From the NCBI RefSeq assembly GCF_009905375.1, contig NC_133650.1, positions 142,863,296-142,927,295 on the forward strand: a stretch of DNA of 64,000 bases, in the 5' to 3' direction. The translations under genes and the position numbers were made by a program. The first letter of the stretch is position 1. Each line of letters starts with the position of its first letter. This document shows positions 1 through 64,000 of this stretch, piece after piece. The notes below the pieces were generated by a model that saw nothing but the letters and a program-made list of their open reading frames with translations, had not been told where the DNA came from and made no database searches. Source of the DNA: Apium graveolens (lineage: Eukaryota; Streptophyta; Magnoliopsida; Apiales; Apiaceae).

Positions 1-662
1 GGGATCTATATAGTGAGATATAGATCTGTACTGTATCCTGGCTGATCAGCAGGGTATATATGCGAACTTGAGTCCATTTTAGTTCATTGGTATTCGCCAG
101 TAATGGCCTTCTTTCTATTCTCGCGGGGTTGTATCTTTGCAGATAAACCCGGGTTTCGGTTTTATTTAAATTGATTTAACACTGTTCATATATTTTGCGG
201 ACTTGTTGAGCAATTTTTGGCTCACCCTTTTTGTTGTTATTCACCTTATTATTTTCAGTTAAGAAGAAATATGAAACCTATCAGGACTCGAGTGGTAAAG
301 AAGCAGGTCAAGCCTCGGGATCCTCTCATACCCAAGGTGTTGATCCCAATCCAGGAAGAAAGCTTTGAGTTGCCCGAACAGGTGGAGTGTAGATAGTTAG
401 TGTGTGTGTTTGAATAAAAGATGAACATAGTTTAAAACTGATTAGACAATGGTTTGTATTAAAGAGAGTTTGTCAGATTTTGAATTTTAGTTTGTAATAA
501 AAGTAGTTAGTGGTTCTTGTTTTTATACTTCAACCTAAAAAGATCCTAGTTAGTGTTAAAGGGGTTTAGATTCATTTTTTTATTATTTGTTAATCAAATT
601 TTATAGGTTTGGTGATTAGCTAGTATCCCCAGACTTTTACCCCGGGTCTGGAGGGCGTTACA
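1..662 (+). repeat. Right (3') end of a gypsy LTR, element F
   Basis: The sequence ends GGAGGGCGTTACA at 662, a typical gypsy LTR terminus. It is followed directly by sequence from the middle of the copia-1 LTR, not by a primer-binding site, so this is the 3' LTR (or a solo LTR) of an element lying mostly off the left edge. CTTCT at 663-667 matches the copia-1 sequence at the junction and is the probable right-hand target duplication. The layout resembles the last part of element E's LTR: a TGATCAGCAGG-like segment, a TGAGC...GCTCA hairpin at 207-224, a pyrimidine tract ending in TTTTCAG (258), then a short ORF. The rest (about 400-655) is AT-rich with no gene. Confidence 0.8.
271..381 (+). 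other. Putative LTR-embedded coding exon of element F
   Basis: An ATG at 271 opens 37 codons (start MKPIRTRVVKKQV, strongly basic), ending exactly at a donor-like CAG|GTGGAG (381/382) in phase 0; unspliced, the frame stops at 394-396. It is preceded by a pyrimidine-rich tract and TTTTCAG| at 258, an acceptor-like signal. The position relative to the LTR hairpin and LTR end matches the exons in elements A, B and E. The histone-H3-like pattern seen there is only weakly visible (RTR...KK). Splicing is inferred, not shown. Confidence 0.45.
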
Positions 663-1918
663 CTTCTCATCTAATTCTTTATATAGGGCTCACTAGGTTT
701 TCATATAATTAATATATCAATATATATTATTATGTAAATCCCACACTTTATTTTATAAAATGTTTAAATAATAATTAAAACTATTTTAATCATTATTTTT
801 CTAAACTCTTTAGAAAACAACTTGCTCTCTCAAAATACCTTCATCAATAAATTAATCTTTTTATGGTGTGACCCTGTAGGTTCAATATTAAGCCGGTAGT
901 AGAAATAAATAATAATAAACCATCTATTTATTATTTATATGAATTCTAAAATTCATTAAATATAATTAACTGATTAATTATATTTATTATACATCGTGAC
1001 TGATGTTTCTCAATATATCGCGACTATCCGGATAATATGAATTCACTGCTTAGAATACCAAGAACCTGTCAATGACTAGTTACCGTACAATGAATTCCTT
1101 CTGCCCTTACAATTAACGGATTAAATACAAGGCATGGATCTTGTGTCAGGCCTTATCAAATTTAATCATATGATTTCTTATTCATAATGCAAAGTTCATA
1201 TTAATGCAAATTAGAAACTCCTTTCTAATTTCATACACTCTGGCCAGAGATTCCAGAATTCGTATACTAAGAATAACATAGGATATTCTCTTCCTATACT
1301 GGAAGAAGTAGATCCTCTATTGACACTAACGATCTCCATACACAAATCCCTATGCCCAGAATAGACCTAATGGATGTCCTTGAGACTAAGGACTAAACCA
1401 ATCATAGTTCATTATATACAAGATAACTATAACGATCCCAAGTCTAAGGACACTTGTACAACTATCACTCAGTGAATAACTATTGACACATGAGTAATCT
1501 CCAATAGTTTTCCAACTTATCGAGTCATGTTCAGTGAAATTATTCCCTAATAAGCACCTACATACTAGCTATAGTGTCACCACACAAATACCTATGAGAA
1601 CAGACATCCTCCCGAAAGGAGCAAGCATAGTATGTACCAATCTTTGTGGATTTACTAACTTCCAATTAGTTATCCTATGCTCAGGAATTGTTTAAGTCTA
1701 AAGTTATCATCTTCTAGATCTCACTATTACAATCTCATTATAATTCTAGAAGCTTTACTCTAAACTATGGAACATCTTATTCAAAACACTTTAAATAGAT
1801 AAAGCCCATAATAAAAACCAAAACAAGTCTTTTATTAATATTAATGAAAACAAATAAGAATACAAGAAAGTTCTTCCTAACTCATCATACGTGATTGTAT
1901 TTAGGACAAACACTTTCA
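663..1918 (-). repeat. Copia-1 3' LTR, truncated
   Basis: About 1.26 kb is collinear with 8009-9266 of the 5' LTR. The missing first 330 bp or so (plus-strand left) should lie beyond element F. It ends ACACTTTCA at 1918, next to the polypurine tract. It contains the conserved block around 860-919 that is also nearly unchanged in the solo LTR. It holds no gene. Confidence 0.93.
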
Positions 1919-1934
1919 ATCTCCCACTTGAACT
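1919..1934 (-). other. Copia-1 polypurine tract
   Basis: ATCTCCCACTTGAACT on the plus strand is AGTTCAAGTGGGAGAT on the coding strand. It directly abuts the LTR start TGAAAGTG, where plus-strand DNA synthesis is primed. Confidence 0.75.
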
Positions 1935-2021
1935 AAAGCCAATCACCCTGGTATTTAATACCCATCTTCTCTTTATGACGATCAAAGTGAATCTGAGACA
2001 ATGACTTTGTGAGTGGGTCTG

Positions 2022-2585
2022 CTACGTTGTTATGTGTGCAATACTCTTAATCATGACATCTCCTCTTTCAATGATTTCCCTAATCAAATGAAAGTGTCGC
2101 AAAACATGTTTGAAATTTTTATGAGACCTAGGTTCCTTGGCTTGTGCTATTGTTGCATTGTTATCACAATGTAACACAATAGGCTCTTCAAAGCTAGGAA
2201 TAACTCCCAACTCAGAAACAAATTTTCTTATCCAAATGACTTCTTTTGCAGCCTCACTTGCAGCTATATACTCTGCTTCCGTTGTGGAGTCTGCCGTTAT
2301 AGACTGTTTGGAACTCTTCCAACTAATCGCACCACCATTCAGAGTAAACACGTATCCTGACATGGATTTTCTATCATCACTTTCTGATTGAAAACTAGAG
2401 TCAGTATAACCCTTTATTTTCAACTCAGATCCACCAAAAACAAGAAAAATATCCTTAGTCCTTTGTAAGTACTTAAGGATGTTCTTCACTGCTTTCCAGT
2501 GGTCTTCTCGCGTATCGGACTGATATATGCTTGTCACACTAATTGAGTAAGCAACATCAGGCCTAGTACATAACATCGCATACAT
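2022..2585 (-). pseudogene. Copia-1 RNase H domain
   Basis: This is the Ty1/copia RNase H segment at the 3' end of pol, which degrades the RNA strand during reverse transcription. Visible landmarks are GYTDSSFQ (first catalytic Asp), the SGYVFTLNGGAISWKSSKQ block, STTEAEYIAASEA (catalytic Glu) and HCDNNATIA (Asp). It is open for 187 codons but separated from the reverse transcriptase upstream by a stop or frameshift at about 2586-2600, and its C-terminus ends in an odd tail near 2022. It is not expressed as part of an intact polyprotein here. Confidence 0.9.
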
Positions 2586-2599
2586 GATAGATCCTATTG

Positions 2600-3449
2600 T
2601 TAAAGCATAAGGAATCTACTCATACATTCTCTTTCCTCAGGTGTCTTAGGAGACATCCTTTTGGAAAGGGATACTCCATGGCTCATCGGTATGAGACCTC
2701 TCTTGGAATTTTCCAAGCTAAACCTTTTAAGCACTTTCTCGATATATGTACCCTTGGTACGACCTATCATTCTTCTAGATCTATCTCTATATATCTTCAT
2801 ACCGAGAAGGTAGGATGCTTCTCCCAAGTCCTTCATAGTGAAGTTCTTCGATAACCACACTCTGACTAATTGTAGCATCGGTATATCATTTCCTATAAGA
2901 AGTATGTCATCCACATACAATACAAGAAATGTTACTGCGCTCCCACTAACTTTCTTGTAGACACATGGTTCATCTACGTTTTTTATAAAACCAAACACTT
3001 TGATTGTCTCATCAAAACGGATGTTCCATCTATGAGAAGCTTGCTTTAATCCATATATATATTCGTAGCAGCTTATAAACTAGGTGTTCATTCCCTTTGG
3101 AAACAAAACCCTCTGGATGTATCATATACACTTCTTCTTCAAGTTTCCCATTGAGAAAGGCCATTTTGACATCCATTTTCCAGATCTCATAGTCGTAGTA
3201 AGCATCAATCGCAAGCGAAATCCGAATTGATTTCAACAGGGCTACAGGCAAAAATGTTTCATCAAAGTCAATCCCTTGCCTTTGTCTGAATCCTTTTTCC
3301 ACGAGCCTGGCCTTATAGGTCTCCACCTGGCCATCTGCTCCAGTCTTTCTTTTGTATACCCATTTGCACCCAATAGGATTTACATCCTTTGGTGCTTCAA
3401 CCAAAGTCCATACTTGGTTGGCATACATAGATTCCATTTCGGATTTCAT
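2600..3449 (-). pseudogene. Copia-1 reverse transcriptase
   Basis: Two open pieces (3030-3449 and 2600-2998) in different frames together carry the copia RT. The first has GCKWVYKRKTGADG, YKARLVEKGF, the ETF.PVA.LKSIRI block and MDVKMAFLNGKLEEEVYM (first catalytic Asp). The second has the catalytic YVDD box within LVLYVDDILLIGN and the DLGEASYLLGMKI block. The break lies near 3000-3030. The catalytic residues survive but the frame does not. Confidence 0.9.
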
Positions 3450-3455
3450 GGCACT

Positions 3456-4715
3456 CTACCATTTCTCTGAGTCAATATTACTCATAGCCTCATTATAGGT
3501 CATAGGGTCGTCATCATCAATGAATGACAACTCATTGTCATTCTCAATGACAAGGCTATAATACCTCTCAGGTTGGCGAGACACTCTCCTTGACCTAAGA
3601 ATGGGCTGTTCCACAGAAGGTTTTTCAGTCTGAACAGGTGTTTCCTCTTGAACCGTAGTAGTTTGTGCTTCTTGAACTTCATTAAGTTCTATTTTGCTCC
3701 CACTGTTTCCTTCAAGGATAAACTGTTTTTCCAAAAGGGTAGCATGGTGGAGACAAATACCCTATGATCGGTGTAAAAGTAATACCCCAAAGTCTCTTTA
3801 AGATATCCCACAAATCTACATTTCATGGATCGAGATTACAGCTTATCAGGGTCAACTTTCTTGACATAAGCTAGAAATCCCCAAATCTTAACGTGTTTAA
3901 GACTCAGTTTCCTTTCTTTCCATATCTCATATGGAATTTAAGGAACAGATTTGGAAGGCACCTTATTTAGTAAATATGCTAAGGTTTCCAATGCATAACC
4001 CCAAAGGAATACTAGAAGATCTGCATAGCTCATCATGGACCGAACCATGTCTAACAAAGTTCGATTTCTCCTTTCAGATACCCCATTCAAGTAACCCCAA
4101 AGTTCGATTTTCTTTGAGATAATCTAGAAACTCTCCATTCAAGTATTCACCACCTCGATCTGATCGAAGGGTTTTAATACTATGTTTGGTTTGTTTCTCC
4201 ACTTCATTTTTATATTCTTGAACTTTTCAAATGCTTCAGACTTGTGTTTCATCAAATACACATATCTGAATCTAGATCGATCATCTATAAAAGTAATGAA
4301 GTATAAAAATCCACCCATGGCTTGCGTAGACATTGGTCCATATATATCTGTGTGTACCAATCCTAGCAAATCTGCAGCCCTCTCTCCATATCCACTAGAT
4401 GGAGATTTGGTCATTTTACCCAATAGACAAGACTCGCATGTAGGATATGATTCAAAATCAAAGAGGTCAGGCAACCCTTCCTTATGCAATGTATGTAGTC
4501 TATTTTCACTAATATGACCAAGTCTGCAGTGCCATAAATAGGTAATAATTTCATCATCCCTTTTCCTTTTATTAGTGTGTTCAATTTGTAGTAAATTATG
4601 CTCTACGTCGCATACATACAGACCATTATTTAAAATACCACTACTATAAAGAACGTTATCTCTAAGAATTAAACACTTATTATTCTGAATAACAAACGAA
4701 AATCCAGCCAAGTCT
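3456..4715 (-). pseudogene. Copia-1 integrase and linker
   Basis: From 4715 leftward this encodes the end of protease and the GAG-pre-integrase/zinc region (WHCRLGHIS... and CESCLLGK, the HHCC pattern). Then comes the integrase core with HTDIYGP and FIDDRSRF aspartates, and, after frameshifts, a region at about 3735-4138 with NGV.ERRNRTLLDMVRSMM that contains the catalytic Glu neighbourhood. 3456-3734 is the acidic linker to RT (LRSRRVSRQPERY...IDDDDPMTYNEA). At 4715 the coding sequence is interrupted by the solo LTR and resumes at 6427. Confidence 0.87.
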
Positions 4716-6421
4716 TGAAGGGTTTTTAGCACATAAACGCAGCGAAAACATAAATTTAATCTTAAAAAAACCGAAACCCTCTGCATGATCCATGCGAAAA
4801 ATAATATTTAATTCGTAGTTCAGTATGTTTACCTTAAGAAGCTTTACGTTAATGGAAAGATGGAGGTCTTTAATAGCGATCCAAGAATGATGAACAGAGA
4901 TTCTTAGCAGCTGCTCCTCAAGTGTGAAGCACTCCACCGGTATCCACCAAGAAAACGATGTAATGAAGGAGGAGGAGATGGAGAGAATTAGGGTTTTGTA
5001 AATCTTTTTGGTTGAGACAAAAATAGGGTCTATAATAGTATATTTATAGGCAAAATTTTCAGCTGAAAATTTTCCCATAAAATATTATTATTATTAACCC
5101 TTTATTATTCTCACTAATAATTAAAACACCTTTTAATTATTAATCCTTTTTCTAAACACTTTAGAAATAATTCTCTCACTTGATTTAATTTTCAAAAATT
5201 AAATTCTTAATTAATAATATTAAGAACTTTTTCTTAATTAATTTATAATCAATTAAATCTCATTTAATTAATTAATAAATTTGCCAATTAATTATTTATT
5301 TCATAAATAAATAATTATCAGCCATTATTAACTAATTTTTCCACCATTAAATCATTCTCTTTTATGGTGTGACCCTGTAGGTTCAATAGTAAGCCGGTAG
5401 TAGAAATAAATAATAATAAAACTATTTTATCATTATTTATATAAATTCTCTAATTCATTAAATATGATTAATTAATTAATCATATTTATTATACATCGTG
5501 AGGGATATTTCTCAGCATATCGCGACTATCCGGATAATACGAATTCACTGCTTAGAATACCAAGAACCTATTCAGTGAGTAGTTACCGTACAAGTAATTC
5601 CTTCTATCCTGCAATGTCATGATTAAATACAAGGCATGGAACTTGTGTCAAGCCTATCTTATTTAATCAGTTGCTTTCCCATTCACTATGCTTAGTTCTA
5701 TTTAATGTAAATTAGAAACTCCTTTCTAATTTCATTCACTCTGGCCAGAGACTCCTGAACTAACATAAGTGGATCAGCATTGAACATTCTCTTCCTACAC
5801 TGGAAGGGGTAGATCCTTTATTGATCATACACTATCTTCGTGTATAAATTCCTATACCCAGTAGAGCCCTTATAATTGTCCCTTGAGACTAAGAACTAAA
5901 CCAAAACATAGTTCAGTGTACACAAGATGACTATGATGACCTCAAGTCTAAGGATACTTGTACAACTATCACTATTTGAACAACTGCTGACACGTGAGTG
6001 AACTCCATCAGTTGTTCAGCTGTGTGAGTCATTTTCAGTGAACTTATTCTATAATAATCACCTACATACTAGCTATAGTGTCACCACACAAATGTCTATG
6101 AGAACAGACATCCTTCATAATGAAGCAAACATAGTATGTACCGATCTTTGCGGATTATTAATTACCAGTTAGTAATCCTACGACCAGGAACTATTTAAGT
6201 TTAGAGTTATCATCTTTTAGGTCTCATTAGTATGATCTCATCACAATCCATAAAAAGCTTTACTCTAAACTGTGGTATATCTTATTTAAACATTTAAATA
6301 GATAGAGCCCGCAATAAAAACAAAACAAGTATTTTATTAATATCAATGAAATCAAAACAGATTACATAAAAGTTATTTCTAAATCCTCATACATGATTGG
6401 ACTTAGGACATATCTCTTTCA
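4716..6421 (-). mobile_element. Solo LTR of a copia-1-related family
   Basis: It runs from TGAAGGGTTT at 4716 to CTCTTTCA at 6421 and is flanked by a perfect 5-bp duplication AGTCT (4711-4715 and 6422-6426). Its 1,706 bp contain no primer-binding site, polypurine tract or coding domain, so it is a solo LTR left by LTR-LTR recombination. It is clearly homologous to the copia-1 LTRs, but only some blocks are nearly identical (for example 5361-5420). It sits between the protease and GAG-pre-integrase parts of copia-1 pol in the same orientation. Apparent ORFs inside it are not conserved. Confidence 0.95.
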
Positions 6422-6426
6422 AGTCT

Positions 6427-7166
6427 AACATGGGAATAGAAATAATATTCCTCACAATCGAAGGAACAAAATAACAATTATTTAAAACAATTGTCTTGTA
6501 TGTAGGCATATGTAAATCAAATGATCCTACAGCTTCAGCAACAACTCTTGCTCCATTTCCCATCCGTAGAATCACCTCCTCTTTCTCGAGAGTCCTACTT
6601 CTCCTTAGTCCCTGCAATGAATTACAAATGTAAGAACCACATGTGGTAGCTAATACCCAAGTAGAAATTTGACTTAGTGACATATTCACTTCAATCATGA
6701 ACATACCTGAATCAGAAGCGGCAGTCTCACTACCCTTCTTCTTCCTCAATTCTGCAAGGTAAATCTTGCAGTTCCTCTTCCAGTGCCCCACCTTGTTACA
6801 GTGGAAGCAAACAGCTTTGCTCTTAGGGTCTTCAGCTTTTGGTGGAATCGGCTTTTTCTCACTTACTTTCTTCTTCTTCCTGGGAGGGTTCCTCTTTCTT
6901 TTCTTAGTATTAGAACCTTCACCAATTAGAAGAACAAAACTCTTCTTAAAGGGAAAATTCGATTCTGCAGTCTTCAACATGTTGTGGAGTTCATCCAGAC
7001 CGACGTCCAGCTTATTCATGTGAAAGTTCACAACAAACTGCGAAAACAAACCCGAAAGTAATTGCAAGACCAAGTCTTAAGTCAGCTCCCCATCCATGGC
7101 AAAACCAAGTTGTCCAAGACGTTCAATCAAATTGATCATCTTAAGTACATGCGTTAGCACGAATTC
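6427..7166 (-). pseudogene. Copia-1 gag and protease
   Basis: The C-terminal half of copia gag is followed by protease. Gag helices read NFHMNKLDVGLDELHNMLKTAE; a basic KKRKRNPPRKKKK patch precedes a single CX2CX4HX4C zinc knuckle (CFHCNKVGHWKRNC, near 6770-6815). The protease follows (MGNGARV..., then NNCYFVPSIVRNIIS). The usual protease DTG/DSG is replaced by WVLATTCGSYIC, so the catalytic Asp is lost. Upstream of 7074 the frame is broken. The N-terminal half of gag is missing, apparently replaced by the tandem repeat at 7167-7306. Confidence 0.87.
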
Positions 7167-7306
7167 ATTTATTGTAGTATTAATAATAACTATTATTATT
7201 ATCATTATTGGCCCATTTTGTAACTGTTATTGCATTTATTGTAGTACTAATAATAACTATTATTATTATCATTATTGGCCCCTTTTATAACTGTTATTGC
7301 ATTTAT
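7167..7306. repeat. 67-bp tandem duplication in copia-1 gag/leader
   Basis: Two near-identical 67-bp units (7167-7233 and 7234-7300) are followed by ATTTAT of a third. Each unit runs from ATTTATTGTAGTA, through an ATA/ATT-rich stretch and GGCCC, to TGTTATTGC. The array lies where the N-terminal half of gag should be. Confidence 0.85.
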
Positions 7307-7676
7307 GTCCCAAAAAAACTGACGAATTCATTTACTGTAGCAACAATTACAAGGTCAGCCAATGGATGGAAGCAAATATTAAATTCATATTTATCCACAT
7401 GCATAATTATTTTATGAATTTTAATTAAAAAAATTAAAAAAAAATCATAACAAATAATCTACATATCACAAAATTATGAATAATAATATCTAGATGATCT
7501 AGAACACTTGTAGAACCTAGATCAATGGTCAAAATCCGATGCAAAAATTATTTCGAATTAATTCATAATTAAATCTAAATAAACTTGCAAAAATCATAAT
7601 AAATCCATACATACATTAAAAATCTGATTTTTTTTATATATGAATCTCTATATGCAGAACCTGGCTCTGATGCCAA
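7307..7676 (-). other. Copia-1 leader with primer-binding site
   Basis: This is AT-rich untranslated leader between gag remnant and 5' LTR, with no ORF. The primer-binding site on the minus strand is TGGCATCAGAGCC (complement of 7663-7675), one mismatch from the tRNA-iMet type, immediately inside the LTR end at 7677. Confidence 0.82.
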
Positions 7677-9266
7677 TGAAGGAATTTACGGACTAGCGGA
7701 AGCATGATATAACAATTATTCCGTAAAACCATGTATCGCACATATAAAAAAACATATAAAATCAAGGGAGCGGAGGAATCATAATCATACCTTGAAAATC
7801 GAAGCTTTATGACAATGGATGCTAACAGTTGCTCCTCAGAGTGTGAATCACTCTACTGGTATCTACCAAGAATAATCCTTCGATGAAGCTTTTATAAAGA
7901 TGAAGCTTTAAAGTGGTGCCCTTTTCTTTTGAGAGAGAGAGAGAGAGATGAAGAAGAAGGAGAGGGTGGCAACTAAGTTTTCACAAAAATACAAGTGCAT
8001 ACCAAAACCCTTCTTAACTCATTCTTTATATAGGGCTCACTAGGTTCTCATATAATTAATATATCAATATATATTATTATGTAAATCCCACACTTTATCT
8101 TATAAAATGTTTAAATAATAATTAAAACTATTTTAATCATTATTATTTTTCTAAACTCTTTAGAAAACAACTTGCTCTCTCAAAATACCTTCATCAATAA
8201 ATTAATCTTTTTATGGTGTGACCCTGTAGGTTCAATATTAAGCCGGTAGTAGAAATAAATAATAATAAACCTTCTATTTATTATTTATATGAATTCTAAA
8301 ATTCATTAAATATAAATAACTTATTAATTATATTTATTCTACATCATGAGTGATGCTTCTCAATATATCGCGACTATCCGGATAATATGAATTCACTGCT
8401 TAGAATACCAAGAACCTGTCAGTGACTAGTTACCGTACAATGATTCCTTCTACCCTTACAATATCCTGATTAAATATAAGGCATGGATCTCGTGTCAGGC
8501 CTTATCAAATTTAATCATATGATTTCTTATTCATAATGCAAAGTGCATATAAATGCAAATTAGAAACTCCTTTCTAATTTCATACACTCTGGCCAGAGAT
8601 TCCAGAACTCGCATACTAAGAATAACATATGATATTCTCTTCCTATACTGGAAGGAGTAGATCATCTATTGACGTTAACTATCTCCATACACAAATCTAT
8701 ATGCCCTGAATAGACCTAAAGGATGTCTTTGAGACTAAGGACTAAACCAATCACAGTTCATTATATACAAGATAACTTTAACGATCTCAAGTCTAAGGAC
8801 ACTTGTACAACTATCACTCAGTGAATAACTATTGACACGTGAGTAATCTCCAATAGTTGTCCAACTTATCGAGTCATGTTTAGTGAAATTATTCCCTAAT
8901 AAGCACCTACATACTAGCTTTAGTGTCACCACACAAATGCCTACGAGAACAGACATCCTCCTGAAAGGAGCAAGCAGAGTATGTACCAATCTTTGCGGAT
9001 TCACTAACTTCCAATTAGTTATCCTATGATCAGGAACTGTTTAAGTCTAAAGTTATCATTTTCTAGATCTCACTATTACAATCTCATTATAATTCTAGAA
9101 GCTTTACTCTAAACTATGGAACATCTTATTCAAAACACTTTAAATAGATAAAGCCCATAATAAAACCAAAATAAGCTTGTTATTAATATTAATGAAATCA
9201 AATAAGAATATTAAAAAGTTCTTCCTAACTCATCATACATGATTGGATTTAGGACAAACACTTTCA
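7677..9266 (-). repeat. Copia-1 5' LTR (complete)
   Basis: The 1,590-bp LTR is bounded by TGAAGGAATT (7677) and ACACTTTCA (9266). Inside is a GAGAGA tract near 7932-7950. It is collinear with 663-1918 over its right 1.26 kb. No gene lies inside. Confidence 0.93.
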
Positions 9267-9829
9267 TTGATTAGATGCAAATGGAATATGGCAGCTTATT
9301 TATAGGTTTTAGAGAACAAAGAAGCATTTCCATTTCCATACTTGAAGAAAATCAAAGATACTGGATGGAGAAATGAAAAAGCATGTGATTAGACAAAACC
9401 ATATTTTGTTTAATTTGTTTGTCTTATTCACTTGTATCTTGGTAATATATAAACCAAGAGTAGCTAGTAGTAAATTAAGTACTTGAATTAGAGAAATAGA
9501 AAAAGTTGTACTTGTGAAGAATTTCTCTGTTCTTGTAATTCTACTTGTAAGCAGCTGTGTGCAAACCATGCATCACAGAGTTCTTGATCTTATATATATA
9601 TATATATATATATATCTGGTGGAAAAGTTCAATCCACCAGAAAGTTTTTAAATACTTGTGTTTAATTACTTTGTGTGATTACATTTATATTTCATTTCGT
9701 ACTTTTATTTAATCAAACACTGTCATATATATATTTGAGATAGAGTCGATCTTCAAGTTAAAAAGAAACCAGAATTACAATATTCAACCCCCCTTCTATA
9801 ATTCTTTGTTAGATTGTTTGGGAATAACA
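9267..9829 (+). repeat. Copia-2 5' LTR, right-hand part
   Basis: It ends GGGAATAACA at 9829, followed by the primer-binding site. The segment CAACCCCCCTTCT near 9785 is typical of SIRE-type LTR ends, and its complement is seen in copia-3. It contains a TA dinucleotide run at 9591-9615 and a TTATTTATAG TATA-like segment near 9297. The left part is cut off by copia-1. No gene. Confidence 0.8.
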
Positions 9830-9831
9830 AT

Positions 9832-9843
9832 TGGTATCAGAGC
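9832..9843 (+). other. Copia-2 primer-binding site
   Basis: TGGTATCAGAGC, complementary to the 3' end of initiator tRNA-Met, lies two bases after the LTR end. Confidence 0.92.
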
Positions 9844-9889
9844 AATCACTTGAAGTACAAAGAGTTTAAAGATCACAAAAACTAACAAG

Positions 9890-12306
9890 ATGAGCAGAAA
9901 AGATGTTAGAGTAAAAATCCCATTTATGGACAAAGACAACTATCACCACTGGAAGGTGAAAATGCACCTGCATCTCCTCTCTCAAGATGAAGAATATGTG
10001 GATTGTATTGAGAAAGGCCCTCATGTTCCCTATGAGAGCTTATACAGGAAATAAGCCATCTATCCCAAAGCCTAGAGTAGAATGGTCTGATCCAGATATT
10101 GAGCAAGTTCATAAGGACAAGAAGCCCATGAACATTTTGTTTAATGGTGTAATGGTAAAATGTTTGACAACATCATCAATTGCAAAACTGCTAAGGATGT
10201 ATGGGATACAGTTCAAGTGATATGTGATGGAACTGAGAAAGTAAGGAAAAACAAGATGCAACTCTTGATTCAGCAGTATGAGCACTTTCATTGTGAAGAC
10301 AGTGAAACATTAACTGACATTTTTAGTAGATTTCAAAAAATGGTAAATGCTCTAAAGCTGCATGGAAGAATCTACCAGATAAAGGATTCTAATCTCAAAT
10401 TCCTTAGATCTCTACCAAAGGAATGGAAACCTATGATAGTCTCTCTTAGAAATTCCCAAGATTATAAGGAATTCATTCTGGATAGATTGTATGGCATTCT
10501 AAAGACCTATGAGCTTGAGATAGAACAGGATGAGCATCTGGAAAAGGAAGGAAGAAGGGAAAATCCATTGCATTGGTTACTGAGCGAGAGAGAGAGAGGG
10601 AGAGAGAGAGAGAGAGAAAAAAAAAGATGAAGGTAGAAGCTCTGGAATCTGCACCAAACCCTAGAGTTTGTAAAGGCAAAGGAAAAGGGCTAGTAGCTGA
10701 ACATGAAGACCATCTTAGTCAAGATGATATGGATGACATAGATGAACATCTGACTTTTCTATCAAGAAGGTTTGCCAAGCTCAAATTCAAGAAGAATTTT
10801 AGAGCATCCAAGCCAAACAGAAACATGGTTGACAAGTCAAAATTCAAATGTTTCAAATGTGTCTTGAGTGGTCATTTTGCAAGTGAGTGCAGAAAGCCTG
10901 ATTCTGATAGAAAGAAGTTTGAGTCTGTGGATTACAAGAAGAAATGCTTTGAGCTGCTCAAACAGAAGGAAATGGCTTTTCTAACTGAGGAAAATGACTG
11001 GGCTGCTGATGGATTGGATGAGGATGAGGATACAGGCTATGTTAATCTAGCACTTATGGCCAAATCAGATGAAACATAGGTCACAGTTCATCCAGTAATC
11101 AGGTAATCACCACTAATCTAGCACATTTATCTAAAGCTGAGTGTAATGATGCTATAAATGACATGTCTACAGAATTATATCATATGCGTGTTACACTCAA
11201 ATCACTCACTAAAAAAACACTAAGATTAAAGAGAACAATTTGTTTTTGAGTGAAAGAAATAATGTGTCTGAAACTCAATTTGTTGAGTCTAAGAAACTGA
11301 AAATAGAGTGCAAAATTGCAAAAGATGAACTGACTGAGTCCTTAAAGAAAGAGGAGATTTTAAGAAAGCAACTTGAACATGAACAAGAGGTAATTAAGGC
11401 TTGGAAATCATCTAGAGATGTCCATACTCAAATTACCAAAGTTCAAGGTATAGAGTCTTTCTGTAATGAAGCTTGAAAAAGAGTAAAAAGAAATTGGATC
11501 CCAGTTTGATAGAAGGACTTTCGACGGATGTGGATTTAACAAATAATGAAGATTATCCGAATGACAAAAAGATTCATCCGTTGAAAGACAAAGAATCACA
11601 TCTGTTGAGTGAAAGAAAGCCAGTTAGCAAAGCCAAGCTAGCTAAGTTAAATGAGAAATATGGATCAGTTCCCAAGAACTTTGTTACAGGAGAAACAAGT
11701 CAAGTCAATGGAAATAAGAGAGTTAATGTAAGACATCTTTTAATCAAGCAATTGAATGATAGAATGGAGAAGATTGAGGTTAAAGCAGAATTTAAAAGAA
11801 AAAAATAATAGGAATGGGAAACTAGGAATTAACAAATATAACAACTACACACCTGATAAATATGCACTCAGAAAAATCTGTGTGAAGTATGGTAGTGTTA
11901 ATCATTTGTCTGTTAATTACAAACTTGCTATGTCTACACCCATGTCTGCACCTCCATCATTTCCTAACATGACCACAATGCCTGTCAATGTTATGCCTGC
12001 ACATAATTTGAATGCACAATTTACTAATATGCCATTTGTACAAAATCATTACTTGCTATATTTAGTATGCCTCAAATGCCATTTAACATTCCTTACGGGA
12101 ATAACATGTTTGCACAGAATATATTTTTCCCTGTTAACCAGCCTGTGCATGATATTTCTATTATGATGAATGGTTTTCAAAGCTCTACTCAAATGACCAA
12201 GGTTGAATCTCAAGCGCCTAAGCCAAATGAGGAAAAGCCTAAGAAAGCTAAAAAAAAGGCTAACAAAGAAGGACCCAAGGAAACTTGGGTACCAAAATCA
12301 ACTTAA
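9890..12306 (+). pseudogene. Copia-2 gag (long SIRE-type), broken
   Basis: The ATG at 9890 begins a nucleocapsid protein read through several frames (9890-10050, 9987-10220, 10160-10630, 10573-11079, 11240-11808, 11756-12306). Landmarks in order: MDKDNYHHWKVKM, KPRVEWSDPDIEQVHKD, CDGTEKVRKNKMQLLIQQYE, LRSLPKEWKPM, and a zinc knuckle CFKCVLSGHFASEC at about 10848-10890. Then come a long charged, coiled-coil-like region (KKLKIECKIAKDELTESLKKEE) and a second knuckle-like CVKYGSVNHLSVNYK in which two Cys have become Tyr. The C-terminus is a Met/Pro-rich region ending in KKAKKKANKEGPKETWVPKS. Multiple frameshifts make it non-functional. Confidence 0.85.
10585..10617. repeat. GA microsatellite in copia-2 gag
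   Basis: A run of GA dinucleotides with a single GGG interruption lies inside the gag reading frame and encodes an Arg/Glu run. It is followed by an A run, probably a later expansion. Confidence 0.85.
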
Positions 12307-12317
12307 TTTGATTTTTT

Positions 12318-12541
12318 ATGTGCAGGGAAACAGAAAGAATCTTTGGTATTTGGATAGTGGGTGCTTATGGCACATGACTGGAGATTCTACCCTGCTCACT
12401 GAGTTCAAGGAGAGAGCTGGCCCAAGTATCATTTTTGGAGATGACAGCAAGGGTTATACTGTGGGATATGGCTTGATTGCTAAAGACAATGTCATCATTG
12501 AGGAAGTTTCCCTTGTGGATGGACTCAAGCATAATTTTTGA
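12318..12541 (+). pseudogene. Copia-2 protease
   Basis: This aspartic protease has WYLDSGCLWHMTGD with the catalytic D-S-G, then IIFGDDSKGYTVGYG (flap region) and VSLVDGLKHNF. The family normally continues into the pre-integrase without a stop; here a TGA follows at 12539. The reading frame into it from gag is also shifted. Confidence 0.87.
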
Positions 12542-13570
12542 GTATCAGTTAGCTTTGTGATAAGGGCAACTCAGTAACATTCAACTCTGAAGCCTGTGTT
12601 ATGATCAACAAGAAAAGCAACAAAGTGGTTCTCACTGCCACTAGAGTGAGAAAAGGAAATGTGTATCTAGCTGACTTCAACTCATCAAATGCAGAATCTG
12701 TTACTTATCTTTTCAGCAAAGCAAGTCAAGATGAAAGTTGGTTATGGCACAAGAAGCTGTCCCATCTTAACTTCAAGACTATGAATAAACTAGTCAGGAA
12801 AGATTTTGTAAGAGGCATTCCTCAAGTAGAATTCTCAAAGGATGGATTATGTGATGCCTCCCAGAAAGGAGAGAAAATCAAGAAATCATTCAAAAAGAAG
12901 CTTGAATCAACAATTGAAGAACCCTTACAATTACTGCACATGGATTTATTTAGACCAATGAATGTGTTATTCATCTTAAGGAAAAGATATTTCCTAGTAA
13001 TTTTGGATGATTTCTCAAAGTTCTCCTGGACATATTTTCTCAAATCTAAAGATGAAACTAGTGAAATCATCATCAATTACATAAGGCAAGTCAACAATCA
13101 TCTTGATCTCAAAGTTAGAAGAATTAGGAGTGATAATAGAACTGAGTTCAAAAATTCTGTGATGAGATTGTTTTATGAAGAGAATGGGATCATGCAAGAG
13201 TTTTCGACAATAAGAACTCCACAATAAAATGGAGTGGTGGAAAGAAAGAATAGATATCTTATTGAAGCTGTAAGGATAATACTAGAAGAATTAAAGTTAC
13301 CAACATACGTTTGGGCAGAAGCTGTGAATACTGCATGCTATACTCAGAATATTTCTTTGATCAATCAAGCAAAATGCATGACTCCCTACCAATTGTTCAG
13401 GAACAAGAAACCAATATTGAACTTTCTTCATGTCTTTGGTTGCAAATGCTATATTCTAAAGAATCAAACTAAGTAGTATGGAAAGTTTGATGCCCAAGCA
13501 GATGAGGGTATTTTTGTTGGGTATGTAGTTGGAAGAGCATACAGAGTCTACAATCTTAGAACCAACATTG
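12542..13570 (+). pseudogene. Copia-2 integrase
   Basis: The pre-integrase zinc region reads WLWHKKLSHLNF...GLCDASQKGEK; the second Cys of the CXXC is replaced (CDAS), so the HHCC finger is damaged. The core has LLHMDLFRP, VILDDFSKFSWTYFL and SDNRTEF, then the Glu-containing EENGI segment. A TAA at 13225 interrupts just before VERKNRYLIEA, and a TAG at 13474 interrupts before GIFVGYVVGRAYRVYN. It is otherwise collinear with copia integrases. Confidence 0.88.
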
Positions 13571-14060
13571 TTATGGAATATGTACATATTGTGTTTGATG
13601 ATAAGAAGATTGAAGAACTGCAAGATGAAGATTTCCATGATAGCCTCAAATTTGACAATGTCGAGATAATTTGTGATGACAGTGATGATGAAAGTGATCA
13701 AGAAATAATATCTAAGGATAATGCAGAAAAATCTACAACAAATGAAGCACAAAATTCAACATTCATCGAGCGACAAAGTGCATCATCCGTCGAGAGACAA
13801 TCTGCATCATCCATCGAGAGGCAAAGATGAATATCCATTGAGCCATCAGTAGGAGTTGAAAGTCAATATAAATCACACTCAGAAAGGACCCCTACTTCAA
13901 GTCAAAGATCCACAAACTCAGGGGGAGTTTCTTCTAATCAAAACTCAGTCACACATCAAGACAACTATGAGGCCTCTTCATCTAGAGCTAATCTACCACA
14001 ACAAAGAAAATAGACTAGAGTTCACCCATTTGAATTAATTATTGGTGATGCATCTTCAAG
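13571..14060 (+). pseudogene. Copia-2 integrase-RT linker with ERQSASS repeats
   Basis: The acidic segment (DDSDDESDQEIISKDNAEK) is followed by three near-perfect 24-bp units at about 13765-13830, encoding repeated (I/V)ERQSASS. A TGA follows near 13830. The rest is Ser/Thr-rich and frameshifted. SIRE elements typically have a long, poorly conserved linker here. Confidence 0.75.
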
Positions 14061-14689
14061 AGTGCAAACTAGGAAAGCAACTCAAGAAGAATGTCTATAC
14101 AACAACTTCATGTCTCTGGAAGGGCCTAAAAAGGTAGAAGAAGCTTTTTTGGGTCCTGATTGGGTTTTAGCTATGCAGGAAGAGCTAAACCAATTTAAAA
14201 GGAATAAAGTTTGGAAGTTGGTACCCAAACCTAAAGGAAAAAAATCCTATTGACCCTAAATGGGTATTCAGAAACAAGATGGATGAAAATGGCATAGTAG
14301 TCAGGAACAAAGCTAGATTGGTTGCTAAGGGCTATTGTCAATAAGAAGGAATAGATTTGGATAAAACATTTACTCCTGTTGCAAGACTTGAAGCCATCAG
14401 AATTTTCCTAGCCCATACAGCCTATGCCAATTTCAAGGTCTATCAAATGGATGTTAAAAGTGCATTTCTTAATGGAGATTTGGAGGAGGAAGTCTATGTT
14501 AGTCAGCCTCCTGGTTTTGAAGACCCCAACTTTCCAGAATATGTCTACTATCTTTTGAAAGCACTTTATGGTTTGAAGCAAGCACCTAGAGCCTGGTATG
14601 ACACTCTGTCAAAATTTCTCTTAGAAAATCATTTCACAAGAGGTACTATTGATAAAACTCTCTTCTTTAGAAATGTTAATGGCTCTAGT
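14061..14689 (+). pseudogene. Copia-2 reverse transcriptase, truncated by copia-3
   Basis: It starts with RT N-terminal sequence MQTRKATQEECLYNNFMSLEGPKKVEEA and WVLAMQEELNQFKRNKVW, with a frameshift near 14250 and a TAA near 14342. It then reads [35 protein letters not shown] (catalytic Asp) and [23 protein letters not shown]. It ends at FFRNVNGSS, just before the YVDD box, where copia-3's LTR begins at 14690. Confidence 0.9.
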
Positions 14690-14928
14690 TGTTGCCCAGT
14701 AAAGATACAATTATTTAAGGGGGGTTGGATACAATTATATAAATGTTTCGAACAAGTATAAAAATATAACAGTTCTTTATATTTCTGATAAAAACTGTTA
14801 CAAACTCTCTCAAGAAATACTGATGTTCTTGAGAGCTACTAGGTCGTACAATGCTCGAGTTTTTTCACTATATGATGACCTAAACTATGTTTATATAATA
14901 CACAGCTGCTACAAATCAGTTTAGGATA
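14690..14928 (-). repeat. Copia-3 3' LTR, left piece
   Basis: It begins TGTTGCCCAGT at 14690, abruptly ending copia-2's RT. AAGGGGGGTTGGATA near 14717 is the reverse complement of the SIRE LTR-end motif (compare CAACCCCCCTTCT in copia-2), so this LTR is on the minus strand. It is interrupted at 14928/14929 by gypsy A and resumes at 52745. The expected target duplication CTAGT (14685-14689) has its partner off-window. Confidence 0.78.
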
Positions 14929-15108
14929 TATCATACCCCAACTTTAACAATAGATATTATACAAATCAGTACAATAGTTAACAAAAGGAAATAAATACAT
15001 CTTAATCCAAGATCTTACAGTTTAGGGTTTGGAACAGCCCAATACTATTAACTATTACAACCTGATTTTTTATATCGAGTCCTCACACAAAACGATCACT
15101 TATTCTAC

Positions 15109-15171
15109 CTGAGCTCGAACTTACGAATCGGCATCACAAGTCTTACGCATTGTCTGCTTGAATCTAACCAT
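15109..15171 (-). other. LTR exon of gypsy A (3' LTR copy), H3-tail-like
   Basis: On the minus strand the ATG (complement of 15169-15171) encodes MVRFKQTMRKTCDADS, then a TAA at codon 17; the donor-like CAG|GTAGAA follows at 15109/15108. In B the corresponding codon is TAT, so the exon is open there. It resembles histone H3 residues 1-10 at M, R, K, Q, T, R, K. Decayed copy. Confidence 0.55.
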
Positions 15172-17291
15172 ATCTGCTAGCTGTAATATCAGGGTGAAAG
15201 CAAGTAGTGAGCCGAATGCTCAACAAGCGCTATAATATGCATAAACAAGAATAAAAGAATAACAATGGAAATGAAAGATTCAACAATATAGTATCAAGAG
15301 ATAAACTTTCAGGGTGATGGCATCTTCTCTTGTAATAAAACAATTCAAACCCATTTCTTTATCAAAAACCATTTTATGACGCTACGGATTACAACCGGTG
15401 ATCAGTCGCGAAGTAATCCCGAACCTCGCTGGGTTCTAGAACATTAATGGGATCCCTAGGAAACCTTTAAGCCTACAAATTAAGAGCGGAAATGACTTGC
15501 GTCTCAGTCCAGATCCACTATTTAAAGAAAATATTTATCCCCCTTTGGGACTGAAAATCCACTTTTTAACTTTTTCATTTTAAAAAAAATTATTTGATGC
15601 CAGGTGACAGTTAAACTATTAAACAATGAACATCTTTATCAAGGGTTCTAGATCAACTTTAAAGCCACGATCAACTAGACTGATACCTTATCAAATGGAA
15701 TCGTAAAGTTTCTATTCACAAGGAATCTGACAATGAGATTTCACAGGGTTGTTGGATAGTATAAAGGAACTAAGTCAAAGTAGGTTCAGGGCAATGGTTC
15801 CAGATAAGACATAGGTATTAAAATATGAAGAATGTGAGCATAGTTCAAAGTATAACAGGGTATCATGTTTTAGGGGTGATGATAAGGTTATCAAGCAATC
15901 ATGAACAATATTTAAGGTATAACTGACTTTTAGGTATCAAGATAAGGTTACTGGGTATAACTTGCACAGGGTTCAACATCATGATTACTTTGGTATACTA
16001 GCATGGTATGATTTTTGATTTACTTGCATAGAAATCTTCAAGTAAAGTTAAACTACTTGCAATAAATACTTGAGGGTTCATGGCACTTGCATATAATACG
16101 AAGCTAGATTTGGAACCACTTGGATCATATATATCAAGGTGAATTAGAATACTCGCATCATATATAAGAACTGGGTTATCACACACTTGCAGTGTAAACA
16201 AAAAGGTAGGTTGAAACACTTGCTTTGAGAAAGGCTTGACTTGACTAGCAGGTGGGAGCAACTGGAGCTTCACTCGACTTTAATGGCAAGATTACCCTCG
16301 TCTCAAGAGCCTACACAAAATAATAATAACCTCATTATAATACATACTCACTAACTCGACCTAATTATAAACCGAAATTACGCACATTGGCACTTAGGCC
16401 TATATACACATACACGCTTACAATTACCTTATAAGCATAATAGTTCACATAGCCACATATGCTCACATAACACATTTAAGTAAAATATATATATCCACAC
16501 ACTATAGTGCAACACTAATCTTGGATGATCTCACTCCACTTGCTCACGCCACTTAGTTACGCTAAACTAGCCAAAACTCTTAATATCGACCTCATAACTC
16601 GAAGTGCCTTTTCTAAACCATCAAGTGCTTATGGACCCTGACTTAGGCCTTACACTCTAATGACCTCATACTATCTTACAACTATGATGGTCAACCTAGG
16701 CCTCACTCATAAGTGTCCTAAAACTAAAGGTTAAGTGAGTGTGCTCATTATAGTGATTTCAGGATGACACCAATGGGTTTTTGAGTACAATTGACACCCT
16801 TACACTTCAATTTTACCTCCAAAACTTTTACACTAGACTCTTCTGATCATAAGGAAACTCCCAAACTTGGTGTGGCTCAAGGACCTAGCTTGGTCCTACC
16901 TGGGCCTAAGCTTAAAGTCGAATGTTCCCCTGTTTTCTGGACAAAAAAGTGTCTTGATTTGCACTAACTTATGACACATGATTCTAACTCAATTCCTATG
17001 AATTATGGCTGGAAAAAATCCTATGTCACTCCCTCTAACTAGGGCTAACCAAGGCCTAGTGAGGGTCTACCCATGACATGGTCAAAACTCCTGATTTCTA
17101 AGTTGTAACAAAACTGTCCCCTGCTGGACAGGTTTAATGCACCAAACAACCTACAAACCTCTAATCAACACTTGAAATGTAAAGTATATTCCTAGTGCTA
17201 ACTTCTGGTGACTTGGGCCTCAAAGTGCATTACCATGACAAGGTCAAACCTCACTCTAAACCTTATGGAACCAAACTCAGATTCTGCAGAA

Positions 17292-17335
17292 TCTAATGTA
17301 CCCCTTTTTACCATGGTAAAAAGGGGTACATTAGA
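17292..17335. repeat. 44-bp perfect palindrome in A's 3' LTR
   Basis: It is centred on CCATGG (17311-17316); the left arm contains TACCCCTTTTTA and the right arm its exact complement, with no loop. The 5' LTR has the left arm but then about 63 bp of different sequence (from about 51217), so the right arm is an inverted copy that replaced it. Confidence 0.93.
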
Positions 17336-17477
17336 AACCTACTGAACTAACACTCCCACACACAACTTTGGCTTAGTGGAGATCATCCTTACCTAAGGTG
17401 CAATATAGCAAAACAATAGTTAACACAATATACTAATTACAAGTCATCTCAAATTCGAAAGTAACACTTAAATCCTT

Positions 17478-17480
<3 letters not shown>

Positions 17481-17514
<34 letters not shown>
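17481..17514. repeat. AT dinucleotide run
   Basis: About 17 AT units in A's 3' LTR; the 5' LTR copy near 51424 is shorter, as expected for a microsatellite. Confidence 0.95.
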
Positions 17515-17518
<4 letters not shown>

Positions 17519-17851
17519 GAATCAAAAACACATAACAAGGAGCAAAAATCATATTTGATATCTGAACTCAACTGAAATTAGAGATTATTAACAAAAATCA
17601 AACCAAATGATCAAGAACTTTCAAAAATTGTGAGTTGAATCTATGCATGCATGCTTTCGAGTTTACAAGCCAAAAACAATATGGTTTCCAAAATAATTTC
17701 ATCATAAAATCAACATGCAAGCCTAGAATTAACTACAACTAAATGATCACTTAGCATGCAAAGGGTTTTATCAAGTTTTTACTTCCAAAACCAAGTTATC
17801 ATCACATAAACATTCAAGATCAACAAAGCAACAAAGAAACACCATTAAGAA

Positions 17852-17893
17852 CCATTCATCCGGCTCCCTTATGGTCATGGCCGGATGAAATGG
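17852..17893 (-). promoter_or_regulatory. Inverted repeat (stem-loop) in A's 3' LTR
   Basis: The arms are CCATTCATCCGG (17852-17863) and CCGGATGAAATGG (17881-17893), with a 17-nt loop. The same structure is at 51773-51814 in A's 5' LTR and 25889-25930 in B. One base pair differs between the A LTRs on both arms (C-G here, T-A there), keeping the pairing. Function unknown. Confidence 0.6.
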
Positions 17894-18841
17894 AAGGGAA
17901 ATGACCATATAGGCAAGAGTTTCACTCTAATGACTGGGAATTCACTATTCCTTGTATTTCTCTCAATAATACAACCTTAAATCCATAAGGAACAAGATTA
18001 TAGTTGGAGTTCTAGTTAAAACTATGACATGCAAGATCAAAACATAAACTTTTCACCCTAAACTCTTAGGATTATATATGAACAAAATATAGGGAGTAAG
18101 ATTACTTGAATAGAAGATAGATATTTGAGTGAAAATGAAGAAAAGAAGGGGGTGGGGGCTTCGGCTATGGGAAGGCTGAGAGGGAGGAAACCGAGAGGGA
18201 GGGAGGAGAGAGTGAGGTGAGGGTGTGGAGTATGGAGTGAAGTGAAATGATCATGACCACTTGTACTTGATTTCTATGCTTTTGATTTGACTAAAAAAAT
18301 GTGAGTGGAATTGAGAATTGACAAGAGTAACCTTCAAGCAAACTTGTGTTATTTTGCATGCAAGGGTAGTGATGTAATTTGGCTAATAAAATGAGAGTTA
18401 GTGGGGTGAGAGTTTCCAAGTTTGCCCCTCACTTGTGCTTGGGAGAAATTTGCATGCATGGGCAACTAAGTAATTTGCTAATTAAAAATCAACTAATTTA
18501 TATAAAACAATTTTTATAAATATAAATGCACCTTCATAAATCACAAAATATATGCCATAAAATAGCTTATGATTTTAGAAATTTAATGATATAAGATTTG
18601 AAAATTTATTGTTAAAAGATTTTTAAAATCGATTTTTCATATGAAATGAAGTACTTTTGATTATCATTTAAAAATACTAAATGATAAAATTTTCCTTTCA
18701 ATTTTTTTTATATAAACTAATACATTAAACACTTAATTTATAGGCACTCAACATAGAGATCAGCCACATTTATAATTTATCATAATTTAAATCTCAATTA
18801 TAAACACACAATTATAGGGTTTAGAAATATCGTTTGTAACA

Positions 18842-18860
18842 TACTCTCCCCCTTAAAGGA
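18842..18860 (-). other. Gypsy A polypurine tract
   Basis: TACTCTCCCCCTTAAAGG on the plus strand is CCTTTAAGGGGGAGAGTA on the coding strand, abutting the LTR start. It matches B's tract at 34439-34455. Confidence 0.88.
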
Positions 18861-20168
18861 TTCTGTCCTCAGAATGTAGGAGAATAAGTGAGGATATCGG
18901 CTACGCATATCCGACTCTAGTTCCCACGTTGACTCTTCAACCTTGGGATTCCTCCAAAGTACTCTTACCAATTTGACCAACTTATTTCTAAGACTCTTCT
19001 CTTGCCAGTCGAGTATTTTGACAGGTTGCTCCATAAATAACAGGTATGCCTGAATCTCTATAGGTTCATACTCTATCACATGGTTGGCATCAGGATTATA
19101 CTTCTTAAGTAATGATACATGAAACACATTATGCACATGCTGATACTGAGGCGGCAAAGCTAATTCATAGGCCACCTTTCCTACTTGACTCAAAACTTCA
19201 AAAGGACCAATATATCTAGGTGCTAACTTTCCTTTCTTGCCAAATCTAGACAATCCTTTCCTTGGTGATACTTTCAGCAATACGGCTTCGCCTACTTGGA
19301 ATATGGTATCCTTTCGTGTCGGGTCTGCATACTTTCTTTGCCTATCTTGAGTAGCAAGTAATCTCTTCTAAATCAATTTGACTGTCTCATGCATTTGTTG
19401 CACCAATTCCGGGCCTAGAATCTTTCTTTCTTTCACTTCATCCCAGCTGGTTGGTGATCTGTACTTCCGTCCATATAAAGCTTCATATGGTGGCATGCCA
19501 ATACTGGTGTGATAGTTGTTGTTATAGGAGAATTCTACCAATGGCAAATGGTCGTCCCAACTTCCTAAAAAATCAATCGCACAGCTACGCAACATGTCTT
19601 CAATTGTTTGAATTGTCCTCTCGCTTTGACCGTCAGTCTGCAGATGATACGCCGTACTCATGTTTAACTTTGTGCCAAGACTTTCTTGAAATTACTTCCA
19701 GAATCTCGAGTTAAATTGGGGATCTCTGTCCGAAATTATCGATACGGGCACGCCATGTCATAATAAAATTTCACGAACATACAGATGGACCAATCTGTCC
19801 AATGAAGACCTCTCATTAATCGAAAGAAAATGTGCCGACTTCGTAAGGGGGTCAACTATAACCCATATAGCCTCATGTCCGGATTTTGTTCGTGGTAATC
19901 CTACTATAAAGTCCATGGCAATGTCTTCCCACTTCCATTCTGGAATCTTTAAGGGCTGAATTAATCCACTTGGTCTTTGATGTTCTGCCTTCATTTTCTG
20001 ACAAGTATAGCATTTTGTAACTCATTCTACTACTTCTCGCTTCATATTTGGCCACCAAAAGTTCTGCTTCAAGTCCTGGTACATCTTGGTGCTTCCCGGG
20101 TGGATTGAAAATCTAGAATTGTGAGCTTCTTGCAATATCACATTCTTCAATTTAGTTACATGGGGAAT
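18861..20168 (-). pseudogene. Gypsy A integrase and chromodomain-like C-terminus
   Basis: Frames at 19758-19994, 19368-19661 and 18798-19280 carry integrase core [22 protein letters not shown] (first Asp), [25 protein letters not shown] (Glu region), [23 protein letters not shown], then the C-terminal [12 protein letters not shown] and [12 protein letters not shown]. The chromodomain-like end is [29 protein letters not shown]. Stops interrupt at least three places, and the normal stop after HLFS has become a Tyr codon. Confidence 0.9.
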
Positions 20169-21660
20169 CTAAATTCTTGAAGAAAACTTTAGTATACCTT
20201 GTTCATCCCTTTGAGTACAAATCTCTTCTCCGGTCAGTTGATTATTCTTCTGTTTCATCACTTCTTCCTGACATTTCTTTATCTTTTCTATTAATGTTGG
20301 CTGAAAATTCATAGTATGACGAACCTCTTCAACTTTTCCGCATCCACAAAGTTCTAATTCAAATCTCCTAATATCTTCAGATAATTCCTTTTGTATTGCT
20401 ACCATATTCAACCTCTCCTTCCTACTCAAAGCATCAGCTACCATGTTCGCCTTTCCCGGATGATAATTTATCGAGCAATCATAGTCCTTAATCAATTCCA
20501 ACCATATCCTTTGCCTCATGTTGAGCTCCCTCTAAATAAAAATATACTTTAAACTCTTGTGATCCGTGTAGATCTCGCACCTTTCTCCGTAAAGGTAATG
20601 TCTCCAAATCTTAAGTGCAAATACTATAGATACTAATTCCAAGTCATGTGTAGGATACTTCAATTCATATGGTTTTAGTTGTCTCAACGCATCCGCAATA
20701 ACCTTGTTGTGTTGCATTAGCACACACCCCAGACCCTTGTATGAAGTATCACTGAAAATCATAAAGTCTCCTTGGTTTTCTGGTAATACTAACACTGGAG
20801 CTGTAACCAACCTCTGCTTTAATTCTTCAAAACTATCTTCACATTCTGCATTCCATTCAAATTTCTGATTCTTCCTGGTTTGGCGTGGCGATTTTCGAGA
20901 AATCTTTAACAAACCTTCTATAATACCCCGCCAATCCTAGAAAACTTCGCACTTCCATAGGTGTGTTTGGTCTCTCCCAACTCATAACTGCCTCAATCTT
21001 TGCCGGATCCACTTTGACTCCTTCACTTCCAATAACATGTCCCAAAAATTGAACTTCCTTTAACCAGAACTCACACTTGGAAAACTTGTCATACAACTTC
21101 TCTTGTCGGAGTATCTTCAATGCTATCCATAGATGTTTCATGTATTCTTCTTATGACTTTGAGTATATAAGAATATCATCAATAAATACTACTACAAACT
21201 TGTCCAAATACTTTTTAAATACCTGGTTCATCAAATCCATAAATGTTGCAGGAGAATTAGTCAACCCAAAAGGCATTACTAAGAATTCATAATGTCGGTA
21301 TCTTGTCCTGAATGTTGTCTTCGGGATGTCATCTTCTTTGATCTTCAGTTGATGGTATCCTGATCTCAAATTAATCTTGGAAAAGCACTTAGCTCCTTTT
21401 AACTGATCAAATAAATCATATATTCTTGGTAGCGGGTAACGGTTCTTAATCATCATCTTGTTCAACTCTCGATAGTCTATACATAACCTCATGCTTCCAT
21501 CGTTCTTCTTTATAAACAGAACAGGTGATCCCCATGGCGACGTACTTGGCTGTATCACTCCTTTGCCAAACAATTCTTATAGCTGGCTCGCCAACTCTTT
21601 CATTTTTGCTGGTGCCATTCTATAAGGTGCCTTTGAAACTGGTTCTGTGCCTGGAGCAAG
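20169..21660 (-). pseudogene. Gypsy A reverse transcriptase and RNase H
   Basis: RT (21151-21573 and 20857-21141) has [35 protein letters not shown] (the usual [10 protein letters not shown] has D to N, altering a catalytic-site residue), [15 protein letters not shown] and [12 protein letters not shown] (catalytic DD). RNase H (20532-20912, 20169-20519) has [57 protein letters not shown]. Separated by frameshifts near 20880 and stops near 20525 and 21143. Confidence 0.92.
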
Positions 21661-22280
21661 GTTGATCTCAAACTCGATTTATCGATCGAGCGTTAAACCT
21701 GGTAGTTCATATGGAAACACATCTGGAAATTCATTGACTACGGGAATATCTTCCATGCTGAGGCTCTTCCTTTCTGAATCTACTATATAGGCTAGGAACG
21801 ATTCGCAACCTTTTCTAAGCAATTTCTTAGCCTGGACGATTGTAAGAAACAATCGCTCTTGCCTCTGACCCTTAAATACCACTTTCTCTCCATTCTCCAT
21901 CCTTAAATACATTTTCTTAGATTTACAATCTATCTGAGCGTTATTCACTCCTAACCAATCCATGCCTAAGATTATGTCAAACTCCCTTAACTTGAAAAGT
22001 ATCAAGTCTGCTGAAAATTTATGCCCTGAAATATCAATCTCGCACTTAGGACAGAATTGACTTACAGGAATCTTCTCTTGGTTCGCAATTACCACATCTA
22101 TTACCTTTTTCATGGTCATTTTATCACATTTAAGTTTATCAATGAAAGTTTCTGATATAAAAGATCTAGTAGCTCAAGAATCAATCAATACCTTAGCTTC
22201 AACATTATCCATTAAAAGTTTACCTGCTATCACCTCAGAATTCTGAACAACATCCTTCATCTTTAGATCAAATGTCCTTG
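21661..22280 (-). pseudogene. Gypsy A protease region
   Basis: This encodes the retropepsin and its link to RT. The beginning reads VLIDS (22174-22190); the following Gly/Ala codons are interrupted by a stop where B has DSGAT. It continues [35 protein letters not shown] and [18 protein letters not shown], ending [18 protein letters not shown]. Collinear with B throughout. Confidence 0.85.
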
Positions 22281-23479
22281 TTGTTGCTTGTGGAGTTGCT
22301 GTAGACGGTGGAGGTAATGCCAATACCTCAGCTGGCATGTGTGCACTAGTACTTGCCACGTTCATCAAAGCCTTGACTGGTCCAGTTGACTTGCATTCCC
22401 TAGCTATATGTCCAGCCTTTCCACACTTGTAGCATGTAACTCCCGGCTTCGGTATCTTACACTCGTTAGCCAAGTGCCCCTTCTGGTTGTATCTGTAGCA
22501 TGTCATGTTCAGCTTATTACACAATCTTGGATGTCTTTTTCCACAATGCTTGCATTCTGGTCTCTGAAATCTATTTTCTCCAACTTGTCCTTGGTTTGAC
22601 TGGTTGTTCCCCTTAGGATCTTGTCTCTTATTCAAATTTCCCTTCTTCTGAAAATTTTCTCCTTTATGGAATCCAATCCTTTTCACACTCCTGTCTTGTG
22701 AGCTTCCGGCTTCAGATTTCTCTCCATAAAATGGAACCTTTCTCTTCTTGTTATCCTTTTCTTTCCTTGACTGCATCTCATTACTCTCAATCAAAGCAGC
22801 TTTCTGTACTACCCCAGCATAATTAGCAAGCTCAAACATAGCCACTTTATCTCTGATCCAAGGCTCTAATCCTTATTGGAACCTTTTTGCTTTCTCTTCC
22901 TCAGTGTTGGTATACTTAGTCACAAACCTTAACAGCTCCTTAAACTTCTTCTCGTACTGCAATACAGACATACTTCCTTGCTTTAATTCAAGAAATTTAA
23001 GCTCTATCTGATTATGCATCTACTTAGGGTAATACTTTTCCTGGAATATCCTCTTAAACCTTTCCTAAGAAATCGGCTGAATTTGCCTCCATAGCTTTCA
23101 CCGAATCCCACCAATAGATGACTTCCCCTTTCAGAAAGTAAGTAGCATATGGCATCTTCTGATCTTCTCCTAACTGAACCAATTCAAAAGGTCTTTCTAT
23201 TTCCCTAATCCATGTATTAACTATTACCGGATCAGTGGTATCATGAAATGCAGGTGGATTCACATTCTGAAAAGCTTTAAAAGTGACAATTTGTCGAGGT
23301 GGTACTGGTGGATCAGGTGGTTGGTGTGGTTCACGGTTATCTTAGTTTTCAAATTGTTATTGTAGAGTTCTTTGTTGTTGAGCTATAGCATTTGTTTGTT
23401 ATTGTAAGGTTTCCAGTAATTGAAGAATATTAGGATCTGTGGTAGAAGTTGTTGTCGGGTTCTTCTTTTTAGGTGGCAT
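22281..23479 (-). pseudogene. Gypsy A gag
   Basis: The start MPPKKK (ATG complement at 23477-23479) matches B's gag start. Capsid sequence [22 protein letters not shown] and [16 protein letters not shown] is at 23054-23263, with stops around 22876 and 23021. Two or three CCHC-type fingers lie at about 22390-22560: [26 protein letters not shown] (second Cys lost to Tyr) and CYKCGKAGHIAREC. The order and spacing are those of B. Confidence 0.9.
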
Positions 23480-23789
23480 GATCCTGAGATATAAGTAATA
23501 TCAAAACAAGTATGAACAATACAGAAAAATTCAAGGTTAAGGTGTCACAAGTCATTATATTCATTCAATCGGGTTTCAAATTAAACAATAAGGATGGTGC
23601 ATATAAAGGCATGAGAACAATTGAAAGCAAATAGAATGATAGTGCATAATTATTAAAATTAAGGTCAAGGTACATCAAGATCAGAATAGAGTCTGAACTT
23701 AGGGATAACATGCTTAATTAAAGGAAAAAAACAGGGAATTCTACAAAGTCAAGCAATACAACGACATGAGAAGTAGATAATGGAAAGAA

Positions 23790-24148
23790 CTAAGGCTCCG
23801 CTCCACCAGATCGGGGTCCAGTAGTCTTCTCCTCATGAAGCGTCTTCACAATACTCTGGAGCTCATCCGCAATCATATGAATAGTATACTGGCTGGTACG
23901 GTCTCGGTGTGATGGCATCTCGTCAAGCTTATTATTAACGTAATAAACCAAGGTCTCAAGTCACGCAGTCATCTGCTCCTTAGGCTTTCCTCCATAATTT
24001 CGGTTGTCCGGATACACGTTCTTCAATCGCTCTAACAGTCGATCGTACTTTCCATGAAGCCTGTCGAACTCACGCCTCAACTCAGCATAAATGGAGAAAG
24101 CAATTATGTCGGACAGTTTAGAGGATGATGAGGAATGGGCGCCCTTTG
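23790..24148 (-). pseudogene. Gypsy A accessory ORF, exon-2 remnant
   Basis: It is about 80% identical in protein to B's exon 2 (29140-29496): AELRREFDRLHGKYDRLLERLKN, PDNRNYGGKPKEQM, and EMPSHRDRTSQY further on. It begins after an acceptor-like TTTGGCAG| (24149-24151 complement). Damage: a TGA replaces an Arg codon after KEQMTA, and two extra bases near 24137 shift the frame at the start. In a 40-codon stretch A and B differ by 7 synonymous and 6 amino-acid changes, fewer replacements than expected for non-coding DNA. Confidence 0.7.
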
Positions 24149-24282
24149 CTGCCAAATAATGCATAGATATATATATAAGAGAATTATTAGCGGATGACTC
24201 GAATAACCTATACCTACACTCTCGTATAATATTATAAACCTATATACATATATAACCTATTTGGGCTGTCGAGGGACTCTAA

Positions 24283-24295
24283 ACCGTAGCTCTGA
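24283..24295 (-). other. Gypsy A primer-binding site, left fragment
   Basis: GTAGCTCTGA is the inner part of the complement of TGGTATCAGAGC. The other part, TCTGATACCAAAACC, is at 48803-48817 next to A's 5' LTR. The five shared bases TCTGA are the target duplication of element C. Confidence 0.9.
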
Positions 24296-24976
24296 TGTGG
24301 CGCCCTTCAAACCCGGGTCAGAAGTTTGGGGTCCACACACATACCATATTTATAACCTGCTTATAACAATAATAAAGATAATAATAACATGTTGTGATCC
24401 TACTTACCAACTACCACGGACCGCAACAAGTTAAAATATATACACAAGCCACACACATACACTTTATATTAAAAATGTTCAAATCCCAACTATTCAAACT
24501 CAAAACTGAATATTAAACATTATTATAACTTTTACAAACTTAAACTATCTCAAAAGTTATCCGCTAGCTTAACTCGATCAACTTGGACCCCTAGCTCTCA
24601 CACTGGATTGGGGATCCTCGCTACCAACTGGTTCCTTCTTAACTGGAAAAGAACATAAACAATACCGCACAAATGAGCTAAATAGCTCAGCAAGTCACAA
24701 TGACAAGACTGAGAATAATGATCATCAAGTGAAAAGGATTAAAGTATCAAGTGAACAATGATTAATGATTAGAATTGGATATTATATTTTTATTTTAAAA
24801 ACCAAGGTTAGGCTGCTGATCAGTCACGCACTAACCCCGAGCAAGGCACACAGCTCTGCTCTAATTACTGGATCCAAGGCACACATTAGCCTAACTTGAC
24901 CACCAATCTGGCCTGACCACGAATCTGGTCCATAATTTTATAAAACAATCCAATTATAACATAATAACAGAATAAA
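24296..24976 (-). repeat. Gypsy C 3' LTR, left piece
   Basis: These are the terminal 681 bp before B's insertion. On the minus strand it has TGAGC...GCTCA (24674-24689) and a pyrimidine tract TTCTTTTCCAG (acceptor-like, about 24643), as in F, but no ATG or matching donor follows. ATAAA at 24972-24976 is B's left target duplication. No gene. Confidence 0.92.
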
Positions 24977-25888
24977 TGTTACGACCGGCATTTTATGTAA
25001 TATTATTTGTGAATAATATTAAGTTAAATAAAAATATATTCAATGCTTGTACGTTTGTGTGAGTGAAAATTTCTGCATTTTAAATTTGCTCTGGGTAGTA
25101 TATGATTTTTCAAAGCAAGAATTTATTTAATTTCTTTATTTTTGATTTATAAGGAATATTCTAAGCTTTGGAAAAATTTTCTTTTAAAAGACATTTTGTA
25201 CACAAATTTTGAAAATGATTTTATAAAGTCTCTAAAAATCCAAGTTATTTTATGGTATAAATTTTATAATTTTTGAACTTGTACTTTATTATATAAAAAT
25301 AAATCTTTGGAAATTAGTTGCTTAATAATTATCAAATTACATGAATAACCTTGCATGCAAACTCTCTTCTATTTAACCAAAGGGCTAAAGAGTCAATAAC
25401 CACCCCACTAACTCACAATTTGCTAGCCAAATTACCTCCTTGACCTTGCATGCAAACTTGCCTAACTTTGGCTAGAGGGTTACTCTTGTAATTTCTCACA
25501 TCCACTCACTTGTGGGCAAATAAAAACCAAACAATCATGATGATCACTCCACCATTTCTACATTTTTTCTCCCTCTCCTCTCCCTCCTCCCACCATTCCT
25601 CTCGGCTTTTTGCCGAAGCCCTACCCCCCTCCCCTTTTCTTCATTCCACATTCAAGTTTCCACCTCCCATACAAGTAAATATTACTTCCTATATCATGAT
25701 CATTTATATTCCAAAGAGTTTTGAGTAAAAAGTTTAAGTTTTAAAGTTGCATGTTAAGGTTTTAGTGAAACTCAAATATACAATCTTGATTCTTATGGAT
25801 TTAAGGTTGTTTTTGAGAGGACTACAATGAATGGATAAGTGCCAAGTCATGAGAAGGAAAATCTTGATGATTTAATGGCCATTTCCAT

Positions 25889-25930
25889 CCATTTCATTCG
25901 GCCATGACCATATGGGAGCCGAATGAATGG
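25889..25930 (+). promoter_or_regulatory. Conserved inverted repeat in B 5' LTR
   Basis: CCATTTCATTCGG (25889-25901) pairs with CCGAATGAATGG (25919-25930). Homologous stems occur in both A LTRs, one with a compensatory base-pair change. The 3' LTR copy is about 9,479 bp downstream. Confidence 0.6.
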
Positions 25931-28712
25931 TCCTTGAAATCATTCTTGTTGTTTTGATCAATTTTTGCATGTTTATGTGATAATGACTTAAATTTTGTGG
26001 TGATAATTTGATAAAACTCCTTGCATGCTAAGTGATCATCTAGGTATACCTTATGCTAGGCTTGCATGTCAATTTTAAGATGGAATATATGTAGAAAATA
26101 TGTTGTTTGGTTTGAAAAACCCGAAGGCATGCATGCATGTGGAATTCTCTTAGTTTGTTGTAAGATTTTGATCATTTGGAAAAGATTTTGTTAGTGAGCC
26201 TTAATTTCAGTAGGAATAATGTGATAATATGGATTTATGCTTCTTGTTGCATGGTAATAATTTGTGGTTATCTTTTATAAAAATATATATCATGTTGTTT
26301 CAAAAGCATAAAGGTTTATGAGTTGTAAAGAGTAGTCTCTTTTATTTTGCCATAGTTGCACCATAGGTAAGGATGATCTCACCAAGGGTATTTTGAGAAA
26401 AAAAAGAGTTAGTTCAGTAGAACACCAAGTATAGGTCTTGGTTTAAGTATTTAGTTGTTGATAATTGGGTTTGTCAAGTCAAAACCTTGGAAAATGAGAG
26501 TTATAGTTTCTGCAGAAAAATCAGTTTAGTACCCTGAGTTTAGAGTGAGTTTTGACCATGTCATTGATGTGCACTTTGAGGCCCAAGCCACCAGAAGTTA
26601 GTATGGGGAGTATATAATAGGTTTTAGGAGTTGGTTGGAGGTTTGCATGTCATTTGGTTAGGTGCACAAGTAGAATAACAAAATCTGTCCAGCAGGGGAC
26701 AGTTTTGTTGCAACTTGGAAATAGGGAGATTTGGCCATGTCATGGGTAGGCCCTCATTAGGCCCAATTGGGCCTTAGTTAGAGGGTATGTCAGAGAAGTT
26801 TTTCCAACCATAGTTCATAGGATATGAGCTAGAACCATGTGTCACAAGTTAATTCAAGTCAGGGCATTTTCTGCCCAGAAAAACAGGGGAACCTTGGACT
26901 TTTAGCTTAGGCCCAAGAAGGCCCAAGCCAGGCCTTTGAGCCACATCAAGCTTGTGAGATGCCCTTAGGTCAGGAGAGTCTTGTGTAAAAATTTTGAAGA
27001 AAAACTTGTAGTTTAAGAGTGTCTAATGCACTCAAGAAACCTTAGTTACCATTCTGAAATTTGCACCAGTGAGCACTTTCACTTATCGCATAGTTTTAGG
27101 ACACTTAGAAGTGAGTATTAGGTCGACCACCATAGTTGTAAAATAGTATAAGGTCAGTAGAACAAAAGGCACAAGTGAGGGTCAATAGGTTTTGGATAAT
27201 TTAGGAAAGGCACATTGAGTTAGGAAGCCCAAATTCGAAGACTTCGTTTAGTTAGCGACCAAGTAACTTAAGTGGTGAGTCGAGATCATCCAAGCCTAGT
27301 GTGGCATTATGGTGTATATGATGTTATTTGGTATTAATATACGATATGTGATTATGTGGCTACATGTGTACATTTGAAAATATAAAGGTGGATATGAATT
27401 AAGTGCGTATAGGCCTAAGTGCCATCCATGTTTAATTTCGGGTTGTAAATAGGTTAAGATGGAAAGAATATATTATAATGAGGATTATTATTATTATGTA
27501 GGATCTCGAGACGAGGGAAAACTTGCCATAAAAGTCGAGTGAAGCTCCAGTTGTTGCTCCTACCAGTCAGACCAGACCAGTCTATCTCAAGGCAAGTGAT
27601 TCAACTTGACCTTCGCATTTACTGTAAACAGTTCATATATATATCGATGCAATTATCCTGAGTCATTTTGATATATTTAAATCAAGAGTATCTTTTGTTT
27701 ATCTTTGAGTTACATAGAAATGCCATGAACCCTCGAGTACATATTGCAAGTAGTTCAAAAGTCTTTCATGATAGTTTAATGCCATGATAAATTAGAGATG
27801 CGTTATAATATCTTATTGATCCTTTTGTTTATCATGCTATTGATCCCTGAGAAATCTTGATGTTGCACCCTGATGCTTTGAATTCAACTCTTGAAATAGC
27901 CTCGATAGAAACTTTATTTTGATACCTAAAAGCCAATCATTTCTTAAATACATTCATGATTGTTTGATAACCCTATCCTTACCCTAAAGCTTGATACCCT
28001 GTTATATACTGAGCTGATGATCGCTTTCTTTATATTTTAACACCTTTATCCTATTTGTACCAGTGATGCCTATCTTCTTGATGTTCCAATACCTATACCT
28101 TGTCTACAACCATTGCTTTAAGCCTAGTTTGGCATTACTCTTTCATCTTATCCAATAGCCTGGCTTAATTTCCTTGTCTAAGTTCTTGTTTATGGAAACC
28201 TCTCAATTACCCTAATATAGTAAAGTCTAGTAGATCATGGCCCTGAGATTTAGTGTCATATTTCCAGTGTTTCAAGTTGATCTATAATCCCTTGATAAAA
28301 ATAATTACGGTCAAAAGAGGTTTCGTCATAAATCGGCATCAGTTTTTAAAATGATTAAAACGTGGATTTTTCAGTCCCAAAGGGGGACAAATGTTTTCTT
28401 GAATGGTGGATCTGGACTGAGACGCGAGTCCTTTCCACACTTATATTAGGCTTAAAAGTTGCCTAGGGATTCCCAATAATGTTTTAGAACCCAGCGAGGT
28501 TCGGGATTACTTCGCGGCTGATCACCGGCTGTAATCCGTAGCGTCATAAAATGATTTTGATTAAGAATGGTTTTAAAATTTGTTTTGATGCAAGCAAAAT
28601 GATGCCAACTCACATAAGATTTATCTCTCGATTATCATTGATTATGTCATTCCATTGTCATTCCTAAAGGTATATCTCGATTTATGCTTTGCGTTGTATT
28701 GTTAGCACTTGT

Positions 28713-28727
28713 TGAGCTTTTGGCTCA
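28713..28727 (+). promoter_or_regulatory. TGAGC/GCTCA hairpin motif near LTR 3' end
   Basis: TGAGC, a 5-base loop, GCTCA, followed by CTT-rich sequence and then the exon acceptor. Equivalent motifs are at 207-224 (F), 15208-15222 (A), 24674-24689 (C) and, with a G-T pair, 57036-57052 (E). Role unknown; it may mark an RNA-processing or splicing element. Confidence 0.5.
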
Positions 28728-28762
28728 CTTCTTGCTTTACCCTGATATTACAGCTAGCAGCC

Positions 28763-29496
28763 ATGGTTAGATTCAAGCAGACTGCCCGTAAGACCTGTGA
28801 TGCGGATGCTTATGTTCGAGCCCAGGTAGAATAAGTAATAATAGCGGTGTGAGGACTCGGTATTTGTAATCAGATGTAATAGTTGATAGTGTTGGGCTGT
28901 TCCAAACCCTAAACTGTAAGATCTTGGATTTTGGTTGTGTAGTACTCATTAAAATGATGTAATAACTATAACTATTTTGCTATTTAAGTTGGGGGTGTGA
29001 CAGGTTTTGGTATCAGAGCTACGGTTTAGAGTCCCTGAACAGCCCAAATAGGTTATAGGATTTGTGTGTAGGTTATAGATATTATGCGAGAGAGTAGGTT
29101 AAGTAGATTATTATTAATACTCCTCTTATTGGTTGTCAGCAAAGGGCGCATTCCTCGTCATCCTCTGGATCGGACGACACTATTGCTTTCTCCGTGTATG
29201 CTGAGTTGAGGCGCGAGTTCGACATGCTTCAGGGCAAGTACGACCGACTGATAGACCGACTGAAGAACGTGTATCCGGACAGCCGAAACTATGAAGGGAA
29301 GCCCAAGGAGCAGATGATTGCGAGACTTGAGACCTTGGTTGGGTACGTCAACACTAAGCTTGAGGAGATGCCAGCGCACCGGGACCGTACCAGCCAGTAT
29401 GTCATTCAGATGGTGGCGGATGAGCTCCAGAGCATTGTGAAGACACTTCGAGAGGAAAAGACTACCAAGCCCCGTTCAGATGGAGTGGAGCCTTAG
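28763..29496 (+). CDS. Predicted spliced accessory protein with histone-H3-like N-terminus
   Basis: Two exons are predicted. Exon 1 (28763-28825, in the LTR) has GCAGCCATGG context and 21 codons starting MVRFKQTARKT, against histone H3 MARTKQTARKS; KQTARK sits at the same distance from Met. It ends CAG|GTAGAA in phase 0. Exon 2 (29140-29496) follows a branch-like TTATTAATAC, a pyrimidine-rich stretch and TTGTCAG|. It is open in phase 0 for 118 codons: a Ser-rich start (AHSSSSSG), then a helical, charged domain (AELRREFDMLQGKYDRLIDRL, RLETLVGYVNTKLEEM, VADELQSIVKTLREEK). Exon 2 has no in-frame ATG before 29224, so splicing explains its start. The 314-nt intron removes the primer-binding site, implying a subgenomic mRNA. 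Gag begins 311 bp later. Splicing and function are inference; the fallback is a 91-codon ORF from 29224. Confidence 0.6.
29008..29019 (+). other. Gypsy B primer-binding site
   Basis: TGGTATCAGAGC (tRNA-iMet type), five bases after the LTR end. Confidence 0.95.
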
Positions 29497-29807
29497 TTCT
29501 TTCCATTTATCTTTCATGTTGTTGTACTATCAGACTCTATGGAATCCCCAGTTGTTTCCGTCTTTCCTTTAAATAAGCCTGTTATTTCTAGAATCAGACT
29601 ATGTCCCAATCCTATGTACTGTGACCTTTAAAATTTCAATAATTATGTGCTATTGTTCCATTTGCTCTCAACTGTTATTTTATGTTTTTATCATCATATC
29701 TGTTTAATTTGGAAACGTGACCCCATATGTAAACAAGAATGCCATGCGATACCCTCGAATCATTTTATCATTCATATTTGTTATAACACAACTCTTATTT
29801 CAGGATC

Positions 29808-32800
29808 ATGCCTCCCAAAAAGAAGAATCCAACAACCACCTTCACCACAGACCCAAACATTCTTCAACTACTGGAAACCTTGCAACAGCAAACCAATGCT
29901 ATAGCTCAACAACAATTAACTCTTCAACAACGAATTGAAAACCAAGATAACCGTGAGCCATATCAACCACCTGAACCACCAGTACCACCAAGACAAATTG
30001 TCACTTTCAAGGCTTTTCAGAATGTGAATCCACCTGTATTTCATGATACCACTGATCCAGTGATAGCAAACACATGGATCAAGGAGATGGAAAGGGCTTT
30101 TGAGTTGGTACAGTTAGGGGACGATCAGAAGACGCTGTATGCCACTTACTTCTTGAAGGGAGAAGTCATTTATTGGTGGGAATCAGTAAAAGTTATGGAA
30201 GTCACTCAGCAGATTTCTTGGGAGAGATTTAAGAAGTTATTTCTGGACAAGTATTACCCTAAGTACATGCAGAATCAGATGGAGCTAAAATTTCTTGAGT
30301 TAAAACAAGGGAACATGACTGTACTGGAATATGAGAAGAAGTTCACTGAGTTGTCAAGGTTTGTGACAAAGTATACCAGCACTGAGGAAGAAAAAGCAAA
30401 GAAATTTCAGCAAGGATTGGAGCCTTGGATCAGAGATAGGGTGGCTATGTTTGAACTTGAGACTTATGCGGGAGTAGTACAGAAAGCTGCTCTGATTGAG
30501 AATAATGGGATGCAGTCAAGGAAAGAGAGGGATAACAAGAAGAGGAAGGTTCCATTTTATGGAGAAAAGTCTGAAGCTGGAAGTTCGCAAGATCGGAATG
30601 TAAAGAGGATTGGTTTCCAGAAGGGCGGAAATTTTCAAAGGAAAGGAAATTTGGGCAAAAGGCAAGAATCAAAAGGGAACAATCAGGTAAACCAAGGGCA
30701 AGTTGGAGAAAACAGGTTCCAGAGGCCAGAATGCAAGCACTGTGGAAGAAGGCACCCCGGAGTATGCAATAAGCTGAGTATGACCTGTTATAGGTGCAAT
30801 CAGAAGGGACATTTGGCAAATGAGTGCAAGATGCCGAAGCCAGGAGTTACGTGCTACAAATGTGGGAAGACTGGACACATGGCTAGGGAATGTAAGGCAA
30901 CAGGACCAGTCAGAGCTCTGATGAACGTGGCAAGTACCAGTGCAAGCGTGCCAGCTGAGGTATTGGCATTACCTCCACCACCCGCACCAACCCCGCAAGC
31001 AACAGCAAGGACATTTGACCTAAAGATGAAAGATGCTGTTCAGAATTCTGAGGTGATAGCAGGTACACTTTTACTCAATAATGTCAAAGCCAAAGTATTG
31101 ATTGATTCGGGAGCCACAAGATCTTTCATATCAGAATCCTTTGTTGATAAGATCCAATGTGATAAAACGGTTATGAGTGAGGTAGTAAATGTGGTAATTG
31201 CGAACCAAGAGAAGATTCCTGTGAATCGATTTTGTCCAAAATGTGAGATTGATATTTCAGGATATAAGTTCTCGGCCGACTTGATACTCTTCAAGCTGGG
31301 AGAATTTGATATAATCTTAGGAATGGATTGGTTAGGAGAGAATAGCGCGCAGATAAATTGTAAGACCAAGAGAGTGAATTTAAAGACGAAGAGTGGAGAG
31401 AAGGTAGTATTTAAGGGACAGAGGCAAGAGCGACTATTTCTTACAATTATTCAGGCTAAGAAGTTACTTAGAAAAGGTTGTGAGTCGTTCCTAGCATATG
31501 TAGTGGATTCAGAGAGAGGCAGCCTCAGCATGGAAGATATTCCTGTAGTTAATGAGTTTCCCGATGTGTTTCCCGACGAACTACCAGGCTTACCACCAGA
31601 TCGACAAATTGAGTTCGAGATCAACCTTGCTCCAGGCACGGAACCAGTTTCAAAGGCTCCGTATAGGATGGCACCAGCAGAAATGAAAGAGTTGGCGAGC
31701 CAGCTACAAGAATTATTGGATAAGGGAGTGATACGACCAAGTACATCGCCATGGGGAGCACCTGTTCTCTTTGTGAAAAAGAAAGATGGGAGTATGCGTC
31801 TATGCATAGATTACCGGGAGTTGAATAAAGTAACGATCAAGAACCGCTACCCGCTACCAAGGATAGATGACCTTTTTGATCAGTTAAAGGGAGCAAAATG
31901 TTTTTCGAAGATTGACTTGAGATCGGGATACCATCAATTAAAGATCAAGGAAGAAGATATTCCCAAGACCGCATTTAGGACCAGATATGGGCATTATGAA
32001 TTCCTAGTAATGCCGTTTGGATTGACCAACGCCCCGGCCGCATTCATGGATCTGATGAATCGGGTATTTAAGAAGTATTTGGATAAATTTGTCGTGGTAT
32101 TTATTGATGACATCCTTATTTATTCTAAATCGGAAGAAGAACATATGCAGCATCTCTGGATAGCATTGGAGATACTCCGACACGAGAAGTTGTATGCCAA
32201 GTTTACCAAATGTGAGTTTTGGTTAAAGGAAGTTCAATTTTTGGGGCATGTTATTGGAAATGATGGAATTAAAGTGGATCCGGCGAAGATTGATGCAGTT
32301 ATGAGTTGGGAGAGGCCAAGGACTCCTACGGAAGTGCGAAGTTTTCTAGGATTGGCCGGATACTATAGAAGATTCGTCAAGGATTTCTCGAAGATCGCCA
32401 CGCCATTGACCAAGTTAACCAGAAAGAATCAAAGGTTTGAATGGAGTGCAGAATGTGAAAGTAGCTTTCAAGAGTTAAAACAGAAGTTGGTAACAGCTCC
32501 GGTGTTAGTACTTCCAGATGATCAAGGGAATTTTGTAATATTCAGCGATGCTTCACATAAGGGTTTGGGTTGTGTGTTGATGCAACACAGTAAGGTAATA
32601 GCATATGCGTCAAGACAGTTGAAGCCACACGAGTTAAAGTATCCGACGCATGACTTGGAATTAGCCGCCATAGTGTTCGCACTCAAGATTTGGAGACACT
32701 ATCTCTATGGAGAAAAGTGTGAAATCTACACGGATCACAAGAGTTTAAAATACATTTTTACTCAGAAAGAGCTCAATATGAGGCAGAGGAGATGGCTGGA

Positions 32801-34421
32801 ATTGATTAAGGACTATGACTGTTCGATAAATTACCATCCTGGAAAGGCGAACGTAGTGGCCGATGCGCTGAGTCGGAAGGAAAGATTGAATGCAATGATA
32901 ACATCAAAAGAGTTATCTGAAGAAATCGGAAAATTTGAATTGGAACTTTGTGCTTATGGGAAAGTCAAAGAAGTTTGTCATGCAATGACCTTTCAGCCAA
33001 CACTACTGGAAAAGATAAAGAAGTGTCAAGAGGAAGTAATGGAAAAAGAGAAAAATCAGTTATCTGGAGAAGAGATTAATACTAAAAAGGATGAGCAAGG
33101 AATACTAAGGTTTTCATCCAGAATATGGATTCCCCATGTATCTGAATTAAAGAATGAGATCCTCCATGAAGCCCACCATTCGAAATTTTCAATCCACCCG
33201 GGAAGCACCAAGATGTATCAAGACTTAAAGAAGAACTTTTGGTGGCCAAATATGAAAAGAGACGTGGCAGAATGGGTTGCGAAGTGCTATACTTGTCAGA
33301 AAGTAAAGGCAGAACATCAACGACCAAGCGGGTTAATTCAGCCCCTGAAGATTCCAGAATGGAAATGGGAAAATATCGCTATGGATTTTATAGTAGGACT
33401 ACCGCGAACAAAATCCGGACATGACGCAATATGGGTTATAATTGATCGTCTTACGAAGTCGGCGCATTTCCTTCCAATAAATGAGAAGTCGTCACTGGAC
33501 AAGTTGGTTCATCTGTATGTGCACGAAATCGTATTAAGGCATGGAGTACCTGTATCAATAGTTTCAGACAGAGATCCCCGATTTAACTCAAGATTCTGGA
33601 AGCAATTCCAGGAATGTCTTGGCACGAAGTTGAATATGAGCACGGCGTATCACCCGCAGACTGATGGCCAGAGTGAAAGAACAATTCAAACAATTGAAGA
33701 CATGTTGCGCAGTTGTGCAATCGATTTTGCTGGAAGCTGGGACGACCACCTGCCATTAATTGAATTTTCATATAACAACAGCTATCATTCCAGTATCGGC
33801 ATGCCACCATATGAAGCTTTGTACGGGCGAAAATGTAGATCACCAACAAGTTGGGATGAAGTAGGAGAAGGAAGAATTCTCGGCTCAGAATTGGTACAAC
33901 AGTTGCATGACTCAGTCAAGTTAATTCAGAAAAGGTTACTTGCTGCTCAAGATAGACAGAGGAAGTATGCGGATCCAGCGCGTAAAGATGTTCAATTCCA
34001 AATTGGCGAAGCTGTGTTGCTAAAAGTGTCACCTAGGAAAGGGTTGATAAGATTTGGCAAGAAAGGAAAGTTAGCACCTAGATACGTAGGTCCTTTTGAG
34101 ATTTTGAGTCAAGTAGGAAAGGTGGCCTACGAGTTGGCCTTACCACCTCAGTATCAGCATGTGCATAACGTGTTCCATGTGTCGTTGCTTAAGAAGTACA
34201 ATCCTGACGCTAGCCATGTGATAGAATATGAACCTGTAGAAATTCAGGCAGACCTGTCATTTGTGGAGCAACCGGTTAAAGTACTCGACTGGCAAGTAAA
34301 GAGTCTTAGAAATAAATCAGTAAAGTTAGTGAAAGTACTTTGGAGGAACCCTAAGGTCGAAGAGTCGACTTGGGAGTTAGAGTCTGATATGCGTTCCCGG
34401 TATCCTCATCTGTTCTCTTAG
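29808..34421 (+). CDS. Gypsy B gag-pol polyprotein, intact
   Basis: A single 1,537-residue frame from MPPKKK, with every domain of a Tekay chromovirus. Capsid (about residues 60-190): [31 protein letters not shown]. Zinc fingers about 307-361: [40 protein letters not shown]. Protease has DSGAT at about 432 and ILGMDWLG. Reverse transcriptase about 640-800 has [10 protein letters not shown] and VVFIDDIL. RNase H about 900-1030 has [18 protein letters not shown] and [14 protein letters not shown]. Integrase has an HHCC finger (H...H...CYTC, about 1121-1165) and D,D,E in [15 protein letters not shown] and GQSERTIQ. The C-terminal GPFEIL / [12 protein letters not shown] region ends in a chromodomain-like [16 protein letters not shown]. 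No frameshift or stop separates gag from pol. It acts in virus-like particles and the nucleus. Confidence 0.96.
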
Positions 34422-34438
34422 ATTCTGGGGACAGAATC

Positions 34439-34455
34439 CCTTAAGGGGGAGAGGA
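34439..34455 (+). other. Gypsy B polypurine tract
   Basis: CCTTAAGGGGGAGAGGA directly precedes the 3' LTR start TGTTACGACC at 34456. Confidence 0.93.
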
Positions 34456-37400
34456 TGTTACGACCGGCATTTTATGTAATATTATTTGTGAATAATATTA
34501 AGTTAAATAAAAATATATTCAATGCTTGTACGTTTGTGTGAGTGAAAATTTCTGCATTTTAAATTTGCTCTGGGTAGTATATGATTTTTCAAAGCAAGAA
34601 TTTATTTAATTTCTTTATTTTTGATTTATAAGGAATATTCTAAGCTTTGGAAAAATTTTCTTTTAAAAGACATTTTGTACACAAATTTTGAAAATGATTT
34701 TATAAAGTCTCTAAAAATCCAAGTTATTTTATGGTATAAATTTTATAATTTTTGAACTTGTACTTTATTATATAAAAATAAATCTTTGGAAATTAGTTGC
34801 TTAATAATTATCAAATTACATGAATAACCTTGCATGCAAACTCTCTTCTATTTAACCAAAGGGCTAAAGAGTCAATAACCACCCCACTAACTCACAATTT
34901 GCTAGCCAAATTACCTCCTTGACCTTGCATGCAAACTTGCCTAACTTTGGCTAGAGGGTTACTCTTGTAATTTCTCACATCCACTCACTTGTGGGCAAAT
35001 AAAAACCAAACAATCATGATGATCACTCCACCATTTCTACATTTTTTCTCCCTCTCCTCTCCCTCCTCCCACCATTCCTCTCGGCTTTTTGCCGAAGCCC
35101 TACCCCCCTCCCCTTTTCTTCATTCCACATTCAAGTTTCCACCTCCCATACAAGTAAATATTACTTCCTATATCATGATCATTTATATTCCAAAGAGTTT
35201 TGAGTAAAAAGTTTAAGTTTTAAAGTTGCATGTTAAGGTTTTAGTGAAACTCAAATATACAATCTTGATTCTTATGGATTTAAGGTTGTTTTTGAGAGGA
35301 CTACAATGAATGGATAAGTGCCAAGTCATGAGAAGGAAAATCTTGATGATTTAATGGCCATTTCCATCCATTTCATTCGGCCATGACCATATGGGAGCCG
35401 AATGAATGGTCCTTGAAATCATTCTTGTTGTTTTGATCAATTTTTGCATGTTTATGTGATAATGACTTAAATTTTGTGGTGATAATTTGATAAAACTCCT
35501 TGCATGCTAAGTGATCATCTAGGTATACCTTATGCTAGGCTTGCATGTCAATTTTAAGATGGAATATATGTAGAAAATATGTTGTTTGGTTTGAAAAACC
35601 CGAAGGCATGCATGCATGTGGAATTCTCTTAGTTTGTTGTAAGATTTTGATCATTTGGAAAAGATTTTGTTAGTGAGCCTTAATTTCAGTAGGAATAATG
35701 TGATAATATGGATTTATGCTTCTTGTTGCATGGTAATAATTTGTGGTTATCTTTTATAAAAATATATATCATGTTGTTTCAAAAGCATAAAGGTTTATGA
35801 GTTGTAAAGAGTAGTCTCTTTTATTTTGCCATAGTTGCACCATAGGTAAGGATGATCTCACCAAGGGTATTTTGAGAAAAAAAAGAGTTAGTTCAGTAGA
35901 ACACCAAGTATAGGTCTTGGTTTAAGTATTTAGTTGTTGATAATTGGGTTTGTCAAGTCAAAACCTTGGAAAATGAGAGTTATAGTTTCTGCAGAAAAAT
36001 CAGTTTAGTACCCTGAGTTTAGAGTGAGTTTTGACCATGTCATTGATGTGCACTTTGAGGCCCAAGCCACCAGAAGTTAGTATGGGGAGTATATAATAGG
36101 TTTTAGGAGTTGGTTGGAGGTTTGCATGTCATTTGGTTAGGTGCACAAGTAGAATAACAAAATCTGTCCAGCAGGGGACAGTTTTGTTGCAACTTGGAAA
36201 TAGGGAGATTTGGCCATGTCATGGGTAGGCCCTCATTAGGCCCAATTGGGCCTTAGTTAGAGGGTATGTCAGAGAAGTTTTTCCAACCATAGTTCATAGG
36301 ATATGAGCTAGAACCATGTGTCACAAGTTAATTCAAGTCAGGGCATTTTCTGCCCAGAAAAACAGGGGAACCTTGGACTTTTAGCTTAGGCCCAAGAAGG
36401 CCCAAGCCAGGCCTTTGAGCCACATCAAGCTTGTGAGATGCCCTTAGGTCAGGAGAGTCTTGTGTAAAAATTTTGAAGAAAAACTTGTAGTTTAAGAGTG
36501 TCTAATGCACTCAAGAAACCTTAGTTACCATTCTGAAATTTGCACCAGTGAGCACTTTCACTTATCGCATAGTTTTAGGACACTTAGAAGTGAGTATTAG
36601 GTCGACCACCATAGTTGTAAAATAGTATAAGGTCAGTAGAACAAAAGGCACAAGTGAGGGTCAATAGGTTTTGGATAATTTAGGAAAGGCACATTGAGTT
36701 AGGAAGCCCAAATTCGAAGACTTCGTTTAGTTAGCGACCAAGTAACTTAAGTGGTGAGTCGAGATCATCCAAGCCTAGTGTGGCATTATGGTGTATATGA
36801 TGTTATTTGGTATTAATATACGATATGTGATTATGTGGCTACATGTGTACATTTGAAAATATAAAGGTGGATATGAATTAAGTGCGTATAGGCCTAAGTG
36901 CCATCCATGTTTAATTTCGGGTTGTAAATAGGTTAAGATGGAAAGAATATATTATAATGAGGATTATTATTATTATGTAGGATCTCGAGACGAGGGAAAA
37001 CTTGCCATAAAAGTCGAGTGAAGCTCCAGTTGTTGCTCCTACCAGTCAGACCAGACCAGTCTATCTCAAGGCAAGTGATTCAACTTGACCTTCGCATTTA
37101 CTGTAAACAGTTCATATATATATCGATGCAATTATCCTGAGTCATTTTGATATATTTAAATCAAGAGTATCTTTTGTTTATCTTTGAGTTACATAGAAAT
37201 GCCATGAACCCTCGAGTACATATTGCAAGTAGTTCAAAAGTCTTTCATGATAGTTTAATGCCATGATAAATTAGAGATGCGTTATAATATCTTATTGATC
37301 CTTTTGTTTATCATGCTATTGATCCCTGAGAAATCTTGATGTTGCACCCTGATGCTTTGAATTCAACTCTTGAAATAGCCTCGATAGAAACTTTATTTTG

Positions 37401-38481
37401 ATACCTAAAAGCCAATCATTTCTTAAATACATTCATGATTGTTTGATAACCCTATCCTTACCCTAAAGCTTGATACCCTGTTATATACTGAGCTGATGAT
37501 CGCTTTCTTTATATTTTAACACCTTTATCCTATTTGTACCAGTGATGCCTATCTTCTTGATGTTCCAATACCTATACCTTGTCTACAACCATTGCTTTAA
37601 GCCTAGTTTGGCATTACTCTTTCATCTTATCCAATAGCCTGGCTTAATTTCCTTGTCTAAGTTCTTGTTTATGGAAACCTCTCAATTACCCTAATATAGT
37701 AAAGTCTAGTAGATCATGGCCCTGAGATTTAGTGTCATATTTCCAGTGTTTCAAGTTGATCTATAATCCCTTGATAAAAATAATTACGGTCAAAAGAGGT
37801 TTCGTCATAAATCGGCATCAGTTTTTAAAATGATTAAAACGTGGATTTTTCAGTCCCAAAGGGGGACAAATGTTTTCTTGAATGGTGGATCTGGACTGAG
37901 ACGCGAGTCCTTTCCACACTTATATTAGGCTTAAAAGTTGCCTAGGGATTCCCAATAATGTTTTAGAACCCAGCGAGGTTCGGGATTACTTCGCGGCTGA
38001 TCACCGGCTGTAATCCGTAGCGTCATAAAATGATTTTGATTAAGAATGGTTTTAAAATTTGTTTTGATGCAAGCAAAATGATGCCAACTCACATAAGATT
38101 TATCTCTCGATTATCATTGATTATGTCATTCCATTGTCATTCCTAAAGGTATATCTCGATTTATGCTTTGCGTTGTATTGTTAGCACTTGTTGAGCTTTT
38201 GGCTCACTTCTTGCTTTACCCTGATATTACAGCTAGCAGCCATGGTTAGATTCAAGCAGACTGCCCGTAAGACCTGTGATGCGGATGCTTATGTTCGAGC
38301 CCAGGTAGAATAAGTAATAATAGCGGTGTGAGGACTCGGTATTTGTAATCAGATGTAATAGTTGATAGTGTTGGGCTGTTCCAAACCCTAAACTGTAAGA
38401 TCTTGGATTTTGGTTGTGTAGTACTCATTAAAATGATGTAATAACTATAACTATTTTGCTATTTAAGTTGGGGGTGTGACA
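34456..38481 (+). repeat. Gypsy B 3' LTR
   Basis: 4,026 bp, same length as the 5' LTR and identical wherever compared. It carries a second copy of the H3-like exon at 38242-38304 with donor GTAGAA after it, which in this position would splice into flanking DNA. Confidence 0.96.
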
Positions 38482-41109
38482 ATAAACAATGTAAAGCAAT
38501 AAACAAAATCATAAGCAATATTGGATATTCAATAATGAAATGGTTCCAATCTTCACAAAGGTTCAATATGTCAATTTCAACGAATGGCTGTTAATTAGTG
38601 AAAGAATTGGATAACAAAGGAATCAAAGTTTCAAGGTTGCAAGGATTTGGTCTTTCAAAGCATAAGGTACAATGGTTTGAATATGTAAGTCATTTGATTC
38701 AGTGGCCGGTATTTAGTTTGTATATATTTGTGGAGTAGTATCGTATATCTGTGATTCGTATTCGGGTATACAACAATCAATGGTTCAGAAAGAAAAAGGT
38801 TTATGGCTCAAAGTTCAACAACTGAAATCAGGGTTTAGGGTTCAGTGCTTCAAAGCACTTGCAATATGAAACAAGACTATTAATCAACTATAATATATCT
38901 CGAGAAAGTTCAGAAACTTGCCTGGTACTAGCTTGCTATACTTCACTAACTTCCAATTATAATCGTCTTACTCCTCGACTATCTGCTTTCCTATCCTAAG
39001 CCTTTCCTCTTCTGCTCATATATTATAAGCATCTATCAATACTCAACTCATACAATTCTATTTGATATACACTTCTATCTACCCTTCGTTTTACCCAAAT
39101 CCGATTAACGGATTGAAAGTTATGCTATAAATAAGTAAACACCGAACATATAGACCATAGTCAAACAACAAGTCACATATAACACGTAACATGTCAAACA
39201 ATCAATGATATATCATTTATAAAGGAGTCTTGGGTCATAAACAAGCTTTCGGGTATTTAAAATGATTTTTAAAACATTTTTCAGAATTAAAACAGGTTGT
39301 TGGATCAATTTTAAAGCAATAAACAGGGTTCCGTTGGCCATATCTGGCTTCAAAATAATTTTCTAATAATTATCGAGCCTTGAAAATAATTTAAAATAAT
39401 ATTTTAAAGCTCGAAACTATTTTTCAGAATTTTTAAATTATTTTTAAATAATTAAATCTAATTAAATAATTAATTAAAATCAATTAATAATTAATTAAAT
39501 CAATTAATTTTCAAATTTATTTTTGAATTAAAAATAATTTTTGGAATTAAAATAATAATTTTTGGAATTTTCAGAAATAAAAAACGAATTTTTATAATTA
39601 AAATAAATAGGAAATATGATTCTTAAATAATTTATAAACAGGAATCCTATTTTGCAGTTCATCGTCCCCGGAAAATTACGGGGATGGCTGAAAAACACGT
39701 TCCCGGCATCCTCACACCACCATCTCCTCCAGATTACATCTTCTAATCACCAGGAATTGAACCATGCAATCAAAACACATCAATAACCCCTGTGTTGGCC
39801 GGAAATTGGCCGAGAAGTTCGCTGGTTTCCGGCGACCCGACGTAAACTTCAAATTACAACTCCCTTCGATTCAGGGATCCTCTGTTAATGAGCTATATAC
39901 CAATCGATTTCAAATTTCATAAGGAACACAACCCACTATATATCAACAGCTAATAACCCCTAGAACAAAAAGCCCTAATTTTCAATTAAAAATATTCATA
40001 TGGGTTATAAACCTAATTTTAAAATTCGAAAATTAAACTTAATTTTGAACATGTTATTGAACTCCAAATGAGTCATATGACATATGAAAATCATCAGGAG
40101 AACAAGCTCTACAACATGCAAGCATCAAATCATTCAAACAATCATTCGTACAAAAATTCATATTTTTAATCAAAATAATTCGAAAATAAATAAAATTACA
40201 GAAAATAAACCTTTGATTCTGCAGTGATGTGAAGCACAGATTCTGATAGTATATTTCAAGAGCTTTGATTTGAGTACTCGAGCTTCATCAACGGATTCCG
40301 GTAACACCTTGAAATTGAGGTTTGATTCTCGGTAGGTTTTATGAAATTAGGGTTTTTCTCTGAAAAATTTTATAATTACTGTTTGCAAATGATTTTCGGT
40401 ACGAAATAAAATACGGTAAAGGCTATTTATAATTACGGAAAATTAGTATCCCGCTGGATCTTTCCGGATACAATATGGTACGTTTATTTATAAAAACAGA
40501 TCCAAAAGGAACCGGTTTTCGGTATAATTATGCAAATCAGTACAATTTATACTGCGGTCTTGGTCTCAGCGCCTGGTTTCACGTTTTACGAGGTGATAAT
40601 TATAATAGTTTAATAAAAAGATCCCGTTTATCAATAATACGAGTTTTATTGAATTACCGAAACGAATAATGTATCGAAAATATTGTGCCGGGAGCCGCAC
40701 AGGACAAACCATACGCCGGATCGAAAAAGTCGAAACATGGAAAATGCTCGGAATATTACAATTAGGTTAGAAGGAGTTCTCGGAAGAGTTTCGGGTTATA
40801 AAAACGTAAAAACGGATGACGTCAGTTGGTTCCTGATTATATAAAATAGTTTATAAATACTCGGAAAAAGATTTTATAAAATCCATAAATTTCCTATAAA
40901 ATCATAAATCAACATAAAAATAAATAGGAAGATATGACAATTATCTATATTTTATTTGGACATATAAAAATTAAATTACTCAATTGATATTATTTTTAAA
41001 CATCCAAATACATATATCACTTAACAATTAATTCACAGAATAAATACTGAACATGCATAATATTTATTTATTAGCAAAAATAATTACACGATATGTCCCA
41101 GATATTACA
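38482..41109 (-). repeat. Gypsy C 3' LTR, right piece
   Basis: Continues 24976 after B. ATAAA at 38482-38486 is B's right duplication. It is collinear with 46030-48802, ends GATATTACA at 41109 and is AT-rich (39400-39600 especially). The plus-strand ORF 40475-40669 lies antisense in the LTR and is not convincing as a gene. Confidence 0.93.
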
Positions 41110-41127
41110 TCCTTCCCCCTTAAAAGG
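41110..41127 (-). other. Gypsy C polypurine tract
   Basis: TCCTTCCCCCTTAAAAGG on the plus strand gives CCTTTTAAGGGGGAAGGA on the coding strand, abutting the LTR. Confidence 0.88.
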
Positions 41128-41146
41128 ATTTTGTCCTCAAAATCTC

Positions 41147-42640
41147 CTAAGGAAATAAATGAGGGTACTTTTCTCTCATATCACTTTCTAACTCCCAGGT
41201 TGACTCTTCAACCTTTGGGTTTCTCCACAGTACTCTTACTAACTTTACCACTTTATTTCTTAACACTTTCTCTCTTTCTTCTAGAATCTCTGTCGGACTC
41301 TCTACATATGATAAATCTGCTTGAAGTTCTGCTGGCTCATATTCGATTACATGCCTGGAGTCTGGATTATACTTCTTAAGCATCGAGACGTGAAAAACAT
41401 TGTGAATGTGCTCCATGTACGGAGGTAACGCCAACTCGTAAGCTACTTTGCCAACGCACTTTAAAATCTCAAAAGGTCCGACATATCTTGGGCTCAGTTT
41501 TCCTTTCTTTCCAAATCGTGTCAATCCTTTCCACGGCGATACTTTCAGTAACACCAGATTTCCTTCTTCAAATTCCATATCTTTCCTTGATTGATCTGCA
41601 TATTTCCTTTGACGGTCTTGTGCTGCTATCAATCTCTTCTGGATAACTTCAATAACTTCCTTCGTTTGTTGCACCAATTCAGGTCCAAGTATTTTGCGTT
41701 CTCCTACTTCGTCCCAATATAGGAGATCAACATTTGCATCCATAAAGAGCTTCATAGGGTGGCATCCCAATACTGGCGTGATAACTGTTGTTGTAAGCAA
41801 ATTCTACCAAGGGTAAATGCTCGTCCCAACTTCCTTTAAAATCAGTGGCACAAACACGTAACATGTCTTCGATTGTCTGGATTGCTCTTTCACTCTGGCC
41901 GTCCGTCTGTGGATGGTAAGTCGTACTCATATTCATTCTCGTTCCCAAACATTCTTGAAAACTTTTCCAAAACCTCGAATTAAATCTCGGATCTCGATCG
42001 GATATGATAGACACAGGGACTCCATGATGAACTATGATTTCTTTCAGGTACATATGGACTAACTTGTCTAGTGAAAATCTTTCATTTATAGGCAGAAAAT
42101 GAGCTGACTTGGTAAGTCTGTCCACTATAACCCAAACGGCATCATGGTTGGTTTTCGTCATTGGTAATCCGACTATGAAATCCATGGCAATATGCTCCCA
42201 CTTCCATTCTAGAATCTCCAATGGTTGCAACAATCCACTTCGTCTCTGATGCTCTGCTTTAACTCTTTGACATGTATAACATCTACTAATCTATTCCACA
42301 ATTTCCCTCTTTATATTTGGCCACCAAAAATTTTCCTTCAAATCTCTGTACATCTTGGTACTTCCTGGATGGATTGAATACCTTGAATTATGAGCTTCCT
42401 GTAAAATTTCATTCTTCAACTCCGTTACTGGTGGAATCCAAATTCTAAAAGAAAACCTAAGAATACCTTGATCATCGTTTTGCATGCATAATTCCTCTCC
42501 TACCAAATGATTAATATCCTGATCCATTATCTCTACTTGACATTTTCTTATCTTTTCTAACAACTCCGGCTGGAAAGTCATACTATACACTTTTGCTTCA
42601 TCAGGCTTGCAAATTCTAATCTCCAGTTCCAGTTTCTTAA
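41147..42640 (-). pseudogene. Gypsy C integrase and chromodomain-like end
   Basis: Frames 41727-42233 and 41147-41800 overlap in different registers, showing a frameshift near 41740. Core: [55 protein letters not shown]-terminus: [28 protein letters not shown], and [19 protein letters not shown]. The HHCC finger is at the left end of frame 42291-42986 ([14 protein letters not shown]...) and is interrupted by a stop at about 42290. Confidence 0.9.
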
Positions 42641-44066
42641 ATTCCTTGTATATCTCTTCGGGTACTGATAACACATTCAACTTTTCTTTCCGACTTAAAG
42701 CATCCACCAAGACGTTTGCTTTACCAGGATGATAGTTAATCGTGTAGTCATAATCCTTAATCAACTCTAACCATCTTCTATGTCTCATATTAAGCTCCTT
42801 CTGCGTGAATATGTACTTCAAGCTTTTGTGATCCATATAAATCTCGCATTTCTCTCCATATAGATAATGTCTCCAAATCTTCAAAGCGAATACAATGGCT
42901 GCTAGCTCCAAATCATGGGTAGGATACTTTTGCTCGTGGGATTTCGATTGCCTTGACGCATACGCAATAACCTTATCGTGCTGCATCAGAACACATCCGA
43001 ATCCTTTATGAGAAGCATCGCTATAGATTACAAAATTTCATTGATCATCTGGAAGTGACAAAATAGGTGCCGTAATTAATCTTCGCTTCAATTCCTGAAA
43101 ACTTTCTTCACATTTATCGTTCCATATGAACTTTTCATTCTTCCGTGTAAGCTTCGTCAGTGGTGTTGTAATCCTTGAGAAATTTTGAACAAATTGACGA
43201 TAATATCCCGCTAATCCCAAGAAACTTCTTACCTCTATTGGTGTTCTCGGTCTTTCCTAATTTGTAATTGCTTCAATCTTCCCTGGGTCCACTTTGATCC
43301 CTTCATTACTGACTATGTGTCCTAAGAACTAAACTTCCTGTAACCAAAACTCTAACTTTGAAAATTTAGCGTATAACTTTTTCTTTCTCAAAATCTCCAA
43401 AGTTGTCTTCAAATGTTCTGCATGATCCTCTTTTGTCTCTGAATAAATCAAAATATCATCTATAAACATGATAACAAACTTGTCTAAGTATTCCTTGAAA
43501 ATTATGTTCATCAGGTCCATGAATGCTACCGGGGCATTGGTTAATCCAAAAGACATCACTAAAAATTCATAATGTTCGTACCTTGTTCTGAAAGCTGTCT
43601 TTGGTATATCCTCTAGCTTAATCTTTAGTTGATGATATCTCGATCTCAAATCGATCTTGGAAAAGTACTTGGCTCCTTTCAATTGGTCAAACAAATCATC
43701 AATTTTGGGTAACAGATACTTGTTCTTGATTGTAAGCTTATTGAGCTCCCGATAGTCGATGCACAGTCTCATACTTCCATCCTTTTTCTTGAAAAATAGT
43801 ACCGGTGCACCCCACGGGGATACACTGGGTCTGATTATTCCTTTCTCTAACAACTCTTGCAATTGCTTTGCTAGTTCCTTCATCTCAACGGGCGTCATTC
43901 TGTACAGGGTCTTGGATACCGGTTCCATTCCAGGTGCTAAGTCGATCGCAAACTCAATTTCTCTATCTAGAGGAAGTCCTGGTAACTCATCGAGAAACAC
44001 GTCTGGAAATTCATTGACTACTGGAATATCTTCAAATTTTGCTGGCTCCTGACTTCTATCAATCAC
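42641..44066 (-). pseudogene. Gypsy C reverse transcriptase and RNase H
   Basis: RT at 43329-44066: [47 protein letters not shown] (SGYHQ changed to SRYHQ), [28 protein letters not shown]. It is broken near 43328. RNase H follows at 42640-43220: [55 protein letters not shown] (TDHKS changed to MDHKS), [16 protein letters not shown]. The segment [14 protein letters not shown] is cut by a stop near 43037. Confidence 0.9.
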
Positions 44067-44444
44067 ATAAGCAACGAAATGCTCGCATCATTGTCGTAGT
44101 AACTTTTTGGCTTGAATCATTGTTAAGAACTTCTTTGCTTGCTTTTGACCCTTAAACGTTACTATCCTCTCGTCTGGCATCTTTACCATTACCTTCTTAT
44201 TTCGACAATCTATCTGGGCATCATTCTTAGATAACCAATCCATCCTTAAGATAACGTCAAACTCTCCTAGCTTAAATGGTATCAAATCTACACAAAACTT
44301 ATTACCAGAAATCTCAATCTCACATTTCCCATAAACTTGATTAACAGATATACGTTCTTGATTTTCTAATTCCACAGTCATTATTTCATTTATATACTCA
44401 ACTGGACAATTTAACTTATTAACAAAATCTTGTAAAATAAACGA
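44067..44444 (-). pseudogene. Gypsy C protease
   Basis: Retropepsin-like: ISVNQVYGKCEIEISGNKFCVDLIPFKLGEFDVILRMDWLSKNDAQIDC. The active-site triad just upstream reads IDLGAT, where D-S-G is expected (Ser to Leu), and a stop follows it near 44445. Confidence 0.85.
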
Positions 44445-45770
44445 TCAAGTTGCCCCCAAATCTATTACCACTTTGGCACATAAAGAATTCACATTAAGCG
44501 TACCTGCCACGACATCAGTATCCTGGATAGCGTCATTTATAGACATATCAAAAATTCTAGCCCTTGGAGTCTCATTCACTGCTGGGGTAGATCCCATAAT
44601 TCTCAATGTGTTACTGACTGGGGTTGGTGTCTTGCAATCCCTGGATATATGTCCTGGCTTCCCACATTTAAAGCATATAAATCCAATAGTTGGAACCTTA
44701 ACCGCTGGATTCCGGATAGGCTGATCCTTGTTTGCTGGCTCTCTTACTGGCTGATTGCGGCACTCCCTTGAATAGTGCCCTTTCTGATTACACTTGAAAC
44801 AAACCACGTTCAACGTACTACAAACTCCTCTGTGCTTCTTCCCACATACCTGACAATCTGGAAAAGTTAGCCTCAACTAATTTGGCTGATTCACGTTGAC
44901 TGGACGGTTGCCTTGGCCTCTGTCGCCTGCATTTTGCCTCTTGAAATTAAAATTTCTCCCTGGCTGAAACTTGCCCTTCTTAAAATTTGGAAACTTCCCT
45001 GGTTGTGACTGTCCTTCATTCCCTTCAAACTTCCTCTTCTTATTTTCCTTTTCCTTCTGTGACATCTCACTCTCAGTTTCTGTAATCATGGCCTTCTGTA
45101 CAACTCTTGCATAGGTATCCAATTCAAAGATAGCTACCTTCCCTCTGATCCATGGCTTTAGACCTTGCTGGAATCTCTTGGACTTCTTCTTGTCAGTATC
45201 TATATATGATGGCACATACCTTGACAATTCTTCAAACTTACTTTCATAATCAGCTACCGACATATTTCATTGATTTAACTCTAAAAACTTCAGCTCCATC
45301 TGATCTTGAATAAACTGAGGAAAATACTTTTCTAAAAACAATTCTTTGAACCTCTCCCAAGTAATAACATTTGTACCTTCCAATGTCTTCACAGTCTCCC
45401 ACCAATAGGTGGCCTCATTCTTCAAATAATAACTTGCAAACTCCACCTTCTGTTCTTCTTTTACTTTAACTAAAGCAAACGACTTCTCTATTTCCTTTAA
45501 CCAAACATTTGCTTCAATCGGATCTAGGGAACCCTTGAATTCTGGTGGGTTTACTTCCTGAAAAGTTTTGAAAGTTACCTGGAAATTGGTTTGTCTTTGT
45601 TGTTGTTGTGTCAGGTGAACTGTTTGTTGGGCCAAGATTTGAAGAATCTGGGCTATTGCTGGGTCTATGGGTCCTGGGTTTACATTTTGGTTAGTATGAT
45701 CTTGGTTGTTATTATTGTTGTTGGTTTCTTTATTCTGGGTGTTGGTGCGGGTATTTCTTCTGGGTGGCAT
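44445..45770 (-). pseudogene. Gypsy C gag
   Basis: Starts MPPRRNTRTN (ATG complement 45768-45770). Asn/Gln-rich N-terminus, then capsid NPPEFKGSLDPIEANVWLKEIEKSF and ASYYLKNEATYWWETV, GLKPWIRGKVAIFELDTY, a basic KKRKFEGN region, and fingers CQVCGKKHRGVC, CFKCNQKGHYSREC and CFKCGKPGHISRDC. It is interrupted by stops at about 45264 and 44877. It differs clearly from A/B gag, supporting a separate family. Confidence 0.92.
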
Positions 45771-45986
45771 TTTCTGTAAAGAATCAAACAACTTATTTAG
45801 CTTTTAAATCAAATCCTTTTCATAAAAGAAAAGTTTTGTAAAACAGAGATATCTCTTTTTGAAAACAGTTGTAACAGTTGAACTAAGTAAATTGCATGCT
45901 TCTTTACAGAATATAAACAGTTAAGGGAATAGGGTACATGGTATCATAGGGGTATAACTGGTACAATAAATAAAGTAAAGTAAAAC
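45771..45986 (-). other. Gypsy C leader, truncated; no primer-binding site
   Basis: About 216 bp between gag start and the LTR remnant. No TGGTATCAGAGC-like sequence and no LTR terminus TGTGGCGCC is present, so a deletion removed the LTR's last ~690 bp, the primer-binding site and part of the leader. Confidence 0.8.
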
Positions 45987-48802
45987 AATTTTATAAAATA
46001 ATCCAATTCTAACATAATAACATAATAAACAATGTAAAGCAATAAACAAAATCATAAACAACATTGGATATTCAATAACGAAATGGTTCCAATCTTCACA
46101 AAGGTTCAATATGTCAATTTCAAAGAATGGCTGTTAGGTAGTGAAAAAATTGGATAACAAAGAAATCAAAGTTTCAAGGTTGCAAGGATTTGGTCTTTCA
46201 AAGCATAAGGTACAATGGTTTGAATATGTAAGTCATTTGATTCAGTGGCCGGTATTTAGTTTGTATGTATTTGTGGAGTAGTATCGTATATCTGTGATTC
46301 GTATTCGGGTATACAACAATCAATGGTTCAGAAAGAATAAGGTTTACGGCTCAAAGATCAACAACCGGAATCAGGTTTTACGGTTCAGTGCTTCAAAGCA
46401 CTTGTAATATGAAACAAGACTATTAATCAACTACAATATATCTCGAGAAAGTTCAGAACACTTGCCTGGCACTAGCTTGCTATACTTCACTAACTTCCAA
46501 TTACAACCGGCTTACTCCTCGTCTATCTGCTTCCTCTTCCTAAGCCTTTCCTCTTCTGCTCATATATCATAAGCATCTATCAATACTCAACTCATACAAT
46601 TCTATTTGATATGCACTTCTATCTACCCTTCGTTTTACCCAAATCCGATTAACGGATTGAAAGTTATGCTATAAACAAGTAAACACCGAACATATAGACC
46701 AATAGTCAAACAACAAGTCACATATAACACGTAACATGTCAAACAATCAATGATATGTCAATTATAAAGGAGTCTTGGGTCATAAACAAGCTTTCAGGTA
46801 TTTAAAATGATTTTTAAAACATTTTTCATAATTAAAACGGGTCGTTCGATCAATTTTAAAGCAATAAACAGGGTTCGGTTGACCATATCTGGCTTTAAAA
46901 TAATTTTCTAATAATTATTGAGCCTTGAAAACAATTTAAAATACTATTTTAAAGCTCGAAACTATTTTTCAGAATTTTTAAATCATTTTGAAATAATTAA
47001 ATCTAATTAAATAATTAATTAAAATCAATTCATAATTAATTAAATCAATTACTCAATTAATTTTCGAATTAATTGACTAATTAATCAATTAATTATTAAC
47101 TAAAATTAATTAACTAATTAATTCAGATTTATTTTTGAATTAAAAATAATTTTTGGAATTAAAATAAATAATTTTTGGAATTTTCAGAAATTAAAAATGA
47201 ATTTTTATCATTAAAATAAATAGAAAATATGATTTTTATAGAATTTATAAACAGGAATCATATTTTTCCAAACTACAGGGACTAAACTTCATCGTCCCCA
47301 AAAGTTCAGGGACTAAACTGCAATTTTGCAGTTCAGTCGCCGGAAAATTACGGGGATGGCCGGAGAACACGTTCACGGCATCCTCACACCACCATCTCCT
47401 CCAGATTACATCTTCTAAACACCAGAATTTTAACCATGCAATCAAAATACATCAAACCATGCAATCAAAATACATCAATAACCCCTAGGTTGGCCGGAAA
47501 TTGGCCGAGAAGTTCGCCGGTTTCCGGCGACCCGACGTAAACTTCAAAATACAACTCCCTTCGATTCAGGGATCCTCTGTTAACGAGCTATATACCAATC
47601 GATTGCAAATTTCATAAGGAACACAACCCACTATATTTCAACAGCTAATAACCCCTAAAACAAAAAGGCCTAATTTTCAATTAAGAACATTCATACGAGT
47701 TATAAACCCTAATTTTAAAATTCTAAAATTAAACTCAATTTTGAACATGTTATTGAACTCCAAATCAGTCATATGACTGAAAATCATCAGGAGAACAAGC
47801 TCGACAACATGCAAGCATCAAATCATTCAACAATCATCCGTACAAAAATTCATATTTCTAATTAAAATAATTCGAAAATAAATAAAATTACAAAAAATAA
47901 ACCTTTGATTCTGCAGTGATATGAAGCACAAATTCTGATAGTATATTTCAAGAGCTTTTATTTGAGTACTCGAGCTTCACCAACGGATTCCGGTAACACC
48001 TTGAAATTGAGGTTTGATTCTCGGTAGGTTTTATGAAATTAGGATTTTTCTCTGGAAAATTCTATAATTACTGTTTGCAAATGATTTTCGGTACGAAATA
48101 AAATACGGTAAAGGCTAATTATAATTACGGAAAATTAGTATCCCGTTGGATCATTCCGGATACAAAATGGTATGTTTATTTATAAAAAAAGATCCAAACG
48201 GTACCGGTTTTCGGGATAATTATTCAAATCAGTACAATTTGTACTGCGATCTTGGTATCAGCGCCTGGTTACACGTTTTACGAGGTGATAATTGTAATAG
48301 TTTAATAAAAAGATTCCGTTTATCGAAAACACGAGTTTTATTGAATTACGGAAATGAATAATGTATCGAAAATATTATACCGGGACCCGCACAGGACAAA
48401 CCGTACGCCGGATCGAAAAAGTCGAAACATGGAAAATGCTCGGAATGTTACAATTAGGTTAGGAAGGAGTTCTCGGAAGAGTTTCGGGTTATAAAAACGT
48501 AAAAACGGATGACGTCGCTTGGTTCCCGATTACATAAAATAGTTTATAGATACTTGGAAAAAGATTTTATAAAATCTATAAATTTCCTATAAAATCATAG
48601 ATCAACATAAAAATAAATAAGAAGATATGACAATTATCTATATTTTATTTGGACATATAAAAATTAAATTACTCAATCGATATTATTTTTAAACATCCAA
48701 ATACATATACCACGTAATAATTAATTCACAGAATAAATATTGAACATGCATAATATTTATTTATTAGCAAATATAATTACACGATATGTCTTAGAGATTA
48801 CA
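45987..48802 (-). repeat. Gypsy C 5' LTR remnant (U5 side deleted)
   Basis: Homology with the 3' LTR begins at about 45987 (AATTTTATAAAA) and runs to the terminus at 48802. It carries an extra AT-rich, self-complementary stretch at about 47040-47125 not present in the other LTR. Plus-strand ORF 48146-48361 is the homologue of 40475-40669 and is not supported as a gene. Confidence 0.9.
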
Positions 48803-48817
48803 TCTGATACCAAAACC
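48803..48817 (-). other. Gypsy A primer-binding site, right fragment
   Basis: TCTGATACCAAAACC complements GGTTTTGGTATCAGA, the bases right after A's 5' LTR end (same spacing as in B). The first five bases are C's right-hand duplication. Confidence 0.92.
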
Positions 48818-51800
48818 TGTCACACCCCAACTTTAACGATAGATATTATACAAATCAGTACAATAGTTAACAAAAGGAAATAAATGCATCTGAATCCAAG
48901 ATCTTACAGTTTAGGGTTTGGAATAGCCCAATACTATTAACTATTACAACCGTATTTTTTATATCGAGTCCTCACATAAAACGATCACTTATTCTACCTG
49001 AGCTCGAACTTACGAATCGGCATCACAAGTCTTACGCGCTATCTGCTTGAATCTAACCATTTCTGCTACCTGTAATGTCAAGGATGAAAGCAAGTAGTGA
49101 GTTGAATGCTCAATAAGTGCTATAATATGCATAAACAAGAATAAAAGAATAAAAATGGAAATGAAAGATTCAACAATATAGTATCAAGAGATAAATTTTC
49201 AGGGTGATGGCATCTTTTCTTGTAATAAAACAATTCAAAATCATTTCTTTATCAAAAACCATTTTATGACGCTACGGATTACAGCCGTGATCATCCGCGA
49301 AGTAATCCCGAACCTCGCTGGATTCTAGAACATTAATGGGATCCCTAGGCAACCTTTAAGCCTACAAATTAAGAGCGGAAAGGACTTGCGTCTCAGTCCA
49401 GATCCACTATTTAAAGAAAATATTTATCCCCCTTTGGGACTGAAAATCCATTTTTTAACTTTTTTATTTAAAAAAAATTATTTGATGCCAGGTGACGGTT
49501 AAACTATTAAATAATGAACATCTTTATCAAGGGTTCTAGATCAACTTTAAAGCCATGATCAACTAGACCGATACCTTATCAAATGGAATCGCAAAGTTTC
49601 TATTCACAAGGAATCTGACAATGTGTCTTCACAGGGTTGTTGGATAGTATAAAGGAACTAAGTCAAACTAGGTTCAGGGTAATGGTTCCAGATAAAACAT
49701 AGATATTAAAATATAAAGAATGTGAGCATAGTTCAAAGTATAACAGGGTATCATGTTTTAGGGGTAAGGATAGGGTTATCAAGAAATCATTAATAGTATT
49801 TAAGGTATAACTGACTTTTAGGTATCAAGATAAGGTTACTGAGTATAATTTGCACAGGGTTCAACATCACGATTACTTTGGTATACTATCATGGTATGAC
49901 TTTTGATTTACTTGCATAGAAATCTTGAAGTAAAGTTAAACTACTTGCAATAAATACTTGAGGGTTCATGGCACTTGCATATAATACGAAGATAGATTAG
50001 GAACCACTTGGATCATATATATCAAGGTGAATTAGAATACTCGCATCATATATAAGAACTGGGTTATCACACACTTGCAGTGTAAACAAAAAGGTAGGTT
50101 GAAACACTTGCCTTGAGAAAGGCTTGACTTGACTGGCAGGTGGGAGCAACTGGAGCTTCACTCAACTTTAATGGCAAGCTTACCCTCATCTCGAGATTGT
50201 ACACAAAATAATAATAACCTCATTATAATATATACTCACTAACTCGACCTAATTATAAACCGAAATTACGCACATTGGCACTTATGCCTATATACACATA
50301 CACGCTTACAATTACCTTATAAGCATAATAGTTCGCATAGCCACATATTCTCACATAAAACATTTAAGTAAATAATATATCCACACACTATATTGCATCA
50401 CTAAGATTGGATGATCTCACTCCACTTGCTCACGCCACTTATTTATGCTAAACTAGCCAAAACTCTTAATATCGACCTCATAACTCGAAGTGCCTTTTCT
50501 AAACCATCAAATTCTTATGGACCCTGACTTAGGCCTTACACTCTACTGATCTCATACTATCTTACAACTATGATGGTCAACCTAGGCCTCACTCATAAGT
50601 GTCCTAAAACTAAAGCTTAAGTGATTGTGCTCATTATAATGATTTCAGGATGACACCAATGGGTTTTTGAGTACAATTGACACCCTTACACTTCAAGTTT
50701 ACCTCCCAAACATTTACACTAGACTCTTCTGATCATAAGGCAACTCCTAAACTTGGTGTGGCTCAAGGGCCTAGCTTGGGCCTACCTGGACCTAAGCTTA
50801 AAGTCCAATGTTCCCCTATTTTCTGAACAAAAAAGTGTCCTGATTTGCACTAACTTATGGCACATGATTCTAACTCAATTCATATGAACTATGGCTGTAA
50901 AAACTCCTCTATCACACCCTCTAACTAGGGCTAACCAAGGCCTAGTGAGGGCCTACCCATGACATGGTCAAAACTTCTGATTTTAAGTTGTAACAAAACT
51001 GCCCCCTGCTGGACAGGTTTAATGTTTTCACTCGTGCACCCAACCAAACAACCTAGAAACCTCTAATCAACACCTGAAATCTAAATTATGTTCCTAGTGC
51101 TAACTTCTGGTGACTTGGGCCTCAAAGTGCATTACCATGACAAGGTCAAATCTCACTCTAAACCTTATGGAACCAAACTGAAATTCTACAGAATCTAATG
51201 TACCCCTTTTTACCATGTTTCCCACTTGACAAACCAAACCAAACATCAACCAAAACTCAAACCAAACCCCAACCAAGGCAACCTACTGAACTAACACTTC
51301 CACACAAAACTTTGGCTTAGTGGAGATCATCCTTACCTAAGGTGCAATATAGTAAAACAAGAGTTAACACAATATACTAATTACAAGTCATCTCAAATTC
51401 AAAAGTACACTTAAATCCTTCAAATATATATATATATATGAATCAAAAAAACATAACAAGGAGTACAAATCATATTTGATATCTTAACTCAACTGAAATT
51501 AGAGATTATTAACAAAAATCAAACCAAATGATCAAGAACTTTCAGAAATCATGAGTTGAATCTATGCATGCATGCTTTCGAGTTTACAAGCCAAAAACAA
51601 TATGGTTTCCAAAATAATTTCATCATAAAATCAACATGCAAGCCTACCATTAACTATAACTAAATGATCACTTAGCACGCAATGGGTTTTATCAAGTTTT
51701 TACTTCCAAAACCAAGCTATCATCACATAAACATTCAAGATCAACAAAGCAACAAAGAAACACCATTAAGCACCATTCATTCGGCTCCCTTATGGTCAGG

Positions 51801-52739
51801 GCCGAATGAAATGGAAGGGAAATGACCATATAAGCAAGAGTTTCACTCTCATGACTTGCCATTCACCATTCCTTGTAGTTCTCTCAATACTACAACCTTA
51901 AATCCATGAGGAACAAGATTATATTTAGAGTTCTAGTTAAAACTATGACATGCAAGATCAAAATATAAACTATTCACCCTAAACTCTTAGGATTATATAT
52001 GAACAAAATATAGGGAGTAAGATTACTTGAATAGAAGATATATATTTGAGTGAAAAATGAAGAAAAGAAGGGGTGGGGGCTTCGGCTTTGGGAAGGCCGA
52101 GAGGGAGGAAACCGAGAGGGAGTGAGGAGAGTGAGGTGAGGGTATGGAGTGAAGTGGAATGATCATGACCACTTGTACTTGATTTCTATGCTTTTGATTT
52201 GACTAAAAAAAATGTGAGTCGAATTGAGAATTGACAAGAGTAACCTTCAAGCAAACTTGTGCCATTTTGCATGCAAGGGTAGTGATGTAATTTGGCTAAT
52301 AAAATGAGAGTTAGTAGGGTGAGAGTTTCCAAGTTTGCCCCTCACTTGTGCTTGTGGGAAATTTGCATGCATGGGCAACTAAGTAATTTGCTAATTAAAA
52401 ATCAACTAATTTATATAAAACAATTTCTATAAATATAAATGTACCTCCATAAATCTTAAAATAGCTTATGATTTTAAAATTTTAATGATATAAGATTTGA
52501 AAATTTATTGTTAAAAGATTTTTAAAATCGATTTTTCATATAAAATGAAGTACTTTTGATTATCATTTAAAAATACTAAATGATAAAATTTTCCTTTAAA
52601 TTTTTTTATATAAACTAATACATTAAACACTTAACTTATAGGCACTCAACATATAGATCATCCACATTTATAATTTATCATAATTTAAATCTCAATTATA
52701 AACACACAATTATAGGGTTTAGAAATACTGGTTGTAACA
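48818..52739 (-). repeat. Gypsy A 5' LTR
   Basis: TGTCACACCCC (48818) to TTGTAACA (52739), 3,922 bp, followed by the duplication GGATA. It retains the ancestral sequence where the 3' LTR has its palindrome, and holds the covarying stem at 51773-51814. Exon remnant at 48998-49060. No other gene. Confidence 0.95.
48998..49060 (-). other. LTR exon of gypsy A (5' LTR copy), H3-tail-like
   Basis: Minus-strand ATG (49058-49060 complement) encodes MVRFKQIARKTCDADS, then TAA at codon 17 (TAT in B). Donor-like CAG|GTAGAA follows. It is the promoter-proximal copy that would have supplied exon 1. The stop and the frame change in exon 2 show the gene is dead in A. Confidence 0.55.
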
Positions 52740-52744
52740 GGATA

Positions 52745-52997
52745 TGCATTATCAAATACTAACAGAAAATGATACATATCTCTAATTGAATATACAAAGT
52801 CCTATCACTCAGAATGAACAGATATCCATCCCTTAAAATAAGGAATAGACTTAATCTTCATAACAGACTTTCTTCAGATACTGATGTTCTGCAGATACTA
52901 ATAATGCTTCAAATCCTGATGGCACATCACATCCTGATGACATCCAAAACAGTCAGATCCTGAGCTCCTCCTGATCATTGAGAATCAGCACGTAATA
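52745..52997 (-). repeat. Copia-3 3' LTR, right piece
   Basis: Continues 14928 after A's duplication. It contains repeated ATCCTGATG-like words, and AGATACTGATGTTCTGCAG resembles a segment near 14814 in the left piece. It ends CACGTAATA beside the polypurine tract; the expected terminal ACA has mutated. Total LTR about 490 bp. Confidence 0.7.
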
Positions 52998-53297
52998 ATC
53001 TCCCCCAATTTATGCTTAATGTAATGAAGCACAAATTCCATTCTCAATTATGCCAAAACTAATTCACAAAATGTACAAGGAATAAGGTTTACTTCAGTAT
53101 CCTAAGATAACTAATAGTTATTTCTTGAAATTTGTTTAACCTTTCTTCCTCCTTGTCTTGAAGGACTTTGACAAGCTTTTTATTCAAATTTTTCTTCTCT
53201 TCAGTATCTTCTTCAAGCTGATAAATGGCTGATCTTAATTTAGAAATCGAACTCTTAGTTATTTTAAGGTCACCAATTAACATAAAGCTTAAGCTGA
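52998..53297 (-). pseudogene. Copia-3 3' internal end with coiled-coil ORF fragment
   Basis: ATCTCCCCCAATTTATGC is the complement of a SIRE-type polypurine tract (GCATAAATTGGGGGAGAT). Upstream on the minus strand, 53089-53297 encodes a charged helical segment (SISKLRSAIYQLEEDTEEKK, then LNKKLVKVLQDKEEERLNKF) with heptad-like spacing. SIRE elements often carry an extra ORF 3' of pol with coiled coils; this is likely a fragment of one. The apparent ATG at 53370 belongs to element E, which cuts it at 53298. Confidence 0.55.
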
Positions 53298-53909
53298 TGT
53301 AATAACCCCAAATTTTGGAATTTTTGAAACCCTTATGTATAGTGTTATGCTGAATAAGAAAACTTTTCATGCCACACTATGTAGGGGTTCTTTTATTGAT
53401 CTTCTGGGATATTATTAGTACTCCATGTGGTATATAAGTGTATGTAAAGATCGTCAGAATCCAAATTTGAACCTTTTCATTTATCCCGAGAATCCACCAG
53501 ATACCGAAAGAATTGAGTATAAGGTAACATGATTGAAAGGATTTAAATTCAAGGATTATAAGAGAGGATCATAAAAGGAATATAATGTATTGAGAAAAGT
53601 TAAGGGAACCCAAGTAATAAAACGAGAACGAAAGTTAAGCGAACCGTATAACAGATCAGCGGTCATTAGGCAAGCAATTAAGAGTTAATCAAGGAGGTTA
53701 GGGATGATGATGTCATCAAACCAACAAGACGACATAGGAAAGGTGACATAAGCATGACATAAAGGAAGGAGGTGTGGTTGATTTATAACCACACAATTTT
53801 TTTTCATGGTTAAAAATGATTAAAGCAAAACAAAAGTCAACCAACCAAGGCAAATCAAAACAAATCACAAAAAAACATAAAACACTCCATTTTCTTCATC
53901 AAGCTCTCG

Positions 53910-53927
53910 GCTTTTCCATGGAAAAGC
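53910..53927. repeat. 18-bp perfect palindrome in E LTR
   Basis: GCTTTTCCATGGAAAAGC, preceded by CTCTCG. It is unchanged in the 3' LTR (63676-63693). B's LTR has CTCTCGGCTTTTTGCCGA at the comparable place. Confidence 0.9.
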
Positions 53928-55394
53928 AAGGGAAATTTTTCAAAACTTAAGCTACACACCTTCATAATTCAAGAGGTTTGTTTCTTTAGCTCCTATAATT
54001 CATAACTTAGATGAGCCATAAGTTTAAGCTCAAGATTCCATGATTATCATAGCTAATCAATTCATCAAAGTTCTTGGTGAATAGTGTTTTTCAAGAACTT
54101 GAAATTTTGATCTTGTGTTTTTGTTTAGATATAGCTTTGGTAAGGATTTTCAAGGGTGATTCCAAGCTCCCTAGTACTTTTACTCACCAAGGAAGGTATA
54201 ATCTCATACCCTAGCCCTACTTTTGTATAAATTAGAGTTAGTATGTTTGGTATGGTTCATGAGAGGCATGGTTATTGTGTATTTAGAGATTGGTTGGTTT
54301 TGTGATGTGTTTGGAGTTATAAATCTTGTTGATTAGTTAAAGAACTTAAGTAAAGCTTTTAGTTCATGTGGGGAATAAGTATAAATTGTTAATGTTGAGT
54401 TGTTGGGGCTGTTATGATGTAGTATGAATGGAGTTTTGATTGGGTTGTGATTGTGGATTGATTGTGGGTTGAATTGGAGTGTTTTAAATTTGGGTAATCG
54501 CGTAAACATAGCCGTCGTAATGTCCGATTTACTTTAGGCTGTTTTTGTTCTTAACATTAGGACCCGTCAAATCACTGCTAGGTTTTGACCATTGCCATGA
54601 TTAGATAGTTCATGTTACGAGCTTCGTTTTGATATGTAGTTCGTTTGATTCCGATGTACGGTTTAGGAGAAACGACTGTTTTAAGTAACGGCATTTCGCG
54701 ACCGAACCATTACCCCTCGCCTTACTTTGAAACCTTGGTTAAGGACCTTAAATAACTAATTGGGGTAAGAAACAATTATGTAAAGTGGATTAGGAAATTG
54801 GTAAGGTACTCACGAAAGAATCGCCTTAAAACCCTTAATGGTTAATTTATTAAAAATGGTGGAGCCGAGGGTACTCGAGCGACTTAAGTAAATCGGTAAG
54901 CGTGAAAGCGAACGTTAGGACTCTAAATGGTTAAAGTTTAGTTTCTTAAGCGACCGGGGTTTAATTCTGACTTATGTTGTTGTTCATAGGTTATCGGACC
55001 CACTCTAAGCTTAAGTCTATCCGGGAGCACTCAGGCAAGTTTTCTACCCGTATAACTGTTTTTGTGATGTATATGTGTATATGCATGATCTTGTGATAAA
55101 TGCATATTTGTTATTAGCAAATTATTGCGATATATTGGAGCATGTGATATGGTATATATGCATGCCTGTTTCGTATTCTTGATTTATATATCTGTTGGTT
55201 CAAATGATTATTAGTTGCATAATACCTATTCTAGAGATAAGCGGTATTTGAGTATACCCTTAGTATAGAGGATCAAAAGGTGAACTTTTTCTAAAACCGG
55301 GAGGCGAGGCTCCCGAGTATAATATATATATATATATACATATATATATGAATAGTTTTTAAAACTATTAATCGAATAAGGTTTATTCGATAAC

Positions 55395-55724
55395 TTTATA
55401 TTATTTAATGAATATTACTTGAATATTCATTTGAGGACTTATGACTCACTTTATATTATTTAATGAATATTACTTGAATATTCATTCGAGGACTTATGAC
55501 TCACTTTATATTATTTAATGAATATTACTTGAATATTCATTCGAGGACGTATGACTCACTTTATATTATTTAATGAATAGTACTTGAATATTTCTTCGAG
55601 GACTTATGACTCACTTTATATTATTTAATGAATATTACTTGAATATTCGTTCGAGGGCTTATGACTCAGTTTATATTATTTAATGAATATTATTTGAATA
55701 TTCATATGAGGACCTATGACTCCG
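55395..55724. repeat. Six tandem 55-bp repeats in E 5' LTR
   Basis: Units start at 55395, 55450, 55505, 55560, 55615 and 55670. Each has TTTATATTATTTAATG, then ATGAATAT-TACTTGA-ATATTCAT (8-bp inverted repeat around a 7-base loop; do not read across the hyphens as contiguous), then GAGGACTTATGACTCAC. Units 4, 5 and 6 carry the most changes. Not a CRISPR array: there are no spacers. Confidence 0.95.
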
Positions 55725-56235
55725 ATTATTTTCTGAGATATATTCTTTATTTTATTAAAGAATAAGGTGTCGATAATCAAACTTATTTTTGATTATTCAA
55801 ATAAAGATAGTACTTTCGTATAAGTATATCTTTGGTTATTTAATATCCATTTCAAGTATGAGTTTTAACACTTCTACTTCGATTATTTTTATAGAGATTA
55901 TCCTTTTTGGGAATATTATTTAAATAATAATATTCAGATATTTTCTAATATATTGGGACTGATTTATTTTAATAAATCAGCAGTACTCCAAACATTCTTA
56001 AAAATGTTTCGAGTCTTCGAAATGATTTTAAAAGTTAGAGCGGATCCCAAAACTCATTTTTATATTTAAGATCTTCCTTTCGAAGGGGATTTAAATATTC
56101 GCTCAAAACCTGAGGGATCCGGCTCTGTGCTGTATTTTATATTCGCAACGAGGTTGCTGTTTTGATAAATGAATTGATTACTTACCCAAAGTTCGGGAAG
56201 TAAGTCCATCTATTGAGTCGGCATAAGCAACATGA

Positions 56236-56312
56236 GCTCAGTGGGCGTCCATGAAAGTGTAAGTGGCTCAGTGGGAGTCCATCAAATGCGTAAGTGGCTG
56301 AGTGGCAGTCCA
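56236..56312. repeat. Short ~31-bp tandem repeat in E 5' LTR
   Basis: About 2.5 copies of GCTCAGTGGGAGTCCAT plus an AAGTG-ending spacer. Confidence 0.8.
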
Positions 56313-57093
56313 GCATAAGGTCCTATTGTGGCCAGGGTGGTGACCAGTGGGGAATTCATCCATCTTCTAGTAGAAAAGGTTACTTATTGGTATCTTTGCC
56401 TGATCAGCAAGATATCAGGTTTATGCCAAGGTTTTCTCCTTTCCAAAATTCATTGGATATTGCAACTCTGTTTATAATTTTCATAACAGAGGTTTTCAAG
56501 GAGTGTATGAAATGTATATATATAGGTGTATATACATATCGGGACTTAATGAAGTATCTCGTAACTTCATTATTTATAATGATATTTCAAGGATTGAATC
56601 TATTCAAGTCTTATCTTGTAGTCTCATCTGGGTGATGAACTTTTGAAACTAATTATAACTTGAACGGTGGTAGTTCAAGTAGTATTCGGATATAAGTATA
56701 TTGGAGTATCTTGTAACTTCATCTTTTAAACTTATATCTAGTAAATGATTATCTTGTGCATGTCAAAGATTTTCGGAAAAAACATTGAGACAAGGTTAGA
56801 TATATGAGATCACCTTGCAACGATATTTTATACAGTTATAAACGGGAACTCTGTGTATATTATACATGTCAGAGGATTTCAAAGATTGTGAAAAGTATAT
56901 ATATACATATATACTGAATATTTTGCGACTTGGTCGCGATAAGATATCAAACTTGGTTCATTTCTTCTTGACCAAGACTTTCATGAGTACTATGAGAATG
57001 CTCATATATAGTTAATCATTATACATATTATTTTGGTGGGCTTGTTGCTCACCCTTGCTTTCTTCTTTCATCACACAACATCAGATAGACAAG

Positions 57094-57177
57094 ATGAACA
57101 GGACCAAGCTTCCAATTCGCAAGCGGTTAGAAAATGTTCCGCAGTTTTCTGGAAGCGTTGATGCCGCCGTAGCTGAG
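57094..57177 (+). other. LTR exon of element E, H3-tail-like start
   Basis: After a pyrimidine-rich tract and CATCAG| (57084), ATG at 57094 opens 28 codons starting MNRTKLPIRKR, ending at donor-like GAG|GTAGGA (57177/57178) in phase 0. M-x-R-T-K-x-x-x-R-K is the spacing of histone H3 (MARTKQTARK). Unspliced, it reads on to 57240. A phase-0 acceptor candidate after the primer-binding site is TATAG|TTC (57663/57664), which would join an acidic ORF to 57884, but its pyrimidine tract is poor. Confidence 0.5.
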
Positions 57178-57494
57178 GTAGGAGCTACCAATAGGCTAGG
57201 TTTTCAACTATTGATGAACCAGATTTATGTATATTTATGAATTGTAATAATGGAAAAGAAATATAAATTTATTCAGAAACCCTTTTAAGGTGTATTGGCA
57301 TATAATTGTGGAATAAAACGACTTGTGATTATTTTTGGATATTCATCTCTGAGACTATAACTTGTGGTGTGTGTGTTTATGGTGGGGTCATAGTACAGAA
57401 TAGTTGATTATTTATTAAGATTGGGTGTTATTAAAGGAAATGGAACTCGTGACAACCCAGATCCCCGACCCCGGATTTGGGGGTGTTACAGAAA

Positions 57495-57506
57495 TGGTAT
57501 CAGAGC
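57495..57506 (+). other. Gypsy E primer-binding site
   Basis: TGGTATCAGAGC, four bases after the LTR end. Confidence 0.95.
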
Positions 57507-57663
57507 CAAGCGTTATAAACCTCAGAGATGATGTGACGTTAATATAATAAGTTCACTAAGATAATAAGAACTCTTGCCAAGTTCATAGTCGGACTACCTA
57601 ACGTAGTACTGACAGTTAAAACCCTTATGGGAACCCTTATAAATATCGTGATAGAAGTATAGT

Positions 57664-57884
57664 TCGTTATCGTATATGGTAGCGGGACTCCGAACCCTGA
57701 GGTTGAGGAGCAACAACGTGATGATGTTTTATTAGTTATTGGAGATCAGATTGTGGATCCGATAGGGCGTCCTAACACGGGACCGGATGATGTTCATATT
57801 GAGGATGTTGCGGTTGAGGATGTTGTCCTAGAAGGGATTATCGCTGAGAAGGATCCTGTGAAGGATCCTCACAAGAATGAATAA
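57664..57884 (+). pseudogene. Acidic ORF after E primer-binding site
   Basis: Open for 73 codons without an early ATG. Acidic, with repeated DVHIEDVAVEDVVLE and an initial VEEQQRDD. It could be exon 2 of E's accessory gene or the N-terminus of gag; the text after its TAA (TIEELMTMVRETTRGRIVRSL) resembles a gag N-terminus of related elements. Undecided. Confidence 0.35.
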
Positions 57885-57975
57885 AGGACCATTGAGGAAT
57901 TGATGACCATGGTTAGGGAAACTACCAGAGGTAGGATTGTCCGGTCACTACCAGAGGTTCGTTCAAGTTTGTAAA

Positions 57976-58778
57976 GATAGTAGCCCCTTTAACGCGGCTT
58001 ACTCGTAAGACTGAGAAGTTCTAATGGATAGAGAAATGCGAGAACAGCTTTTAAGAACTGAAGCAAAGATTGGTGGCGGCCCCTATGATGGCATTGCCGG
58101 ATGGAAAAAGGAGATTTTGTGATGTGTAGTAACGCTTCGCATAAGGAATTAGGGTGCTTCTTATACAGCACAGCAAGGTAATCACGTACACGTCAAGACA
58201 ATTAAGTGAATATAAAATTCGATATCCCCACCCATGAGCTTGGGCTCGTGGCAATATTTTTGCCCTAAAGATTGGAGGCACTACTTGTATGGAGAGAAGT
58301 GCGAGATTTACACAAGCCATAAGTGCTCTAGTACATTTTCACATAGAAAGAGCTCAATATGCGCCAAATGAGGTGGTTAGAGCTAATCAAGGATTACGAT
58401 TATGAGATTCTTTATCATCCAGGGAAAGCCAAAATGGTGGCTAATGCCCTTAGTAGAAAGGAGAAACTCAAGATGATATTGTCTCTAAGAGAGTTGATAA
58501 GAGATTTTGAGAAAATGGAAATAGAAGTGAACGCAACCGGAGCCGGTACTGAAAAGCTGTTTGAGATCGCTATGCGGTCTGAATTATTGGAAAATTTAAT
58601 ATTGTGCCAAGAAAAAGTGATGAATGAAGGCAGAGAGTCAATGACTAGAGAAGAGATCCATACCGAAAAAGATGATAAGGGGGTAGTGAGGTGTTCCTCC
58701 AGAATTTGGGTTCCAAAAGTTCAAGATCTTAAGGATGAGAACTTAGATGAGAGCCATAGTTTGAGGAATAAGATTTAG
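57976..58778 (+). pseudogene. Out-of-place RT-tail / RNase H / integrase-start block in E
   Basis: It reads VAPLTRLTRKTEKF (RT tail), NASHKELGCFL and the DLELVAI-like segment (RNase H), then an open 139-codon frame 58359-58778: [20 protein letters not shown], then MVANALSRKEK, ending SSRIWVPKVQDLKDENL (integrase N-terminal start). In Ty3/gypsy this belongs after gag, protease and RT, yet here it precedes the gag core at 59030. It is better preserved than its surroundings. Confidence 0.8.
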
Positions 58779-59029
58779 GGCAAACCCTGAATGTGATAGT
58801 CAGGGAGGTTGCCATCAAGAAAGAAAGAACCCATAACATAATAGAGTGGAAAACAAGGTTTTAACGTATAAGATAACCCCGATTATGGGAGAAGGTTGAA
58901 ATGTTTCATACTGAGAAAACAGAAGTCGAACAAGATAGGGAGAACCAGGATGGTACTCCTATTGGGAAATTCATGGACCTGTCTAAACAGAACTTATACT
59001 TTTATTCCTAACCACCACCTTGAGGAAAC
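58779..59029 (+). other. No recognisable gene in E
   Basis: Purine-rich sequence with stops in all frames; nothing recognised. Confidence 0.6.
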
Positions 59030-59660
59030 AATACGGTGAGAAATTCTTTCAGGACCTTTAAGTCGCTAAGCTCTCAGAGTTCCAAGGAACAAGCTGACCT
59101 AGCCGAGGCAAGAGCCTGGCTAAAGGAAATAGAGAAATAATTTTATAGTCTAAATGATTGATGAAGCGCAAAAGACTGTTTTTGTCACTTACCCTCCTAA
59201 GAGAGAGACCACCCACTGGTGGAAGACCAAGAAAGGCACGGTGCCAGAGGTCATAATAAATTGATTAAAGTTCAGACAATTGTTTTCGAGAAAGTACTTC
59301 CCAAGGTTATGGAGGTAGTGTAAAAGCTTTAGAGCCAGAACAAAAGCGAACGAGTATGATGAATTATGAACCTAAGTTGTAAAAGTTGTCAAGATTCGTT
59401 CTGAGGACACGAGTCCAGAATGACGGGATGTTTGAAATCAATGCTTATGTTGTGTTGGTTCATGAAATAATGATAAGAGAAAGGAAAATAAAAAGGAATT
59501 GAAGTGGAAAGGAATATAAAGGCAATAGAGTTTGAGGAATGATAAGGGAGTTGGGTGTGAGGAAACCCTAAAGACTCGTAGCAATAGAAATAGAGAAGTA
59601 TGTAATCGTTAGGATGAGGGTGATTCACCATGAGTTAAAAAAATTGATGGTTGAAGGCAT
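59030..59660 (+). pseudogene. Gag core remnant of E
   Basis: Frames broken by many stops, but landmarks follow the gypsy capsid: AEARAWLKEIEK (59107-59145), then EAQKTVFVTYPPKRETTHWW and FSRKYFPRLW, then MFEINAY and a basic KRKIKRN patch. No intact zinc finger seen. Confidence 0.7.
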
Positions 59661-60770
59661 AAGAGATACATATATTTTATTCCCTGTAAGTTGGGAGGAT
59701 CCGAGGAAACCTTGAGATAGTTCGAAGGATGAATAATAAAATGTGGATAGACTAAGGAGACAAGAAAGTAAGAAATTAGGAAAATTGGATGAAGGAAGTG
59801 ACCTTCAAGAATGTGAAGTGTAAGACCGGTGGCTTGATACCCAGAAAGGGAGACGCCAGGTATGAAAGATATCCCAACATTGAGATGACTGTTGAAATAA
59901 ACAACAAAAGTAAATACGGAATTATTAAGAAGAAGTTCACGTTGAACACGACCAATATCTTCCAGGACATCCTTGTTATCGTTACTAAATTTGGCAAGAA
60001 AAGCGGATAACCGTTGTTATCTTTTGGAGGCCATATTGATTGACCTCATTTTGAATACAGATGTTATTATGAAATTAGGTATAGACTATTGAGGTGGGAA
60101 TGATGAATAAGATTATCTATCAAGGATATATGACTTGATTTATCCATGAAAGGATGTAAGTATTTTTTTTAAAGGTGGAATTAAGGATATAACTTCGATA
60201 ACTTGAGATGAATCCTAGAGGAATGCATAAAGGTTGGCATCCACCCTTAATAGGGACAACATGAGTTTTGACAAGTATGAATTGGAAAGGATCAAGGTAA
60301 CAACAACCTTTAAAGATCAGTAAAGAAATTTTTCAGAAGTACATAGACAATGGTTCTAGTATTAGTAAATGGTATTTTGATATGCCCTGTATCCAGGGGA
60401 TACAGGAGGAACGATTTAAAGATAACCTTAGAGGTTTTACAAGGGGAAAGGTAATATTTAAAATTCTCAAGAATAGAAATGTTGATAAAGGAAATATGAC
60501 GTAATTATAATGATGCCAAGTGGGGCACGTGTTAAACCACGAGAAAGTATAGATTGAACCCAACGAAGGTCAAGAATGGTGAAAACAAGAAGTACCCAAG
60601 ATAAGAGACGTCCTAAGTATGATCGAGAGTCAGTCGTGACAATGATTAACCTCTAAAAACTGAGGCAATAACTTATGGAAAAATGGTGATATTTTTTTTT
60701 ACTCATCAGATTTTAAGGAAAACATCTTCACACAAGCAGTGATGGGAAATGAGGTAGAAAATTTAGTGAA
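59661..60770 (+). other. Degenerate E internal sequence
   Basis: Frame 59789-60010 (73 codons, basic start) has no recognisable domain. KLGIDY near 60074 could be a remnant of the protease LGMDWL motif. RT is not recognisable. Otherwise nothing supported. Confidence 0.4.
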
Positions 60771-60860
60771 AGTGGTTAAGATGACATTGATTGTAAGGAA
60801 ATTTTACTATCAGGAAAGGCCAAAGAGGTGGCCGACACTTTAAAAATAAGAAGATAATTA
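60771..60860 (+). pseudogene. Second RNase H C-terminal motif in E
   Basis: SGKAKEVADTLKIRR (about 60811-60855) matches the [14 protein letters not shown] motif already present once at about 58420, but is more decayed. It lies in the position expected relative to gag and integrase. Confidence 0.55.
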
Positions 60861-62300
60861 TAGGCGCTTGTGCCAAAGGAATACAGTGATGATGGTAAAA
60901 GCTGTGAAGGTTGTATTATGGTTTGGAAGATTGACATTCCTTCTGATGACTGTGTAATACCCAACCGTAATAGTAGTTTGGTAAAGGTTTAATTCGTAAA
61001 AATCGTCATGAGCGGGCTATCTAACTTAGAAGGAACTATCCTGAGAATAATCCAGGACCATATTTCAAAAAGGACTAAACGAACCTTCGAGTTAAGTCTT
61101 CTATTGAAGGTATATGATTAAGAATGGTATTAACCTGCTATCGGTGCTTTGATTGAAACTCTTCTGCAATTTTATATGCTTCATGTCATGTATGTATGTC
61201 AGGATCAGGAGTGTTCTTCATGAATTACGAATGGTAATTATGTTAACTCCTTAAAAGAATACTATACTACATGTATGGACTCCGTATGGTTAGATATTAA
61301 GATTTCATGGAAAGTGAATGACGGCAGTAGGTCAGTGGTGGACCATAGTAATGCAGCAATGATTCTGCGAGTAATGAGCTGATTACAACCGTGAGAGTTG
61401 TATTGGAATGGATGTTGAGATTGAGTACCACTAATCGTGTCGTGTTGACGTATAAGTTATCAATTGATAGACTAATTAAGTAGTTTATCTACCTATTGAA
61501 TACTTATTCCTTCTTATCAATAGAGAGTCGTATTACTATACGAGGAAGGTTGCGGTGCAAGCATAGAATTCTAGTAACGATGAGGTATAAAATGAGATTC
61601 CAGATTCGATTTTCGATGTCGAGGGAGTTTCAAAGGTGATTGAGTATAAGCTCGAGGAAGAGCATGGGTCCATAGAATGATGGACGGAATAGCAAAAATA
61701 TTTAAGCATGTGAAATGCGATGCGATAATACTTGATATATATACATATATCTTTTGTTCTCCTATGACAAACCTCTATAGTTTTGAGGTAAATTCCAAGC
61801 CAGATATTTTATGGCAGCATAATTTATATATATACAATTCTCTTCAATTCATTCTTTTCTCTCCTTTTTATTTTGTATAAGCTGAGAAGAACAACCCTTC
61901 CAGAAGGGGAGGTATTGCCGAATGACTATCTATCTGTGTGATAGAAGCCTAGTAGGATACTACATGTTGTTTAATTGCTTGTCAAGTACTAAAGGCTGGC
62001 CACCTTCTGTACTAACTATGCAATATAACAAGTGTTCATGATCATAGTGATCTCTCAACGAATTCCTTTACTTCTATATGATTGATGAAATTTTAGAAAA
62101 TGGAAACAGCTGAAAAAGGAGTAGTAAAGTTATGGTGGTATTCAGAATGGAAACACATTCGTGATACTAAGGTTGACGTGGTTATTAAAAGGTTATAGAA
62201 CGCTAACAAGCAAAAGTATAACCAGTATAATATTAGGAACGGAAGGTAGTAGTGATTACGAACTGGAAAAGAATGGGTATTAAGAAGCAAAAGCTCTAAT
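60861..62300 (+). other. Unassigned 1.4 kb in E
   Basis: No domain recognised. It includes AT-rich stretches (61740-61880) and a GAAGGGGAGGTATTG purine-rich tract (about 61903) that resembles a polypurine tract but is not followed by a recognisable LTR start. Integrase N-terminal and core parts should be here but are not visible. Confidence 0.4.
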
Positions 62301-63030
62301 GCAAAAAGCTATAATGAGAGTCTGTACAATAGACTTGAAAGAATTTGGAATGATCACTTAACATGGATTGAGTTTTCTTACGACAATAGATCATATGTCA
62401 GTATTGGGATATCGCCTTATGAGATCCTTGAGGGAAGATAATGTCGATCTCCCTTATGTTAGGATGAAGTTGTAGAGCGCAAGATGCTCGGACCCGCAGT
62501 AGTCCAAAGGACCAGGGATATAATAGATCTAATCAGAGGACGGCTGGTAGTAACCCAAGATGGACATAAGAGGTATGCTGATTTGACTCGAAAGGACAAA
62601 GAGTATGAAATAGGGGACCTAGTAATGTTATAGGTATCCCTTGGAAAGGATTGATGAGGTTCGGAAAGAAAGGAAAGCTAAGTCCACAAATTGTTGGACC
62701 CTTGGATATATTAAGACGTATTGGGAAGTTAGCATATGAGCTAGCCCTACCACCGAACATGTAGTAAGTCATAACGTGTTCCACATATCAATGTTAAGGA
62801 AGTATAATTCGGATGCCAGACAAATAGGGGCATATGAGCGCATAGGCATGCAACCAGACGTAACCTATATGGAGCAACCAGAAAGGGTTATAGATCGAAA
62901 AGGAACAAGTGCTTAGGAGAAGGGTTATCAAACTAGGCAGAGTTTGGTGGTAGGACCACAATGTAGGAAAATTTACTCGAGAGTTAGAAAGTGCAATGCT
63001 AAGAGAGTATCCCTATTCATTTTCTATCTG
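62301..63030 (+). pseudogene. E integrase C-terminus and chromodomain-like remnant
   Basis: Frames shift repeatedly, but WNDHLTWIEFSYDNRSYVSIG, ISPYEILEGR, then [36 protein letters not shown] and a decayed TRELESAMLREYPY end are collinear with B's C-terminus. Confidence 0.8.
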
Positions 63031-63045
63031 ATTCCGGGACGGAAT

Positions 63046-63063
63046 CCTTTTAAGGAAGGAGAC
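63046..63063 (+). other. Gypsy E polypurine tract, weakened
   Basis: CCTTTTAAGGAAGGAGAC precedes the 3' LTR start; B has a GGGGG core here, E has GGAAGG. Confidence 0.75.
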
Positions 63064-64000
63064 TGTAATAACCCCAATTTTTGGAATTTTTGAAACCCTT
63101 ATGAATAGTGTTATGCTGAATAAGAAAACTTTTCATGTCACACTACGTAGGGGTTCTTTTATTGATCTTCTGGGATATTATTAGTACTCTATGTGGTATA
63201 TAAGTGTATGTAAAGATCGTCAGAATCCAAATTTGAAACTTTTGATTTTTCCCGAGAATCCACCAGATACCGAAAGAATTGAGTATAAGGTAACATGAAT
63301 GAAAGGATTTAAATTCAAGGATTATAAGAGAGGATCATAAAAGGAATATAATGTATTGAGAAAGGTTAAGGGAACCCAAGTAATAAAACGAGAACGAAAG
63401 TTAAGCGAACCGTATAACAGATCAGTGGTCATTAGGCAAGTAATTAAGAGTTAATCAAGGAGGTTAGGGATGATGATGTCATCAAACCAACAAGATGACA
63501 TAGGAAAGGTGACATAAGCATGACATAAGGGAAGGAGGTGTGGTTGATTTATAACCACATAATTTTTTTTCATGGTTAAAAAATATTAAAGCAAAACAAA
63601 AGTCAACCAACCAAGGCAAATCAAAACAAATCATAAAAAAACATAAAACACTCCATTTTCATCATCAAGCTCTCGGCTTTTCCATGGAAAAGCAAGGGAA
63701 ATTTTTCAAAACTTAAGCTACACACCTTCATAATTCAAGAGGTTTGTTTCTTTAGCTCCTATAATTCATAACTTAGATGAGCCATAAGTTTATGCTCAAG
63801 ATTCCATGATTATCATAGCTAATCAATTCATCAAAGTTCTTGGTGAATAGTGTTTTTCAAGAACTTGAAATTTTGATCTTGTGTTTTTGTTTAAATATAG
63901 CTTTGGTAAGGATTTTCAAGGGTGATTCCAAGCTCCCTAGTACTTTTACTCACCAAGGAAGGTATAATCTCATACCCTAGCCCTACTTTTGTATAAATTA
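63064..64000 (+). repeat. Gypsy E 3' LTR, left part
   Basis: TGTAATAACCCC at 63064; collinear with 53298-54234, about 98% identical, cut by the window edge. Contains the palindrome at 63676-63693. No gene. Confidence 0.95.

Follow-up and report, generated by a model that had tools for sequence, protein, structure and literature searches.

A predicted two-exon accessory gene with a histone H3-like N-terminus in a celery LTR retrotransposon

Retrotransposon silencing in plants depends largely on marks of the histone H3 tail, namely methylation of K9 and the absence of methylation at K4. The stretch of the Apium graveolens genome analyzed here (the window; 64,000 nucleotides of contig NC_133650.1, assembly GCF_009905375.1) contains an LTR retrotransposon, element B, in which an open reading frame that starts like H3 lies within the LTR and ends at a potential splice donor. 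This raises the question of whether the frame is a coding exon of an accessory gene and, if so, whether its likeness to H3 is the reason why it has been retained. From the sequence and its relatives, we confirm the observation of a predicted spliced accessory gene with an H3-like start in element B, and we consider it very probable that the gene is a real and conserved one made of two exons.

The accessory gene of element B and its splice signals

Element B and the gene within it comprise the following features, given in window coordinates:

24976..29002, plus strand: 5' LTR of element B, 4,027 bp, 100% identical to 34455-38481
28751..28753, plus strand: CAG of the acceptor ATTACAG/CTAGCAGCC ahead of the coding exon; ATTACAG is also present in both LTRs of copy A (see below)
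28763..28825, plus strand: coding part of exon 1, MVRFKQTARKTCDADAYVRAQ, 63 nt, encoding the H3-like tail; ATG at 28763, ends in CAG followed by GTAGAA
28826..29139, plus strand: predicted intron, GTAGAA...TTGTCAG, 314 nt, which covers the end of the LTR and the primer-binding site
29008..29019, plus strand: primer-binding site TGGTATCAGAGC, just past the LTR end TGTGACA
29140..29496, plus strand: exon 2, 118 codons (29140-29493) and a stop codon (29494-29496), behind the acceptor TTGTCAG; three-helix module predicted
29801..29803, plus strand: CAG of the acceptor TTATTTCAG/GATCATG directly 5' of the gag start; TCAGGATCATG is common to B and A
29808..34421, plus strand: intact gag-pol open reading frame with gag, zinc knuckles, protease, RT, RNase H, integrase and a weak chromodomain
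34281..34412, plus strand: chromodomain-like C-terminal stretch, a weak match to PF00385 (E 0.015; 15.6 bits, cut-off 25.1)
34455..38481, plus strand: 3' LTR of element B, with a second copy of exon 1 at 38242-38304

The identity of the two LTRs over their whole length indicates a recent insertion. The primer-binding site is of a type that we take to be complementary to initiator-Met tRNA. A Pfam scan placed gag, protease, RT, RNase H and integrase, in this order, in a single open reading frame, with a weak chromodomain match at the C-terminus. The latter stretch was also weakly matched in a search of PDB sequences, where the best match was an unnamed protein (E 0.0097) and the first named chromodomain followed at E 0.085; judged by eye rather than from a structure-based alignment, its W is kept and its first cage site has no visible aromatic. 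The initial annotation assigned element B to the Tekay lineage, a provisional label that fits the long LTRs and domain order of Tekay elements. As read from alignments, the window also holds a second, older copy of the family, copy A, on the minus strand (5' LTR 52739-48820, 3' LTR 18841-14931, leader and gag-pol 24308-18842), and a third element, C (approximately 48804-24314), which is inserted in copy A and carries element B inside its own 3' LTR. These nested insertions fill 14931-52739; element C sits in the primer-binding site of copy A, with an apparent TCAGA target duplication, and its 5' LTR end and leader are seemingly deleted.

Every exon, donor and acceptor feature that the initial annotation had claimed for element B is present at the claimed coordinates and phases, with both the exon 1 donor and the exon 2 acceptor in phase 0. 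Exon 2 lies 5' of gag, which starts at 29808, and thus in the position of the additional open reading frames (5' aORFs) of Tekay elements. The further claim that exon 2 lacks an early ATG of its own is accurate for element B, in which the region from the primer-binding site to the exon 2 acceptor contains a single ATG, at 29084, in another frame, and exon 2 itself has no in-frame ATG before codon 29, as read from the translation. It does not extend to the family as a whole, since an in-frame ATG stands just 5' of exon 2 in three related proteins (P0002, P0009 and P0020) and in copy A, at 24164.

To rank the splice sites, we scored the region 28300-29850 with a matrix of approximate plant splice frequencies. 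By this measure, the exon 1 donor at 28826 ranks second of 99 GTs and the acceptor at 28753, 5' of the ATG, fifth of 100 AGs, while the exon 2 acceptor at 29139 comes only sixteenth and the acceptor preceding gag, at 29803, first. Because the ATTACAG acceptor is kept in copy A and is apparently used in gene models (read from the letters, P0005 and P0011 seem to enter there as LAAMV and P0024 as LAIMV), the coding exon of element B is probably internal, with a predicted extent of 28754-28825 (72 nt). Since the strong acceptor ahead of gag is also common to copy A, the sequence suggests alternative splicing, with one product for gag and another for the accessory protein, and gag may be expressed from a spliced leader. 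A fusion of the H3-like exon to gag can be dismissed, as a transcript joining exon 1 to 29803 would miss the gag frame and soon encounter a stop.

Several further signals accompany these sites. Element C has a similar TTTACAG/AAAATG ahead of its gag, and the corresponding acceptor of copy A lies at about 23485 on the minus strand. The top-ranked donor of the region by the same matrix, AAG/GTATAT, would define an 84-nt intron (28670-28753) in element B together with the exon 1 acceptor, and this donor is absent from the LTRs of copy A, where a GTAAGT stands just ahead of the usual donor and receives a lower score by hand scoring. Ahead of the LTR acceptor, GTTGAGCTTTTGGCTCAC (28711-28728) forms a small inverted repeat with counterparts in copy A and an altered form in element C, and may be an RNA element conserved among these LTRs. 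Just past the donor, the AATAA- and TGTAA-rich sequence at 28826-28900 resembles a plant polyadenylation region, which splicing of the 5' LTR transcript would excise.

Relatives and selection

Protein and profile searches with exons 1 and 2 found relatives that share the same junction in Apium and Heracleum. Searched with the spliced product, 18 candidates yielded 11 proteins at E up to 1; residues 22-155 of a hit from Sosnowsky's hogweed (Heracleum sosnowskyi) retrieved five of 39 candidates at E up to 10, and a profile of exon 2 retrieved 24 of 2,951 candidates, also at E up to 10. The combined set comprises 25 relatives, namely nine NCBI gene models and 16 proteins from jgi, ena or lgn contigs. 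Seven of the 25 have a start of the form M..xKQTARK; each is a gene model, four being from Apium graveolens (P0001, P0005, P0011 and P0024) and three from Heracleum sosnowskyi (P0008, P0010 and P0012). In five of these models (P0001 and P0005 from Apium; P0008, P0010 and P0012 from Heracleum), exons 1 and 2 are joined at the same AQ/Q codon junction, across which they read ...AQ/Q[R/S/C]AHSSSS. P0011, found through its tail at E 0.28, uses the same donor and then runs into other sequence, and P0024, a divergent celery model that starts MVSTKQTARK, joins differently, after KQTARK. P0001 is 99% identical to the product of element B over its whole length; in exon 2, identity to element B is 53% for P0008 and P0012 and 32% for P0024.

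The motif KQTARK (K4-Q-T-A-R-K9 in H3 numbering) is intact in all six proteins formed by the five joined models and P0024. Since all six also score with the exon-2-only profile, their tails need not have driven their selection; the profile was built in part from P0008 and P0012, but not from P0001, P0005, P0010 or P0024, and P0008 was first found by a query that included exon 1. Conservation of the donor phase, of KQTARK and of the acceptor in other family members, on which the initial annotation had staked its reading, was thus found in gene models from two separately annotated genera and, in the divergent celery model, in part.

Among the 16 contig proteins, exon 1 was found in none, though most are too short to show it. 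The four that reach past the acceptor (P0002, P0009, P0014 and P0020) all represent unspliced leader, and three of them (P0002, P0009 and P0020) start MRESRLS at an in-frame ATG, the counterpart of which is out of frame in element B. Together with the in-frame ATG of copy A, these proteins would fit a model in which exon 2 is translated from a nearby ATG on unspliced RNA, exon 1 being a separate upstream reading frame or a noncoding leader exon. We nevertheless judge this model quite improbable, because the ATG is out of frame in precisely the young copy with an intact gag-pol, because the changes in exon 1 show a synonymous bias (see below), and because models from both Heracleum and Apium splice the two exons together.

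Gene models bring their own complications. In the celery model P0016, as read from the letters, sequence of the primer-binding site runs into exon 2 at the same Q, and five models (P0001, P0005, P0011, P0016 and P0024) look chimeric upstream, which makes gene annotation imperfect evidence. According to excerpts of the report on celery cv. Challenger, final gene models had Iso-Seq or Tag-Seq support and models over annotated transposons were removed (PMC12148408); that model set may differ from the NCBI AgCh_... entries. For hogweed, the excerpted passages of PMC10548655 have the assembly as their subject.

Copy A carries counterparts of both exons:

48998..49060, minus strand: exon 1 in the 5' LTR of copy A, reading MVRFKQIARKTCDADS up to a stop
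15109..15171, minus strand: exon 1 in the 3' LTR of copy A, reading MVRFKQTMRKTCDADS up to the same stop
23790..24148, minus strand: exon 2 of copy A, with one internal TGA and two extra bases near its start

We rejected copy A as a second working copy, as stops and a shifted frame break the gene in both exons. The stop in exon 1 is a TAA in both LTRs, the motif reads KQIARK or KQTMRK, depending on the LTR, and the aligned stretches of gag-pol contain 16 stops. At least one lineage has thus lost the accessory gene or managed without it.

Comparison of the two copies nonetheless provides a record of the changes that accumulated in each exon. For exon 1, dN/dS between B and the two LTRs of copy A was 0.066 (A5) and 0.117 (A3) over 20 codons, with six synonymous and two nonsynonymous changes relative to A5 (Fisher p 0.0013, from rounded site counts). 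For exon 2, it was 0.318 over 114 codons, with codons that are a stop in copy A excluded (Fisher p 0.00012, again from rounded site counts); the comparison value for gag-pol was 0.076 over 1,519 codons. When sets carrying as many changes as observed were simulated for exon 2, none of the 5,000 had as few amino-acid differences as the 24 observed (stop included), the mean being 36. Drawn from a single pair of copies, one of them broken, and from few changes, these values point to purifying selection on both exons. Exon 2 is 84.6% identical between B and A, against 73.9% for the leader before it and 71.3% for the leader after it, and exon 1 is 84-86% identical, against 68-72% (28641-28753) and 70-72% (28826-29002) for its flanks and 79-81% for 28400-28640. 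Since the LTR segment 28376-28575, which has no known coding role, reaches about 89%, exon 1 exceeds its near neighbours and not the whole LTR, and its synonymous bias is the better evidence. Synonymous divergence between A and B is about 1.0 in gag-pol and 0.39 in exon 2, and the LTR ends and leader are about 70-80% identical; recombination may have given the LTR-leader and gag-pol modules separate histories.

Likeness to histone H3 and predicted protein structure

The three hogweed proteins with exon 1 start MVRTKQTARKSS, which equals histone H3 (MARTKQTARKST) at ten of 12 residues. Exon 1 of element B matches residues 1-12 of H3 at eight of 12 positions in both LTR copies, the best score of any ATG start of 12 codons or more in the window (1,234 on both strands); the two copies of exon 1 in copy A come next, with seven of 12, and the best unrelated start has six. 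One unrelated start with six matches, at 57094 on the plus strand, reads MNRTKLPIRKRLEN and lies between two copies of another LTR-like repeat; its likeness to H3 is probably due to chance. With the first 32 residues of P0008 as a query, the best PDB match was an H3.2 peptide (E 0.0074), whereas exon 1 of element B alone gave no PDB match at E up to 10, a result that we count against any claim resting on element B by itself.

That null result is what one would see if an LTR frame merely happened to start like H3 and lay by accident in phase with a downstream reading frame. Such a coincidence is nevertheless extremely improbable in our view: from the residue frequencies of the 1,234 starts, only about 2.5e-5 in-register occurrences of KQTARK are expected per window, the motif recurs in Heracleum with a closer match to H3, and both the selection test and the hogweed models speak against chance.

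The H3-like sequence stands outside any histone fold. Beyond the tail, exon 1 bears no likeness to histones, and a histone family was absent both from the four Pfam matches of the spliced B product at E up to 1 and from the 25 families listed when the homologue alignment (A2, 11 rows) was scanned. An origin of exon 2 from a histone gene or pseudogene was rejected, as no histone family is among the Pfam matches listed. More generally, no Pfam family reached its curated cut-off with exon 2 or the spliced product, the best E among the 25 families listed for the A2 rows was 0.0071, no good sequence relative of known structure was found, and comparison of structural folds gave no clear match that would suggest a function.

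These features leave room for a tail kept for another reason, such as nuclear import through basic residues, RNA or DNA binding, or packaging, with its likeness to H3 accidental. The tail is short and basic, H3 positions 2 and 3 vary among the models (R2 to I or S, T3 to F), the remainder of exon 1 and the Pfam searches offer nothing histone-like, and other LTR parts without a known coding function show as much conservation between the two copies. A need for charge alone, however, hardly explains in-register matches at ten of 12 positions in hogweed and eight of 12 in element B or a K4-K9 stretch unchanged in all six proteins, and we regard this account as rather unlikely. On balance, we favor the view that the tail has been retained because it resembles H3, a view in which we have fair but limited confidence.

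In an AlphaFold model of P0008 built from 20 sequences (mean pLDDT 66, pTM 0.43), residues 1-34 have pLDDT below 50, which fits a free tail and equally a thin alignment, and helices span residues 40-69, 78-99 and 106-128, with a short one at 141-153. For exon 2 of element B alone, helices were predicted at 17-44, 56-76 and 83-105 (mean pLDDT 74, pTM 0.43). With moderate confidence, we propose that the accessory protein probably consists of a free, unstructured N-terminus and a three-helix module.

Possible roles of the tail and known systems

In the mechanism that we propose, element B would encode, beside gag-pol, an accessory protein of about 139 residues. Transcription would start upstream within the 5' LTR, and exon 28754-28825 would be spliced in vivo to the leader exon 29140-29496, at a junction that is annotated in relatives. 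The first Met is usually removed before Val. Its removal would leave V-R-F-K4-Q-T-A-R-K9-T at the start of the B protein and V-R-T-K4-Q-T-A-R-K9-S at that of the hogweed protein, next to A-R-T-K4-Q-T-A-R-K9-S in H3, and would give the two lysines their H3 numbers, 4 and 9. The helical part may oligomerize and display many such tails, which, being exposed, could occupy host proteins that read or write H3K4 and H3K9. Candidate targets are H3K9 methyltransferases, CMT-type readers, H3K4 demethylases and the K4/K9 reader through which RNA polymerase IV is recruited. Occupancy of this kind would blunt silencing of the element or steer the element to chosen chromatin, and the most likely form of the mimic would be a decoy against silencing.

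Taken whole, the explanation that a two-exon accessory protein carries an H3-like tail on a helical module and engages host H3K4/K9 readers or writers stands, in our estimation, evenly between acceptance and doubt. Use of the tail specifically as a decoy or anti-silencing agent is more tentative, and overlaps in part with a role as a ligand within the element's own machinery. It is tempting to hypothesize, as something possible rather than probable, that a carrot-family LTR lineage evolved a true H3 tail mimic in N-terminal register, spliced from its own LTR and methylated and read like H3, which would either disarm H3K9/K4-based silencing or provide the ligand that its own type II chromodomain lacks. 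If true, an H3-like tail made by a transposable element would constitute direct evidence for an arms race over the H3 tail surface. It would also be a candidate answer to two questions, the role of the Tekay 5' accessory reading frames and the binding partner of type II chromodomains, and both are amenable to tests with short peptides and existing RNA data.

The second branch of this hypothesis can be framed as an alternative in its own right, in which the tail is bound by the chromodomain of the element's own integrase or by a host targeting reader and helps to choose insertion sites rather than to block silencing. Element B does end in a chromodomain-like stretch, albeit a weak match, and in the excerpted text of PMC6317226 the partner of type II chromodomains is described as not identified. 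Moreover, according to excerpts of PMC11728184, the sunflower Tekay group that has a 5' aORF differs in its insertion pattern from the groups that lack one, and the authors suggested that aORF proteins may shape this pattern. On the other hand, type II chromodomains are defined by the lack of the first and usually the last aromatic of the cage (PMC6317226, in part), and the loss of methyl-lysine cage residues makes an H3K9-like ligand not obviously suitable for them. We consider the alternative unlikely, and return to the engagement of host readers and writers as the preferred reading.

Additional reading frames upstream of gag are not new in themselves. The excerpts of PMC11728184 describe 5' aORFs in sunflower Tekay group 2, present in 500 of 523 group-2-like copies and with a predicted nuclear location, and name them alongside those of the Poaceae elements RIRE3, RIRE8 and Retrosat-2; additional reading frames of plant LTR elements have also been reviewed (PMC7264820), in an excerpted text where the word "histone" occurs 0 times. 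The sunflower aORF shares with the B gene its place at the 5' end of a Tekay chromovirus and a predicted product with disordered parts and three helices. By its description (PMC11728184, in part), however, it is set apart as a proline-rich protein of about 400 residues, against about 139 for the B gene with its first exon in the LTR and its H3-like start. Neither "histone" nor "splic" occurs in the main text of PMC11728184, and the portions of the literature covered contain no H3-like start and no exon inside an LTR for Tekay 5' accessory reading frames. The statement of the initial annotation that no gene of this kind was known in Tekay elements must consequently be narrowed: 5' accessory frames had been published (PMC11728184, in part), and the H3-like N-terminus and the first exon inside the LTR would be what is new relative to them. 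Its wider interpretation fared similarly, as the gene models bear out a two-exon gene whose donor, acceptor and phase are shared and whose N-terminus resembles H3, but the coding exon is probably internal and the class of 5' aORFs was already on record.

Parallels also exist outside Tekay elements. Mimics of the H3 tail reportedly include G9a/GLP, influenza NS1 and SNAG-domain proteins that occupy LSD1. Each of these non-histone proteins, like the B gene product, contains a short sequence resembling H3, which SNAG proteins too have at their extreme N-terminus. They are, however, animal host or virus proteins, whereas the predicted B protein would come from a plant LTR element and would have both K4 and K9 in register. 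A second parallel is provided by the anti-silencing proteins of VANDAL elements, presumably those named VANC, which are extra proteins encoded by a transposon that lift host silencing, an activity only proposed for the B gene. VANDAL elements are DNA transposons, and we know of no histone-like tail in their proteins. In excerpts of PMC11728184, Vandal aORFs are said to protect from RdDM. Finally, env-like and Ogre transcripts resemble the B gene in that splicing expresses an extra or downstream reading frame; as excerpted from PMC7264820 and PMC6317226, the env-like frames lie 3' of pol and the Ogre splicing concerns the gag-pro/RT region, whereas the predicted intron of element B lies 5' of gag, over the LTR end and the primer-binding site.
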